The notes beneath the pieces were generated by a model. That model did no database searches, was not told the origin of the DNA, and worked only from the letters and a program-made list of their open reading frames with translations. Positions 1-39,694 of a stretch of 39,694 bases of DNA are shown piece after piece; positions within the stretch are counted from its first letter, which is position 1; the number at the start of each line of letters is the position of its first letter. Source of the DNA: a virus. Location: positions 58,976 to 98,669 of IMG/VR virus record IMGVR_UViG_3300002231_000329, one strand, 5' to 3'. The translations under genes were made by a program, and so were the position numbers.

Positions 1-573
1 CTTGTAGAGGAGGATGGAGAATGCAAGGGGTGGGTTGCTAGGTCGACTAAAACAAAAGAGGAGCTAAGTCAGATAAATGACGATATATCCGAATACAACA
101 TAGGATTACCAAAGTATAAGAAAAAAAGAAAGGAGTTAAGATATATCAATTCACCAGGAACTGACTTTTCTAAGCTTATTTTTGGCATAGATGAATTGAC
201 TATCAACACAAAAACAGCTATCTTAGTAGAAGGTATTATGGATAAGAGGAATGTTGACAAGCAAATGTTATTGTCTAGTTCCGATAGAATAAAATGTCTC
301 TCAACATTTGGAAAAAAGGTAAGTAAAGCCCAAATTGCTAAACTACAACGAAGAGGTATTGAGAATATAATTATTCTTTTCGATCCTGATGCTGTAAATG
401 ACAGTAAAAAATATGCTTACGAGCTAGATGGGTATTTCAATGTACTTGTAGGATTCTTGAAAGACAAAGATCCGGGAGATCTAACACACATGGAGTTAGA
501 GCAAGTAATGGATAATTTGAATACGCCGTTAAGTTTTAATGTAAGTAAAGTGCATAAGCATGAATTGGAATAA
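1..573 (+). CDS. DnaG-type primase, TOPRIM portion (5' partial)
   Basis: The reading frame is already open at base 1, so the N-terminus (zinc-binding and first half of the catalytic core) lies upstream. The 190 visible residues carry a primase-like 'GWVARS...RYINSP' stretch, then TOPRIM motifs: 'AILVEGIMDK' (catalytic Glu, about residue 72) and 'NIIILFDPDAVNDS' (the DxD-type acidic motif). Primases of this family lay down RNA primers for replication, which fits its place directly before a polymerase III alpha gene. The sequence after the TOPRIM is short, so there is no room for a fused helicase. It overlaps the next gene by 14 bases. The TOPRIM assignment is firm; primase rather than another TOPRIM enzyme rests on the upstream motif and the neighbours. 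Confidence 0.8.
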   Translation, partial: LVEEDGECKGWVARSTKTKEELSQINDDISEYNIGLPKYKKKRKELRYINSPGTDFSKLIFGIDELTINTKTAILVEGIMDKRNVDKQMLLSSSDRIKCLSTFGKKVSKAQIAKLQRRGIENIIILFDPDAVNDSKKYAYELDGYFNVLVGFLKDKDPGDLTHMELEQVMDNLNTPLSFNVSKVHKHELE

Positions 574-1060
574 AGTAGATGGTCAAAAGACCAGAGACCT
601 ACCTATGGTAGATTATTTGGAGATACTTCAAAAGGAGTATGTAGTGATGGAGATTAGAGCTAAAATCTATCCAACCAGTAAAGACAAAACCTACTATAAG
701 GGTATAATGTCTCATAAGAGAGCAAAGATTGAGGACATATCAAAGAGGAATTCTATTCCAAGTATTTTCAATGATACTGGAATGAAGAATTACATTGATG
801 AGAAGATTATAAATGTAAGAGGTATTCCTAATTTTATTTATAGGGATAAAATGGCTAAGGATAAATATGAGCAGAGAGATGTCGCTGCGTACTTTCATCC
901 TGGTGCTGATGTGAAGGTTTATACTAGTGATAAGGATTCGGATTTCAAGTTTGGGAAAATAGAGTCTTATGAACCTGGTAGTAATCATGTATTGGTGGTT
1001 CTCAGGGGAGAGTCCACATCTAATATGAAACACGTAGATCAAGTAACTAGAATATTGTAA
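560..1060 (+). CDS. hypothetical protein with a basic, SH3/KOW-like C-terminus
   Basis: I do not recognise this 166-residue protein. The N-terminal two thirds are charged and Lys-rich. The last 55 residues ('AAYFHPGADVKVYT' to 'HVDQVTRIL') alternate short hydrophobic strands with turns, like a small beta-barrel of the SH3/KOW type, which is an inference from pattern only. It sits between primase and polymerase III alpha and overlaps the primase end, so a role at the replication fork is possible but unproven. The start is uncertain: in-frame ATGs also occur at 605 and 647, and the latter has AAAGGAG 8-10 bases upstream, which would give a 137-residue protein. Confidence 0.75.
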   Translation: MNWNKVDGQKTRDLPMVDYLEILQKEYVVMEIRAKIYPTSKDKTYYKGIMSHKRAKIEDISKRNSIPSIFNDTGMKNYIDEKIINVRGIPNFIYRDKMAKDKYEQRDVAAYFHPGADVKVYTSDKDSDFKFGKIESYEPGSNHVLVVLRGESTSNMKHVDQVTRIL

Positions 1061-1070
1061 AATTTGTCGA

Positions 1071-4000
1071 ATGGATTTAAAGGAATGGATATCTGCCAAT
1101 AATTTGGCAGCCACTATAAACGTATCTAAGGGCTATGAATATGTAGAGATAAATGATGATAGATTTTTGATAATCGATCACGATGGATCCACACTATTTA
1201 CAGCTGACTTCAAGCTAATTATATCAAAAGACCAACACTCTGCTTTCAAGAAGGTGAAGTGCAATCATGTTTTATTCGAATTTGGTGGTAATTGGTATTG
1301 CTCTCCATTTGATGGCAAAATACTCTTCTCCAGTGGGGAGGAGTTTGAGGAAATAGGTTTTGATTTCAATGACTTTAAACACATAGGCGAAAGTCTATCC
1401 ACTTTTGGAGATGATGTATTAACCCATCTTGGGGTGCATGGTGGTTATGAGTTAATGAATGGATCTAGATCTTATTCAGATTGGTGTAAGAAGGCAAAGT
1501 TCCTAGGATTGAGATCTATGGGTATTTGTGAGAAAAACACCCTAGCTGGCACCATATCATTCCAGATGGCTTGCAGCAATAATGGTATTAAGTCAATAGT
1601 TAGGGGAAACTGTATCTGTAAAGTTCAGCGATGAAGATGACATTCAAGAGGTAAAGCTATATGTTTTGGATAGTAAGGGGTGGAGAAATCTGCTCCATAT
1701 AAACAAGGCTATAAATGTCGACAATGATGGATTCATACTATATGAAGATCTTCTTCTTAAGGGAGAGGGGTTGGTATTTGTGTGGGCATCTTCAAATGAT
1801 TTGGTTCTATCTAAAGAGCAATCACTAGACATAGACAGTGCTTTTGATAGATGTTTCTATCAATTCGATTCAGTGGAATACCAATCCAATGAAACAGATA
1901 AAACGCATCTCGAGAAGCTTCAAACACTTATTTCAAAAAGTTATTTTGAGCCAATATTTATCAATGACTCTTATTACTTGGATCAACAGGACTCTAGGGT
2001 CAAGAAGCTTGTAAATAAGATCGATAGGGGCAGAGCTCTAAATCAGAGTGAAGATCAATATTTTAAAGATCTGGATGATGTGGCAAGTTCGTGCGAATAT
2101 CTATTCCCCGATGAAGAATCATTCTGGGCATTCTTCTGGGAGGCTGTCGATAGTGCTTACTGGGTTGAGGATAATTCAGACTTTAAGATTGAAATAGGAG
2201 GATTCAAGATCCCTAAGTATGAAATGACTCCAGAAGAGAAAAGCAAGTTCTCTTCAAGTAGGGAGATGCTTGATCATCTTATTGATATTGGTATGGATAG
2301 TAAGGTAAGTGATAAGGATGCTGCTATTGCTTGGGATAGAATTGAGGAGGAGCTTGATGTTATCGAGGAAGGTGGTTTTGTTGATTACTTCCTAATACTT
2401 TGGGATATCATAAAATTCTGTAATCGAGAGGGCATATTGGTCGGGACTGGTCGTGGATCAGCGGCCGGAAGCTTTATATCATACCTATTGGATATCGTTA
2501 AACTTAATCCAATGGACTATGATCTGTTGTTCTCCAGATTCCTAAATAAAGGAAGAATTAAGGTTTCTATGCCTGATATTGACACTGACTTTGAATCAGA
2601 AAGAAGACCTGAGGTTAAGAGGTATATGGAGCAAAAGTATGGTCAAGACAGAGTTTGCTCTATTGGTACTTATGGTACTTTAAAATTAGCTGCAGCCATA
2701 CAAGATCTTGGGAAGCTACAGAGAATCGATAATGGCAAGAAAAGCTATATGACTAAGATTCTTAAGCCATATGCTGATTCTGGAAAGTGGAAGTCCTTAT
2801 TCGAATGTGCAGTAGAAACTCCAGATTTTAAAAAATTTACAATTCAAGATTATCCAGATATGATCAACAATATCAGGCTCTTGATGAATCAGCCAAAGAA
2901 TGCATCAGTCCATGCAGCAGGTGTTATCATTGTTCCAAAATGAAGACTCTGAGGGGAATCCGATGAACATATTTGATTGGATGCCAATTAAGAAAATGGA
3001 TGGAGTCCTTATATCAGAGTGGGAGGGAACTCATTTAGAGGCAGCTGGATTTCTTAAGGAAGATATATTGGGGATTAAGCAGCTGGATAAGTTTAAACAG
3101 ATGTTTGATCTCATCGAGGAGAATACGGGTGAGAGGCTGACTCTAACTCAAGAAGATATTCCCTTAGATGATGAAAACGTGTACAACCTATTTCATGAAG
3201 GATGTAATGGAGATGTATTTCAGTTTGGTACTGCCGGCTTAATAGGATACTCACAGGATGTTAAGCCCAACAATATTGAAGACCTGATAGCCATGAATGC
3301 ACTTTATAGACCAGGTGCCATGGTGTCTCAAGCACATATTGATTTTGTTAGGATTAGGCGTGGTAAAAAAGACCCTGAATACGATCACCTTCTTGAGGAG
3401 GTAACCAAAGACACAAACGGCCTTTATATCTATCAAGAGCAGGTGATGAAGGCTTTCCAGATTGTTGGTTGCTTTACTTCAGTGGAGGCAGATGATATTC
3501 GCCGAGCTATGGGTAAGAAGAAGGTAGAGGTTCTTCATTCTTATAAGAAGAGGTTTATTGATAATGCAATTTCTCAAGATTACGTAGAAGAAGAGGCTAT
3601 TGCTCTTTGGGATAAGTTGGAGGCTTTTGCTGGATATGGATTCAATAAGAGTCACGCCGCTGCTTACTCTATTATGGGATATATGGGGCAGTGGATTAAG
3701 TATCATCACCCAATGGAGTATTGGGCAGTTACTTTGTCTAATGCCGACAAAGAAGATCTACCTAAGTTTATATCAGAGATTAATAAGCTTGATCAAAACA
3801 TATCGATTGCTCCTCCTGATATTAATAAATCAAATGTATCGTTCACTCCAGATTTTGAGACCAACAAGATATATTGGGCTTTAAAAGTAAAGCAAGTTGG
3901 AGATTCAACTCTCGAGCATATTATTGAGGAAAGATCAGTTAATGGTCAGTTTTTCTCTTTTGAGGAGTTTATTGAAAGAGTCTCTAGAGCCAAGGTTAAT

Positions 4001-4573
4001 AAGGGTAAGATCTTGAATTTGATTCTTGCAGGAGCGTTTGATGAGATAGAAAAAATATCCAACGCAAAAGATAGAAAGAAGCTTATTATAGACAAATACT
4101 GCCCTCTTGTTGACAAGGACGTTAAGGAGAGATTTAGTGGTAGTCATTCAAGGTCTGAGCATTTCTGGTTAATCACTCAAAAAGATCTAACAGGTTTTGG
4201 TCATTTGGATTACAAAGACATAATAGGAACACAGACGGCTTTCATAGACAAGAAAGAGCTGTATGTATCTTCTGATAGATTCTTTTCTGGGGAAACAACC
4301 AAAAAGAGGGATGTAGTAATAGCAGGTATTATTAAGTCTGTGGTTGAAAGAAAAACTAAGAGAGGAGACACTTTTGCCAATCTTACTATTGAGTCTAATG
4401 ATGAGGAGATAGTTGCCACTGTATGGTCGGATGTGTGGGATAAAGAGGGAGAAGGAGTTTTAGATCACAAAGAGGGTATTATTGTGCTTAATGGGGTGGT
4501 TTCTTTCAACGATTATCACAAGAAGAATACTCTTCAGACAATTGGTGAAAAAACTCGAATAGCCCTTGTTTAA
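1071..4573 (+). CDS. dnaE: DNA polymerase III alpha subunit, interrupted by two frame breaks
   Basis: One polymerase of about 1167 residues is spread over three frames: 1071-1634, about 1603-2943 and 2944-4573. The N-terminal 115 residues are unfamiliar. A PHP domain follows ('LTHLGVHGGYELMNGS', then 'GLRSMGICEKN' and 'NNGIKSIV') that lacks several metal ligands, as many DnaE PHP domains do. The palm is intact: 'GTGRGSAAGSFISYLL' and 'SMPDIDTDFESERRPEVKRY' carry the glycine loop and the paired catalytic aspartates. Finger and helix-hairpin-helix regions follow ('MGKKKVEVLHSYKKRF', 'FAGYGFNKSHAAAYS', 'PPDINKS'), then an OB fold near the C-terminus ('VVIAGIIKSVVERKTKRGD'). The breaks fall at GGGG (1603-1606) and AAAA (2937-2940). 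Removing one G and adding one A restores a continuous protein ('HAAGVIIVPKNEDSEGN' across the second). It is presumably the phage replicase. Confidence 0.93.
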
Positions 4574-4595
4574 TTGATTTCAAGTTGTAAATTTA
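4566..4595 (+). promoter_or_regulatory. putative Bacteroidota-type promoter
   Basis: TTG at 4566-4568, a 19-base spacer, then TAAATTTA at 4588-4595, matching the TTTG / TAnnTTTG -33/-7 pattern with one mismatch in the -7. It lies 12 bases before the UvsY-like gene and overlaps the end of the polymerase gene. Confidence 0.5.
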
Positions 4596-4606
4596 CACTA
4601 TTCTAA

Positions 4607-5131
4607 ATGGAAAAAGTCAGAATATCTCTAGGGGATAAAGACATTGTATTGCAGTATGAGGATTTAGATATCAACATAGATGTAGACAATTATCTCAAAG
4701 TGGATTATGGTAATTTAATGGGTGATATTATCACATTTCCCGTATTCTTTTCACAACTAGCTCACTTAAGAGGTGAGGCCGAAACCAATGCTTCGATTAA
4801 GAAGATGGAGTTAGATATATATGAGGCCAAGCAAAGGGGGTATTACAGGAAGAAGCTGTTTGCAGACAATCAAAAGAAGCCTTCAATTCAAGAAGTTGAG
4901 GATGCTGTTATGATTGACCCCGGATACTCTCAGAAAAGAAAGAAGCAAATAAATGCTGATAGAGATTTTCATTATTTAGATGCATTATATTGGTCCGCAA
5001 AATCAAAGGACGGTAAACTTAATAAGATCATTGATAAATTAGGTGATAGAGACATCTTAGATGTAGTAGAGGGGGTGTTTAATGGTATTTCCATTAATGC
5101 TGCCAGATCATTCATAGGGAAAAGAGATTAA
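4607..5131 (+). CDS. UvsY-like recombination mediator (putative)
   Basis: The 174-residue, strongly helical protein has the layout of phage recombination mediators. A helical core ('YGNLMGDIITFPVFFSQLAH', then 'ASIKKMELDIYEAKQRGY') is followed by a short linker with 'KKPSIQEVEDAV' and a second helical segment beginning 'RDFHYLDALYWSAKS'. UvsY-type proteins load a RecA-family recombinase onto DNA coated with single-strand-binding protein. Here the next gene is such a binding protein, and RecA is encoded at 21010, which supports the guess. No catalytic motif is present. It is transcribed in line with the SSB gene from a likely promoter at 4566. The assignment is by pattern and neighbourhood, not by a diagnostic residue. 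Confidence 0.5.
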   Translation: MEKVRISLGDKDIVLQYEDLDINIDVDNYLKVDYGNLMGDIITFPVFFSQLAHLRGEAETNASIKKMELDIYEAKQRGYYRKKLFADNQKKPSIQEVEDAVMIDPGYSQKRKKQINADRDFHYLDALYWSAKSKDGKLNKIIDKLGDRDILDVVEGVFNGISINAARSFIGKRD

Positions 5132-5145
5132 TTAATTTGTAAAAT

Positions 5146-6459
5146 ATGTCTATAGATCGTAGTAAGTTCAGAGCTACCAGCCTTAAGAAGGTGGTAAAGC
5201 TTGAGGAGAAAGCAAAAGAAATCTTCTCCTCAAAACGGCGGTGGAAGTGGGTTTCCACCTTATCTGAAAATTACCAGATGGTAAAACAAGGGTGAGAATA
5301 TTACCTGAAAACCCAAACTCTCCAGAGGATATTAGCTGTTATTTTCAGCAGTGCTCAGTCCATTGGTTGCCTTATGTTAAGGTAGAAGATGATGGGAAGA
5401 AAAAAGAGGGTAATCGACCTGTATTTAATGCCCGTATTCACGGATCTCAGAAGAAAGACATTATTGATGAGTACATCAGTAGAGTCGTTGCCATTGTGAG
5501 GGACAGGACTTCCTCTAAAGAGGAAATGAAGCGTCAACTTAACCCCATTAATGGGTATAGAGCTACAGACGGTAAATGGGTGTCTGGTATCAGTGTTTCC
5601 AACTCATGGGAAATGTATGTTCTTAGTCTCGATAGCGATAATGAGAGTGAGATTCATCAATTATCTTTGAGAGCTTCATTGAGAAATAAAATCAACGAAG
5701 CTGCTTCTGATGAGGTAGATGAAGATGATGCAATGGGTGTTGATCCATTTACGGATATTGAAGAAGGATTACCACTTACAATCAAGCGTGATTCTAGCAA
5801 GAAAGGCGGCGATGGCTGGGGTGCTTCTATTCACAGAAGAGAAGAACCCTATCCATTGGGGGATGATGTTTTGGAGTCATTCTTAGGTTATCCTTCTTTA
5901 GAGGAGAGATATGTTGGGATTTACAACAAGAGTCATTTCGATCGAGCTATTGAAGGTCTTGAGTTGTTTGATCAGAGAAATGATTTCGAAGTTTTTGATT
6001 CTGAAGAATTCCAAGATCTGATAGTTGAGCTAGGAGATCTAGTTCCAGAAAAAGAGGAGGAAGACCAAACTTACTGAAAAAGAAGAGAAGAAAGACAGCT
6101 CCTAAGACTACCAAATACTAAGCCTAAAGAAAAAGAAGGTAGAAGAAGGTGAGCCTACTGATCTTGCTGATATGAATAAGAGGCAAATGAAGCAGTATAT
6201 CAAGGACAATGATTACTCAATTAGAGTGTTGCCTCGACATACTGAAGATGATCTTCAGGACATGATTGAGGACTATGAAGCGGATCTTAAATCGAGTGAG
6301 GCAGAACCTAAGGAGGTTGAGGAAGAATCATCATCAGATGAAGAAATTTCAGTAGATGAGGGTGAGTCGATGGATGTTGAAGACAGACCAAGAAGGTCTT
6401 TCAGAGACAGAAATGGTAGAGCTCCAAGAACTGGTGCCTCTAGAAGAAGAAGAGACTAA
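5146..6459 (+). CDS. single-stranded DNA-binding protein, interrupted by frame breaks
   Basis: I read this as one gp32-type ssDNA-binding protein of about 437 residues. Segment one (5146-5292) runs from 'MSIDRSKFRATSLKKV' to 'ENYQMVKQG'. Adding one G to GGG at 5290 joins it to 'VRILPENPNSPEDISCYF', the conserved start of the OB-fold region ('VHWLPYVKVEDDGKKK'). The body is rich in Asp and Glu and ends near 6060 in an A-rich Lys/Glu linker. About four more indels there (6050-6160) lead into 6172-6459. That last segment has a SAP/HeH-like pattern ('MNKRQMKQYIKDNDYSIRV') often seen at the end of such phage SSBs, an acidic stretch, and a basic Arg-rich tail. If the linker breaks are real, 6172-6459 is a separate 95-residue protein. 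It follows the UvsY-like gene by 14 bases. Confidence 0.75.
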
Positions 6460-6472
6460 ACTAAATAGAATG

Positions 6473-6500
6473 GTGGGGTGTTAGTTCACCCCACTTATTT
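6473..6500 (+). terminator. hairpin, likely intrinsic terminator
   Basis: A perfect 8-bp stem GTGGGGTG/CACCCCAC with a 6-base loop is followed by TTATTT. It sits between the SSB gene and the next ATG at 6508, so it could end the UvsY-SSB transcript or lower expression of the nuclease genes downstream. Confidence 0.6.
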
Positions 6501-6507
6501 GTATATT

Positions 6508-6765
6508 ATGTGGATGAATGGAAATAAAGTAATTTATGCAGATGGGGATAATTTGCATAAACTAGATCGAATTGATAAATCAAACCCCCTCCCATCTTTG
6601 GGTGAGGAATATGAGGTTGATAAATGTGTTTACCACCCTTGTGGTTTTTATCAGGTATATATAAAGGGATTTGATTATCTTACCAATACCGGAGATAGAG
6701 TATCGTTCTTCGCTGACAGGTTTGTAAGACCTGATATGAATGTTGTATCGGAAATTTTATCATAA
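6508..6765 (+). CDS. small KOW/SH3-like phage protein
   Basis: An 85-residue protein beginning 'MWMNGNKVIYADG'. ATG 6508 is preferred because the GTG at 6478 lies inside the terminator-like hairpin; ATG 6514 is also possible. The middle ('SLGEEYEVDKCVYHPCGFY') and the end ('FFADRFVRPDMNV') match a pattern common in small Bacteroidota phage proteins: a G-x-x-Y-x-V strand, a paired-strand core, and a closing F-x-x-x-R-F-x-R/P. The function of that family is unknown to me. Its TAA overlaps the ATG of the SbcD-like gene by one base (TAATG), so the two are probably translated together. Confidence 0.75.
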   Translation: MWMNGNKVIYADGDNLHKLDRIDKSNPLPSLGEEYEVDKCVYHPCGFYQVYIKGFDYLTNTGDRVSFFADRFVRPDMNVVSEILS

Positions 6766-7838
6766 TGAAAAAGAGCTTTAAGCCAATAATGATATTGCTT
6801 ACTGATACTCACCTTAATAAGGATAATATTGAGTTAAACAGAAGCATATTCAATCAAGCAGCTGATTTAGCGATAAAGCTAAACATGAAGAGGATATTCC
6901 ATGCTGGGGATATCTTTGATAATAGAGTAAACCAAACCCAAAGAACCCTTATTGCATTTAAGGCAATACTCACAGATCTTTGGGAGAAGGGTATTGAATT
7001 ACATGCCATACCTGGTAATCACGACAAAGTTGACTATGAATCAAGGGATAGTTATTTGTCGGTTTATACCGAGTATCCCAATTTTGTGTTGTATGAAAAT
7101 GGGGGAGTTTTTGAAGACGATCGCAACGATGTCTCAATTTACATGCTTCCTTACTTCAAGGAAGCTACAGTGTATCCTGAAGAGCTTAATAATATTGCTC
7201 TTGAGGCATCTCAGGATAAAGATTCCTCTAAGAAGATATTGATTACCCACATTGCAGCTAATGGTGTTAAGAACAACGATGGCACTACCGTAGATTACGG
7301 TATCCCTCCCAACGCTTTTAAGACCTTTGATAAGGTTTTTGTGGGGCATTATCATAATGCTCAAGAGGTGGGGAGTAATGTTGTGTACATTGGCTCTACT
7401 TTCCCTCATAACTTTGGAGAGAACAACAATAAGGGAATTGTTGTTGTTAATGATGATCTGTCATATGAATATGCTGATACTGATTTTCCAAGGTATCACA
7501 AACACATTTATAAGGTCGGATCAGATCAGGGCACTATAGAGAAGCAATTAGGTAGGCATGATGATCAAGATCATGTTAGGGTTGAGGTTGTTGGATCACA
7601 AGAAGAAGTATCTGCATTCGATCAATCGATATTCAAAGATCAGGGAGTAGATGTAAAGAAAAAGAGTACTGCTATTGAGACTAATATCTCATCAGTAGAA
7701 ACCTCCACCTTTTCAGCACACACCTCAAGCAGCATTATTGCAGAGTTTGATGTGTTTTGTGGTGATCAGGGTTATTCAAAGGCAGAGATTGAGATTGGAA
7801 AGAAATATATTGATTGTTTGAGAGATGTGGAAGCCTAA
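6765..7838 (+). CDS. sbcD: SbcD/Mre11-like exonuclease subunit
   Basis: A 357-residue calcineurin-type phosphoesterase with all family motifs: 'LLTDTHLNKDN' (D-x-H), 'IFHAGDIFDNR' (G-D), 'HAIPGNHDK' (G-N-H-D), 'ILITHIA' and 'VFVGHYHNAQE' (G-H-x-H). Proteins of this kind pair with an SbcC/Rad50 ATPase to trim DNA ends and cut hairpins; in T4 the pair is gp47/gp46. The C-terminal 130 residues are less conserved and probably bind the partner. The gene overlaps the SbcC-like gene by 14 bases, the usual arrangement for this complex. No inactivating substitution is visible. Confidence 0.92.
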   Translation: MKKSFKPIMILLTDTHLNKDNIELNRSIFNQAADLAIKLNMKRIFHAGDIFDNRVNQTQRTLIAFKAILTDLWEKGIELHAIPGNHDKVDYESRDSYLSVYTEYPNFVLYENGGVFEDDRNDVSIYMLPYFKEATVYPEELNNIALEASQDKDSSKKILITHIAANGVKNNDGTTVDYGIPPNAFKTFDKVFVGHYHNAQEVGSNVVYIGSTFPHNFGENNNKGIVVVNDDLSYEYADTDFPRYHKHIYKVGSDQGTIEKQLGRHDDQDHVRVEVVGSQEEVSAFDQSIFKDQGVDVKKKSTAIETNISSVETSTFSAHTSSSIIAEFDVFCGDQGYSKAEIEIGKKYIDCLRDVEA

Positions 7839-9798
7839 TTATATTCATTTCAAAAGAGTACTATCCCATACAGATAGTAGGTATGTGTTTCAGAATGGAA
7901 TTGCCATACCGGTGATCGGAATTAATGAAACCGATGAAGGGCAGAAGTCTAATGGATCAGGGAAGTCAGCTATCATAGAAGCTGTTATTACAGGTCTTCG
8001 GGGAGAGCCATTTAGATTTAAGAGCGCCAAAGACATTGTTCAAGATGATGAGAAGGGGTGTGAGATTGATTTTGAGCTTGAGCATGCCGATGGTGATGTG
8101 ATTAGGATTTATCGAAAGATAATGAAGAAGGGGTCATCTAAAGTTGAATTATATAGAGATGGTGAGATAGATAAAGATCTAAAGGATCTCCATCCAAGAG
8201 AAACCAATAAAGCGATTGAGGAAGCTCTTGGTATATCTTTCGAAGATATTGCCAACTACTATATACTCTCAAATGAAGATCATAAGCCATTCTTTCTGTC
8301 GACTGATGGTAAGAAGAAGGAGACCATAAATAGGTTCTCTAAGGCCAATGTAGTTGATGTTTCTATCGATAAGGTTGGGGTGGATATTGCTGCCAAAGAA
8401 AAAAATCTTAGATCCAATGAGAATGAGCAGATAAAGACAGAGGGAACTTTGGAGGTTATCGAGGAGGATATCTTAGATCTTAAGGAGAGTATATCACATA
8501 TTGAATCTAATCACAACAAGAAAATTGCTGCCATTAAGGATGATATTTCCAATATGGAGGAGGCTATCAAGTCTGTTGAGCAAGATATTTCGAAAAGCAA
8601 GAAAGATCTAGCCACTAGAAAAGAAGCCCTATCAGATAACTCAACAGAGTCCCTAACTCCTCAGATCAAGAAATTAGAGGATAAGTTGTCCGAATTAAGA
8701 AAGGAAGAAAAGGAGTTACGTAAGGAGGAGAAAGAAGTATTTGAGGAGGAGAAGGACCTTAATAAGAAGAAGAGGGAGATTGAGGTAAAACTTTCTGGAG
8801 AGATAGAGTGCCCTCATTGTAAGGACACCTTTATACCAGGTGGTGAATCTGATACATCAGACCTCAAGGAAGATAGAGACAGCATCACTGCAGACCTCAA
8901 GGAAGTGGATACCGATAAAAAGGATCTATCAGAAGATATTAAGTATTTGTCAGAAGAAAAAGAGGGTGTTGAGGATGATATTGATAAGCTACAAAAGAAG
9001 GTTAGTGCAGCCAAGAAGATAGAGGATGGAATCGCTGAATATGAATCCATAATTAAATCTAAAGAGAATAGGCTTCGCACTAAAGAGAGTGGTTTGGTAG
9101 ACCTCAACAACAATCTGTCAACTCTTGAAAAAACTGATGTTCTTGAGGATCCATACACCCCTCAGATCGAGGCCAAGGAACTCAAGATAGTGAGCTTGAA
9201 TAAGGAGTGGGATGATCTCAAAGAAAAGTATTCAAAAATAGAATCAGAGATAGAGTCCACGAAAGTATGGGAAGGTAGACTGAAGAGATTTAAGTCCCAC
9301 CTTGCCAATCAAGCCATCAACACGATTGAAGGATACACTAACTCATATTTGGAGAAGATCCACACAAATCTCCAAGTCCAGATAAGTGGATTTAGACTTC
9401 TTGCTGATGGTAAAACCATTAAGGAGGAGATTGAGATAGGTGTTCTAAGAGATGGATTACCAGTAGGTGTATTTAAGAGATTCTCCGGTGGAGAGAAGGC
9501 TAGAATCAATATATGCAACATATTGGCTATGCAGCAAATCATCAATGATACATCTGAGACTGGTGGATTAAATCTACTTCTTTTAGATGAGGTAACTGAG
9601 TCTTTAGATTATTTGGGAATATCTGAAATAATCAATGCCTTAAGTAGTCTGAAGAAGACTGTGTTGCTTATTAATCACGTTCGAGATCAATCTTTTGAAA
9701 ACGAGCTAGTAGTTTGTAAGCAAGATGGAGAAAGTAAGCTTGGTAAGCTTATTAGAAGTGGTATGGAGGAGAAATTTGAACCGTTTGAATATGACTAA
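7825..9798 (+). CDS. sbcC: SbcC/Rad50-like ATPase subunit
   Basis: A 657-residue SMC-type ATPase. Walker A appears as 'GQKSNGSGKSAIIEAV' near residue 45. A long charged coiled coil runs from about 190 to 520, broken by a zinc hook 'CPHCKDTF' (C-x-x-C) near residue 330. The ABC signature is 'FSGGEKARINICN', Walker B is 'LLLLDEVTESLDYLG', and the switch histidine is in 'VLLINHVRD'. It is much shorter than cellular SbcC (about 1000 residues) and close to phage T4 gp46 in size. With the overlapping upstream nuclease gene it should form the end-processing complex that feeds recombination-dependent replication. Confidence 0.92.
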   Translation: MWKPNYIHFKRVLSHTDSRYVFQNGIAIPVIGINETDEGQKSNGSGKSAIIEAVITGLRGEPFRFKSAKDIVQDDEKGCEIDFELEHADGDVIRIYRKIMKKGSSKVELYRDGEIDKDLKDLHPRETNKAIEEALGISFEDIANYYILSNEDHKPFFLSTDGKKKETINRFSKANVVDVSIDKVGVDIAAKEKNLRSNENEQIKTEGTLEVIEEDILDLKESISHIESNHNKKIAAIKDDISNMEEAIKSVEQDISKSKKDLATRKEALSDNSTESLTPQIKKLEDKLSELRKEEKELRKEEKEVFEEEKDLNKKKREIEVKLSGEIECPHCKDTFIPGGESDTSDLKEDRDSITADLKEVDTDKKDLSEDIKYLSEEKEGVEDDIDKLQKKVSAAKKIEDGIAEYESIIKSKENRLRTKESGLVDLNNNLSTLEKTDVLEDPYTPQIEAKELKIVSLNKEWDDLKEKYSKIESEIESTKVWEGRLKRFKSHLANQAINTIEGYTNSYLEKIHTNLQVQISGFRLLADGKTIKEEIEIGVLRDGLPVGVFKRFSGGEKARINICNILAMQQIINDTSETGGLNLLLLDEVTESLDYLGISEIINALSSLKKTVLLINHVRDQSFENELVVCKQDGESKLGKLIRSGMEEKFEPFEYD

Positions 9799-10321
9799 AA
9801 AATTATTTGCTGGAATGGATCCAGGTAAATCGGGAGCAATTGTTATCCTCAGTGAAGAAGGTGATATTGAGTTTAAGAGTGTAGTACCAGTTATTGGTAA
9901 GGAGTATGATAAGCAAGCTGTAAAAGACATTCTTCTTGAGTGGGATAGTGGTGATAATTGTATTGTTCATGCCATGATAGAAAATGTTCATGCTATTCAA
10001 GGAAACGTGGGTGGTACTTCCAATTTTAACTTTGGTAAGGGTGCTATGCTATGGGAGATGGCTGTTGTGTGTCTTGAGATTCCTCATACCCTTATATCAC
10101 CTGCTCTTTGGCAGAAGGAGGCATGGAGTGGGGGTTACAATACAATATAAAACCTGGTACTGAAAAGAAAAGTGAAGGACACCAAATCCACCTCTTTGTT
10201 AGCTGCCAAAAGATTGTTTCCAAAAGCCGATCTAAGGAAGTCGGATCGAGCAAAAATACCTCATGATGGAATAGTAGATGCTCTACTTATTGCAGAGGCT
10301 TGTAGACGTAAATTCAGGTAA
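9791..10321 (+). CDS. RuvC-like Holliday junction endonuclease, interrupted by frame breaks
   Basis: Start and stop are in the same frame, but three one-base insertions separate them: GGGGG at 10130, AAAA at 10149 and an AAAA within 10163-10171. Removing one base from each gives a protein of about 175 residues, the usual size. The first part holds the RuvC catalytic Asp ('FAGMDPGKSGAIVIL') and Glu ('AMIENVHA'), then 'ALWQKEAWSG'. The last part has 'LLAAKRLFPKADLRKSDRAK' and the paired acidic motif 'IPHDGIVDALLIAEACRR'. RuvC-type resolvases cut four-way junctions, suiting the recombination genes around it. It overlaps the end of the SbcC-like gene by 8 bases. Confidence 0.85.
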
Positions 10322-10323
10322 TT

Positions 10324-10608
10324 ATGCCAACATATTTATATAAACATCCAGATACTGGAGAAGTTAAGGAGGTCATTCATAAGATGAGTGATATCGATAC
10401 ACCATCAGAGGAAACCTTGAAGGAGATTTCCACAGAAGATGGTAGAATTATGGAGAGAGTTCCTGCAGCACCTGCTTTAATGGAGTTTTCTATGTCTTCG
10501 AAAGAAGGTAAGAAGAAGATATTGAAGAAGAGATCTTCGGATCATTTCAAGAAAGAGGTGAGAGAAGTGCAGGCTAACTTAAATGGGGAAACGGGGGCTC
10601 AATTTTAA
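10324..10608 (+). CDS. FmdB-like small protein without zinc ligands
   Basis: A 94-residue protein starting 'MPTYLYKHPDTGEVKEV', which resembles the N-terminus of FmdB-type zinc-ribbon proteins (M-P-T-Y-x-Y-x-C). Here no cysteine is present at all, so a zinc ribbon cannot form. 'HKMSDIDTP' and 'GRIMERVPAAP' match the following parts of that fold. The C-terminal 40 residues are basic and helical ('KKKILKKRSSDHFKKEV'), suggesting nucleic-acid contact. It starts two bases after the resolvase stop and is probably co-translated. The family link is by eye and moderately sure; function is unknown. Confidence 0.7.
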   Translation: MPTYLYKHPDTGEVKEVIHKMSDIDTPSEETLKEISTEDGRIMERVPAAPALMEFSMSSKEGKKKILKKRSSDHFKKEVREVQANLNGETGAQF

Positions 10609-10610
10609 TT

Positions 10611-10933
10611 ATGGTAAGTAAGAGCGTAGACGTAAAGGGGATCATGAATCTTCTTGTTAAAGAAATGGGGACATAGAATTGTAAGGTTTGAAGAGTCTGA
10701 GGGGGTATTATTCATTTTACATTTCCCATGAATTTACTCCTGCAAGTAAAGACGTAGCAGAGTTTCATTCTTTAAGGGGCGTAGATATTAGTTCTTGGGT
10801 AGCATCTAGGGCAAATCATCAATCTGTTCCAGAGAATGAGAAAGTTCAATTCTCTCAGAGCCTAGACAACGATTTACCAATTGGTATGCAGTTTCACAAA
10901 GACGTATTATGGAAGCAGTATTTAACGTATTAA
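10611..10933 (+). CDS. hypothetical protein, interrupted by frame breaks
   Basis: I do not recognise the product. ATG 10611 opens 'MVSKSVDVKGIMNLLVKEMG' and stops at a TAG after 21 codons. Reading on in the other frames gives 'HRIVRFEESEG' and then 'YYSFYISHEFTPASKDVAEF' through to 'FHKDVLWKQYLTY'. The breaks are near 10677 and at GGGGG 10701-10705. If one base is removed at each place, a single protein of about 105 residues results. This is an inference from continuity, since the family is unknown. Its end overlaps the next gene by 25 bases. Confidence 0.5.
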
Positions 10934-11151
10934 AAGGACCCTTTTCTAGTAAGCTCAAGAGAGATTTCAATACATCTCATCCAGAGCTTATCGATAGAGT
11001 AAGTAGTAAGAATTGGAAAGATACTCAGATTTTCCTCGATGGATATTATTCATGTCTAAGCAAAGTTATGGAGAGTCCAATAAATCCTGAAGAGGTGGAG
11101 GGACTAATGATATCTGAGTCACTTAAATTCATTGTAAAAAACATCAAGTAG
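10909..11151 (+). CDS. hypothetical helical protein
   Basis: An 80-residue unknown protein, mainly helical by composition ('VFNVLKGPFSSKLKRDF', 'WKDTQIFLDGYYSCLSKV'), ending in a Lys-rich tail at a TAG stop. It begins inside the end of the preceding gene and stops 2 bases before the RNase HI start, consistent with one operon for resolvase, this gene, RNase HI and helicase. No motif assigns a function. Confidence 0.65.
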   Translation: MEAVFNVLKGPFSSKLKRDFNTSHPELIDRVSSKNWKDTQIFLDGYYSCLSKVMESPINPEEVEGLMISESLKFIVKNIK

Positions 11152-11153
11152 GA

Positions 11154-11619
11154 ATGCAGCAAGCATATGTGTATACTGATGGTAGTTGTGATAATAGAAC
11201 CGGAGTAGATGGTGGATATGGTGTTGTTATAGTTTATGGCGACAAGGTATTTAAAAATATCTGGAGGAAAGTATTGCAATACTACCAGTCAGAGAATGGA
11301 GTTAATGGCAGTAATAGCTGCACTTAAAAAACTCAAGGAATTAGAGTGCATGGCCACCATATTCATCGACACTAGATACATTGTTGATTCAGTTAATCAA
11401 AAGTGGTTGTTTAGATGGGAGAAGGATAATTTCAAAGACAGGAAAAACTCTGGAATGTGGAAGGTGTTTCTAGAGCTATACAGGCATTTCGATGATGGTG
11501 ATATCATTCTTAAGTGGGTGAAGGGTCATGACGGTAATGAGTACAATGAAATGGCTGATAGATTGGCTTGGAGGGGTGCTAAGAAAGAGGGAGAGTTTAT
11601 TGTAGATGAGATAGGTTAA
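11154..11619 (+). CDS. rnhA: ribonuclease HI, interrupted by one frame break
   Basis: ATG 11154 opens 'MQQAYVYTDGSCDNRTG', the RNase HI first strand with its catalytic Asp. At AAAAA (11253-11257) the frame breaks; with one A removed it continues 'KVFKISGGKYCNTTSQRMEL' with the catalytic Glu, then 'TIFIDTRYIVDSVNQ' (third acidic residue) and 'LKWVKGHDGNEYNEMADRLA' (His loop and last Asp). All four catalytic positions are therefore present in a protein of about 154 residues, the normal length. RNase HI removes RNA primers from Okazaki fragments, which suits the adjacent replication genes. The helicase gene starts 10 bases after its stop. Confidence 0.88.
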
Positions 11620-11629
11620 GACAAAACGA

Positions 11630-13174
11630 ATGGGAGCTAAATTTAAGCCATCAAAACATCAGCAAGACATATATAAGGAGATCCGAATAGGAACTGGTAA
11701 TTTGCTTATTGGGGCGGTTGCAGGTAGTGGAAAGACCACCACCATTGTAGAGGCCCTTAAGCTTATCCCGGTTCATAAGAAGGTGATATTTTTGGCATTC
11801 AATAAATCCATTGTAGAGGAGCTTATTAAGAGAGTTCCTAGTAGGGTGAAAGTATCTACCCTACATTCCTTTGGTATGAGGCAATGTATATCTTATTATG
11901 GTGCCACGTTTGTGAATGAGATAAAGTCTTTCAAGTTCATAAAGCCAATTATTGATAGGGAGGAGAAGAAGTTAAGAGAACTGAAGGGCAACTCTAAAGA
12001 AGACAATGACTGGTATTTGAATTTTAGAAAAAAGAGAGGAAGCTACATGTTCATTATGCTTAGGCTTCTAGATCTTTTTCGAATGAACTTATACATCAAT
12101 CTAGAGGATATTAGGAAGGTGAATAACCATTATAATCTCGGAGCGTCTGATGATGTTATCAAATGGACTGGAGAGGCTATTGGTAAGATGAGGAGGTATA
12201 ATAAGTCTAATTACGATAAGAGGTTTCATATCGATTTTACAGACATGATATATCTTCCAGCTACTAACCTCAAGATTCCTGTAGATCAATATGACTATAT
12301 CTTTGTTGATGAGTGTCAAGATTTAAATAGAGCTCAACAAGATCTTCTATTTAGGATGAGGCATAAAAAGACTAGGGTTATTTCTGTGGGAGATCAATAT
12401 CAGTCGATTTATGGATTTGCTGGATCTGATGTAGAGTCTTACAATAGGCTTGCAGATTACCCCAACACCAAACAACTCCCTCTTTCAGTATGCTATCGAT
12501 GTGCTACTAGCATTATAGAGAAAGCTCAGACTATCTATGATCATATTCAGCCGTTTGAGAAGGCCATTGAGGGTGAGGTGAGATATGATGGTTTTGTTGA
12601 TGAGATAGATGGTGAGGACTTTGTTTTGTGTAGAAACACAGCTCCTCTAGTGTCGTTGTATTTCGAGCTTATAAGGCAAGGGAAGAAGGTCTTTATAAAG
12701 GGTAGAGATATAGGGGAGAATTTGCTGAGGGAGTTAGATGGATATGGTCATTTGTCTACAGAAGACACCAAAGACGCATTAGAGGAAAACCTAGACAAAC
12801 TCATGCAGTCATTAAAAGACAAGGGGATATCTAGACCTCAATTTCATGACACATACATACAGGCTAAAGAGAAATTCTTAGTACTTCAAGTGTTCATGAA
12901 TCAGTATAAAACAACAAACGATGTTGTTGATGCTATAAAGAAGTTGTTCAGAGATGAGGGATCCGGCATTGTGTTGTCCACCATACATAAATCCAAGGGA
13001 TTGGAGGCAAGGAGGGTGTTTGTTATCAGAGAAGACCTCCTACCCAGTCAGTTTGCTGTAAAGGATTGGCAGAAGGCTCAAGAGAAAAACCTTGAGTATG
13101 TTATGATTACTCGGGCACAAGAGGAGTTAATTTACATACCAACTTATCATTGGACTAATGATGATAAAAACTAA
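11630..13174 (+). CDS. UvrD/Rep-family SF1 DNA helicase
   Basis: A 514-residue superfamily 1 helicase with the expected motifs in order: Q-motif region 'FKPSKHQQDIYKEI', Walker A 'GAVAGSGKTTTIVEA', motif Ia 'IFLAFNKSIVEELIKR', 'VSTLHSFGMRQC', Walker B 'YIFVDECQDLNRAQQDLL', motif III 'GDQYQSIYGFAGSD', motif V 'VLSTIHKSKGLEARRVFVI' and motif VI 'LEYVMITRAQEELIYI'. It is shorter than cellular UvrD (about 720), lacking most of the accessory inserts. Such enzymes move 3' to 5' on ssDNA and can also clear recombinase filaments. No replicative DnaB-type helicase is seen in this window, so this may be the fork helicase or a repair helicase. Confidence 0.9.
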   Translation: MGAKFKPSKHQQDIYKEIRIGTGNLLIGAVAGSGKTTTIVEALKLIPVHKKVIFLAFNKSIVEELIKRVPSRVKVSTLHSFGMRQCISYYGATFVNEIKSFKFIKPIIDREEKKLRELKGNSKEDNDWYLNFRKKRGSYMFIMLRLLDLFRMNLYINLEDIRKVNNHYNLGASDDVIKWTGEAIGKMRRYNKSNYDKRFHIDFTDMIYLPATNLKIPVDQYDYIFVDECQDLNRAQQDLLFRMRHKKTRVISVGDQYQSIYGFAGSDVESYNRLADYPNTKQLPLSVCYRCATSIIEKAQTIYDHIQPFEKAIEGEVRYDGFVDEIDGEDFVLCRNTAPLVSLYFELIRQGKKVFIKGRDIGENLLRELDGYGHLSTEDTKDALEENLDKLMQSLKDKGISRPQFHDTYIQAKEKFLVLQVFMNQYKTTNDVVDAIKKLFRDEGSGIVLSTIHKSKGLEARRVFVIREDLLPSQFAVKDWQKAQEKNLEYVMITRAQEELIYIPTYHWTNDDKN

Positions 13175-13185
13175 GTAAAGTTATT

Positions 13186-13267
13186 ATTGGATTTAGGTCT
13201 GTAAAGTCAGATATTTAAAATCCAATACCACCAAAATCTACTAACTAAACATCAATTAGTAGGTTTT
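13186..13267 (+). terminator. two hairpins in an intergenic gap; second one terminator-like
   Basis: First inverted repeat: ATTGGATTT (13186-13194) with AAATCCAAT (13218-13226). Second: AAAATCTACTAA (13233-13244) with TTAGTAGGTTTT (13256-13267), ending in T residues, with one T-G wobble. They fill the 110-base gap after the helicase gene and probably end the recombination operon. Confidence 0.5.
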
Positions 13268-13284
13268 AAAATTGTATATACATT

Positions 13285-13638
13285 ATGGAAGAACTTAGAA
13301 AGCTAGAAAGCAGAAAACAAGAATGGTTAAAGCTTCATAAAGAGCTTACTGATCGAATGCATCAAATTACTATTGCTAAGAATGCAGATTACACCGGGAG
13401 CACCGATGATCCATTTGCAAACTTTAGGAGAGTTGAAGCCATGGGGATTACCACAACTGAAGTAGGTTTTTTAACTAGAATGCTGGATAAGATGTCTAGG
13501 ATTGCTTCATTTACTCAAAATGAAGAGCTTTTGGTAAAGGATGAGTCAGTAGAGGATACTCTACTCGATTTAGCTAACTACTCTCTTTTGTTTATAGGGT
13601 ACTTAAATGACAGGAAATCTCTAAATGAGAGACTGTAA
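13285..13638 (+). CDS. Nmad1/DUF1599-like protein
   Basis: A 117-residue helical protein with the signature of the nucleotide-modification-associated domain 1 family (DUF1599): 'KNADYTGSTDDPFANFRRVE', 'GFLTRMLDKMSRIASF' and 'VEDTLLDLANYSLLFIGYL'. The family is common in phages and is linked by gene neighbourhood to modified-base pathways and nucleotide pools; a biochemical reaction is not established as far as I know. The three motifs are all present, so the family call is good. It opens a cluster with phosphoribosyltransferase, dCTP deaminase-like and dNMP kinase genes. Confidence 0.8.
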   Translation: MEELRKLESRKQEWLKLHKELTDRMHQITIAKNADYTGSTDDPFANFRRVEAMGITTTEVGFLTRMLDKMSRIASFTQNEELLVKDESVEDTLLDLANYSLLFIGYLNDRKSLNERL

Positions 13639-13661
13639 AACTTACATCAGAATAAGAATTT

Positions 13662-14060
13662 ATGAACGGAAATAAAGTCACTACCCATAGTATTAGCATG
13701 GGAACTACTGTTTATGTGTTGAGTCACATCATGTCTCAATGCATTGAGGACCTAAAAGGTACTCCACTTTACTCAAGAAAGCTTAAGAGTCTTCTCAATC
13801 AAGTACAACCAGAGACAGATAAGTATGTTGAGATTGTTTATAGAGACTTAATAGGATATGACCCTGAGTCAGCTGAAACATATCATCACCTTATTGATTG
13901 TGTGGAGGTGTTTATCGATGCACTGAAGTCAAGCGATATCTTTAAGATATCAAGAGTTTTGTGTGATTTTAAGAATGGGAATATTTTGGAACTGCCAGAA
14001 GGCAAACACGGTAAAATAATCTCTCAGTTAGATAAATATGAAGGCGAAATTAAAGTATGA
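13662..14060 (+). CDS. hypothetical helical protein
   Basis: I do not recognise this 132-residue protein. It is mostly helical, with amphipathic stretches 'TTVYVLSHIMSQCIEDL' and 'YHHLIDCVEVFIDALKS', and has no membrane segment or catalytic motif. It lies 23 bases after the Nmad1-like gene, and the next small gene starts inside its last codons. Its position suggests the nucleotide-metabolism operon, but nothing in the residues shows a function. Confidence 0.7.
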   Translation: MNGNKVTTHSISMGTTVYVLSHIMSQCIEDLKGTPLYSRKLKSLLNQVQPETDKYVEIVYRDLIGYDPESAETYHHLIDCVEVFIDALKSSDIFKISRVLCDFKNGNILELPEGKHGKIISQLDKYEGEIKV

Positions 14061-14199
14061 TCAAGATGCTTTTTCATTAAAGGCAGGCACCCCTATTGAG
14101 GTGGTTTTACAGGGATATGATGACGCTTATAAGGAGAAGACTTATAGGGTTGTTGGAATGAATTGCTGGTTTCCAGAATCTGACTTAATATTCATATAG
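14038..14199 (+). CDS. small hypothetical protein (53 aa)
   Basis: A short gene with ATG at 14038 overlapping the upstream gene by 23 bases and ending in TAG two bases before the next ATG. It encodes 'MKAKLKYDQDAFSLKAG' then 'TPIEVVLQGYDDAYKEKTYR' and 'NCWFPESDLIFI'. Alternating hydrophobic residues and the closing W-F-P-E-S-D suggest a small beta-barrel like other short phage SH3-like proteins. The tight packing and codon-like composition support it as real. Confidence 0.6.
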   Translation: MKAKLKYDQDAFSLKAGTPIEVVLQGYDDAYKEKTYRVVGMNCWFPESDLIFI

Positions 14200-14201
14200 C
14201 T

Positions 14202-14402
14202 ATGTTTTCACCCAATGGAGAAAAATATAGAGTGTATTACATAGTCAACACTATTATCCCATCAGAGGGGAGCATAGATTCTTTCTATGTAGATACACCG
14301 CGCAATGAAGATGTGATTGAGGAGATAATAGCTACTAGACCTCATTTGGAGATCTACCGAAATAGTATTAAAATTGTCAATTACGAACCCATAAAAGGAT
14401 AA
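14202..14402 (+). CDS. small hypothetical protein (66 aa)
   Basis: A 66-residue unknown protein ('MFSPNGEKYRVYYIVNTI' to 'KIVNYEPIKG') with an alpha/beta pattern and no catalytic motif. It lies two bases after the previous TAG and is directly followed by the phosphoribosyltransferase-like ATG, so it belongs to the same operon. Confidence 0.65.
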   Translation: MFSPNGEKYRVYYIVNTIIPSEGSIDSFYVDTPRNEDVIEEIIATRPHLEIYRNSIKIVNYEPIKG

Positions 14403-14918
14403 ATGAAAAAATTAATACCGTATAACAGGATAGCTCACGCTGCAAAGCAGTGTGCAAAGTCCATTAATGAGGCAAGAGAGAATAATCCCATATTAGCAGA
14501 TAAACCTCTTGTGTACTTGTCAGTTTTAAATGACTCTATTCTATGGGCATCGGAAGTCATTAAAGAAACTACTGTTTCCAATAAGGTTGATTTCATTCAG
14601 CTTTTAAAAAACAAGAAAGGTGAGTATTCGGTTGATATAGAGCCGGATTTAAATCTAAAAGGATGTCACGTTATCATCTTAACTGGGCTTGTTAGTTCGG
14701 CCAATAAGATGAGGGTTGTTAAAGAGTATTTGTTGTCCAAGCAAGATCCAGAGTGGATTGATGTATGTACTTTATTGGCAAGGGAAGGCGTTGTTGAGTA
14801 TCCTAAGTATCTTGGATATCTAATTGGTAAAAATGATTATGTTGTTGGTTTTGGGATAAATAACGCAGAATCCCACAGAGGAGATATTAAAAACATCTAC
14901 CATAAAACAAAGAAGTAA
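14403..14918 (+). CDS. HPRT-like phosphoribosyltransferase fold with degenerate PRPP loop
   Basis: The 171-residue protein follows the hypoxanthine phosphoribosyltransferase layout: an early 'PLVYLSVLNDSILWASEVI', a substrate-strand region 'VEYPKYLGYLIGKNDYVVGF' matching the HPRT 'yvGf.i.d.fvvGyG' block, and a short 'GINNAESHRGDIKNIY' tail like the 'D..e.yR.l..I' end. The PRPP-binding loop, normally an acidic E-D-x-x-D-T/S-G motif, reads 'VIILTGLVSSANKMRV' with no acidic residues. It may therefore bind a nucleotide or partner without catalysing transfer, or use a different chemistry. The fold is fairly likely; salvage of a purine base is only a possibility. The stop overlaps the next ATG by one base (TAATG). 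Confidence 0.6.
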   Translation: MKKLIPYNRIAHAAKQCAKSINEARENNPILADKPLVYLSVLNDSILWASEVIKETTVSNKVDFIQLLKNKKGEYSVDIEPDLNLKGCHVIILTGLVSSANKMRVVKEYLLSKQDPEWIDVCTLLAREGVVEYPKYLGYLIGKNDYVVGFGINNAESHRGDIKNIYHKTKK

Positions 14919-15460
14919 TGAATCTATTAAGCGGAAAATCCCTTATTGATAACGAGGTTATCCTGGGGAATATTTTGGAGAGAAATATAAAACCTACTTC
15001 AGTTGGATTGACTATTGAGACCATTCACAAAACAAATGTACCCCAATCAGTTGATGATTTTGGGTACATTAATTCCTCAGGGGATAGCGTAGTGGATAAT
15101 CTCCATGCTATTCATTTATCTTCAGATCATCGATTGGAGGATGGAGAATCTTTTTGGACCTTAAATAAAGGAACATATTGGATTAAGTTTAATGAAAGAA
15201 TGAGCGATGGATTGAGTGATAATATTTCTTATCAAATCAATCAAAGTGCTTCATTGTTAAGAAATGGTGCTGTATTGCACCCCAGTCTTTCCACTCCATC
15301 AATAAACTTCGAGGCACTATTGATCGTTGGTTCTCCAGTTAAGATTTCACAGAGAGCATCTATTGCAGATGTGAGTGTGTTTTCTAAAACAGCCAATGGG
15401 ACAGATAAGTCTGGTTTGTTTAGTCATCTTTCGTGGATAGTATCATGGGGGATCAAGTAG
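14918..15460 (+). CDS. dCTP deaminase / dUTPase-superfamily protein
   Basis: A 180-residue protein with the beta-rich trimeric dUTPase fold pattern: 'IKPTSVGLTIETIHK' corresponds to the family's Q-P-S-S-V-D-L-R motif, 'GTYWIKFNERMSD' to the central strand, and 'SASLLRNGAVLHPSLSTP' to the R-S-S-L/G-R-x-G region. Several signature residues are changed (for example G for D in the first motif), so activity is uncertain. Family members remove dUTP or deaminate dCTP, supplying dUMP for thymidylate synthesis; ThyX and dCMP deaminase are encoded elsewhere in this window. It ends in TAG and overlaps the next gene in another frame. Confidence 0.65.
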   Translation: MNLLSGKSLIDNEVILGNILERNIKPTSVGLTIETIHKTNVPQSVDDFGYINSSGDSVVDNLHAIHLSSDHRLEDGESFWTLNKGTYWIKFNERMSDGLSDNISYQINQSASLLRNGAVLHPSLSTPSINFEALLIVGSPVKISQRASIADVSVFSKTANGTDKSGLFSHLSWIVSWGIK

Positions 15461-15645
15461 AATACAGAACTCTATATTGCGATAATGTAATCACCTCTAC
15501 CGAATCTGCTATTTTAGTAGAGGTTGATGGTGATGAGACATGGATACCTAAAAGCAATATAGAGTCTCCGGAAGAAGTGAAGGAAGATCTTCCGGATCAA
15601 GAGATAGAGGTTGTAGGTTGGTTTTATGATAAGTACTGGATATAA
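15445..15645 (+). CDS. small hypothetical protein
   Basis: The first good start is ATG 15445 ('MGDQVEYRTLYCDN'), giving 66 residues; a GTG/ATG cluster upstream at 15433 is possible. The centre 'SAILVEVDGDETWIPKSNI' is a pattern often seen in short phage proteins, where a strand pair precedes W-I-P-K-S. The acidic stretch 'EEVKEDLPDQEIEV' follows. Function unknown. It overlaps the dUTPase-like gene and its TAA overlaps the kinase ATG by one base. Confidence 0.65.
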   Translation: MGDQVEYRTLYCDNVITSTESAILVEVDGDETWIPKSNIESPEEVKEDLPDQEIEVVGWFYDKYWI

Positions 15646-16127
15646 TGGATCAGGCACCTGATATAATATTTGTATTTGGCAAGATATGTAGTGGTAAAGA
15701 TACGTTTGCTTCTGACTGTACGGATAGAGAGCAAATAGCTTCTTCAGACATTGTTAAATCAATTATTAAGTCGAAGGATAGAAAATCACTGCAGGACACT
15801 GCGCATCTTGATAAAAAGATAGCTGCTGGAATATTTGAGAAGATCGAAAAGAATAAGCTGTACTGTATTACAGGAATTAGGCAGCTATCGATCTTACTTA
15901 AGTTGAAGTTCCTCCTCCAGTCCAATGTAATTACATTTCATTTAATATGGCTTGAGGCAAGTGATGAGGAGCTGAAGGGAAGATATGAATCTCGAGGTGA
16001 TGCTAGAGATAAGGATTTATCCTTTGAGGAGGCTTTAAAGAGGGATGACAATCTAGGTTTAGGTGAACTAGAAGATTGGCTTACTTATCAAAACGAAGAA
16101 GAGTTAACTGTAATAAATAACGAATGA
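15645..16127 (+). CDS. deoxynucleoside monophosphate kinase-like protein
   Basis: A 160-residue P-loop kinase. Walker A is 'VFGKICSGKDTFA' near residue 12, followed by 'QIASSDIVKSIIK', where a D and basic residues would hold the nucleotide. The 'CITGIRQLS' strand resembles the R-containing acceptor region, and 'LKGRYESRGDARDKDLSF' looks like the arginine-rich lid. Family members convert dNMPs to dNDPs, and NDP kinase (32080) can complete the step to dNTP. The length is typical for short phage kinases. The preferred base cannot be read from the sequence. Its TGA overlaps the next ATG. Confidence 0.78.
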   Translation: MDQAPDIIFVFGKICSGKDTFASDCTDREQIASSDIVKSIIKSKDRKSLQDTAHLDKKIAAGIFEKIEKNKLYCITGIRQLSILLKLKFLLQSNVITFHLIWLEASDEELKGRYESRGDARDKDLSFEEALKRDDNLGLGELEDWLTYQNEEELTVINNE

Positions 16128-16597
16128 TGAAAACTTTCATTGGAGTAAAAGCAATCAAGGCAGAACTGTGTACTCACGGTGATTATGCTTTGGAAAAGTT
16201 TGGGAAATCGGATTCCAAGCTATCTAATATCCCACCAGAAGAGATGGGATATAAGGTCATTTATGATAATGACTATGTGTCTTGGTCACCTAAGGATGTG
16301 TTCGAAGAATCTTACTTCCCTTTAGTTGATGCAGATAAAATATCTGAGGAGGATGTCGACATCTTTATGGGGGAGGTTGTTGGAACTAGGTTTGATGAGA
16401 AAACCACAATAGTTACCGCAGAAACCTTGACCGGATTTAGACAGTATGAAACCAGTTCTTGTGTTGATCCCAAAAACTACGATCATGCCATTGGCAAGGA
16501 AGCTGGGAGGAAAAGAATTGAAGACTCACTGTGGAAACACTTAGGATTCGTCCTACAATGGGCTAAATTTGGGCTAAACAACAACATTAAGGACTAA
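16124..16597 (+). CDS. N4 gp49 / Sf6 gene 66-family protein with an extra N-terminal module
   Basis: The 157-residue protein has two parts. Residues 1-65 ('MGYKVIYDNDYVSWSPKDVF') match a short phage motif in which a G-Y-x-V strand precedes S-W-S-P-K-D-V-F. Residues 75-157 match the N4 gp49/Sf6 gp66 family: 'TIVTAETLTGFRQYETSSCV' then 'DPKNYDHAIGKEAGRKRIED' and 'LWKHLGFVLQWAKFG'. Phage proteins with this family domain are widespread and uncharacterised. There are ATG codons at 16124 and 16127; either fits. It is the last gene before a strong terminator. Confidence 0.75.
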   Translation: MMKTFIGVKAIKAELCTHGDYALEKFGKSDSKLSNIPPEEMGYKVIYDNDYVSWSPKDVFEESYFPLVDADKISEEDVDIFMGEVVGTRFDEKTTIVTAETLTGFRQYETSSCVDPKNYDHAIGKEAGRKRIEDSLWKHLGFVLQWAKFGLNNNIKD

Positions 16598-16622
16598 CCC
16601 AAGATCTGGATACCATCTAAGC

Positions 16623-16657
16623 AAAACCCCTCTAGTTATCTAGCAGGGGTTTTTTTA
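16623..16657 (+). terminator. Rho-independent terminator
   Basis: ACCCCT and CTAG pair with CTAG and AGGGGT (one bulged C) around a TTAT loop, followed by seven T residues. It closes the nucleotide-metabolism operon. Confidence 0.9.
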
Positions 16658-16724
16658 TTGCCTCATTTAATAACTTACTATCATGTAAATCACTATATTG
16701 CTGTATTATTAAACTTTTGTTGAT

Positions 16725-18192
16725 ATGCAAAACAAGCACCAAAAGCTTATAGATACTTACAAAAGGGAGGTATCTGAGGCTTTAAAGAAATATCCAGACT
16801 CCTCTAACTCTGAAATAACGAGAAGGCTTAATGAGGAATACGGAGTCCCAGTCAATTTTGACTACCTCCGAGTTGCAATAGGCGAATATAGGAAAGAAGA
16901 GAATGTAGAAGACCCATCGATTGAGTTGAATGCTGTAGAAGATAAAAAATACAGTGTCTCCAATGATGGGTCTTCTTATTTTTGGGGAACCAAGAGAGGC
17001 TCGATGAAGTTTACCGTAGGTTTCATTGATGAAATATTTTTTGAATACTCTGAGCATGGTCAAGACCTCTCCCAGACCGAGATGATCAATAAGCATAATT
17101 TAGAGGTCTGGCAATGGAATAGCATTAAGAGCACTTTCATGCTCTTTAAGAAATCAAACGTCTTCTCACCACACACCATGGACAACACTTCTAGGGAGAA
17201 GTTGGAAGAGATGATTAAGGAGAAAGTCTCCAAGAAGTTTGATAATCCACAGCTAGTGATCGAGAAGATCTACCAGAAGGGGCTCAATAGAGCCCACAAG
17301 AAGGTGATCACCGATCAAAGTAAGCAAGACTTCATGTGGAGGAGAATAATGTCTGATCTAGGCGATTTACTACCTCATTCCTCCGCTACCAAGTCCGTAA
17401 ACATTGTAACCTCTAAGCAATCTGATATTGAAACCTTAGTTGTACCAATTGCTGATTTACATGTAGGGGCAAAGGTTGAAGGAATCAGTGCCCTTAGGGA
17501 CTACGACTCTAAAGAGATTAGAAGAAGAGTAAGATGCATGATTGATGAGATCAATACTCAGAAGGCAAGCAAAGTAGTTCTAGCATTCATTGGTGACTTA
17601 ATAGAGTCATTCACCGGAGCTAATCACCCCAATAGTTGGCAGAGCATGGAATGGGGTATGTACGGAGCCCCTGTGATAAAGAATGTCATCGAAGTAATGG
17701 AAATGTTCACTCCAAGGTGTCAATAATGTCTCAGAAGTCGTGGGAGTGGCTGGTAATCATGATAGAGGTGACTCCAATAGGAATATTGATACGAAGGGAG
17801 AGATTGCGGAAGTGATATTTTACTTCATACAAAGAATGTACGGAAACACGCTCACTGTTGAGTTCGAATCCGACGTACTATCCAAAGACTATGATGGCTT
17901 CCAATACATCTTCACACACGGCCATTCTGGGCATTCATCGAAGTCTAGAGAAGGTAAGGACCTTGTTCTTCAGTATGGAGATAACAGCAAGTACAATATC
18001 ATCATAACGGGGCATTGGCATTCTCGAGATATTCCTCATGATAGTAGCATCTTTAGGTGGATTATATGTCCATCCATATTTGGTGGAAATGATTACTCTA
18101 ATAGATTAGGGTTCTGGACTAACCCCGGATATGTGATGATGTATAGAAAGGGCTCTGATGGCAGTATTAGGGTAATTGATGATTCTTTTTAA
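16725..18192 (+). CDS. metallophosphoesterase with N-terminal helical domain, one frame break
   Basis: One protein of about 488 residues in two frames. Residues 1-60 contain a helix-turn-helix-like stretch ('SNSEITRRLNEEYGVPVNF'). The phosphoesterase motifs run across both frames: 'VVPIADLHVGAKV' and 'LAFIGDLIESFTG' before the break, 'VGVAGNHDRGD', 'YIFTHGHSGHS' and 'IIITGHWHSRDI' after it. The break lies at about 17713-17726, where one extra base separates 'MEMFTP' from 'VNNVSEVVGVAGNHD'. Family members hydrolyse phosphoesters with two metal ions; the large N-terminal extension suggests a DNA-bound form. It stands alone between two terminators. A TATATTG at 16694-16700 may be its -7 element, although no TTTG lies at the right distance. 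Confidence 0.82.
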
Positions 18193-18201
18193 TATTTTTA
18201 T

Positions 18202-18260
18202 AACCTTAAGGTTGATATATAGATATTAATACCTATATTTACATTCATAACCCTTAAGGG
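18202..18260 (+). promoter_or_regulatory. putative promoter flanked by two CCTTAAGG palindromes
   Basis: TTG at 18212-18214, a 19-base spacer and TATATTTA at 18234-18241 form a promoter. Perfect palindromes AACCTTAAGGTT (18202-18213) and CCCTTAAGGG (18251-18260) flank it, the first touching the -33 element and the second lying near the expected transcript start. This is the geometry of a paired operator. No binding protein is known. Confidence 0.45.
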
Positions 18261-18265
18261 GGTTT

Positions 18266-18305
18266 GGGGGTTGAAAGGCGTAAGCCTCTACCCCTCTTTT
18301 TTTTT
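18266..18305 (+). terminator. Rho-independent terminator
   Basis: Stem GGGGT/ACCCC with an inner AGGC/GCCT stem around a GTAA loop, followed by nine T residues. It ends the phosphoesterase transcript and also lies only about 25 bases after the promoter at 18212-18241, so it could attenuate or end a short RNA. Confidence 0.85.
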
Positions 18306-18344
18306 CGGGGGCGGCATGAGTATATAAGAATAAGAAAGAGATAT

Positions 18345-18362
18345 ATAATACTAAAGTATTAT
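18345..18362. repeat. inverted repeat, possible operator
   Basis: ATAATACT and AGTATTAT are separated by two bases, giving an 18-base near-palindrome 80 bases before the methyltransferase start. The rest of 18306-18442 is a purine-rich (A/G) leader with no gene that I can see. Confidence 0.4.
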
Positions 18363-18442
18363 AAGGAGAGAAGGAAAAAGAAAGAAAGTAGAGAAATAGA
18401 TAGAAGGCCTTTGAATAGGCAGAAACCGTAAATAGAAATAGA

Positions 18443-19948
18443 ATGTTTGATAAAGAGTTTTACCCTACACCTCAACACATAATAGCTACAATGCTTAATG
18501 GGGTTAATTTGCTAGCTAAGCAAGTATTAGAACCATCAGCAGGCAAAGGAGACATAGTAGAATACTTAACCCAGAGTGGGGCAATAGTAACCTCATGTGA
18601 GAGAAATAAAGATCTAGCAAAGATAGTTTCCCAGAAGAGTAATAGATTCCTTAAGAACGATTTCTTAGAAGTAGAAAGCCATGAAGTGAGTCACATAGAC
18701 TTGATAGTGATGAACCCTCCTTTCAGGAACGGAGATGAACATATACTTCATGCATACAGCATAGCCCCAGAGGGGTGTCATATTATTGCTCTTTGCAATG
18801 AGAACACGATGAATAATGCATTTAGTTCGAAAAGAAGGAGCTTAGTCAGAATAGTTAGAGATTACGGGAACCACCAAAACATCAATCAAGCCTTTAAGGA
18901 AGCAGAGAGACCTACAGACGCTTATATATCATTAATCAACATCTATAAGCCATTCACTTCAGAGAAAAATGAATTTAAGGGTTACTTCGATTTAGAGGAA
19001 GATGACACCGATAGAACCAAAGAGGGGTTGATTACCCATAACGATATCCTAGAGATCGTAAATAGATACGTAGGAGCTGTTCGAATGTACGAAGAGGTAC
19101 AAGATGTATCAAATAGAATAAACGACGTGATAAAGCCTATTTCCGGCTACTCAGGGATTGGCTTCGGATGCCAAGACAAAAATGGTAATCACGTTTCAAG
19201 AGAAGACTTCAAGAAGAACCTACAGAAATCCTCATGGAAGGCTGTGTTTGATAAACTAAATATGAAGAAGTATGTGACTTCCTCAGTCTATGAAGAGCTC
19301 AATAAGTTCGTTGAGAACCAAGCCAACGTACCATTTACTGTTAAGAACATCAACAAGATGGTAGAGATGATTATTGGTACTCACATGGATAGAATGAAGG
19401 GTATTGTAGTGAGTGTGTTTGATAAGCTCACCCATCGCCATCACGACAACCGATTCGAACTAGAGGGATGGAAGACTAATTCAGAGTATAGAGTGAATAA
19501 GAAGTTCATCATTGATTGGGGTTGTGTTAGTGTGGGTTGGCATGGAGAGCTTACTTGTGATTGGAGAGATAACTTTGTTCCTGATGATCTAATGAAGGCT
19601 GTGTGCTTCATCACAGGGACTCCATACACCGATGACTATGATTGGTACAAGTTCCTTAATCCTTGTGGTAGAGTTTCCACAGATGAAGCAGCATTAAAAG
19701 GTCTTCCTAAATTAGATAAGGAGGGTAATGAGATTGATTACTTCGAGAAGAAGGCATTCGGTCAGTGGTATGACTTTGGTTTCTTTGAGATCAAGGCCTT
19801 CAAGAAAGGTACGGTGCACTTCAAGTTCAAGAAAGACAGTGATTGGGATCTATTCAATAAGGTGGCCTGTGAGGCCAAGGGCTTCCAATTAGCCTCATCA
19901 TTCCAGAGTGATTTTAGAAAGAAGAGTAGTAGTGTAGTAAAGATTTGA
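18443..19948 (+). CDS. adenine-type DNA methyltransferase fused to a DUF4942 domain
   Basis: A 501-residue protein. The N-terminal part is a class I SAM methyltransferase: 'EFYPTPQHIIATML', motif I 'VLEPSAGKGDIVEYL', an acidic strand end in 'VTSCERNKDL', and catalytic motif IV 'DLIVMNPPF' (N-P-P-F), which marks amino-methyltransferases acting on adenine or cytosine N4. The C-terminal 250 residues are rich in aromatics ('FELEGWKTNSEYRVNKKFI', 'FGQWYDFGFFEIKAFKKGT', 'HFKFKKDSDWDLFNKVA') and match the DUF4942 domain found on plasmid and phage methyltransferases. No restriction nuclease is adjacent, so it is probably a solitary protective or regulatory methylase. The cytosine methyltransferase follows after 5 bases. 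Confidence 0.85.
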   Translation: MFDKEFYPTPQHIIATMLNGVNLLAKQVLEPSAGKGDIVEYLTQSGAIVTSCERNKDLAKIVSQKSNRFLKNDFLEVESHEVSHIDLIVMNPPFRNGDEHILHAYSIAPEGCHIIALCNENTMNNAFSSKRRSLVRIVRDYGNHQNINQAFKEAERPTDAYISLINIYKPFTSEKNEFKGYFDLEEDDTDRTKEGLITHNDILEIVNRYVGAVRMYEEVQDVSNRINDVIKPISGYSGIGFGCQDKNGNHVSREDFKKNLQKSSWKAVFDKLNMKKYVTSSVYEELNKFVENQANVPFTVKNINKMVEMIIGTHMDRMKGIVVSVFDKLTHRHHDNRFELEGWKTNSEYRVNKKFIIDWGCVSVGWHGELTCDWRDNFVPDDLMKAVCFITGTPYTDDYDWYKFLNPCGRVSTDEAALKGLPKLDKEGNEIDYFEKKAFGQWYDFGFFEIKAFKKGTVHFKFKKDSDWDLFNKVACEAKGFQLASSFQSDFRKKSSSVVKI

Positions 19949-19953
19949 TTAAA

Positions 19954-20988
19954 ATGATAACTAGAGAGGAATACGAAAGAGCTCAGCAGATGGTGTGGGA
20001 CTATGAGGATCAGTTATCTTCTGAAGGTGGTATGAATGTGTTGTCGTTATTTGATGGCATAAGCTGTGGGCAAGTAGCGTTGAAGAAGTGTGGGATAGAA
20101 ATAGCAAATTACTTTGCAAGCGAGATCGATAAGTATGCCAACAAGGTAAATGACGATAACTACCCCGACACCATACAGCTTGGTGATGTGACTAAGATCA
20201 AAGCCAAAGACCTTGAGAAGATAGATTTAATCGTCGGGGGAAGTCCATGTCAGGGATTCAGCTTTGCTGGTAAGCAGTTGAACTTTGATGACCCCCGGTC
20301 TAAGTTGTTCTTTGAGTTTGTGAGATTAGTTAAGGAAGCAAGGGAGATCAATCCGGATGTTGTGTTCCTACTTGAGAACGTAAGGATGAAGCAAGAGTAC
20401 CAAGACATCATCTCAGATCACTTAGGCGTTAAGCCGATTGAGATCAATAGCAGTCTTATGTCAGCTCAAAACAGACGTAGACTATACTGGACTAATATTG
20501 AAGGTATAGAGCAACCTGAAGACAAAGAGATTGTTCTCTCTGACATTATCGAAAGTGGTGTTGTAGACAGAGATAAGAGTTATTGTCTTGATGCTAACTA
20601 CTGGAAAGGGGGTAACTTAAAGCAATATTTCGAAAAAAGCAGAAGACAATTAGTGTTCGAGGACCTTGGGTGTTTGGATAATTATAGGAAACTAACTCCT
20701 GTAGAGTGTGAACGTCTCCAAACACTTCCTGACAACTATACAGCAGCCGTATCAGATACTCAGAGATATAAGATGATTGGCAATGGATGGACTGTTGATA
20801 TTATAACTCATATCTTAAGTTATAAATACGGGAAAACCTACCCAGAGAGATTGGAGGAGTTTAGGAGAGAGTGGAGTCTTCTTTTAGAGGGAGAAAATAC
20901 ATCTCTATTAAAATCCAATGGCAATATCATTACAATATCAGGACCTGATCACAAAGAGATTAGAAAGCACATTGAGAAGTTGAAATAA
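19954..20988 (+). CDS. DNA cytosine-5 methyltransferase
   Basis: A 344-residue enzyme with the ordered motifs of C5 methyltransferases: motif I 'NVLSLFDGISCGQVALKKCG', 'YFASEIDKYAN', motif IV with catalytic Cys 'LIVGGSPCQGFSFAG', motif VI 'VFLLENVRMKQ', motif VIII 'SAQNRRRLYWTNI', and motifs IX-X 'KLTPVECERLQTLPDNYTA' and 'KMIGNGWTVDIITHIL'. The target recognition region between VIII and IX is short. ATG 19954 is chosen over TTG 19945. The enzyme methylates cytosine at an unknown site, probably to shield phage DNA from host restriction. It is paired with the adenine-type enzyme upstream and RecA downstream. Confidence 0.92.
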   Translation: MITREEYERAQQMVWDYEDQLSSEGGMNVLSLFDGISCGQVALKKCGIEIANYFASEIDKYANKVNDDNYPDTIQLGDVTKIKAKDLEKIDLIVGGSPCQGFSFAGKQLNFDDPRSKLFFEFVRLVKEAREINPDVVFLLENVRMKQEYQDIISDHLGVKPIEINSSLMSAQNRRRLYWTNIEGIEQPEDKEIVLSDIIESGVVDRDKSYCLDANYWKGGNLKQYFEKSRRQLVFEDLGCLDNYRKLTPVECERLQTLPDNYTAAVSDTQRYKMIGNGWTVDIITHILSYKYGKTYPERLEEFRREWSLLLEGENTSLLKSNGNIITISGPDHKEIRKHIEKLK

Positions 20989-21001
20989 TTACTTACATTT
21001 C
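20972..21001 (+). promoter_or_regulatory. putative promoter before recA
   Basis: TTG at 20972-20974, 19-base spacer, TACATTTC at 20994-21001. The recA ATG is only 9 bases downstream, so a transcript would have a very short leader. Confidence 0.35.
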
Positions 21002-21009
21002 GAGAACAT

Positions 21010-22023
21010 ATGAGTGGAGATAATAAAGACAAGAATGTACTCGATGCAGTAGCTGCATTAGAGAAGAAATATGGTAAGGGTAGTATTCAAAAGCTATCTG
21101 ATGGAGCATGCGACAACAGCATCCCAGCCACATCAACAGGATCAATGGGATTGGATATCGCCTTAGGAATAGGAGGATACCCAGCTGGTAGAGTGATTGA
21201 GATCTATGGTCCTGAATCAAGTGGTAAAACAACCCTCTCCATACATGCAATAGCAGAGTCTCAAAAGGATGGTGGTAAAGCAGCTTTTATCGATGCTGAA
21301 CATGCCTTTGATCCCAAATATGCTGCATCTCTTGGTGTAGATATTGATAATCTTTACTTCTCCCAACCAGATAATGGGGAAATGGCATTAGATACTGCAG
21401 AGATCTTATTGAAAAGCGGAGGATTTGGTATTATTGTTATTGATTCAGTAGCTGCACTCATCCCCAAGGCAGAGCTTGATGGGGAGATGGGTGACAGTAA
21501 GATGGGACTACATGCTAGATTGATGTCTCAAGCGCTAAAGAAGCTGATAGCAGCCGCAAATAGAAGCAACACAATCATCATCTTCATTAACCAAATTAGA
21601 GAGAAGATTGGGGTTATGTTTGGTAGTCCAGAAACTACCACCGGAGGAAACTCATTGAAGTTCTATGCATCTCAGAGACTTGATATTCGCCGTATTGGTC
21701 AAATCAAAGACAAGGAGACCAATGTTATTGGTAATCGAACCAAAGTCAAGGTAGTTAAGAACAAAGTGGCACCTCCATTCAAGATAGTTGAATTCGATAT
21801 CATGTATGGTAAGGGTATTTCGAAGTCTGGTGAACTACTTGATATTGGAGTAGAGTTGGGTGTTATTGATAAATCTGGTTCTTGGTTTGCTTACCAGGGA
21901 TCGAAGATTGGTCAAGGTAGGGATTCGGTTAAACAAATTATCGAAGACACTCCAGAGCTAATGGAGGACCTTGAGGAAAAGATTTGGGCAGCAATTGATA
22001 AAGAAACTGTTGAGGAAAAATAA
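21010..22023 (+). CDS. recA: RecA recombinase
   Basis: A 337-residue bacterial-type RecA close to the usual length (about 350). Recognisable blocks: '[17 protein letters not shown]', Walker A '[18 protein letters not shown]', '[19 protein letters not shown]' with the catalytic Glu region, Walker B '[20 protein letters not shown]', L1 region '[17 protein letters not shown]', '[20 protein letters not shown]' followed by loop L2 '[13 protein letters not shown]', and '[19 protein letters not shown]'. It forms filaments on ssDNA and drives strand exchange. Together with the UvsY-like protein, SSB, SbcCD and RuvC it supplies a full recombination pathway. The close match to cellular RecA rather than T4 UvsX suggests acquisition from a bacterial host. 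Confidence 0.96.
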
Positions 22024-22141
22024 GAGTAAAGAAACAGAGTCCTCTAAGAAGAAGTGGTGTAGTTGGAAACCAATTGAGTGCAAATGCACAAGCGATCACT
22101 GTGAGGCAGATAGTTCAAGTAAGGGCAAACCAAAGAAATAA
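22010..22141 (+). CDS. small Cys-containing basic protein (43 aa)
   Basis: A TTG-started frame inside the end of recA runs to a TAA that overlaps the next ATG by one base (TAATG). It encodes a Lys/Ser-rich start, then '[20 protein letters not shown]' with four cysteines and a histidine, enough for one zinc site. Overlap at both ends fills the gap exactly and favours a real gene, but the weak start codon leaves doubt. Confidence 0.45.
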
Positions 22142-22383
22142 TGGGATATCTTTTAGAGCAAAATTTTACACAAACACCAGATAAACCTCCGGGGAACTGT
22201 CAGTGTGTTTGTGTAGTTCGAAACGCAAAGACCACAACTACCCAGTATGGTATTAGGGAATTCTTCTCTGGTCAATGGGTGATTGAAGACGATTATGAGG
22301 AAGTTATCGCTTGGGCGTACTTAGATCCTCATATTGCGCTTAAACTAAGTAATGTGTATGACAATGAATCAAGTAGTTTATAA
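22141..22383 (+). CDS. DUF551-like small protein
   Basis: An 80-residue protein whose spacing resembles DUF551: a proline-containing start ('TQTPDKPPG'), a hydrophobic strand ('CQCVCVVRNAKT'), an aromatic turn ('YGIREFFSGQWVIEDD') and a closing 'VIAWAYLDP' (family pattern V-x-A-W-x-x-L). DUF551 is found in many phages and has no known function. The family match is by eye. The next gene begins inside its last codons. Confidence 0.65.
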   Translation: MGYLLEQNFTQTPDKPPGNCQCVCVVRNAKTTTTQYGIREFFSGQWVIEDDYEEVIAWAYLDPHIALKLSNVYDNESSSL

Positions 22384-22732
22384 GTATCCAATGGAACTAG
22401 GTTCTGGTGATACGTTTGGAATGTTTAAGGGCATTATTTCTATGCCTAAGTCAGCTCAGATCTTAAAGATTGCTGGACAAGGTGATGAGATTTGTGCATG
22501 GGCTGTTAAGCCTACTCCTAGTGAAGGTGATGAGGAGGTTGTTGATGAAATGACTGATGTTTCATTCACAGTAATTTATACTGGAACGGAATTCGATCCT
22601 GAGAAACATACAATGTCTTTCGTAGATACTGTATTTGTTGGTGATTTGGTTTATCACGTATTCAAGGATTTGACAGAGCAAGAGTTGATGGCATTACATC
22701 AGTATCAAGCACAGCAGCAATTAGGTAAATAA
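22364..22732 (+). CDS. DUF7352-like phage protein
   Basis: A 122-residue protein ('MNQVVYKYPMEL') with the order of a widespread uncharacterised phage family: Y-K-Y-P-x-E-L, 'ISMPKSAQILKIAGQGDEIC' (M-P-x-x-A-x-I-L), 'AWAVKPTP', 'FTVIYTGTEFD' and 'DLVYHVFKDL' (V-x-H-V-F). It is likely a small beta sandwich. In-frame ATGs also occur at 22352 and 22358. It ends the gene run started by RecA; a hairpin follows directly. Confidence 0.65.
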   Translation: MNQVVYKYPMELGSGDTFGMFKGIISMPKSAQILKIAGQGDEICAWAVKPTPSEGDEEVVDEMTDVSFTVIYTGTEFDPEKHTMSFVDTVFVGDLVYHVFKDLTEQELMALHQYQAQQQLGK

Positions 22733-22744
22733 TCACAATAATTA

Positions 22745-22774
22745 TTGCAATATAGATATAGCTTCTATATATTG
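22745..22774 (+). promoter_or_regulatory. putative promoter inside an inverted repeat
   Basis: TTG at 22745-22747, 20-base spacer, TATATTG at 22768-22774. The whole element lies within the inverted repeat at 22733-22777, so a dimeric protein could cover it. Confidence 0.4.
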
Positions 22775-22790
22775 TGATCTCAATTAAAGC

Positions 22791-22815
22791 AAGTCCTCCT
22801 CGAAAGGGGAGGCTT
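22791..22815 (+). ncRNA. GNRA-tetraloop hairpin at the start of a predicted transcript
   Basis: CCTCCTC and GGGGAGG pair around GAAA, extended by AAG/CTT past one bulged T. It lies about 16 bases after the -7 element at 22768, so it would be near the 5' end of any RNA made from that promoter. Confidence 0.4.
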
Positions 22816-22862
22816 TATAGAAAAGACATTACCACAAGAAGTAGGCACCCACTTCCGGACTT

Positions 22863-23009
22863 GTGAGGAATACTGACTTCAGAAGAGAAGTGTTTACCAA
22901 CAAGAGGTTTCGATCAGTTCCATCAGGGAATGTTGATGAATACAATAATCCTATCTATAAGGACGTAGAGGATGGATCAGGTACTACCACTACTGAAACA
23001 CAGGAGTAG
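22863..23009 (+). CDS. possible small ORF or gene remnant (48 aa)
   Basis: A GTG-started frame encodes 'VFTNKRFRSVPSGNVDEYNN' and then 'PIYKDVEDGSGTTTTETQE', ending in TAG. The composition looks protein-like, but there is no ATG, and structured DNA overlaps the proposed start. It may be the end of a larger protein whose first part has been lost. Confidence 0.3.
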   Translation: MRNTDFRREVFTNKRFRSVPSGNVDEYNNPIYKDVEDGSGTTTTETQE

Positions 23010-23132
23010 TCATTAAAAGCATGAAGAGGTAGCAGCCATATAAATGATGAATTAAATAAGTAATCAAGGTGCATCCCCAAGCACTGTAAATCGAGTGGGG
23101 CTACTGACTTCTAATCATTCACCGAGATATAA

Positions 23133-23306
23133 ATCTTAATTTACCTTAAACAAAAGGAAATTGATATTTGCTTTCAAACTACAGTCTCGGTGAATCTCTT
23201 CTATCCAACAGGCATTCGAAACGTTCAGATCAAGGCTTCGGGTGAGTATATTGTTGCATACAATGTATACGGCATAAGTCAAGTATTCTTGATGCATATT
23301 CTTTAA
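23133..23306 (+). pseudogene. possible coding remnant without a start codon
   Basis: The frame is open from 23133 to a TAA at 23304-23306. It reads 'TTVSVNLFYPTGIRNVQIKA' then 'SGEYIVAYNVYGISQVFLM', which looks like a beta-strand protein. No ATG is available; GTG 23190 would give 38 residues. Its first half overlaps the 11-base inverted repeat. Confidence 0.25.
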
Positions 23307-23330
23307 AAGAAGTGTTAAATTTGTTTGCTT

Positions 23331-23465
23331 TTGCATAAAAGTTTCGTGCTTATTGCAGATAAGTTAAATATATCTGACAATGGTTTAAGAAAGTGGCTAA
23401 AAACCAGATACAATATAAATAACAAAGAAACTCTAAATAAGGCTTTAAGTGCACTTAAGAGTTAG
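23331..23465 (+). CDS. possible small helical protein (44 aa)
   Basis: A TTG-started frame (also GTG at 23346) ends in TAG at 23465. It encodes 'LIADKLNISDNGLRKWLKTR' then 'YNINNKETLNKALSALKS', two amphipathic helices that look like a small DNA-binding helix-turn-helix. No ATG and no family match, so it is tentative. Confidence 0.35.
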   Translation: MHKSFVLIADKLNISDNGLRKWLKTRYNINNKETLNKALSALKS

Positions 23466-23483
23466 TAAGGCAAATCCTTAGAT

Positions 23484-23530
23484 TGGTGATAGGTGGTTCT
23501 TCGGTTTGGCGACTATGACCTCTATCACCA
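23484..23530 (+). promoter_or_regulatory. leader hairpin before the dCMP deaminase gene
   Basis: TGGTGATAG (23484-23492) pairs with CTATCACCA (23522-23530), with an inner GGT/ACC helix and a 20-base apex. It ends 16 bases before the ATG at 23547 and could control translation of the deaminase. Confidence 0.5.
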
Positions 23531-23546
23531 CGGAAGGATAATTATT

Positions 23547-23990
23547 ATGACTGTAGAAAGAATATCGTGGGATAAGTATTGGATGGAAATTGCCAAGCTT
23601 ACCGCATTAAGGAGCACCGATCCCAAACATAGGGTAGGTTGTGTTATTGTAAACAAAGACAATACATCAGTACTGTCTATAGGGTACAATGGAGATCATA
23701 AGGGAGGCTCTAATAGCAGACTATCATTAGAGACCGGCAAGAGTGGCTTCATTCATGCTGAAAACAATGCCCTCATCAAGATGGATTACCACAATCCATG
23801 CATCAAGAAAATATACGTCACACTCAGTCCATGCTATTCATGTGCTCAGCAAATCATTAATGCTGGCATCCGGGAGGTTATCTACTTAGAAGAGTATTCT
23901 ATAGATGGAATTAAGATCCTAGAAGACTCAGGAATTCAAGTAGGAAGATATGATGAGGATGATAATGTTATTTATCCTCCATGTGTGTAG
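23547..23990 (+). CDS. dCMP deaminase
   Basis: A 147-residue zinc-dependent deaminase starting 'MTVERISWDKYWMEIAKL'; ATG 23547 is preferred over GTG 23493 because the latter lies in a leader hairpin. The substrate region 'RSTDPKHRVGCVIV' and 'LSIGYNGDH' precede the zinc motif 'FIHAENNALIK' (H-A-E) and 'VTLSPCYSCAQQIINAGI' (P-C-x-x-C). It turns dCMP into dUMP, the substrate of ThyX (33800 here). The C-terminus 'VGRYDEDDNVIYPPCV' is typical. It ends in TAG just before the next promoter. Confidence 0.9.
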   Translation: MTVERISWDKYWMEIAKLTALRSTDPKHRVGCVIVNKDNTSVLSIGYNGDHKGGSNSRLSLETGKSGFIHAENNALIKMDYHNPCIKKIYVTLSPCYSCAQQIINAGIREVIYLEEYSIDGIKILEDSGIQVGRYDEDDNVIYPPCV

Positions 23991-23996
23991 AAATAC

Positions 23997-24026
23997 TTTG
24001 TAGATTGATAATAATTAGTTATATTG
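23997..24026 (+). promoter_or_regulatory. putative Bacteroidota-type promoter
   Basis: TTTG at 23997-24000, exactly 19 bases, then TATATTG at 24020-24026. It precedes the small membrane-protein gene by about 50 bases. Confidence 0.6.
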
Positions 24027-24074
24027 TAGGAGTAAATAAGTGCTCGTAATTAGTTGACTGTAAATAAATTAAGC

Positions 24075-24302
24075 ATGGGATTAGCATTCTATTTAATACT
24101 GGCGATAGCCGTGATTCTAGGAGTCATAGCATTGGTATATTTTGTAAGCTTTCATTCTGTTGTAAGAGACAAAGACCTCCTTGAGGAGGCGAATAAAGAG
24201 CTTAGGGAAAACGTAAGGAGACTAACAAGGGAGAGATTCATTAAGTGTCCACCTTCTCCTGAACCAAGGATTAAGTCAGATAATCTATATGGTCCTAAGT
24301 AG
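24075..24302 (+). CDS. small membrane-anchored protein with a coiled coil
   Basis: A 75-residue protein from ATG 24075. Residues 2-26 form a hydrophobic segment ('LAFYLILAIAVILGVIALVY'), followed by a charged helix ('DKDLLEEANKELRENVRRL') and a Pro-rich tail. The layout is that of an inner-membrane spanin-like or lysis-accessory protein, or a membrane-anchored regulator, but nothing decides between these. A TTG upstream at 24054 is unlikely to be the start. Its end overlaps the DnaA-like gene. Confidence 0.7.
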   Translation: MGLAFYLILAIAVILGVIALVYFVSFHSVVRDKDLLEEANKELRENVRRLTRERFIKCPPSPEPRIKSDNLYGPK

Positions 24303-24645
24303 GTATTCGATCAACATGCTAGTTCATTACGCATGTGGTCTATATGGTGTAGGTATAGATAAGTTTTGGAGTAAGAGCAATTATGCTAAAACACCAGAAT
24401 GTCGTAGAGTAGTTTGGTCAGTAGTGAAGTATAAGTTGGGGTTGAGTGATAATGTTTTTATCGCCAACACGTTTAACAGACATCCCAAGAGCATACAAAA
24501 GCAGATCAACAAACTAGCAGAGATACCCTGTGATGAAGAGAAGTATGAGAAGATAGACTTCTACTTCGAGAAATGCTTAATGGAAACAGGAAGGAATCCC
24601 CACTTGTTTGATCAAGGGTATAGCTTTCTATCAAAAGTAATTTAA
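24289..24645 (+). CDS. DnaA domain IV-like DNA-binding protein
   Basis: A 118-residue protein whose middle matches the DNA-binding domain of DnaA: 'FWSKSNYAKTPECRRVVWSV' (R-x-x-x-V helix), 'YKLGLSDNVFIANTFNRHPK' (G-L-S-x-x-x-I-A-x-x-F-x-R-x) and 'SIQKQINKLAEI'. DnaA itself would carry the HTTV signature, replaced here by 'HPKSI'. No ATPase module is present, so it cannot act as an initiator alone; it may bind an origin or act as a regulator. The match is by eye. It starts within the last codons of the membrane-protein gene. Confidence 0.6.
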   Translation: MVLSRYSINMLVHYACGLYGVGIDKFWSKSNYAKTPECRRVVWSVVKYKLGLSDNVFIANTFNRHPKSIQKQINKLAEIPCDEEKYEKIDFYFEKCLMETGRNPHLFDQGYSFLSKVI

Positions 24646-24666
24646 TTGTAAGCAAATAGTAATAGA

Positions 24667-25098
24667 ATGGAAAAGATACTATCGTATAAAAGCAAAGCAA
24701 GAATGGTATGGGATATACTATTCAAGCCAAGTAGAGTTAGAGAAGAAATATACTCTACTCTTCAGAAACAAAGGGAAGAACTAGAGATAAGCTTCCAATC
24801 AAAGATCATCGAGATTGGATTTGATCATTATAAAAAAGCTATTGTGTCAAGTTCTCACACTAATCCAGTATTCTTATTGGAAGTACCCATTAGCTCAGAT
24901 GATCGCTATCATATTCATGCAGAAGAGAAAAAGGTTGATAGAATGTCTATTGCATTCACATCAAGTTTTCTAACAATGGATCAAATCAAGAGATCAGCAT
25001 CTCACGTCCTAGCTGATAAGTTAATCGAAGAAGGATTCCTTCAATCTAAAGTAGGGGAAGGTGCGGTAATGTTTTATGTAAATGCATTTGGATTATAA
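24667..25098 (+). CDS. hypothetical protein
   Basis: I do not recognise this 143-residue protein. The first third is a charged helix ('VREEIYSTLQKQREELEISF'), the rest alpha/beta ('NPVFLLEVPISSDDRYHIH', 'MFYVNAFGL'). It lies 21 bases after the DnaA-like gene, in the same run of small genes, and has no catalytic motif or membrane segment. Confidence 0.65.
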   Translation: MEKILSYKSKARMVWDILFKPSRVREEIYSTLQKQREELEISFQSKIIEIGFDHYKKAIVSSSHTNPVFLLEVPISSDDRYHIHAEEKKVDRMSIAFTSSFLTMDQIKRSASHVLADKLIEEGFLQSKVGEGAVMFYVNAFGL

Positions 25099-25113
25099 AT
25101 AACCCTGGTAATA

Positions 25114-25581
25114 ATGAACGAAAACAACGACAACCACACTATCTATCTCCAAAAACCAGATGGAGAACAATGTAAAGTAGTCTGCTACAAAGAAAAACAC
25201 TTAGACATAATATTTGATGAGATCAATAAGATGCCCGGTGTTAAGACTATCATAGAGAAAGACTATGACTCTTCCTTCAAGATGAAGATCAATCTAACTC
25301 ATCCAGACGATGATAACATGTCATTGGGAGCTTTCTATACCACCGATCTATATTTGTATACCTACGATAAGGTTGATGAGTTGGAGAGGTTCTGTAAAGT
25401 ACACAATCTCACCATGGATACCACATCAAACCCACATCTCACTATCATCACCATTACAGGAGACATGATAGACCATAAGGTAGGATCTACATTGTTTCAT
25501 CTCAAATCATTCAGAGAAGAGCTGAACGACCCCAAGACAGTAGTATTATTCAATGAAGATATAGAAGCTAAGAATGGATAA
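25114..25581 (+). CDS. hypothetical protein
   Basis: A 155-residue unknown protein with an alternating alpha/beta pattern ('HTIYLQKPDGEQCKVVCY', 'PHLTIITITGDMIDHKVGST'). No conserved catalytic set is visible. It overlaps the next gene by 8 bases and is probably expressed with it. Confidence 0.65.
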   Translation: MNENNDNHTIYLQKPDGEQCKVVCYKEKHLDIIFDEINKMPGVKTIIEKDYDSSFKMKINLTHPDDDNMSLGAFYTTDLYLYTYDKVDELERFCKVHNLTMDTTSNPHLTIITITGDMIDHKVGSTLFHLKSFREELNDPKTVVLFNEDIEAKNG

Positions 25582-25849
25582 GCTAGAAGTAAAATCAATC
25601 AAGCTCCACTCAGATGGATCACTGATAATAGAGACCAACATCTCCGACAACCTAGAGTTAGCAAAGCACATTAATAAGAAGAAGATGGAGCAGATCCTGA
25701 ATCCCCAACCCCTTGAGATGCATGTCTATCAAGACAATCTTCGTATTAGCTCTATGGTTTACTTAGGAGATGTTGTTCCATTCACCTTTGCAGAACTTAG
25801 TGAGTTCATGGAGGAGAAGCATCGGAAGACTTATTTAGAAGAGGAATAA
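25574..25849 (+). CDS. hypothetical protein
   Basis: A 91-residue unknown protein, beta-rich at the start ('KSIKLHSDGSLIIETNIS') and helical and acidic at the end ('FAELSEFMEEKHRKTYLEEE'). It ends 9 bases before a terminator, so it is the last gene of the unit that starts at the 23997 promoter. Confidence 0.65.
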   Translation: MDKLEVKSIKLHSDGSLIIETNISDNLELAKHINKKKMEQILNPQPLEMHVYQDNLRISSMVYLGDVVPFTFAELSEFMEEKHRKTYLEEE

Positions 25850-25858
25850 CCTATAGAT

Positions 25859-25896
25859 ATAGCCGCTATACTTTGTTGTGTAGTGGCTATTTATTT
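25859..25896 (+). terminator. Rho-independent terminator
   Basis: ATAGCCGCTA pairs with TAGTGGCTAT (one G-T wobble) around a 12-base loop, followed by TTATTT. It directly abuts the promoter that starts at 25894. Confidence 0.75.
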
Positions 25897-25924
25897 GCAT
25901 ATGACGTACAAACTGTTATTTTTG
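25894..25924 (+). promoter_or_regulatory. Bacteroidota-type promoter (best match in the window)
   Basis: TTTG at 25894-25897, 19-base spacer, TATTTTTG at 25917-25924, an exact TAnnTTTG. The GTG start of the next gene is 26 bases further on. Confidence 0.7.
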
Positions 25925-25950
25925 TGAAAAATAGATTTTATTTAGTATAG

Positions 25951-27222
25951 GTGAAAAGGACTGAAAAACCAGAGATAGAGATAATACCGGAAGAGGTAGA
26001 CAACATTGAGGCATATAGGGCTTGGGAGGCTCTGAAGGTTGAGATAGAGGATCAGAAGTGGTATGAGCACCCAAATCTAGAGGAAGAGCTAAACTTATGT
26101 GCCATACAGTCTAAGGCCCGTTATAAATGGGAGCACCTAAGCCAAGAAGATCAAGATGAGATCAGCATCATGTACCAGAACATGCGTAAGAAGGTCGCTA
26201 ACCTTGGTGTGCTTAAGAGAAAAGCCTTCAATTTACACAGGGGGAATGGTAGAAGCTCCCTCACTGTCATCATGGGTAAAGAGAAGGAAGCCGAGCTACT
26301 AGAACTATTTGGTGCCTTCCATACAGTAGAGGACGTACATAGAGTAGTACTCCAAGACTGGGGCTTTGACGTATCATTCAGCTTAATAAACTCATTCAGG
26401 AATAAGAACATTGACAAGATCCTCCAGAAGCAAGAGGATTTCAAAAGAGACTTTAGCCATTTAAGGCTCACACACAAACGATCTCGTATAGAGGAGCTCA
26501 CTTGGATGTATGAGGTGAGAAAGTCCAAATACGAGCAAAACAACAACAGCAGGGAGGATGAGAAGCTACTAAAGCAAACCATCGAACAGATCAAGAGAGA
26601 GGTAGAGGGCGATAAGGTCGTTATTGACGGTAAGATAGAGTTAGATATCAAACAAACACTAAACCTCCATACTCAGAAGGAAATCATGGGTAGATTGAAT
26701 CTACTCACCATTGTGGTATCTAGAATAGCAGCTCAGGTAAATATCAACCCTATCTGGATAATGACTAAGCTTGTTAATTCATATTACTCGAAGTTCTCCG
26801 GGATGCAGAAGCCTGATAACAACATTATGTCAGATGAGATCATGTATCCAAACAATATAGTGTACAACTTTGATGATATTGAGAGTATGCATGAGAACAT
26901 GAAGCTCGAGCAATTGCCATTGAAGGTTCTCCATACAGAAGTAGAGCCAGATGATAAGCAGAAGGCCCATGAAGCCAAGCATAGGCTTAAGAAGCTCCTA
27001 GATAAGAAGAGGAATCAAATAGAGGAGTCTAGGATTAAAACAGAGGCTATTATTCCTTCAGATAAGAAGATTAATAAGCATGTTGAGACATCAACTGCAA
27101 AAAAAGTTGCAAAGAATAAGAAAAAGTCCGAGATTAGGGGAAAAGTAATAGAGAAAGGACTGAAGAAGTCACCAGCAGCAAAGAGAAAAAAGGACAACAA
27201 CGACGATAAAGAGTCGAAATAG
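25951..27222 (+). CDS. DNA-binding protein, possibly terminase small subunit
   Basis: A 423-residue protein starting at GTG 25951. A helix-turn-helix-like segment near residues 110-155 ('LLELFGAFHTVEDVHRVVLQ', then 'DWGFDVSFSLINSFRNKN') precedes a helical block ('SRIEELTWMYEVRKSKYEQN', 'EKLLKQTIEQIKREVEGDKV'). This order is seen in small terminase subunits, which recognise the packaging site. The last 90 residues are Lys-rich and disordered ('KKVAKNKKKSEIRGKVIEKG'). No large terminase is in the window, so the role is inferred. It has a private terminator and promoter upstream. It ends in TAG, and the next gene starts 22 bases later in the same frame. Confidence 0.55.
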   Translation: MKRTEKPEIEIIPEEVDNIEAYRAWEALKVEIEDQKWYEHPNLEEELNLCAIQSKARYKWEHLSQEDQDEISIMYQNMRKKVANLGVLKRKAFNLHRGNGRSSLTVIMGKEKEAELLELFGAFHTVEDVHRVVLQDWGFDVSFSLINSFRNKNIDKILQKQEDFKRDFSHLRLTHKRSRIEELTWMYEVRKSKYEQNNNSREDEKLLKQTIEQIKREVEGDKVVIDGKIELDIKQTLNLHTQKEIMGRLNLLTIVVSRIAAQVNINPIWIMTKLVNSYYSKFSGMQKPDNNIMSDEIMYPNNIVYNFDDIESMHENMKLEQLPLKVLHTEVEPDDKQKAHEAKHRLKKLLDKKRNQIEESRIKTEAIIPSDKKINKHVETSTAKKVAKNKKKSEIRGKVIEKGLKKSPAAKRKKDNNDDKESK

Positions 27223-27243
27223 AACACAAAACGTATAGAAAGA

Positions 27244-27837
27244 ATGGACCCGATTAAGATAATGAAACTAACCTTAGCTTTAACAAAGCTAGATGGCGTG
27301 ATAACGACTGATGACCTTCCAGCTGGAGTAAAACCCCTGTTAGATGCATTGAAAGAGAAATTAGAGAAGCAGAAGACCATAGTGTCTGGATTAGAGGAAG
27401 TAATAGGTATTATTGAGAAAGAAGTTCTAGAAATAGAAGAAGCAGATCCAGGTAAGGATCTTAAAAATATCGATGGCATTATTGAGTGGTTCCAATCTTT
27501 GTCTTCAAGTAAGAGAATAGGGTATTTAGGTGCAATGTCTGGCTCTGCCAGACAAAGATCATCAGATGATATTCAATGTGAATATGTTTTTTATGACATA
27601 AACCAAGTATTTAATGCCTATCTTAAGGCAGAGGCAGCTGCTAAGCTCTGGGCACGACAACATATTCAGAGCGAAAAGGAAGCTATGTCTCTTGATGGAA
27701 TCATTGCTTTTGCCCCACACACAACATCCCTTAATGATGATATCTTAATTACGGTATTTGCAGAAATGGATGGTTTTGTTTATAAGATATCTTCTCTAGA
27801 CCTAGTAAAAACCTACACAGCTCATGTCGACAGTTAA
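27244..27837 (+). CDS. hypothetical protein with an N-terminal coiled coil
   Basis: A 197-residue unknown protein. Residues 30-70 form a helical coil ('LLDALKEKLEKQKTIVSGLE', 'VIGIIEKEVLEIEEAD'); the remainder is mixed ('CEYVFYDINQVFNAYLKAEA', 'DDILITVFAEMDGFVYKI'). No catalytic motif is visible. It shares the frame of the preceding gene across a single TAG, but ATG 27244 gives a natural start. The next small gene overlaps its last codons. Confidence 0.65.
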   Translation: MDPIKIMKLTLALTKLDGVITTDDLPAGVKPLLDALKEKLEKQKTIVSGLEEVIGIIEKEVLEIEEADPGKDLKNIDGIIEWFQSLSSSKRIGYLGAMSGSARQRSSDDIQCEYVFYDINQVFNAYLKAEAAAKLWARQHIQSEKEAMSLDGIIAFAPHTTSLNDDILITVFAEMDGFVYKISSLDLVKTYTAHVDS

Positions 27838-27973
27838 GCTAATACCACAGGATATAACTCTTGAGAAGATCAAGCAACCCAACTACTGGGACTTAATGGC
27901 TATCATCATCTGGAACCACTACTCTGAAGAGAAGTATCAAGATGAATCCAAGATCAAGATAGAAGAATCATAG
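27824..27973 (+). CDS. small hypothetical protein (49 aa)
   Basis: ATG 27824 overlaps the end of the upstream gene by 14 bases. The product has a helical middle ('YWDLMAIIIWNHYSEEKYQD') and ends at a TAG (27971-27973). The same frame stays open after that TAG without a further stop and runs into the next gene, so the two may be one protein read through or one gene with an error. Confidence 0.55.
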   Translation: MSTVKLIPQDITLEKIKQPNYWDLMAIIIWNHYSEEKYQDESKIKIEES

Positions 27974-28033
27974 TACGGTAAGGGGGTCGGAGGAAGTCAG
28001 TACAGTATTTTCTGGAATACACCTTCTTATTAT

Positions 28034-28267
28034 TTGGAGGGATATGTAAGAACCCTAAGGGCTATTGCCATTACCTTTGAGAGACCAGATTCCACAACCC
28101 ATGTCCATATTTCAGTGGAAACAGGTGATATAGGCTACTTTGGTGTTTATAAAGACAAGGAAGAAGATAGTAGCCCCTCATATAACTCATCCATTAATGT
28201 TAGGCTATGTAACTGGATGCTTGATAACAATCTTCTATCGATTGTAATGAAAGAACATGAAGGCTAG
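28034..28267 (+). CDS. hypothetical protein, uncertain start
   Basis: The 77-residue version uses TTG 28034 ('LEGYVRTLRAIAITFERPDS'). The frame is open back to the TAG at 27971, adding 'QYSIFWNTPSYY' just upstream, which also looks coding. Either the start is a non-ATG codon or this is the second half of the gene at 27824. The fold appears beta-rich ('HVHISVETGDIGYFGVYK'). Function unknown. It ends in TAG and overlaps the next gene by 11 bases. Confidence 0.5.
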   Translation: MEGYVRTLRAIAITFERPDSTTHVHISVETGDIGYFGVYKDKEEDSSPSYNSSINVRLCNWMLDNNLLSIVMKEHEG

Positions 28268-28556
28268 GTTAGAAAGAAAAGCAGAAGTCGACTACCTAAT
28301 ATTTAAGCTCAAGGGGATGAGGGTGCAGACGGTTATACCAGTAATCACTAAAGGTAATAGAGATATCTTTAATGCATGGACTTGGAACGGAAGTTTAGAA
28401 GCCCCAACAGTAAGACCAAGCGTCAAGACTCAGTATGTTAATGAAAAACGTGAAAGCGTAGTAATACACTACTGGCTTAATGATGGCATATGTAAATGCC
28501 TTGGTGACTGTACCGACGGGAACGCGAACAAAAACATTGAATTATCATTACAATAG
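28257..28556 (+). CDS. DUF6527-like phage protein
   Basis: A 99-residue protein with the order of DUF6527: 'FNAWTWNGSLEAPTVRPSVK' (W-x-W-N-G-S-x-x-x-P-T-x-x-P-S) followed by 'VIHYWLNDGICKCLGDCTDG' (H-x-x-x-x-D-G-x-I-x-x-L-x-D-C). The usual paired cysteines near the N-terminus of that family are absent. The family is common in phages with no known role. It follows the upstream gene with an 11-base overlap and ends in TAG. Confidence 0.65.
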   Translation: MKARLERKAEVDYLIFKLKGMRVQTVIPVITKGNRDIFNAWTWNGSLEAPTVRPSVKTQYVNEKRESVVIHYWLNDGICKCLGDCTDGNANKNIELSLQ

Positions 28557-28567
28557 TCTTATATTTA
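28537..28567 (+). promoter_or_regulatory. putative promoter
   Basis: TTG at 28537-28539, 20-base spacer, TATATTTA at 28560-28567, 37 bases before the next ATG. It overlaps the end of the DUF6527-like gene. Confidence 0.45.
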
Positions 28568-28603
28568 TTCAATCGTAATTAAAAGCCCAATAGGGACACA
28601 AGA

Positions 28604-29068
28604 ATGGAAAGCATAAGCGTAACAATCAGCAGCGCAAAAGACAGGGATAAACTCATCAAAGTCCTATCTGAACTACAATTCGAGGAACCATCAATGACAC
28701 CGTTGCCTAAGGCTTGGGAAGAGTTAAAAGAAGTTAAGGGATGGTATGTTAGCGATTGTAGTGAGATTGAAGATGTACGTGATGATGCTTCCACGGATAT
28801 GGAGAACACCTTCAAAACAGAAGTACAAGCTAAATCAGCTATAGCCAAAGCTAAACTAAGTCAAGTGATGGCTGTGTACAATGATGGGTTGGGAGCCTTA
28901 ATTGGAATGATGATAACAAATAAGCATATAATAAAAAGAACATGTGATATTATTGTATCAGATACATATAGAAGTATATATTCCTTCCTAGCATTCAAAA
29001 CCAAAAAACTAAGAAATGAATTCTTAGAGAACTTTGAAGAAGACATCAATATATACTTTGAACTATAA
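28604..29068 (+). CDS. hypothetical Bacteroidota-phage family protein
   Basis: A 154-residue protein whose centre matches a pattern I know from Bacteroidota phages and prophages: 'AWEELKEVKGWYVSDCSEIE' (W-x-x-L-x-x-V-x-G-Y/W-Y-V) and 'NTFKTEVQAKSAIAKAKLSQ' (N-x-F-x-T-E-x-x-A-x-x-x-x-A-x-A-x-L-S-Q). The N-terminus is a short beta-alpha unit. The function of the family is unknown. It has its own likely promoter at 28537. Confidence 0.65.
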   Translation: MESISVTISSAKDRDKLIKVLSELQFEEPSMTPLPKAWEELKEVKGWYVSDCSEIEDVRDDASTDMENTFKTEVQAKSAIAKAKLSQVMAVYNDGLGALIGMMITNKHIIKRTCDIIVSDTYRSIYSFLAFKTKKLRNEFLENFEEDINIYFEL

Positions 29069-29079
29069 ACTGATCGAAG

Positions 29080-29220
29080 ATGAAAAAGGAGCATAGTATA
29101 GTAATGATTCCTACAAAGGATTCAATCAAAGAGGGAAGTCTCCTATCCAGAGTGGCGAAAGCTGGAAAGCAGTTGGTAAAGAAGATTATTGGTATGTTCG
29201 TCGAGAAGAATTTTAGGTAA
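29080..29220 (+). CDS. small basic protein (46 aa)
   Basis: ATG 29080 to TAA 29220. The product is Lys-rich with an amphipathic C-terminal helix ('LLSRVAKAGKQLVKKIIGMF'), of the sort that sits on membranes or nucleic acid. It fills the gap between two larger genes. Short length limits confidence. Confidence 0.5.
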   Translation: MKKEHSIVMIPTKDSIKEGSLLSRVAKAGKQLVKKIIGMFVEKNFR

Positions 29221-29239
29221 TATCTTATAATAAGCAATA

Positions 29240-29746
29240 ATGAGTTTTGATGCTTCACGATATAGAGCTTGGGCTCTTATAAAGAACTGGGGAGGTCCTG
29301 GTGTTGATGAGTGGCAGATGTGTCAGCTAATAGGCGTGGGAATAGCTTCATATGAGCTGTCTTACACTAATCCCACAGGATTAAGATGCTCCACCACCGT
29401 AGATTACGAAAACTGTATATTGTCATCCAAATCATCATACACAACCACTCACGGTGCACCACTTTATGGGGGAGACATATGCTTGGTTGATGTTGTTTGG
29501 TATGGTAATCATAGAACCATTGTCTTATCTATTAGCAAAGATGGAGATGATTTAGTGCTTGGTGGAAACGCTGAGTGGTGGAAGAGTCTAACTCTGAACT
29601 ACCCATACAATCCAATATGCAACTATAGACTTATTGGTAATATCTTCGAGAATCCGGAGCTAATGGGGATGGTTGAGAAGTATGAGAGCATTTTGAAGAA
29701 AGAAGACTGGCTTAATATTATTTTAGACAATGAAGGGGGTGAATAG
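29240..29746 (+). CDS. hypothetical protein
   Basis: I do not recognise this 168-residue protein. It has a Trp-rich start ('YRAWALIKNWGGPGVDEWQM') and beta-rich middle ('THGAPLYGGDICLVDVVWYG', 'RTIVLSISKDGDDLVLGGNA'). It ends in TAG; 18 bases later the next gene starts in the same frame with no intervening stop. Confidence 0.65.
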   Translation: MSFDASRYRAWALIKNWGGPGVDEWQMCQLIGVGIASYELSYTNPTGLRCSTTVDYENCILSSKSSYTTTHGAPLYGGDICLVDVVWYGNHRTIVLSISKDGDDLVLGGNAEWWKSLTLNYPYNPICNYRLIGNIFENPELMGMVEKYESILKKEDWLNIILDNEGGE

Positions 29747-29764
29747 TTTCTTTATTTCATTAAT

Positions 29765-29992
29765 ATGAATCAATTAATTAAAGACGCTAAGAAGTATATC
29801 ACCGATAGAGGATATGGAAGTGGCACCAATATAACGATTGAGGCCACTACTTCTCTTCTAGTGGGGTTTTACAAAGATCAGAAGCTCAAGGAGCAGTTTG
29901 ATAAATCGGAGTGCTTAAATAGCCTAGAAACAGGTTCACCTAAGTGCGTAAAATTATGTAGGTTTTGTAATGGACTGAAGCATGGAGACTAG
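29765..29992 (+). CDS. small hypothetical protein with C-terminal cysteines
   Basis: A 75-residue protein: N-terminal helix ('MNQLIKDAKKYITDRGYGSG') and a C-terminal 'SPKCVKLCRFCNGLKHGD' holding three cysteines and a histidine, enough for a small zinc knuckle. Function unknown. Its end overlaps the receiver-domain gene. Confidence 0.6.
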   Translation: MNQLIKDAKKYITDRGYGSGTNITIEATTSLLVGFYKDQKLKEQFDKSECLNSLETGSPKCVKLCRFCNGLKHGD

Positions 29993-30407
29993 TGAATCGA
30001 TATTGCTTTGGCTGGATGACATAAGAGATCCGTCAGAAGACCAATGGAAAGTGTTCTTCCCAATACCCAATCCATCAAAAGTGGTTTGGGTTAAGTCGTT
30101 TAAGGGGTTTTGTGAATACATTCAAGACAATGGACTACCTACAGCCATCTCATTCGACCACGACCTAGCTGATGAGCACTACACACCCGAAGAGTACTGG
30201 GACGACTATACTAGAAGTAAGGCATATCAGGATAAGGTAAGTCAGAAGTATACAGAGAAGACCGGCTTAGATTGTGCCAAGTGGTTAGTGGATTACTGCA
30301 TGGATAACAACTGCAACTTACCATTGTGGTATACCCATAGTGCCAATCCAGTGGGGAGGGATAATATTGATAGATATTTAATCAACTATTTGAGGGTAAG
30401 TGGTTAA
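29982..30407 (+). CDS. cyclic-phosphate processing receiver-domain (cREC) protein
   Basis: A 141-residue protein with the cREC family pattern: N-terminal 'ILLWLDDIRDPSEDQW' (receiver-type acidic pair), 'PTAISFDHDLADEH' (conserved S-F-D-H-D-L), 'LDCAKWLVDYCMDNN' and 'PLWYTHSANPVGRDNIDRYL' (H-S-x-N-P-x-G-R-x-N-I). The family was defined by computational work as a receiver-like domain linked to processing of cyclic phosphate ends or cyclic nucleotides. In a phage it might act on RNA ends during tRNA repair or against host cyclic-nucleotide signalling. All key residues are present. No RNA ligase or kinase is adjacent in this window. Confidence 0.82.
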   Translation: METSESILLWLDDIRDPSEDQWKVFFPIPNPSKVVWVKSFKGFCEYIQDNGLPTAISFDHDLADEHYTPEEYWDDYTRSKAYQDKVSQKYTEKTGLDCAKWLVDYCMDNNCNLPLWYTHSANPVGRDNIDRYLINYLRVSG

Positions 30408-30419
30408 TTTCATATATTG
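30389..30419 (+). promoter_or_regulatory. putative promoter before the XRE gene
   Basis: TTTG at 30389-30392, 20-base spacer, TATATTG at 30413-30419. The TTG start of the regulator is 17 bases further on. Confidence 0.5.
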
Positions 30420-30436
30420 CATGAGATTGAAATAGA

Positions 30437-30646
30437 TTGATTTTGATAGAAGTAGGAAAAATATTCGCTGAAAGACGCAAGGAGTTAGGATTAAGGAAAT
30501 TTACAGTAGCCAAGAGAGCCGGTGTTGTAGGTGCATATATTGGTGCCATAGAAGATGGGAAGAAGTCTCCCAGTTTGAAAGTAGTCAGCAAAATAGCTGA
30601 TGTATTAGGATTAGAAGTTAAGATAGAGAAGAAGCCAAATAGTTAA
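30437..30646 (+). CDS. XRE-family helix-turn-helix regulator
   Basis: A 69-residue HTH_3 protein starting at TTG 30437 (or TTG 30443). The five-helix Cro/C1 pattern is complete: 'IFAERRKELGLRKFTVAKRA' , 'GVVGAYIGAIEDGKKSPSLK' and 'VVSKIADVLGLEVKIEKKP'. It has no dimer or effector domain, so it resembles a Cro-like repressor. It has its own promoter and might bind the palindromes noted elsewhere, but nothing links them directly. Confidence 0.85.
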   Translation: MILIEVGKIFAERRKELGLRKFTVAKRAGVVGAYIGAIEDGKKSPSLKVVSKIADVLGLEVKIEKKPNS

Positions 30647-30666
30647 TAAGCAAAACGAACGTAATT

Positions 30667-31068
30667 ATGGAATTAGGACCATTACAAAAAGAGTGGGTTA
30701 AATCCCTTAGAGAACATCCAGAGAGACAAATATCAACTATTTTGGGTGAGAAATACAGTGATGGGTCATATAAGGCTTGTTGTTTAGGAGAACTACATAT
30801 TTGCAATTCGCGAATGAATGGAGATTTGTTGAAATATTGCAACAATGAGATGCGCGATGGAGATACTGATTATCTCGAAGATTCATGGGATAAGTATGGT
30901 TTAATAGACTCCAAGGGGTCGTTTGCAAATCCTCAGTTTTTAGAAAAAGTAAATCATGGAGCACTATATCACTCACTTGCAGAAGCAAACGACGATGGGG
31001 TAGACTGGCTCACAATAGCCAACTTCATAGAATCTAACCCAGAAGAGGTTTTCACAAAATCCGTATAA
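30667..31068 (+). CDS. uncharacterised phage protein (CCLG family)
   Basis: A 133-residue protein with a motif order seen in many phage genes: a start 'LQKEWVKSLREHPER' (W-x-x-x-L-R), 'YKACCLGELHICN' (C-C-L-G-x-L), an aromatic 'WDKYGLIDSKGSF' and a closing 'SLAEANDDGVDWLTIANFIE' (L-N/A-D-x-G-x-x-x-x-x-I-A-x-x-I). The family has no known activity. It lies 20 bases after the XRE gene and ahead of a promoter. Confidence 0.65.
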   Translation: MELGPLQKEWVKSLREHPERQISTILGEKYSDGSYKACCLGELHICNSRMNGDLLKYCNNEMRDGDTDYLEDSWDKYGLIDSKGSFANPQFLEKVNHGALYHSLAEANDDGVDWLTIANFIESNPEEVFTKSV

Positions 31069-31071
31069 TTG

Positions 31072-31102
31072 TTTGCATGTAAAAATATAGTAACTATATT
31101 AG
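31072..31102 (+). promoter_or_regulatory. putative Bacteroidota-type promoter
   Basis: TTTG at 31072-31075, 19-base spacer, TATATTAG at 31095-31102, 25 bases before the next ATG. The same TTTGCAT start recurs at 25894 and 37888. Confidence 0.6.
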
Positions 31103-31127
31103 CATTCAATTAATCAATCGTAGAGAA

Positions 31128-31373
31128 ATGAAGACAGTATTTATCGTAGCAAGAAAAGTTCAGGGAGTTTATCTAAACTACCAATTCATCGAAGCTGATA
31201 ACAACGCTCAAGCAGTGGAGTTATATGAGTATCAAAACGAATGGGAGGGATCTGAGGTACTAGCACAGAAAACTGAGCGTGGAGATATGACCATCCTCAA
31301 CAAAGATGTCATAACGGTTTCCCACTGGGATCAGTTAAGTGTGTATCAATTCAAGCAAGAACATGTCGGTTAA
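31128..31373 (+). CDS. hypothetical protein
   Basis: An 81-residue unknown protein with an alpha/beta start ('KTVFIVARKVQGVYLNYQFI') and a mixed end. It is first in a run of four small overlapping genes after the 31072 promoter. No motif assigns a role. Confidence 0.6.
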   Translation: MKTVFIVARKVQGVYLNYQFIEADNNAQAVELYEYQNEWEGSEVLAQKTERGDMTILNKDVITVSHWDQLSVYQFKQEHVG

Positions 31374-31605
31374 GAATATTCGAAAAGGTGAGTCATTTAA
31401 TCGACTTAATGGAAGAAACACCATAACTATCACCAGAGTGTGGTGGGATCATGAAGATCAGGTATGTAGGGTTTCATTTTACTCCAGTTCAGATGATTGC
31501 CATATTATTATAGATCTAAGATATTTGATTATGGTTATTGAAAATAGATATCTCAATTTAAGTGAGAGGAAAGCATGCCTTAAAATTCATAATACTCATG
31601 AATAA
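31363..31605 (+). CDS. hypothetical protein
   Basis: ATG 31363 ('MSVKNIRKGESFNRLNGRNT') overlaps the previous gene by 11 bases and gives 80 residues; an upstream start at 31339 is less likely. The strand pattern ('ITRVWWDHEDQVCRVSFYSS') suggests a small beta-barrel. Unknown function. Confidence 0.6.
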   Translation: MSVKNIRKGESFNRLNGRNTITITRVWWDHEDQVCRVSFYSSSDDCHIIIDLRYLIMVIENRYLNLSERKACLKIHNTHE

Positions 31606-31843
31606 GTGGAGAGCATCAGATAATCAGCTGGAAGAGTTAACTGACAACATAATAGATGATGTTGCATCTTCAGAGTACTTAGGACAATACAGGGCAATTG
31701 TTGGTGAAGTGAGTGAGGGTAATTATTATCCTCCCAAACCAAATCTTATTCCTCAGAGAGGGATAGGAAACACTGTATCTAACTCTAAAAGAAAAAGTCT
31801 TAGAGCAAAAAGAAAGAAGAACGTAAAACGCAAGAAGCGATGA
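31598..31843 (+). CDS. hypothetical protein with a basic tail
   Basis: From ATG 31598, 81 residues: an acidic helix ('ASDNQLEELTDNIIDDVASS') followed by a strongly basic tail ('KRKSLRAKRKKNVKRKKR') that would bind nucleic acid. It overlaps both neighbours by a few bases. Function unknown. Confidence 0.6.
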   Translation: MNKWRASDNQLEELTDNIIDDVASSEYLGQYRAIVGEVSEGNYYPPKPNLIPQRGIGNTVSNSKRKSLRAKRKKNVKRKKR

Positions 31844-32049
31844 GTGATTTAATAGAGATCTACAACCTACCTCGTAACACTAAAATAGATGTTACCCACC
31901 TCGACCTTAAGACCAATAAAGATGAGGAAGCCATCGCGGAGCTTATGTTCACCAACATGGATGGTCACTTAGCTAGATGTTATTGGGGGTCACCAGATAA
32001 AACTTTACTTCTCTACGGAACTACCTTGGTTAAGGTGATAAAGGAATAG
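31840..32049 (+). CDS. hypothetical protein
   Basis: A 69-residue unknown protein ('MSDLIEIYNLPRNTKIDV') that begins on the last bases of the previous gene. Its strand-turn pattern resembles the small SH3-like proteins elsewhere in the window. No functional motif. Confidence 0.6.
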   Translation: MSDLIEIYNLPRNTKIDVTHLDLKTNKDEEAIAELMFTNMDGHLARCYWGSPDKTLLLYGTTLVKVIKE

Positions 32050-32079
32050 AGAGGGTTTATTAACTGTAAATTAAGTATT

Positions 32080-32466
32080 GTGAAAAACAGCACGATATTA
32101 ATAATCAAACCAGACCTTACTAGGAGATCCCTCATATGGGGTCCTTTGGAGAGAGTTGAGAATTCATTTAAGATCATCGACACCAAATACAAGATCCTAA
32201 CTGATGATGAGGTTAAGAGTTTGTATCAGGAGCATGAGAGTAAGGAGTTTTATGATCGATTAACCACTTTCATGAGATCATATCCAGTATTCATTCTAAA
32301 TGTAACACCCCTGTCACCGGGGCATGACGCTTGGAAGTTAGGTAGAGAAGTAGTGGATCATATTAGAAATAGATTTGCTAATCCTAAAATAGCTCACGAA
32401 AACTGTATGCATGGAAGTGATAGTGAAGAGTCAGCTGCAAGGGAGTTATCTATATTCGGGTGGTGA
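32080..32466 (+). CDS. ndk: nucleoside diphosphate kinase
   Basis: A 128-residue NDP kinase starting at GTG 32080. The N-terminal strand 'STILIIKPDLTRRSLIWG' carries the conserved K-P-D, the middle 'LTDDEVKSLYQEHESKEFYD' and 'FMRSYPVFILNV' match the fold, and the active-site His lies in 'NCMHGSDSEESAARELSIFG' (H-G-S-D-S). The enzyme passes phosphate from NTP to NDPs through that histidine. It is a little shorter than the usual 140 residues. With the dNMP kinase at 15645 it can complete dNTP synthesis. The TGA overlaps the next ATG. Confidence 0.93.
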   Translation: MKNSTILIIKPDLTRRSLIWGPLERVENSFKIIDTKYKILTDDEVKSLYQEHESKEFYDRLTTFMRSYPVFILNVTPLSPGHDAWKLGREVVDHIRNRFANPKIAHENCMHGSDSEESAARELSIFGW

Positions 32467-32840
32467 TGAAGAGGTATAAAGCAGTAATATCTAATGTTTC
32501 ATTAGACTCCCATGGAGATGTTCTAATGAAGTGTGTCAATAAGGTTGGTGATGAGCTTCCTCTCAATGTTGATTTCAATGTAAAAGCAAGCATAGGTTAT
32601 GCCATTATCTCTGAAATACAAGATAATGGTGAGATCGAAGCCGACATACATATTGATGATGCAATAAGAATAGGGAAATCATTATCTAATTTCTACGCTG
32701 CCATAGGTGGTGTGGTAATCGAATCTCACTATGACCCAGAAGGAGATGTTAGGATTATCGATAAGTTTGATATTAAGGAGGTGGGATTAACTTCTAATCC
32801 ATCAAATAAAAATCTACCTCCTATATCTTTTAAAGAATAA
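32466..32840 (+). CDS. prohead-protease-like small protein (tentative)
   Basis: From ATG 32466, 124 residues. The order 'VSLDSHGDVLMKC' (D-x-x-G-D), 'IEADIHIDDAIRIG', 'FYAAIGGVVIESHYD' and 'DKFDIKEVGLTSNPSNKN' (I-x-E-V-x-L-x-x-x-P-x-N) resembles HK97-type prohead proteases (peptidase U35 fold). It is shorter than typical members, and the catalytic His and Ser are not clear, so it may be only a related fold. The neighbours are nucleotide enzymes rather than head genes, which argues for caution. Confidence 0.45.
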   Translation: MKRYKAVISNVSLDSHGDVLMKCVNKVGDELPLNVDFNVKASIGYAIISEIQDNGEIEADIHIDDAIRIGKSLSNFYAAIGGVVIESHYDPEGDVRIIDKFDIKEVGLTSNPSNKNLPPISFKE

Positions 32841-32889
32841 GTACTATATTAGTGCTTCAATAACATATAAACACAAACGTAAAGCAATT

Positions 32890-33429
32890 ATGGCTAGGGT
32901 GACGAATAACATTGCTGAGATGATCGTTAATCAAATGAGTATTTCTAAGACAAAGGAGATTGATTCACTTCAGAGAAAAATGCTTGATAAGATAAGGGAG
33001 GAGTTTAAGAAAAAGATTCCAAAATCAGTCCTAAAGGAGTATGAAAAGCATCCCGAATACTTTGGTTTATCTCTTTATGTAAATGTGAGTTCTTCGAGTG
33101 GAAAATTCAATTCTAAAGGTTTCTACCTGAGTGGAATACCATCTCCACAACAGAGTTCTATGTATTTAAGCTTTTTAGAGGATGTTGAGCTTGAAAAAGA
33201 GATTGGAGTTATGTATGATGGTTATCGAGAAGCTGTAAAAGATCATCAGAAGATGGGGATCAATCTATATACCGCGGTGAAGTCATTCACAACATTCAAG
33301 AAGTTGGAGGAAGGTTTCCCAGAAGCATACAAAGCTATTCCAAAGGATGTTAGAGATGGCGCATCTCCTCAATCGAAAATGCTTCCAGCAAAGAACCTAG
33401 ATCCTCTTAAAAAGTATTTCTGTAAATAA
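32890..33429 (+). CDS. uncharacterised phage protein (Nmad5-like, weak)
   Basis: A 179-residue protein beginning 'MARVTNNIAEMIVNQM' with a long helical first part ('LQRKMLDKIREEFKKKIPKS'), a beta segment ('YFGLSLYVNVSSSSGKFN') and an end 'LYTAVKSFTTFKKLEEGFPE'. The closing T-x-K-K-L-E-E-x-x-P-E is shared by a group of phage proteins that I associate, without certainty, with nucleotide-modification-associated domain 5. A TATATTAG at 32845-32852 may be a -7 element, but no TTTG precedes it. Confidence 0.5.
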   Translation: MARVTNNIAEMIVNQMSISKTKEIDSLQRKMLDKIREEFKKKIPKSVLKEYEKHPEYFGLSLYVNVSSSSGKFNSKGFYLSGIPSPQQSSMYLSFLEDVELEKEIGVMYDGYREAVKDHQKMGINLYTAVKSFTTFKKLEEGFPEAYKAIPKDVRDGASPQSKMLPAKNLDPLKKYFCK

Positions 33430-33437
33430 ATTGTACA

Positions 33438-33800
33438 ATGGATATAAAACACAACAAAATGGTTTCTGCCTTAGTAAAACCTGGGCAGGCGATAATCGAC
33501 TCTCTAACCCCGGAAGACGCTGACCTACTGCACATGGCAGTAGGTGTTTCTGGAGAAGCAGGGGAGCTATTAGATGCCGTAAAGAAGAAGGTTATCTATA
33601 GAAAGGAGCTGGATATCGACAACATGAAGGAGGAGCTCGGTGATATAGAGTTCTACATGGAAAGAATTCGACAGATTTGTGGCTTCACTCGAGAAGAGGT
33701 TATTGAAGCAAACATTAGTAAGCTAAGTAAGAGATATAAGTCGTTGTCATATTCAGACGATGCTGCTCAGAAAAGAGCCGATAAAGCAGAGGGAGAGTAA
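33438..33800 (+). CDS. MazG-like nucleotide pyrophosphohydrolase
   Basis: A 120-residue all-alpha NTP pyrophosphatase. Metal-binding motifs are visible: 'VSGEAGELLDAVKKKVI' (E-x-x-E type) and 'MKEELGDIEFYMERI' (E-E-L-G-D-x-x-x-x). MazG-type enzymes split NTPs or dNTPs to monophosphates, and phage forms are thought to adjust host nucleotide or ppGpp pools. It is tightly followed by thyX (stop and start overlap by one base), so the two are probably co-translated. The C-terminal 20 residues are charged and unconserved. Confidence 0.85.
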   Translation: MDIKHNKMVSALVKPGQAIIDSLTPEDADLLHMAVGVSGEAGELLDAVKKKVIYRKELDIDNMKEELGDIEFYMERIRQICGFTREEVIEANISKLSKRYKSLSYSDDAAQKRADKAEGE

Positions 33801-34897
33801 TGGAGAAGAGACAAATTAGTGCAAAGATCATTGCAGACTCAAAGAATGAGTTCGGCGATAGATTGACATCGTTTGTGGTGACTATGCCACGTATCGTTTT
33901 AGCTGAACTGAATACCCATAGAGTATTCTCAAGAAACTCAGCAAGTAGTAGAGCCATCCCATTTAAGAAGATGGTTAAGATGGTCGAGGAGGATCCATTC
34001 ATTCCAATTGCCTTCCAGAAAGACCATTCAGGAATGCAGGGTACTGAATACTTCTCAGAAGGTGAGAATGTAGATATAGATGGAATGTTGTGGACTCATG
34101 AGCAATTATGGCTTGCAGCAAGAGATAAAGCAGTTAAGTCAGCAAAGAAATTAGCAGAATCTGGAGCAACCAAGCAATTGGTCAACCGCCTACTAGAGCC
34201 ATTCATGTGGCATACTGTCATAATCACAGCAACTGAATTTGAGAATTTCTTCAAATTGAGATGCCCTCAGTACCAAATACAATCAGAGAAAGATTTTAAT
34301 AACGGTGCTCAAGGATATTGGAGATCTAGAAAAGATGCTTCAAAATACCACAAGATGGTGATGGATAAGGGAGGTGATGATTTTGTTAAGGAATTACCAA
34401 ATGATGACATATCTTGGCTTAAGATTAATCAATCGGGAGCTGAAATCCACATTGCTAGACTAGCAGAACTCATGTGGGATGCTTACAACGAGTCTGAGCC
34501 TAAGCAACTGGAGGAAGGTGAGTGGCATATTCCTTTTGGAGATAACATCGAGGTGTTCAAGCTGCTTAAGATTATAGAGAAAGAGCAACCTAATTACGAT
34601 CCAAACACAGTTTCAGAGTACTCTCAGTTTCCGATTAACTGGTTACCAAGAAAGGAAGAACTTATGGTGCAGATAGCTACGGCTCGATGCGCTCGCGTGA
34701 GTTATATGAATTACGAAGGTAAGGATGATTATGAGGCTGATATTAAGTTGTTCAATCAACTGAAGAACGCTGGACATGCATCACCATTCGAACACTGCGC
34801 TTGCGTTGGACCTTTCTCTATTTATTATGGAAACTTCAAGGGGTTTACTCAGTTGAGGAAGGTCATGGAAACCGATGACATAGGTAGCGTCAATTAA
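33800..34897 (+). CDS. thyX: flavin-dependent thymidylate synthase ThyX
   Basis: A 365-residue ThyX. The signature lies in 'ELNTHRVFSRNSASSRAIPF' (a variant of R-H-R-x7-S, with T-H-R and S-S-R-A-I-P), and the C-terminal 'AGHASPFEHCACV' is the dUMP-binding S-P-F-E-H block. The central 'LEPFMWHTVIITATEFENFF' and 'CPQYQIQSEKDF' match the FAD and substrate region. It makes dTMP from dUMP using folate and FADH2 and is independent of host ThyA. It is longer than bacterial ThyX (about 220-250), with inserted helices, as in several large phages. dUMP can come from the deaminase at 23547. Confidence 0.93.
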   Translation: MEKRQISAKIIADSKNEFGDRLTSFVVTMPRIVLAELNTHRVFSRNSASSRAIPFKKMVKMVEEDPFIPIAFQKDHSGMQGTEYFSEGENVDIDGMLWTHEQLWLAARDKAVKSAKKLAESGATKQLVNRLLEPFMWHTVIITATEFENFFKLRCPQYQIQSEKDFNNGAQGYWRSRKDASKYHKMVMDKGGDDFVKELPNDDISWLKINQSGAEIHIARLAELMWDAYNESEPKQLEEGEWHIPFGDNIEVFKLLKIIEKEQPNYDPNTVSEYSQFPINWLPRKEELMVQIATARCARVSYMNYEGKDDYEADIKLFNQLKNAGHASPFEHCACVGPFSIYYGNFKGFTQLRKVMETDDIGSVN

Positions 34898-34911
34898 TAT
34901 ATTAATCTTAC

Positions 34912-34946
34912 AAAGAGGGGTCGTATAATCGATTCCTCTTTTTTTT
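34912..34946 (+). terminator. Rho-independent terminator
   Basis: AAAGAGGGGTCG pairs with CGATTCCTCTTT (two G-T wobbles) around a TATAAT loop, ending in eight T residues. It ends the MazG-ThyX unit. Confidence 0.88.
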
Positions 34947-34975
34947 GTTAAAGGATAAAGTTTTTCCTAAATTAG
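34944..34975 (+). promoter_or_regulatory. putative promoter for the polyvalent-protein gene
   Basis: TTTG at 34944-34947, 20-base spacer, TAAATTAG at 34968-34975. It begins in the T tract of the terminator and lies 22 bases before ATG 34998. Confidence 0.5.
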
Positions 34976-34997
34976 GGGGTCGAAAACACTTCACTCC

Positions 34998-37885
34998 ATG
35001 GAATTAAGCTACAATAAAAACGAATCCATTCTCAAGGGATTTACAGATGATCTCCACTTGGAGGCATCAATAGAGATTTTTAAAGAAGAAAAAGACAGAA
35101 CTTAGAGAAAGGAGGAAAAGACTCTCCCAGTTGGTACCATAAGAAGTTGGAATGGTGTTTCCTATATCAAGACCCCTAAGGGATGGATCCCCAAGGGAGA
35201 AGATAACAAGAAGAAAGCAGCCAAGCAGAAGGAGGAAGCCGAAAATGATATTAAAGACTTAGAGTCGGGCTCCATTATAGCTGATAGTGTTTTGGGTATG
35301 GATATCCAGAAGTACTCAGACAAGGCAGTATTGATCACCGGAGATACATATAGCAATGTGGATTCTCTAAGAGAGGTCGAAGAAAGAAACCGGTGTAGGT
35401 AATTGGAATAAGAAACTAAAAGGATGGGTATTCCCTATTACTCAAGTAGGAAACCTCCTAGGTGCTTTATTAGGTAAGGAGCAGGCAAGTCTGGGCAACG
35501 ATGATCCAATCAAAGAAACCCAACAACAAAACCAAAAAGAAGTTAAGAATGCCTATTCAGTTGGTCAGTCAGTTACATTAGATAATGGCAAGCCAGCGGT
35601 TATATCGAAGGTAGGTCATAATGGAACTTCAGTAGAATATACTGTTCGCCAAGGAGGTAAGGAGCTGGTTGTAACTGAATCAAGCTTTGTAGCGAAACCT
35701 GAAAAGAGTGATGAGAAGATATCTCAATCACTAAACACCGTTACTGCATCCACAAGAACTCGGGCCACTAAGGAAATATTTGGTGATGTAAGCGTTGCCA
35801 TTAAGTCTAAAGAGCTCGATGGAGTATCTGATAAGTCTAAGGTAGAAGCTTTGCAGAGTAAGAGGGACAAGATGGTAGAGCGTCTTAAGAATCTTGCAGA
35901 CGGTAGGGTTTCTAAGAAAGAGAAAAAGGAGGCTACTAGCTCAAAGGATTCCGGCAAGAAGAAACAAGCCAATACATCATCAGGTAAGGAAAGAGCTTCA
36001 TTGGATAAGGATTTGGTGTCTAATCAAATGATGTCTGTAACCGAGTACTACCAAGCATTGTATGGAGAGCTACCACAAGACCCTGAGGCTAGGTCTAAGG
36101 CTATGATGGGTAATCAGAATGCAGCTGGTAAGAGAGGTGGTAAAGAAGATGAGCCAAAACCATCTACTCCCCAAAAAGAAGAACCAAAGAAAGAGGAAGA
36201 CAAGCCGGATGAGGTAGTCTCAGCAGTAGATAGAATGGCTAAAGAGACATCTGATAAGTTTATTGAAGATGCTGGAGATGATCCCGACAAACTTAGAGCA
36301 ACCTTAGGATTGATTGAATCACAGCTTAAGGGAAAGAAGGGTAGTTCGAAAGCTCTACTTCAGAAGATATCAGAAAACGTAGCACTACACCTATCTACTC
36401 TACCCACAAAGAAAGAAGAACCAAAAACCAAAATTACCCCAGAACCAGTAGATCCACCGGAAAAGGGGGAGCCGATTGCTGGACTTGACATAAGTTATAC
36501 TGTGAGGGAGATTGAGATGGAGATTGGTGGACAAAAGGTTAAGGTGGAGGATCATACCGATCTTCCTCCAAAGGAAATCAAGACCTATAACATCAAGAAT
36601 ATCTTAGATTCACCTAAGCCGGATTACGTATTTAGTGTGTCTGGAGATAAGGGTAAGTTTACGAGACTAAGAGGATATCTATCAGCTGTTACCGATCCAT
36701 CTAATCCCAACAATGTTATTGTAGACAATAGATTTGTTGACTGGAGAGGAGGTTCTAGAAATGAAACTGGTGGATACATGAGAATGAGTAGGGAGCATTA
36801 TATGGCTACTATGAAATATCATCAGACCAAGATGAAGGCAGAGGCTAAGATAGAGGCTCAGGAGCAAGCCGATAGAATCATAGCTAGATATAAGAGTGAT
36901 TACCCAGGTAGGGAGATTCCTAAAAAGTATTTCAATCCCAAGGCTAAGAGATATACTTTTAATGGAAATAAGGGAGTGTATCAGCCAGATTTAGATCTAC
37001 TTGGAAAGGTGTATAAAGAGTTTTGATTCTTCACAATCACCAGTAAGTAGGAGAGATAAGATATTAAAGGTAATGGAGATGAAGGGGCTCAATGATATTT
37101 CCTTCAATAACCTCAGTATTGCTTTAGAGGATTATTCAAGCACTTACCACAAAGGTAAGGAGACTTCATATGGAGATAAGGGGTCTAGGGATGATTTGAA
37201 GTCAGAGTTTGGAATTAAGATTAAGAATCAAAATGGTTCTGAAATGTCCAAAGATGATATTAAGTTCGTCAAGGATAAGATGGCTGAGGTATATGATGTA
37301 TTTGGTGATCGATCTTCTATGTCTGAGAGCTGGAATCTAAAGGTATCACATGCAGGAGGTGTTCATCAGCATGCAAGTACCGCCGTTGGGTTATTTACTC
37401 CTTCATTCAACGCAATTGGTGTATCTAGAACTTATGGAGACAATAAGGGTGGATTTACCTTAGGGCATGAGTTTGCTCACTTCATGGATTACTATGGAGC
37501 AGAGAAGTCTGGTAACTCTAGAAAGTTCTTATCACATGATTCAAGTCATGTAGCTGGAGAGATAGCCAATGTATTTAGAGACAACCTTAATGACCCGAAA
37601 GCAAAGGTCCATGATTACTTAGGGTCATCACACGAATGCTTTGCTAGAGCATTTGAGCAATACCAAGCCATGAAGACTTATGGCGATAGTGTAGAGAAAC
37701 TACCAGCTATGGGAGATACTGCCTCTATATCTTATTCCGATCATCCAGCTCAAGTATCTGCTAAGAAGTTTAATGAAAAAGTAGCTCCATTAATCGAGAA
37801 GTTCTTGAAGGATAATGATAAATTGCTAAAATCATTTCAACCAGATCTATTACTAATGGATGCTTATGATATTTTGAAGGCTTAG
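34998..37885 (+). CDS. polyvalent protein with zincin (LPD1-like) domain, disrupted by TAG and frame breaks
   Basis: I read this as one protein of about 960 residues. ATG 34998 opens 35 residues, then an in-frame TAG (35103-35105); the same frame resumes with 'LPVGTIRSWNGVSYIKTPKG', a module common in phage head and injected proteins. After a break near 35370-35390 comes 'GVGNWNKKLKGWVFPI', the end of a G-D-T-x-x-x-K-D-x-L pinned module, then a KOW-like region ('YSVGQSVTLDNGKPAVISKV'). A Lys/Glu linker holds 'MMGNQNAAGKRGGK'. After one extra T at TTTT (37021-37024) the C-terminal part follows: 'GGFTLGHEFAHFMDYYGAEK' (H-E-x-x-H) and 'HECFARAFEQYQAMKTYG' (E-x-F-A-R-A-F-E), matching large polyvalent protein domain 1. 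Such proteins are thought to enter the cell with phage DNA. Ends in TAG. Confidence 0.65.
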
Positions 37886-37887
37886 TG

Positions 37888-37919
37888 TTTGCATATATCA
37901 TAAGGTATTTGTATTATTG
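37888..37919 (+). promoter_or_regulatory. putative promoter before the patatin gene
   Basis: TTTG at 37888-37891, 20-base spacer, TATTATTG at 37912-37919. It starts with TTTGCAT, as the promoters at 25894 and 31072 do. A terminator-like hairpin follows 22 bases later. Confidence 0.5.
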
Positions 37920-37941
37920 AGTTCATTCTCTGAATCAGCCC

Positions 37942-37997
37942 AAGGCGTAGTGATCGTAGTCGGATATAACCGGTTGATCCTACGCCTTTTTATTTAA
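37942..37997 (+). terminator. terminator-like hairpin in the patatin leader
   Basis: AAGGCGTAG pairs with CTACGCCTT, extended inward by GATC/GATC past one bulged base, with a CGG/CCG apex stem, then TTTTTATTT. It may end the upstream gene or attenuate transcription from the promoter at 37888. Confidence 0.75.
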
Positions 37998-38008
37998 CTA
38001 AACTAACA

Positions 38009-38911
38009 ATGAAAGCAGCAGTATTTACAGGAGGAGGAGCAGATGGTGCAGTCACCGTCGGGAGACTCTCTATAACTCAACCAGACTATGATCTTGCTCT
38101 TGGCATTAGTACTGGATCTTTAATAGGACCACTTGCTTTGATTAAGCAGTATGATAGGTTAAAGGAGGCTTATGAGAGTGCTGATACATCAGATATCACA
38201 GAAGTAAGTGCATTTACCAAAAAAGGAACCCTTCATATAGGTAAGGCACTATTCAGATCACTTCTTTCACTTGTTTCTTCATCCAATACTATTGGGAAGA
38301 GTAATGGTCTTAGAAATATGATCAACGACATGTATACTTACTCTGATTTCGAAACAATGAGAGCTAAAGGTAAGTCCTGCAATGTTGGTTGTTATTCATT
38401 AACTTCAGAGGAATTAGTCTTTTTCAATTCAATACATGAGTCTTTTGATGACTTTAAGGAATGGATGTGGGCCTCAGCCAACGTCCCGGTTGTTATGTCG
38501 ATCTTGAAGAAGAAAAGATATGACTTTGAAGAGGAGTGGGTAGATGGGGGGACTGCATCTGTATGCCCACTAGTACATGCCATCTCTATGGGAGCAAAAG
38601 AAGTGGATGTATATATGCACTCACCTAGATCTGGGTCTATCAGGAAAAAGGTAATCAAAAACACATTTCACCTTCTTTTAAGAACACTAAAATCCTCATT
38701 TAAGGAGTCATCTGCTAAGGATATAGATCTTGGGTTAGCTATGGCCAAGGTAATGGGGTGTGTGGTTCGAATTCATTGGATGGATAGAGAGTATTATGAT
38801 AATTCTCTAGTGTTTGGAAAAGATAAGATGAAGCTCTTATTCAAAGCAGGTCAAGAGCTTGCAAAAGATAAAAGATATACCGACATTTATGATTACTCCA
38901 AAAGTAATTGA
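38009..38911 (+). CDS. patatin-like phospholipase
   Basis: A 300-residue patatin-domain hydrolase with all catalytic elements: oxyanion loop 'VFTGGGADGAVTVG' (G-G-G-x-x-G), nucleophile serine in 'LALGISTGSLIGP' (G-x-S-x-G) and the partner Asp in 'EEWVDGGTASVCPL' (D-G-G). Patatins cleave acyl groups from membrane lipids. Here no signal peptide is seen, so the protein would act in the cytoplasm, or be carried in the particle, between two polyvalent or head-type proteins. It could help lysis, entry or host membrane remodelling. Its leader carries a promoter and a hairpin, suggesting controlled expression. Confidence 0.9.
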   Translation: MKAAVFTGGGADGAVTVGRLSITQPDYDLALGISTGSLIGPLALIKQYDRLKEAYESADTSDITEVSAFTKKGTLHIGKALFRSLLSLVSSSNTIGKSNGLRNMINDMYTYSDFETMRAKGKSCNVGCYSLTSEELVFFNSIHESFDDFKEWMWASANVPVVMSILKKKRYDFEEEWVDGGTASVCPLVHAISMGAKEVDVYMHSPRSGSIRKKVIKNTFHLLLRTLKSSFKESSAKDIDLGLAMAKVMGCVVRIHWMDREYYDNSLVFGKDKMKLLFKAGQELAKDKRYTDIYDYSKSN

Positions 38912-38914
38912 GAC

Positions 38915-39694
38915 ATGAATCTTGATATAGGTGCTTTAAAAGCAAAAGCAAAATAGCTTCCAATATTTCTAAAAGGCGGTCCTGGTTCGGGTAGGAGATC
39001 CAAAATCAGAAGCCCCATATTCACCTTCTTATAAAAATACCCCTCATCCAGAGGAAAAAGGTGGAGAGGAATACAAGAAGAGAGAGGAAGCATCTCAGCA
39101 AGTAGTTAATAGAGAAAATAAGGCAAAAGAGATAGACAGCAAGATATCATCTTTTCAAAACACGGCAGAAATGCCAAAAGGACAAGATGCTGCCTCAAAT
39201 AAGAGAATAGAAGAAGCAAGAAATAAGATACAGTCTCTGAAAGAAGAGAAGAATAATTTAGAAAAAGCAGCTCCCATATTTACTGGAGCATGGTCACCAC
39301 AATGGGGTACTATCCCAGCCAACATAGTAAAAGCTGATTCAGCACAACAAGCAAAGGTATCCAAAGTAATGGATGAGTTCAAAGATGGTAGTCTAAAGAG
39401 CTCGGCAGGAAATAAAGTAACATCAAAAGATCAAGCAATAGCAATAGCCCTAAGTGAGGCTGGATTGAGAAAGAGTAAATACTCAGATAAATTAGATAAG
39501 ATGAGGGCTAGGAGGGATTCTGATGGCATCGAAAAAGCAGCTTCTGAAAAGCAGTATTCTGATATGATCATAATTAATGAGGAGGGAGAGATTCTTCTTT
39601 TGAAAAGATCTAAAAGAGATTCATTTGGAGCAGGGAAGTGGTGTCTCCCCGGAGGAACTGTAGATCCTGGGGAGAATCCTAGAATTGCAGTTAT
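38915..39694 (+). CDS. GGPGSGR-DUF6496-Nudix protein, disrupted, 3' partial
   Basis: ATG 38915 gives 'MNLDIGALKAKAK', then an in-frame TAG (38954-38956), after which the same frame reads 'LPIFLKGGPGSGR', an N-terminal motif common in phage head and polyvalent proteins. A one-base break near 38993-38998 shifts to the frame that stays open to the window edge: 'DPKSEAPYSPSYKN', a long charged helix, then 'MDEFKDGSLKSSAGNKVTSK' and 'DQAIAIALSEAGLRKS', which matches DUF6496. It then enters a Nudix domain: 'ILLLKRSKRDSFGAGKWCLP' and 'GGTVDPGENPRIAV', the first part of the Nudix box. The catalytic REUxEE residues lie beyond the window. The protein is at least 255 residues. Confidence 0.6.

Follow-up and report, generated by a model that had tools for sequence, protein, structure and literature searches.

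Three neighbouring genes in a viral genome recovered as a metagenomic contig encode a zincin metalloprotease, a patatin-like lipase and a Nudix hydrolase, which raises the question of whether they form one set of effectors carried in the virion, as a preliminary description proposed. The DNA analyzed (the window, 39,694 nucleotides) comprises positions 58976-98669 of a virus record of 102,083 bases, G000. All features described below lie on the plus strand and have window coordinates. A contractile-tail structural module is found elsewhere in G000, with TerL, portal, MuF-like, head maturation protease (PHROG 1028, 2e-44), major head protein (PHROG 752, 2e-79), sheath and baseplate genes. The upstream contents of the window are replication and recombination genes (DNA polymerase III alpha, UvrD, RecA and a cytosine methylase), and genes for nucleoside-diphosphate kinase (NDK), a MazG-like protein and ThyX lie near together at 32080-34897. 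This nucleotide-metabolism group is followed by the zincin, patatin and Nudix genes, in that order, and then by a Dda-like helicase gene. An Rfam search of the window gave zero matches. At 32460-32840 there is a 126-aa protein whose end, by eye, resembles the C-terminal part of prohead proteases; its sole match was PHROG 16618, of unknown function.

The source is a single poor-quality metagenomic contig, and ORF-based readings of G000 must allow for indels. Frame breaks were found in the sheath gene by comparison with up to 80 relatives and in the MuF-like gene and connectors by comparison with 25-73 relatives, and ambiguous bases are scattered throughout the record. Since the sheath, MuF-like protein and connectors are indispensable to a viable phage yet are split in the same way as the zincin and Nudix genes, sequencing or assembly indels, and not decay, are the likely cause of the breaks in all of these genes. 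A pseudogene reading of the zincin and Nudix frame breaks was considered and judged unlikely on the same grounds. Frames were read as given and the bases were left unaltered.

The zincin gene and its active site

The zincin gene (34998-37885) is present in a single copy in G000. Terminator-like hairpins with T-runs lie in the interval between ThyX and the zincin (34912-34941, found by scanning; folding energy -16.2 kcal/mol, z -5.2) and in that between the zincin and the patatin (37942-37988; -23.8 kcal/mol, z -4.0). In this contig the gene occupies three frames, with pieces at 34998-35399, 35371-37026 and 37001-37885 that align as successive stretches of what is a single ORF in nine relatives. 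The multidomain product begins with an N-terminal motif, PVGTIRSWNGVSYIKTPKGWIPKG (35127-35198), followed by a small domain, KYSDKAVLITGDTYSN..GW-FP (approximately 35305-35480), which has a frame break within it and is common to the Nudix-linked relatives L006, L013, L014, L165 and L187. An inter-domain linker, ARSKAMMGNQNAAGKRGG, lies at approximately 36079-36141. It is followed by a conserved domain without a Pfam name (approximately 36500-37026), recognized by local BLAST to L006 and L010, in the alignment of relatives and in a model of the L006 homologue, and then by the zincin domain itself (37142-37860).

Three short motifs had been taken as typical of phage head or injected proteins, and all of them (PVGTIRSWNG..KTPKGW, GNQNAAGKRGG and KGGPGSGR) are present. 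The first is the N-terminal element of the zincin family, and divergent forms of it recur among the members. As a general virion tag, GTIRSWNG was rejected; pattern hits in viral contigs were mostly chance matches or lay in short or out-of-context frames. GNQNAAG lies in the linker, an element that marks large polyvalent proteins: an extended GNQNA pattern was found in 64 ORFs, many of them near-duplicates, and 43 of the 64 are 700 aa or longer, a size class that accounts for 21% of ORF residues. This enrichment in large ORFs exceeds chance. Carriers of the linker hold LPD1, MuF_C, PBECR1, LPD3 or methylase-SNF2 domains. The form RSEAMxGNQNAKK (L047-L109) was also seen to be strongly over-represented among multidomain phage ORFs of very large size.

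The identification of an H-E-x-x-H metalloprotease held up well. The sequence HEFAH is encoded at 37466-37480 and the helix Glu that follows it at 37634-37636, and none of the residues H156, E157, H160, D163 and E212 varies among 14 sequences. Two further residues are described as marks of the phage-type MPTase clade (PMC5512222), an Asp three residues past HEXXH and a His at the end of strand 2. The former (D163) was found in 14/14 sequences and the latter (residue 117 of the window zincin) in 12 of the 14, that of the window included; judged on the clade's published description, the window zincin carries its marks. In a model of the L006 homologue, which is intact (543 aa; pLDDT 81, pTM 0.80), the helices are placed accordingly. 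Compared with solved structures, this model matched metalloproteinases of the lethal-factor type (E=1.5e-4, with a low overall TM-score), and PPEP peptidases were also among the matches. Among viral models, the best match was a 684-aa protein (E=2e-30), the same length as the homologue in a Leptospira phage. PDB sequence searches with the zincin and the patatin returned nothing useful. The assignment to LPD1 (PF18796) did not survive: the window scores 14.6 bits against a Pfam cut-off of 27, the zincin relatives score 17-26 bits, and genuine LPD1 proteins reach 74-78 bits. In PHROG, the zincin ORF matched family 4529, 'minor head protein and DNA pilot', at 6e-6.

The Nudix gene and gene order in relatives

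The Nudix gene starts at about 38915 and continues past the end of the window (38915-39694 within it) to about 98.9 kb of the record. KGGPGSGR (38972-38995) lies in a different frame from the rest of the gene, which is split upstream. DUF6496 follows at 39345-39464, and the Nudix domain begins at 39564 and runs beyond the window end. Both domains had been noted before, and both were confirmed; over the full gene, the Pfam family PF00293 scores 76.4 bits against a cut-off of 21.1 (E=2.7e-21), and the Nudix box is complete, with one ambiguous base within it. The domain is 39-41% identical to the zincin-fused Nudix domains of L006 and L013. Nudix and zincin are fused or abut in L006, L013, L014, L165 and L187, in either order (Nudix-zincin-ART in L165, zincin-Nudix in L187). 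The zincin neighbour in L011 was at one point taken for a Nudix gene and was discarded, Pfam giving only DUF6496 and DUF5661. A single-protein scan of viral contigs for Nudix relatives found none.

Zincin relatives were found in viral contigs, in one Spirochaetales MAG and in Leptospira phages; a tblastn search for a homologue in phages LE3 and LE4 found none. Their N-termini are variable, with Nudix, SF2 helicase with PBECR1, ART or methyltransferase domains. In relatives of the same capsid type, the zincin ORF usually stands immediately upstream of the genes for the prohead protease and the major capsid protein (MCP), at a distance of about 2-13 kb from MCP in records that have both. Searching with the capsid clade of the window phage gave 80 loci. 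Sequence of 7 kb or more precedes MCP in 37 distinct phages, of which 15 carry a Nudix domain in the locus; a zincin is present in 3, and in all 3 the Nudix is in the same or an abutting ORF. Whole-record searches of 23 capsid relatives found Nudix in 11, always within about 11 kb of MCP (11/11), these distances being computed from locus ranges; the Nudix and zincin counts in the clade are not independent of kinship. Thus, in this capsid clade, Nudix is mostly a head-module domain, with the zincin as an occasional companion. In L161 a single head-module ORF (2767-6051) combines a zeta-toxin kinase, Nudix, a 2H/Acb1-like (anti-CBASS) domain and an ADP-ribosyltransferase (ART). The large terminase ORF of L002 (11751-14189) contains a segment that by eye resembles an intein, with a homing-endonuclease-like insert (CVSP...VSHN).

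The preliminary description had suggested looking at gene order around the portal and capsid genes, and the outcome is divided: in relatives the zincin is next to the prohead protease and MCP, whereas G000 is exceptional, with its zincin and Nudix genes about 67-70 kb from MCP (or some 31-33 kb were the ends joined) and surrounded by replication and nucleotide-metabolism genes. In the MCP tree, the window phage stands beside L014 and the pair L006 and L013, with support of 99/99. The zincin tree is unresolved, and the window zincin sits on a long branch in it; a clade of the window zincin with those of L014, L006 and L013 was not rejected (p-AU 0.098). The closest capsid relatives have no zincin anywhere in their records.

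It could be argued that the displaced position is an artefact of a chimeric contig and that the true genes lie in the head module. The pervasive frame breaks and ambiguous bases would fit such an origin, as would the zincin-less records of the closest capsid relatives, but G+C is even across the junction, replication-type genes resume past the Nudix gene (the Dda-like helicase) with no head module, and indel errors by themselves cannot relocate genes. We regard a chimera as improbable.

The patatin gene

Between the zincin and Nudix genes lies an ORF for a patatin-like phospholipase of 300 aa (38009-38911). It had been recognized as a lipase gene, and its catalytic motifs are intact (GGGADG, GISTGS with the GxSxG serine, and the DGG aspartate), with a score of 47.5 bits for PF01734 against a cut-off of 27.7 (Pfam E=3e-12). 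A single-protein scan of viral contigs for patatin relatives found none; identity to any relative found otherwise is 23-29%. An AlphaFold model built from two sequences reached a pLDDT of only 39.8 and was left unused.

That the zincin, patatin and Nudix proteins together form one virion-borne set directed at protein, lipid and nucleotide targets is suggested by the adjacency of the genes on the same strand and by the intact patatin motifs; patatin-like genes are also reported in other phages (phage WO and Burkholderia prophages). However, a strong terminator-like hairpin separates the zincin from the patatin, and the patatin ORF has no head-type motif. No other zincin-bearing phage record was found to have a patatin gene, the hits in G011 belonging to a bacterial MAG. 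Among the 23 capsid relatives, a patatin gene was found in only 1, about 32 kb from MCP and with 28% identity, and in every relative examined patatin is absent from the vicinity of the capsid genes. Other phage relatives, in huge-phage contigs, are standalone genes with unrelated neighbours. We therefore give the three-effector proposal little credence as a whole; its zincin and Nudix parts are well supported by the way in which relatives order and fuse these genes, and its patatin part is not. With a strong hairpin before the gene, no head-module counterpart and standalone phage relatives, the patatin is probably a separately acquired accessory enzyme outside the effector set. It resembles patatin-like phospholipases, including CBASS-type effectors, in its intact-motif domain and in a weak PADLOC phospholipase-effector match (E=1.9e-4), and differs from the CBASS type in that no defence gene was recognized among its immediate neighbours and in its low identity to the relatives found. 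The case is a warning against inferring function from adjacency.

Possible roles of the zincin and Nudix proteins

On balance, and with moderate confidence, we favour the reading that the zincin and Nudix genes correspond, in this phage, to the polyvalent effectors that its capsid type encodes in the head module, relocated here as a pair, with the patatin separate. The gene order and the fusions in relatives, together with the domains and active-site residues, point to head-packaged effectors, and there is precedent in the literature for polyvalent MPTases and Nudix proteins packaged in phage heads (PMC5512222, PMC9503650). The two proteins would be synthesized late, packaged in the head and delivered into the cell along with the DNA. 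Most likely the zincin would cleave a host protein, perhaps one of a defence system, and it may in addition trim itself; the Nudix enzyme would most likely hydrolyse a nucleotide-type defence signal or metabolite, as head-linked Nudix domains have been proposed to counter nucleotide signals (PMC9503650). The present position would reflect a move of the pair together, out of the head module and in among the genes for replication and nucleotide metabolism. Several observations count against this reading. With the genes 67-70 kb from MCP among replication neighbours, late expression and packaging are things that we infer, and the long zincin branch, the zincin-less closest capsid relatives and the error-rich contig also weigh on the other side.

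A position outside the head module makes it possible that these copies act only inside the cell. Both could now be ordinary enzymes, co-expressed with replication genes and unpackaged, with the Nudix protein cleaning or balancing the nucleotide pool. The neighbouring NDK, MazG-like, ThyX and Dda-like helicase genes, the long zincin branch and the hairpins on both sides of the zincin gene are consistent with this. However, the N-terminal motif, the GNQNA linker and the KGGPGSGR/DUF6496 additions are retained, and in P1 dispersed genes can encode head proteins; we consider a purely intracellular role unlikely.

Another possibility is that the zincin acts on its own polypeptide only, as has been suggested for DdrB-like proteins of P1, without being an effector itself. 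Self-processing is the favoured role for such MPTases (PMC5512222), and most zincin relatives bear further domains that such cleavage could set free. In the 684-aa Leptospira phage protein and the window protein, however, the site is kept with no other recognized enzyme domain to release, which leads us to prefer a host target to self-processing alone, and the window phage encodes its Nudix domain in a gene of its own. Pure self-processing is possible, if somewhat unlikely. It should be noted that these readings overlap in part, self-processing being a mechanism and the others locations, so that the confidences attached to them do not sum to one.

The window zincin and Nudix proteins probably belong to a known kind, the polyvalent proteins; what is new is their pairing and position. 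Like the zincin-MPTase polyvalent proteins of phages (Iyer et al. 2017, PMC5512222), the family comprises large multidomain proteins with an HEXXH zincin and the extra Asp, variable partners (helicase, ART, PBECR1, methylase) and, in relatives, a head-module position. It differs in the sub-cut-off LPD1 scores, in the Nudix partner in either order and in the remoteness of the window copy from the head genes. Relatives show the several disparate domains and the proximity to late genes by which polyvalent proteins are recognized; the window protein has one recognized enzyme domain only, and its gene is distant from late genes. Like the head-linked Nudix proteins, for which removal of nucleotide signals is proposed (PMC9503650), the Nudix of relatives is fused to or beside head genes, but here it has a zincin partner in the same polypeptide or an adjoining gene, and the window copy, which carries DUF6496, is remote from head genes. 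DarB and DdrB of P1 (PMC9024508, PMC5512222) are likened by role and not by sequence relationship, being large head proteins delivered with the DNA; the head proteins of P1 are encoded at several places. DarB is packed via an N-terminal signal (PMC9024508); that the window zincin protein has a packaging signal would be a guess by analogy.

The result is a defined zincin family with a partner, each zincin found in one capsid clade being fused to, abutting or near a Nudix. A conjectured connection between peptidase and nucleotide hydrolase thereby becomes testable in one probably injected system, and the window phage offers a natural case of head-module effectors outside the head module, in which to ask whether packaging follows gene position or a protein signal. 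One speculative answer, to which we attach a low probability, is that RSEAMxGNQNAKK linkers, represented here by that of the zincin protein, are NUMOD3-like DNA-binding elements that tether polyvalent proteins to the packaged genome. In Pfam scans, NUMOD3 had no match in the linker segments of the window, L060 and L019, and was borderline in L187 (20.9 against a cut-off of 20.4). Effectors tethered in this way would enter the cell on the genome even from genes distant from the head module.
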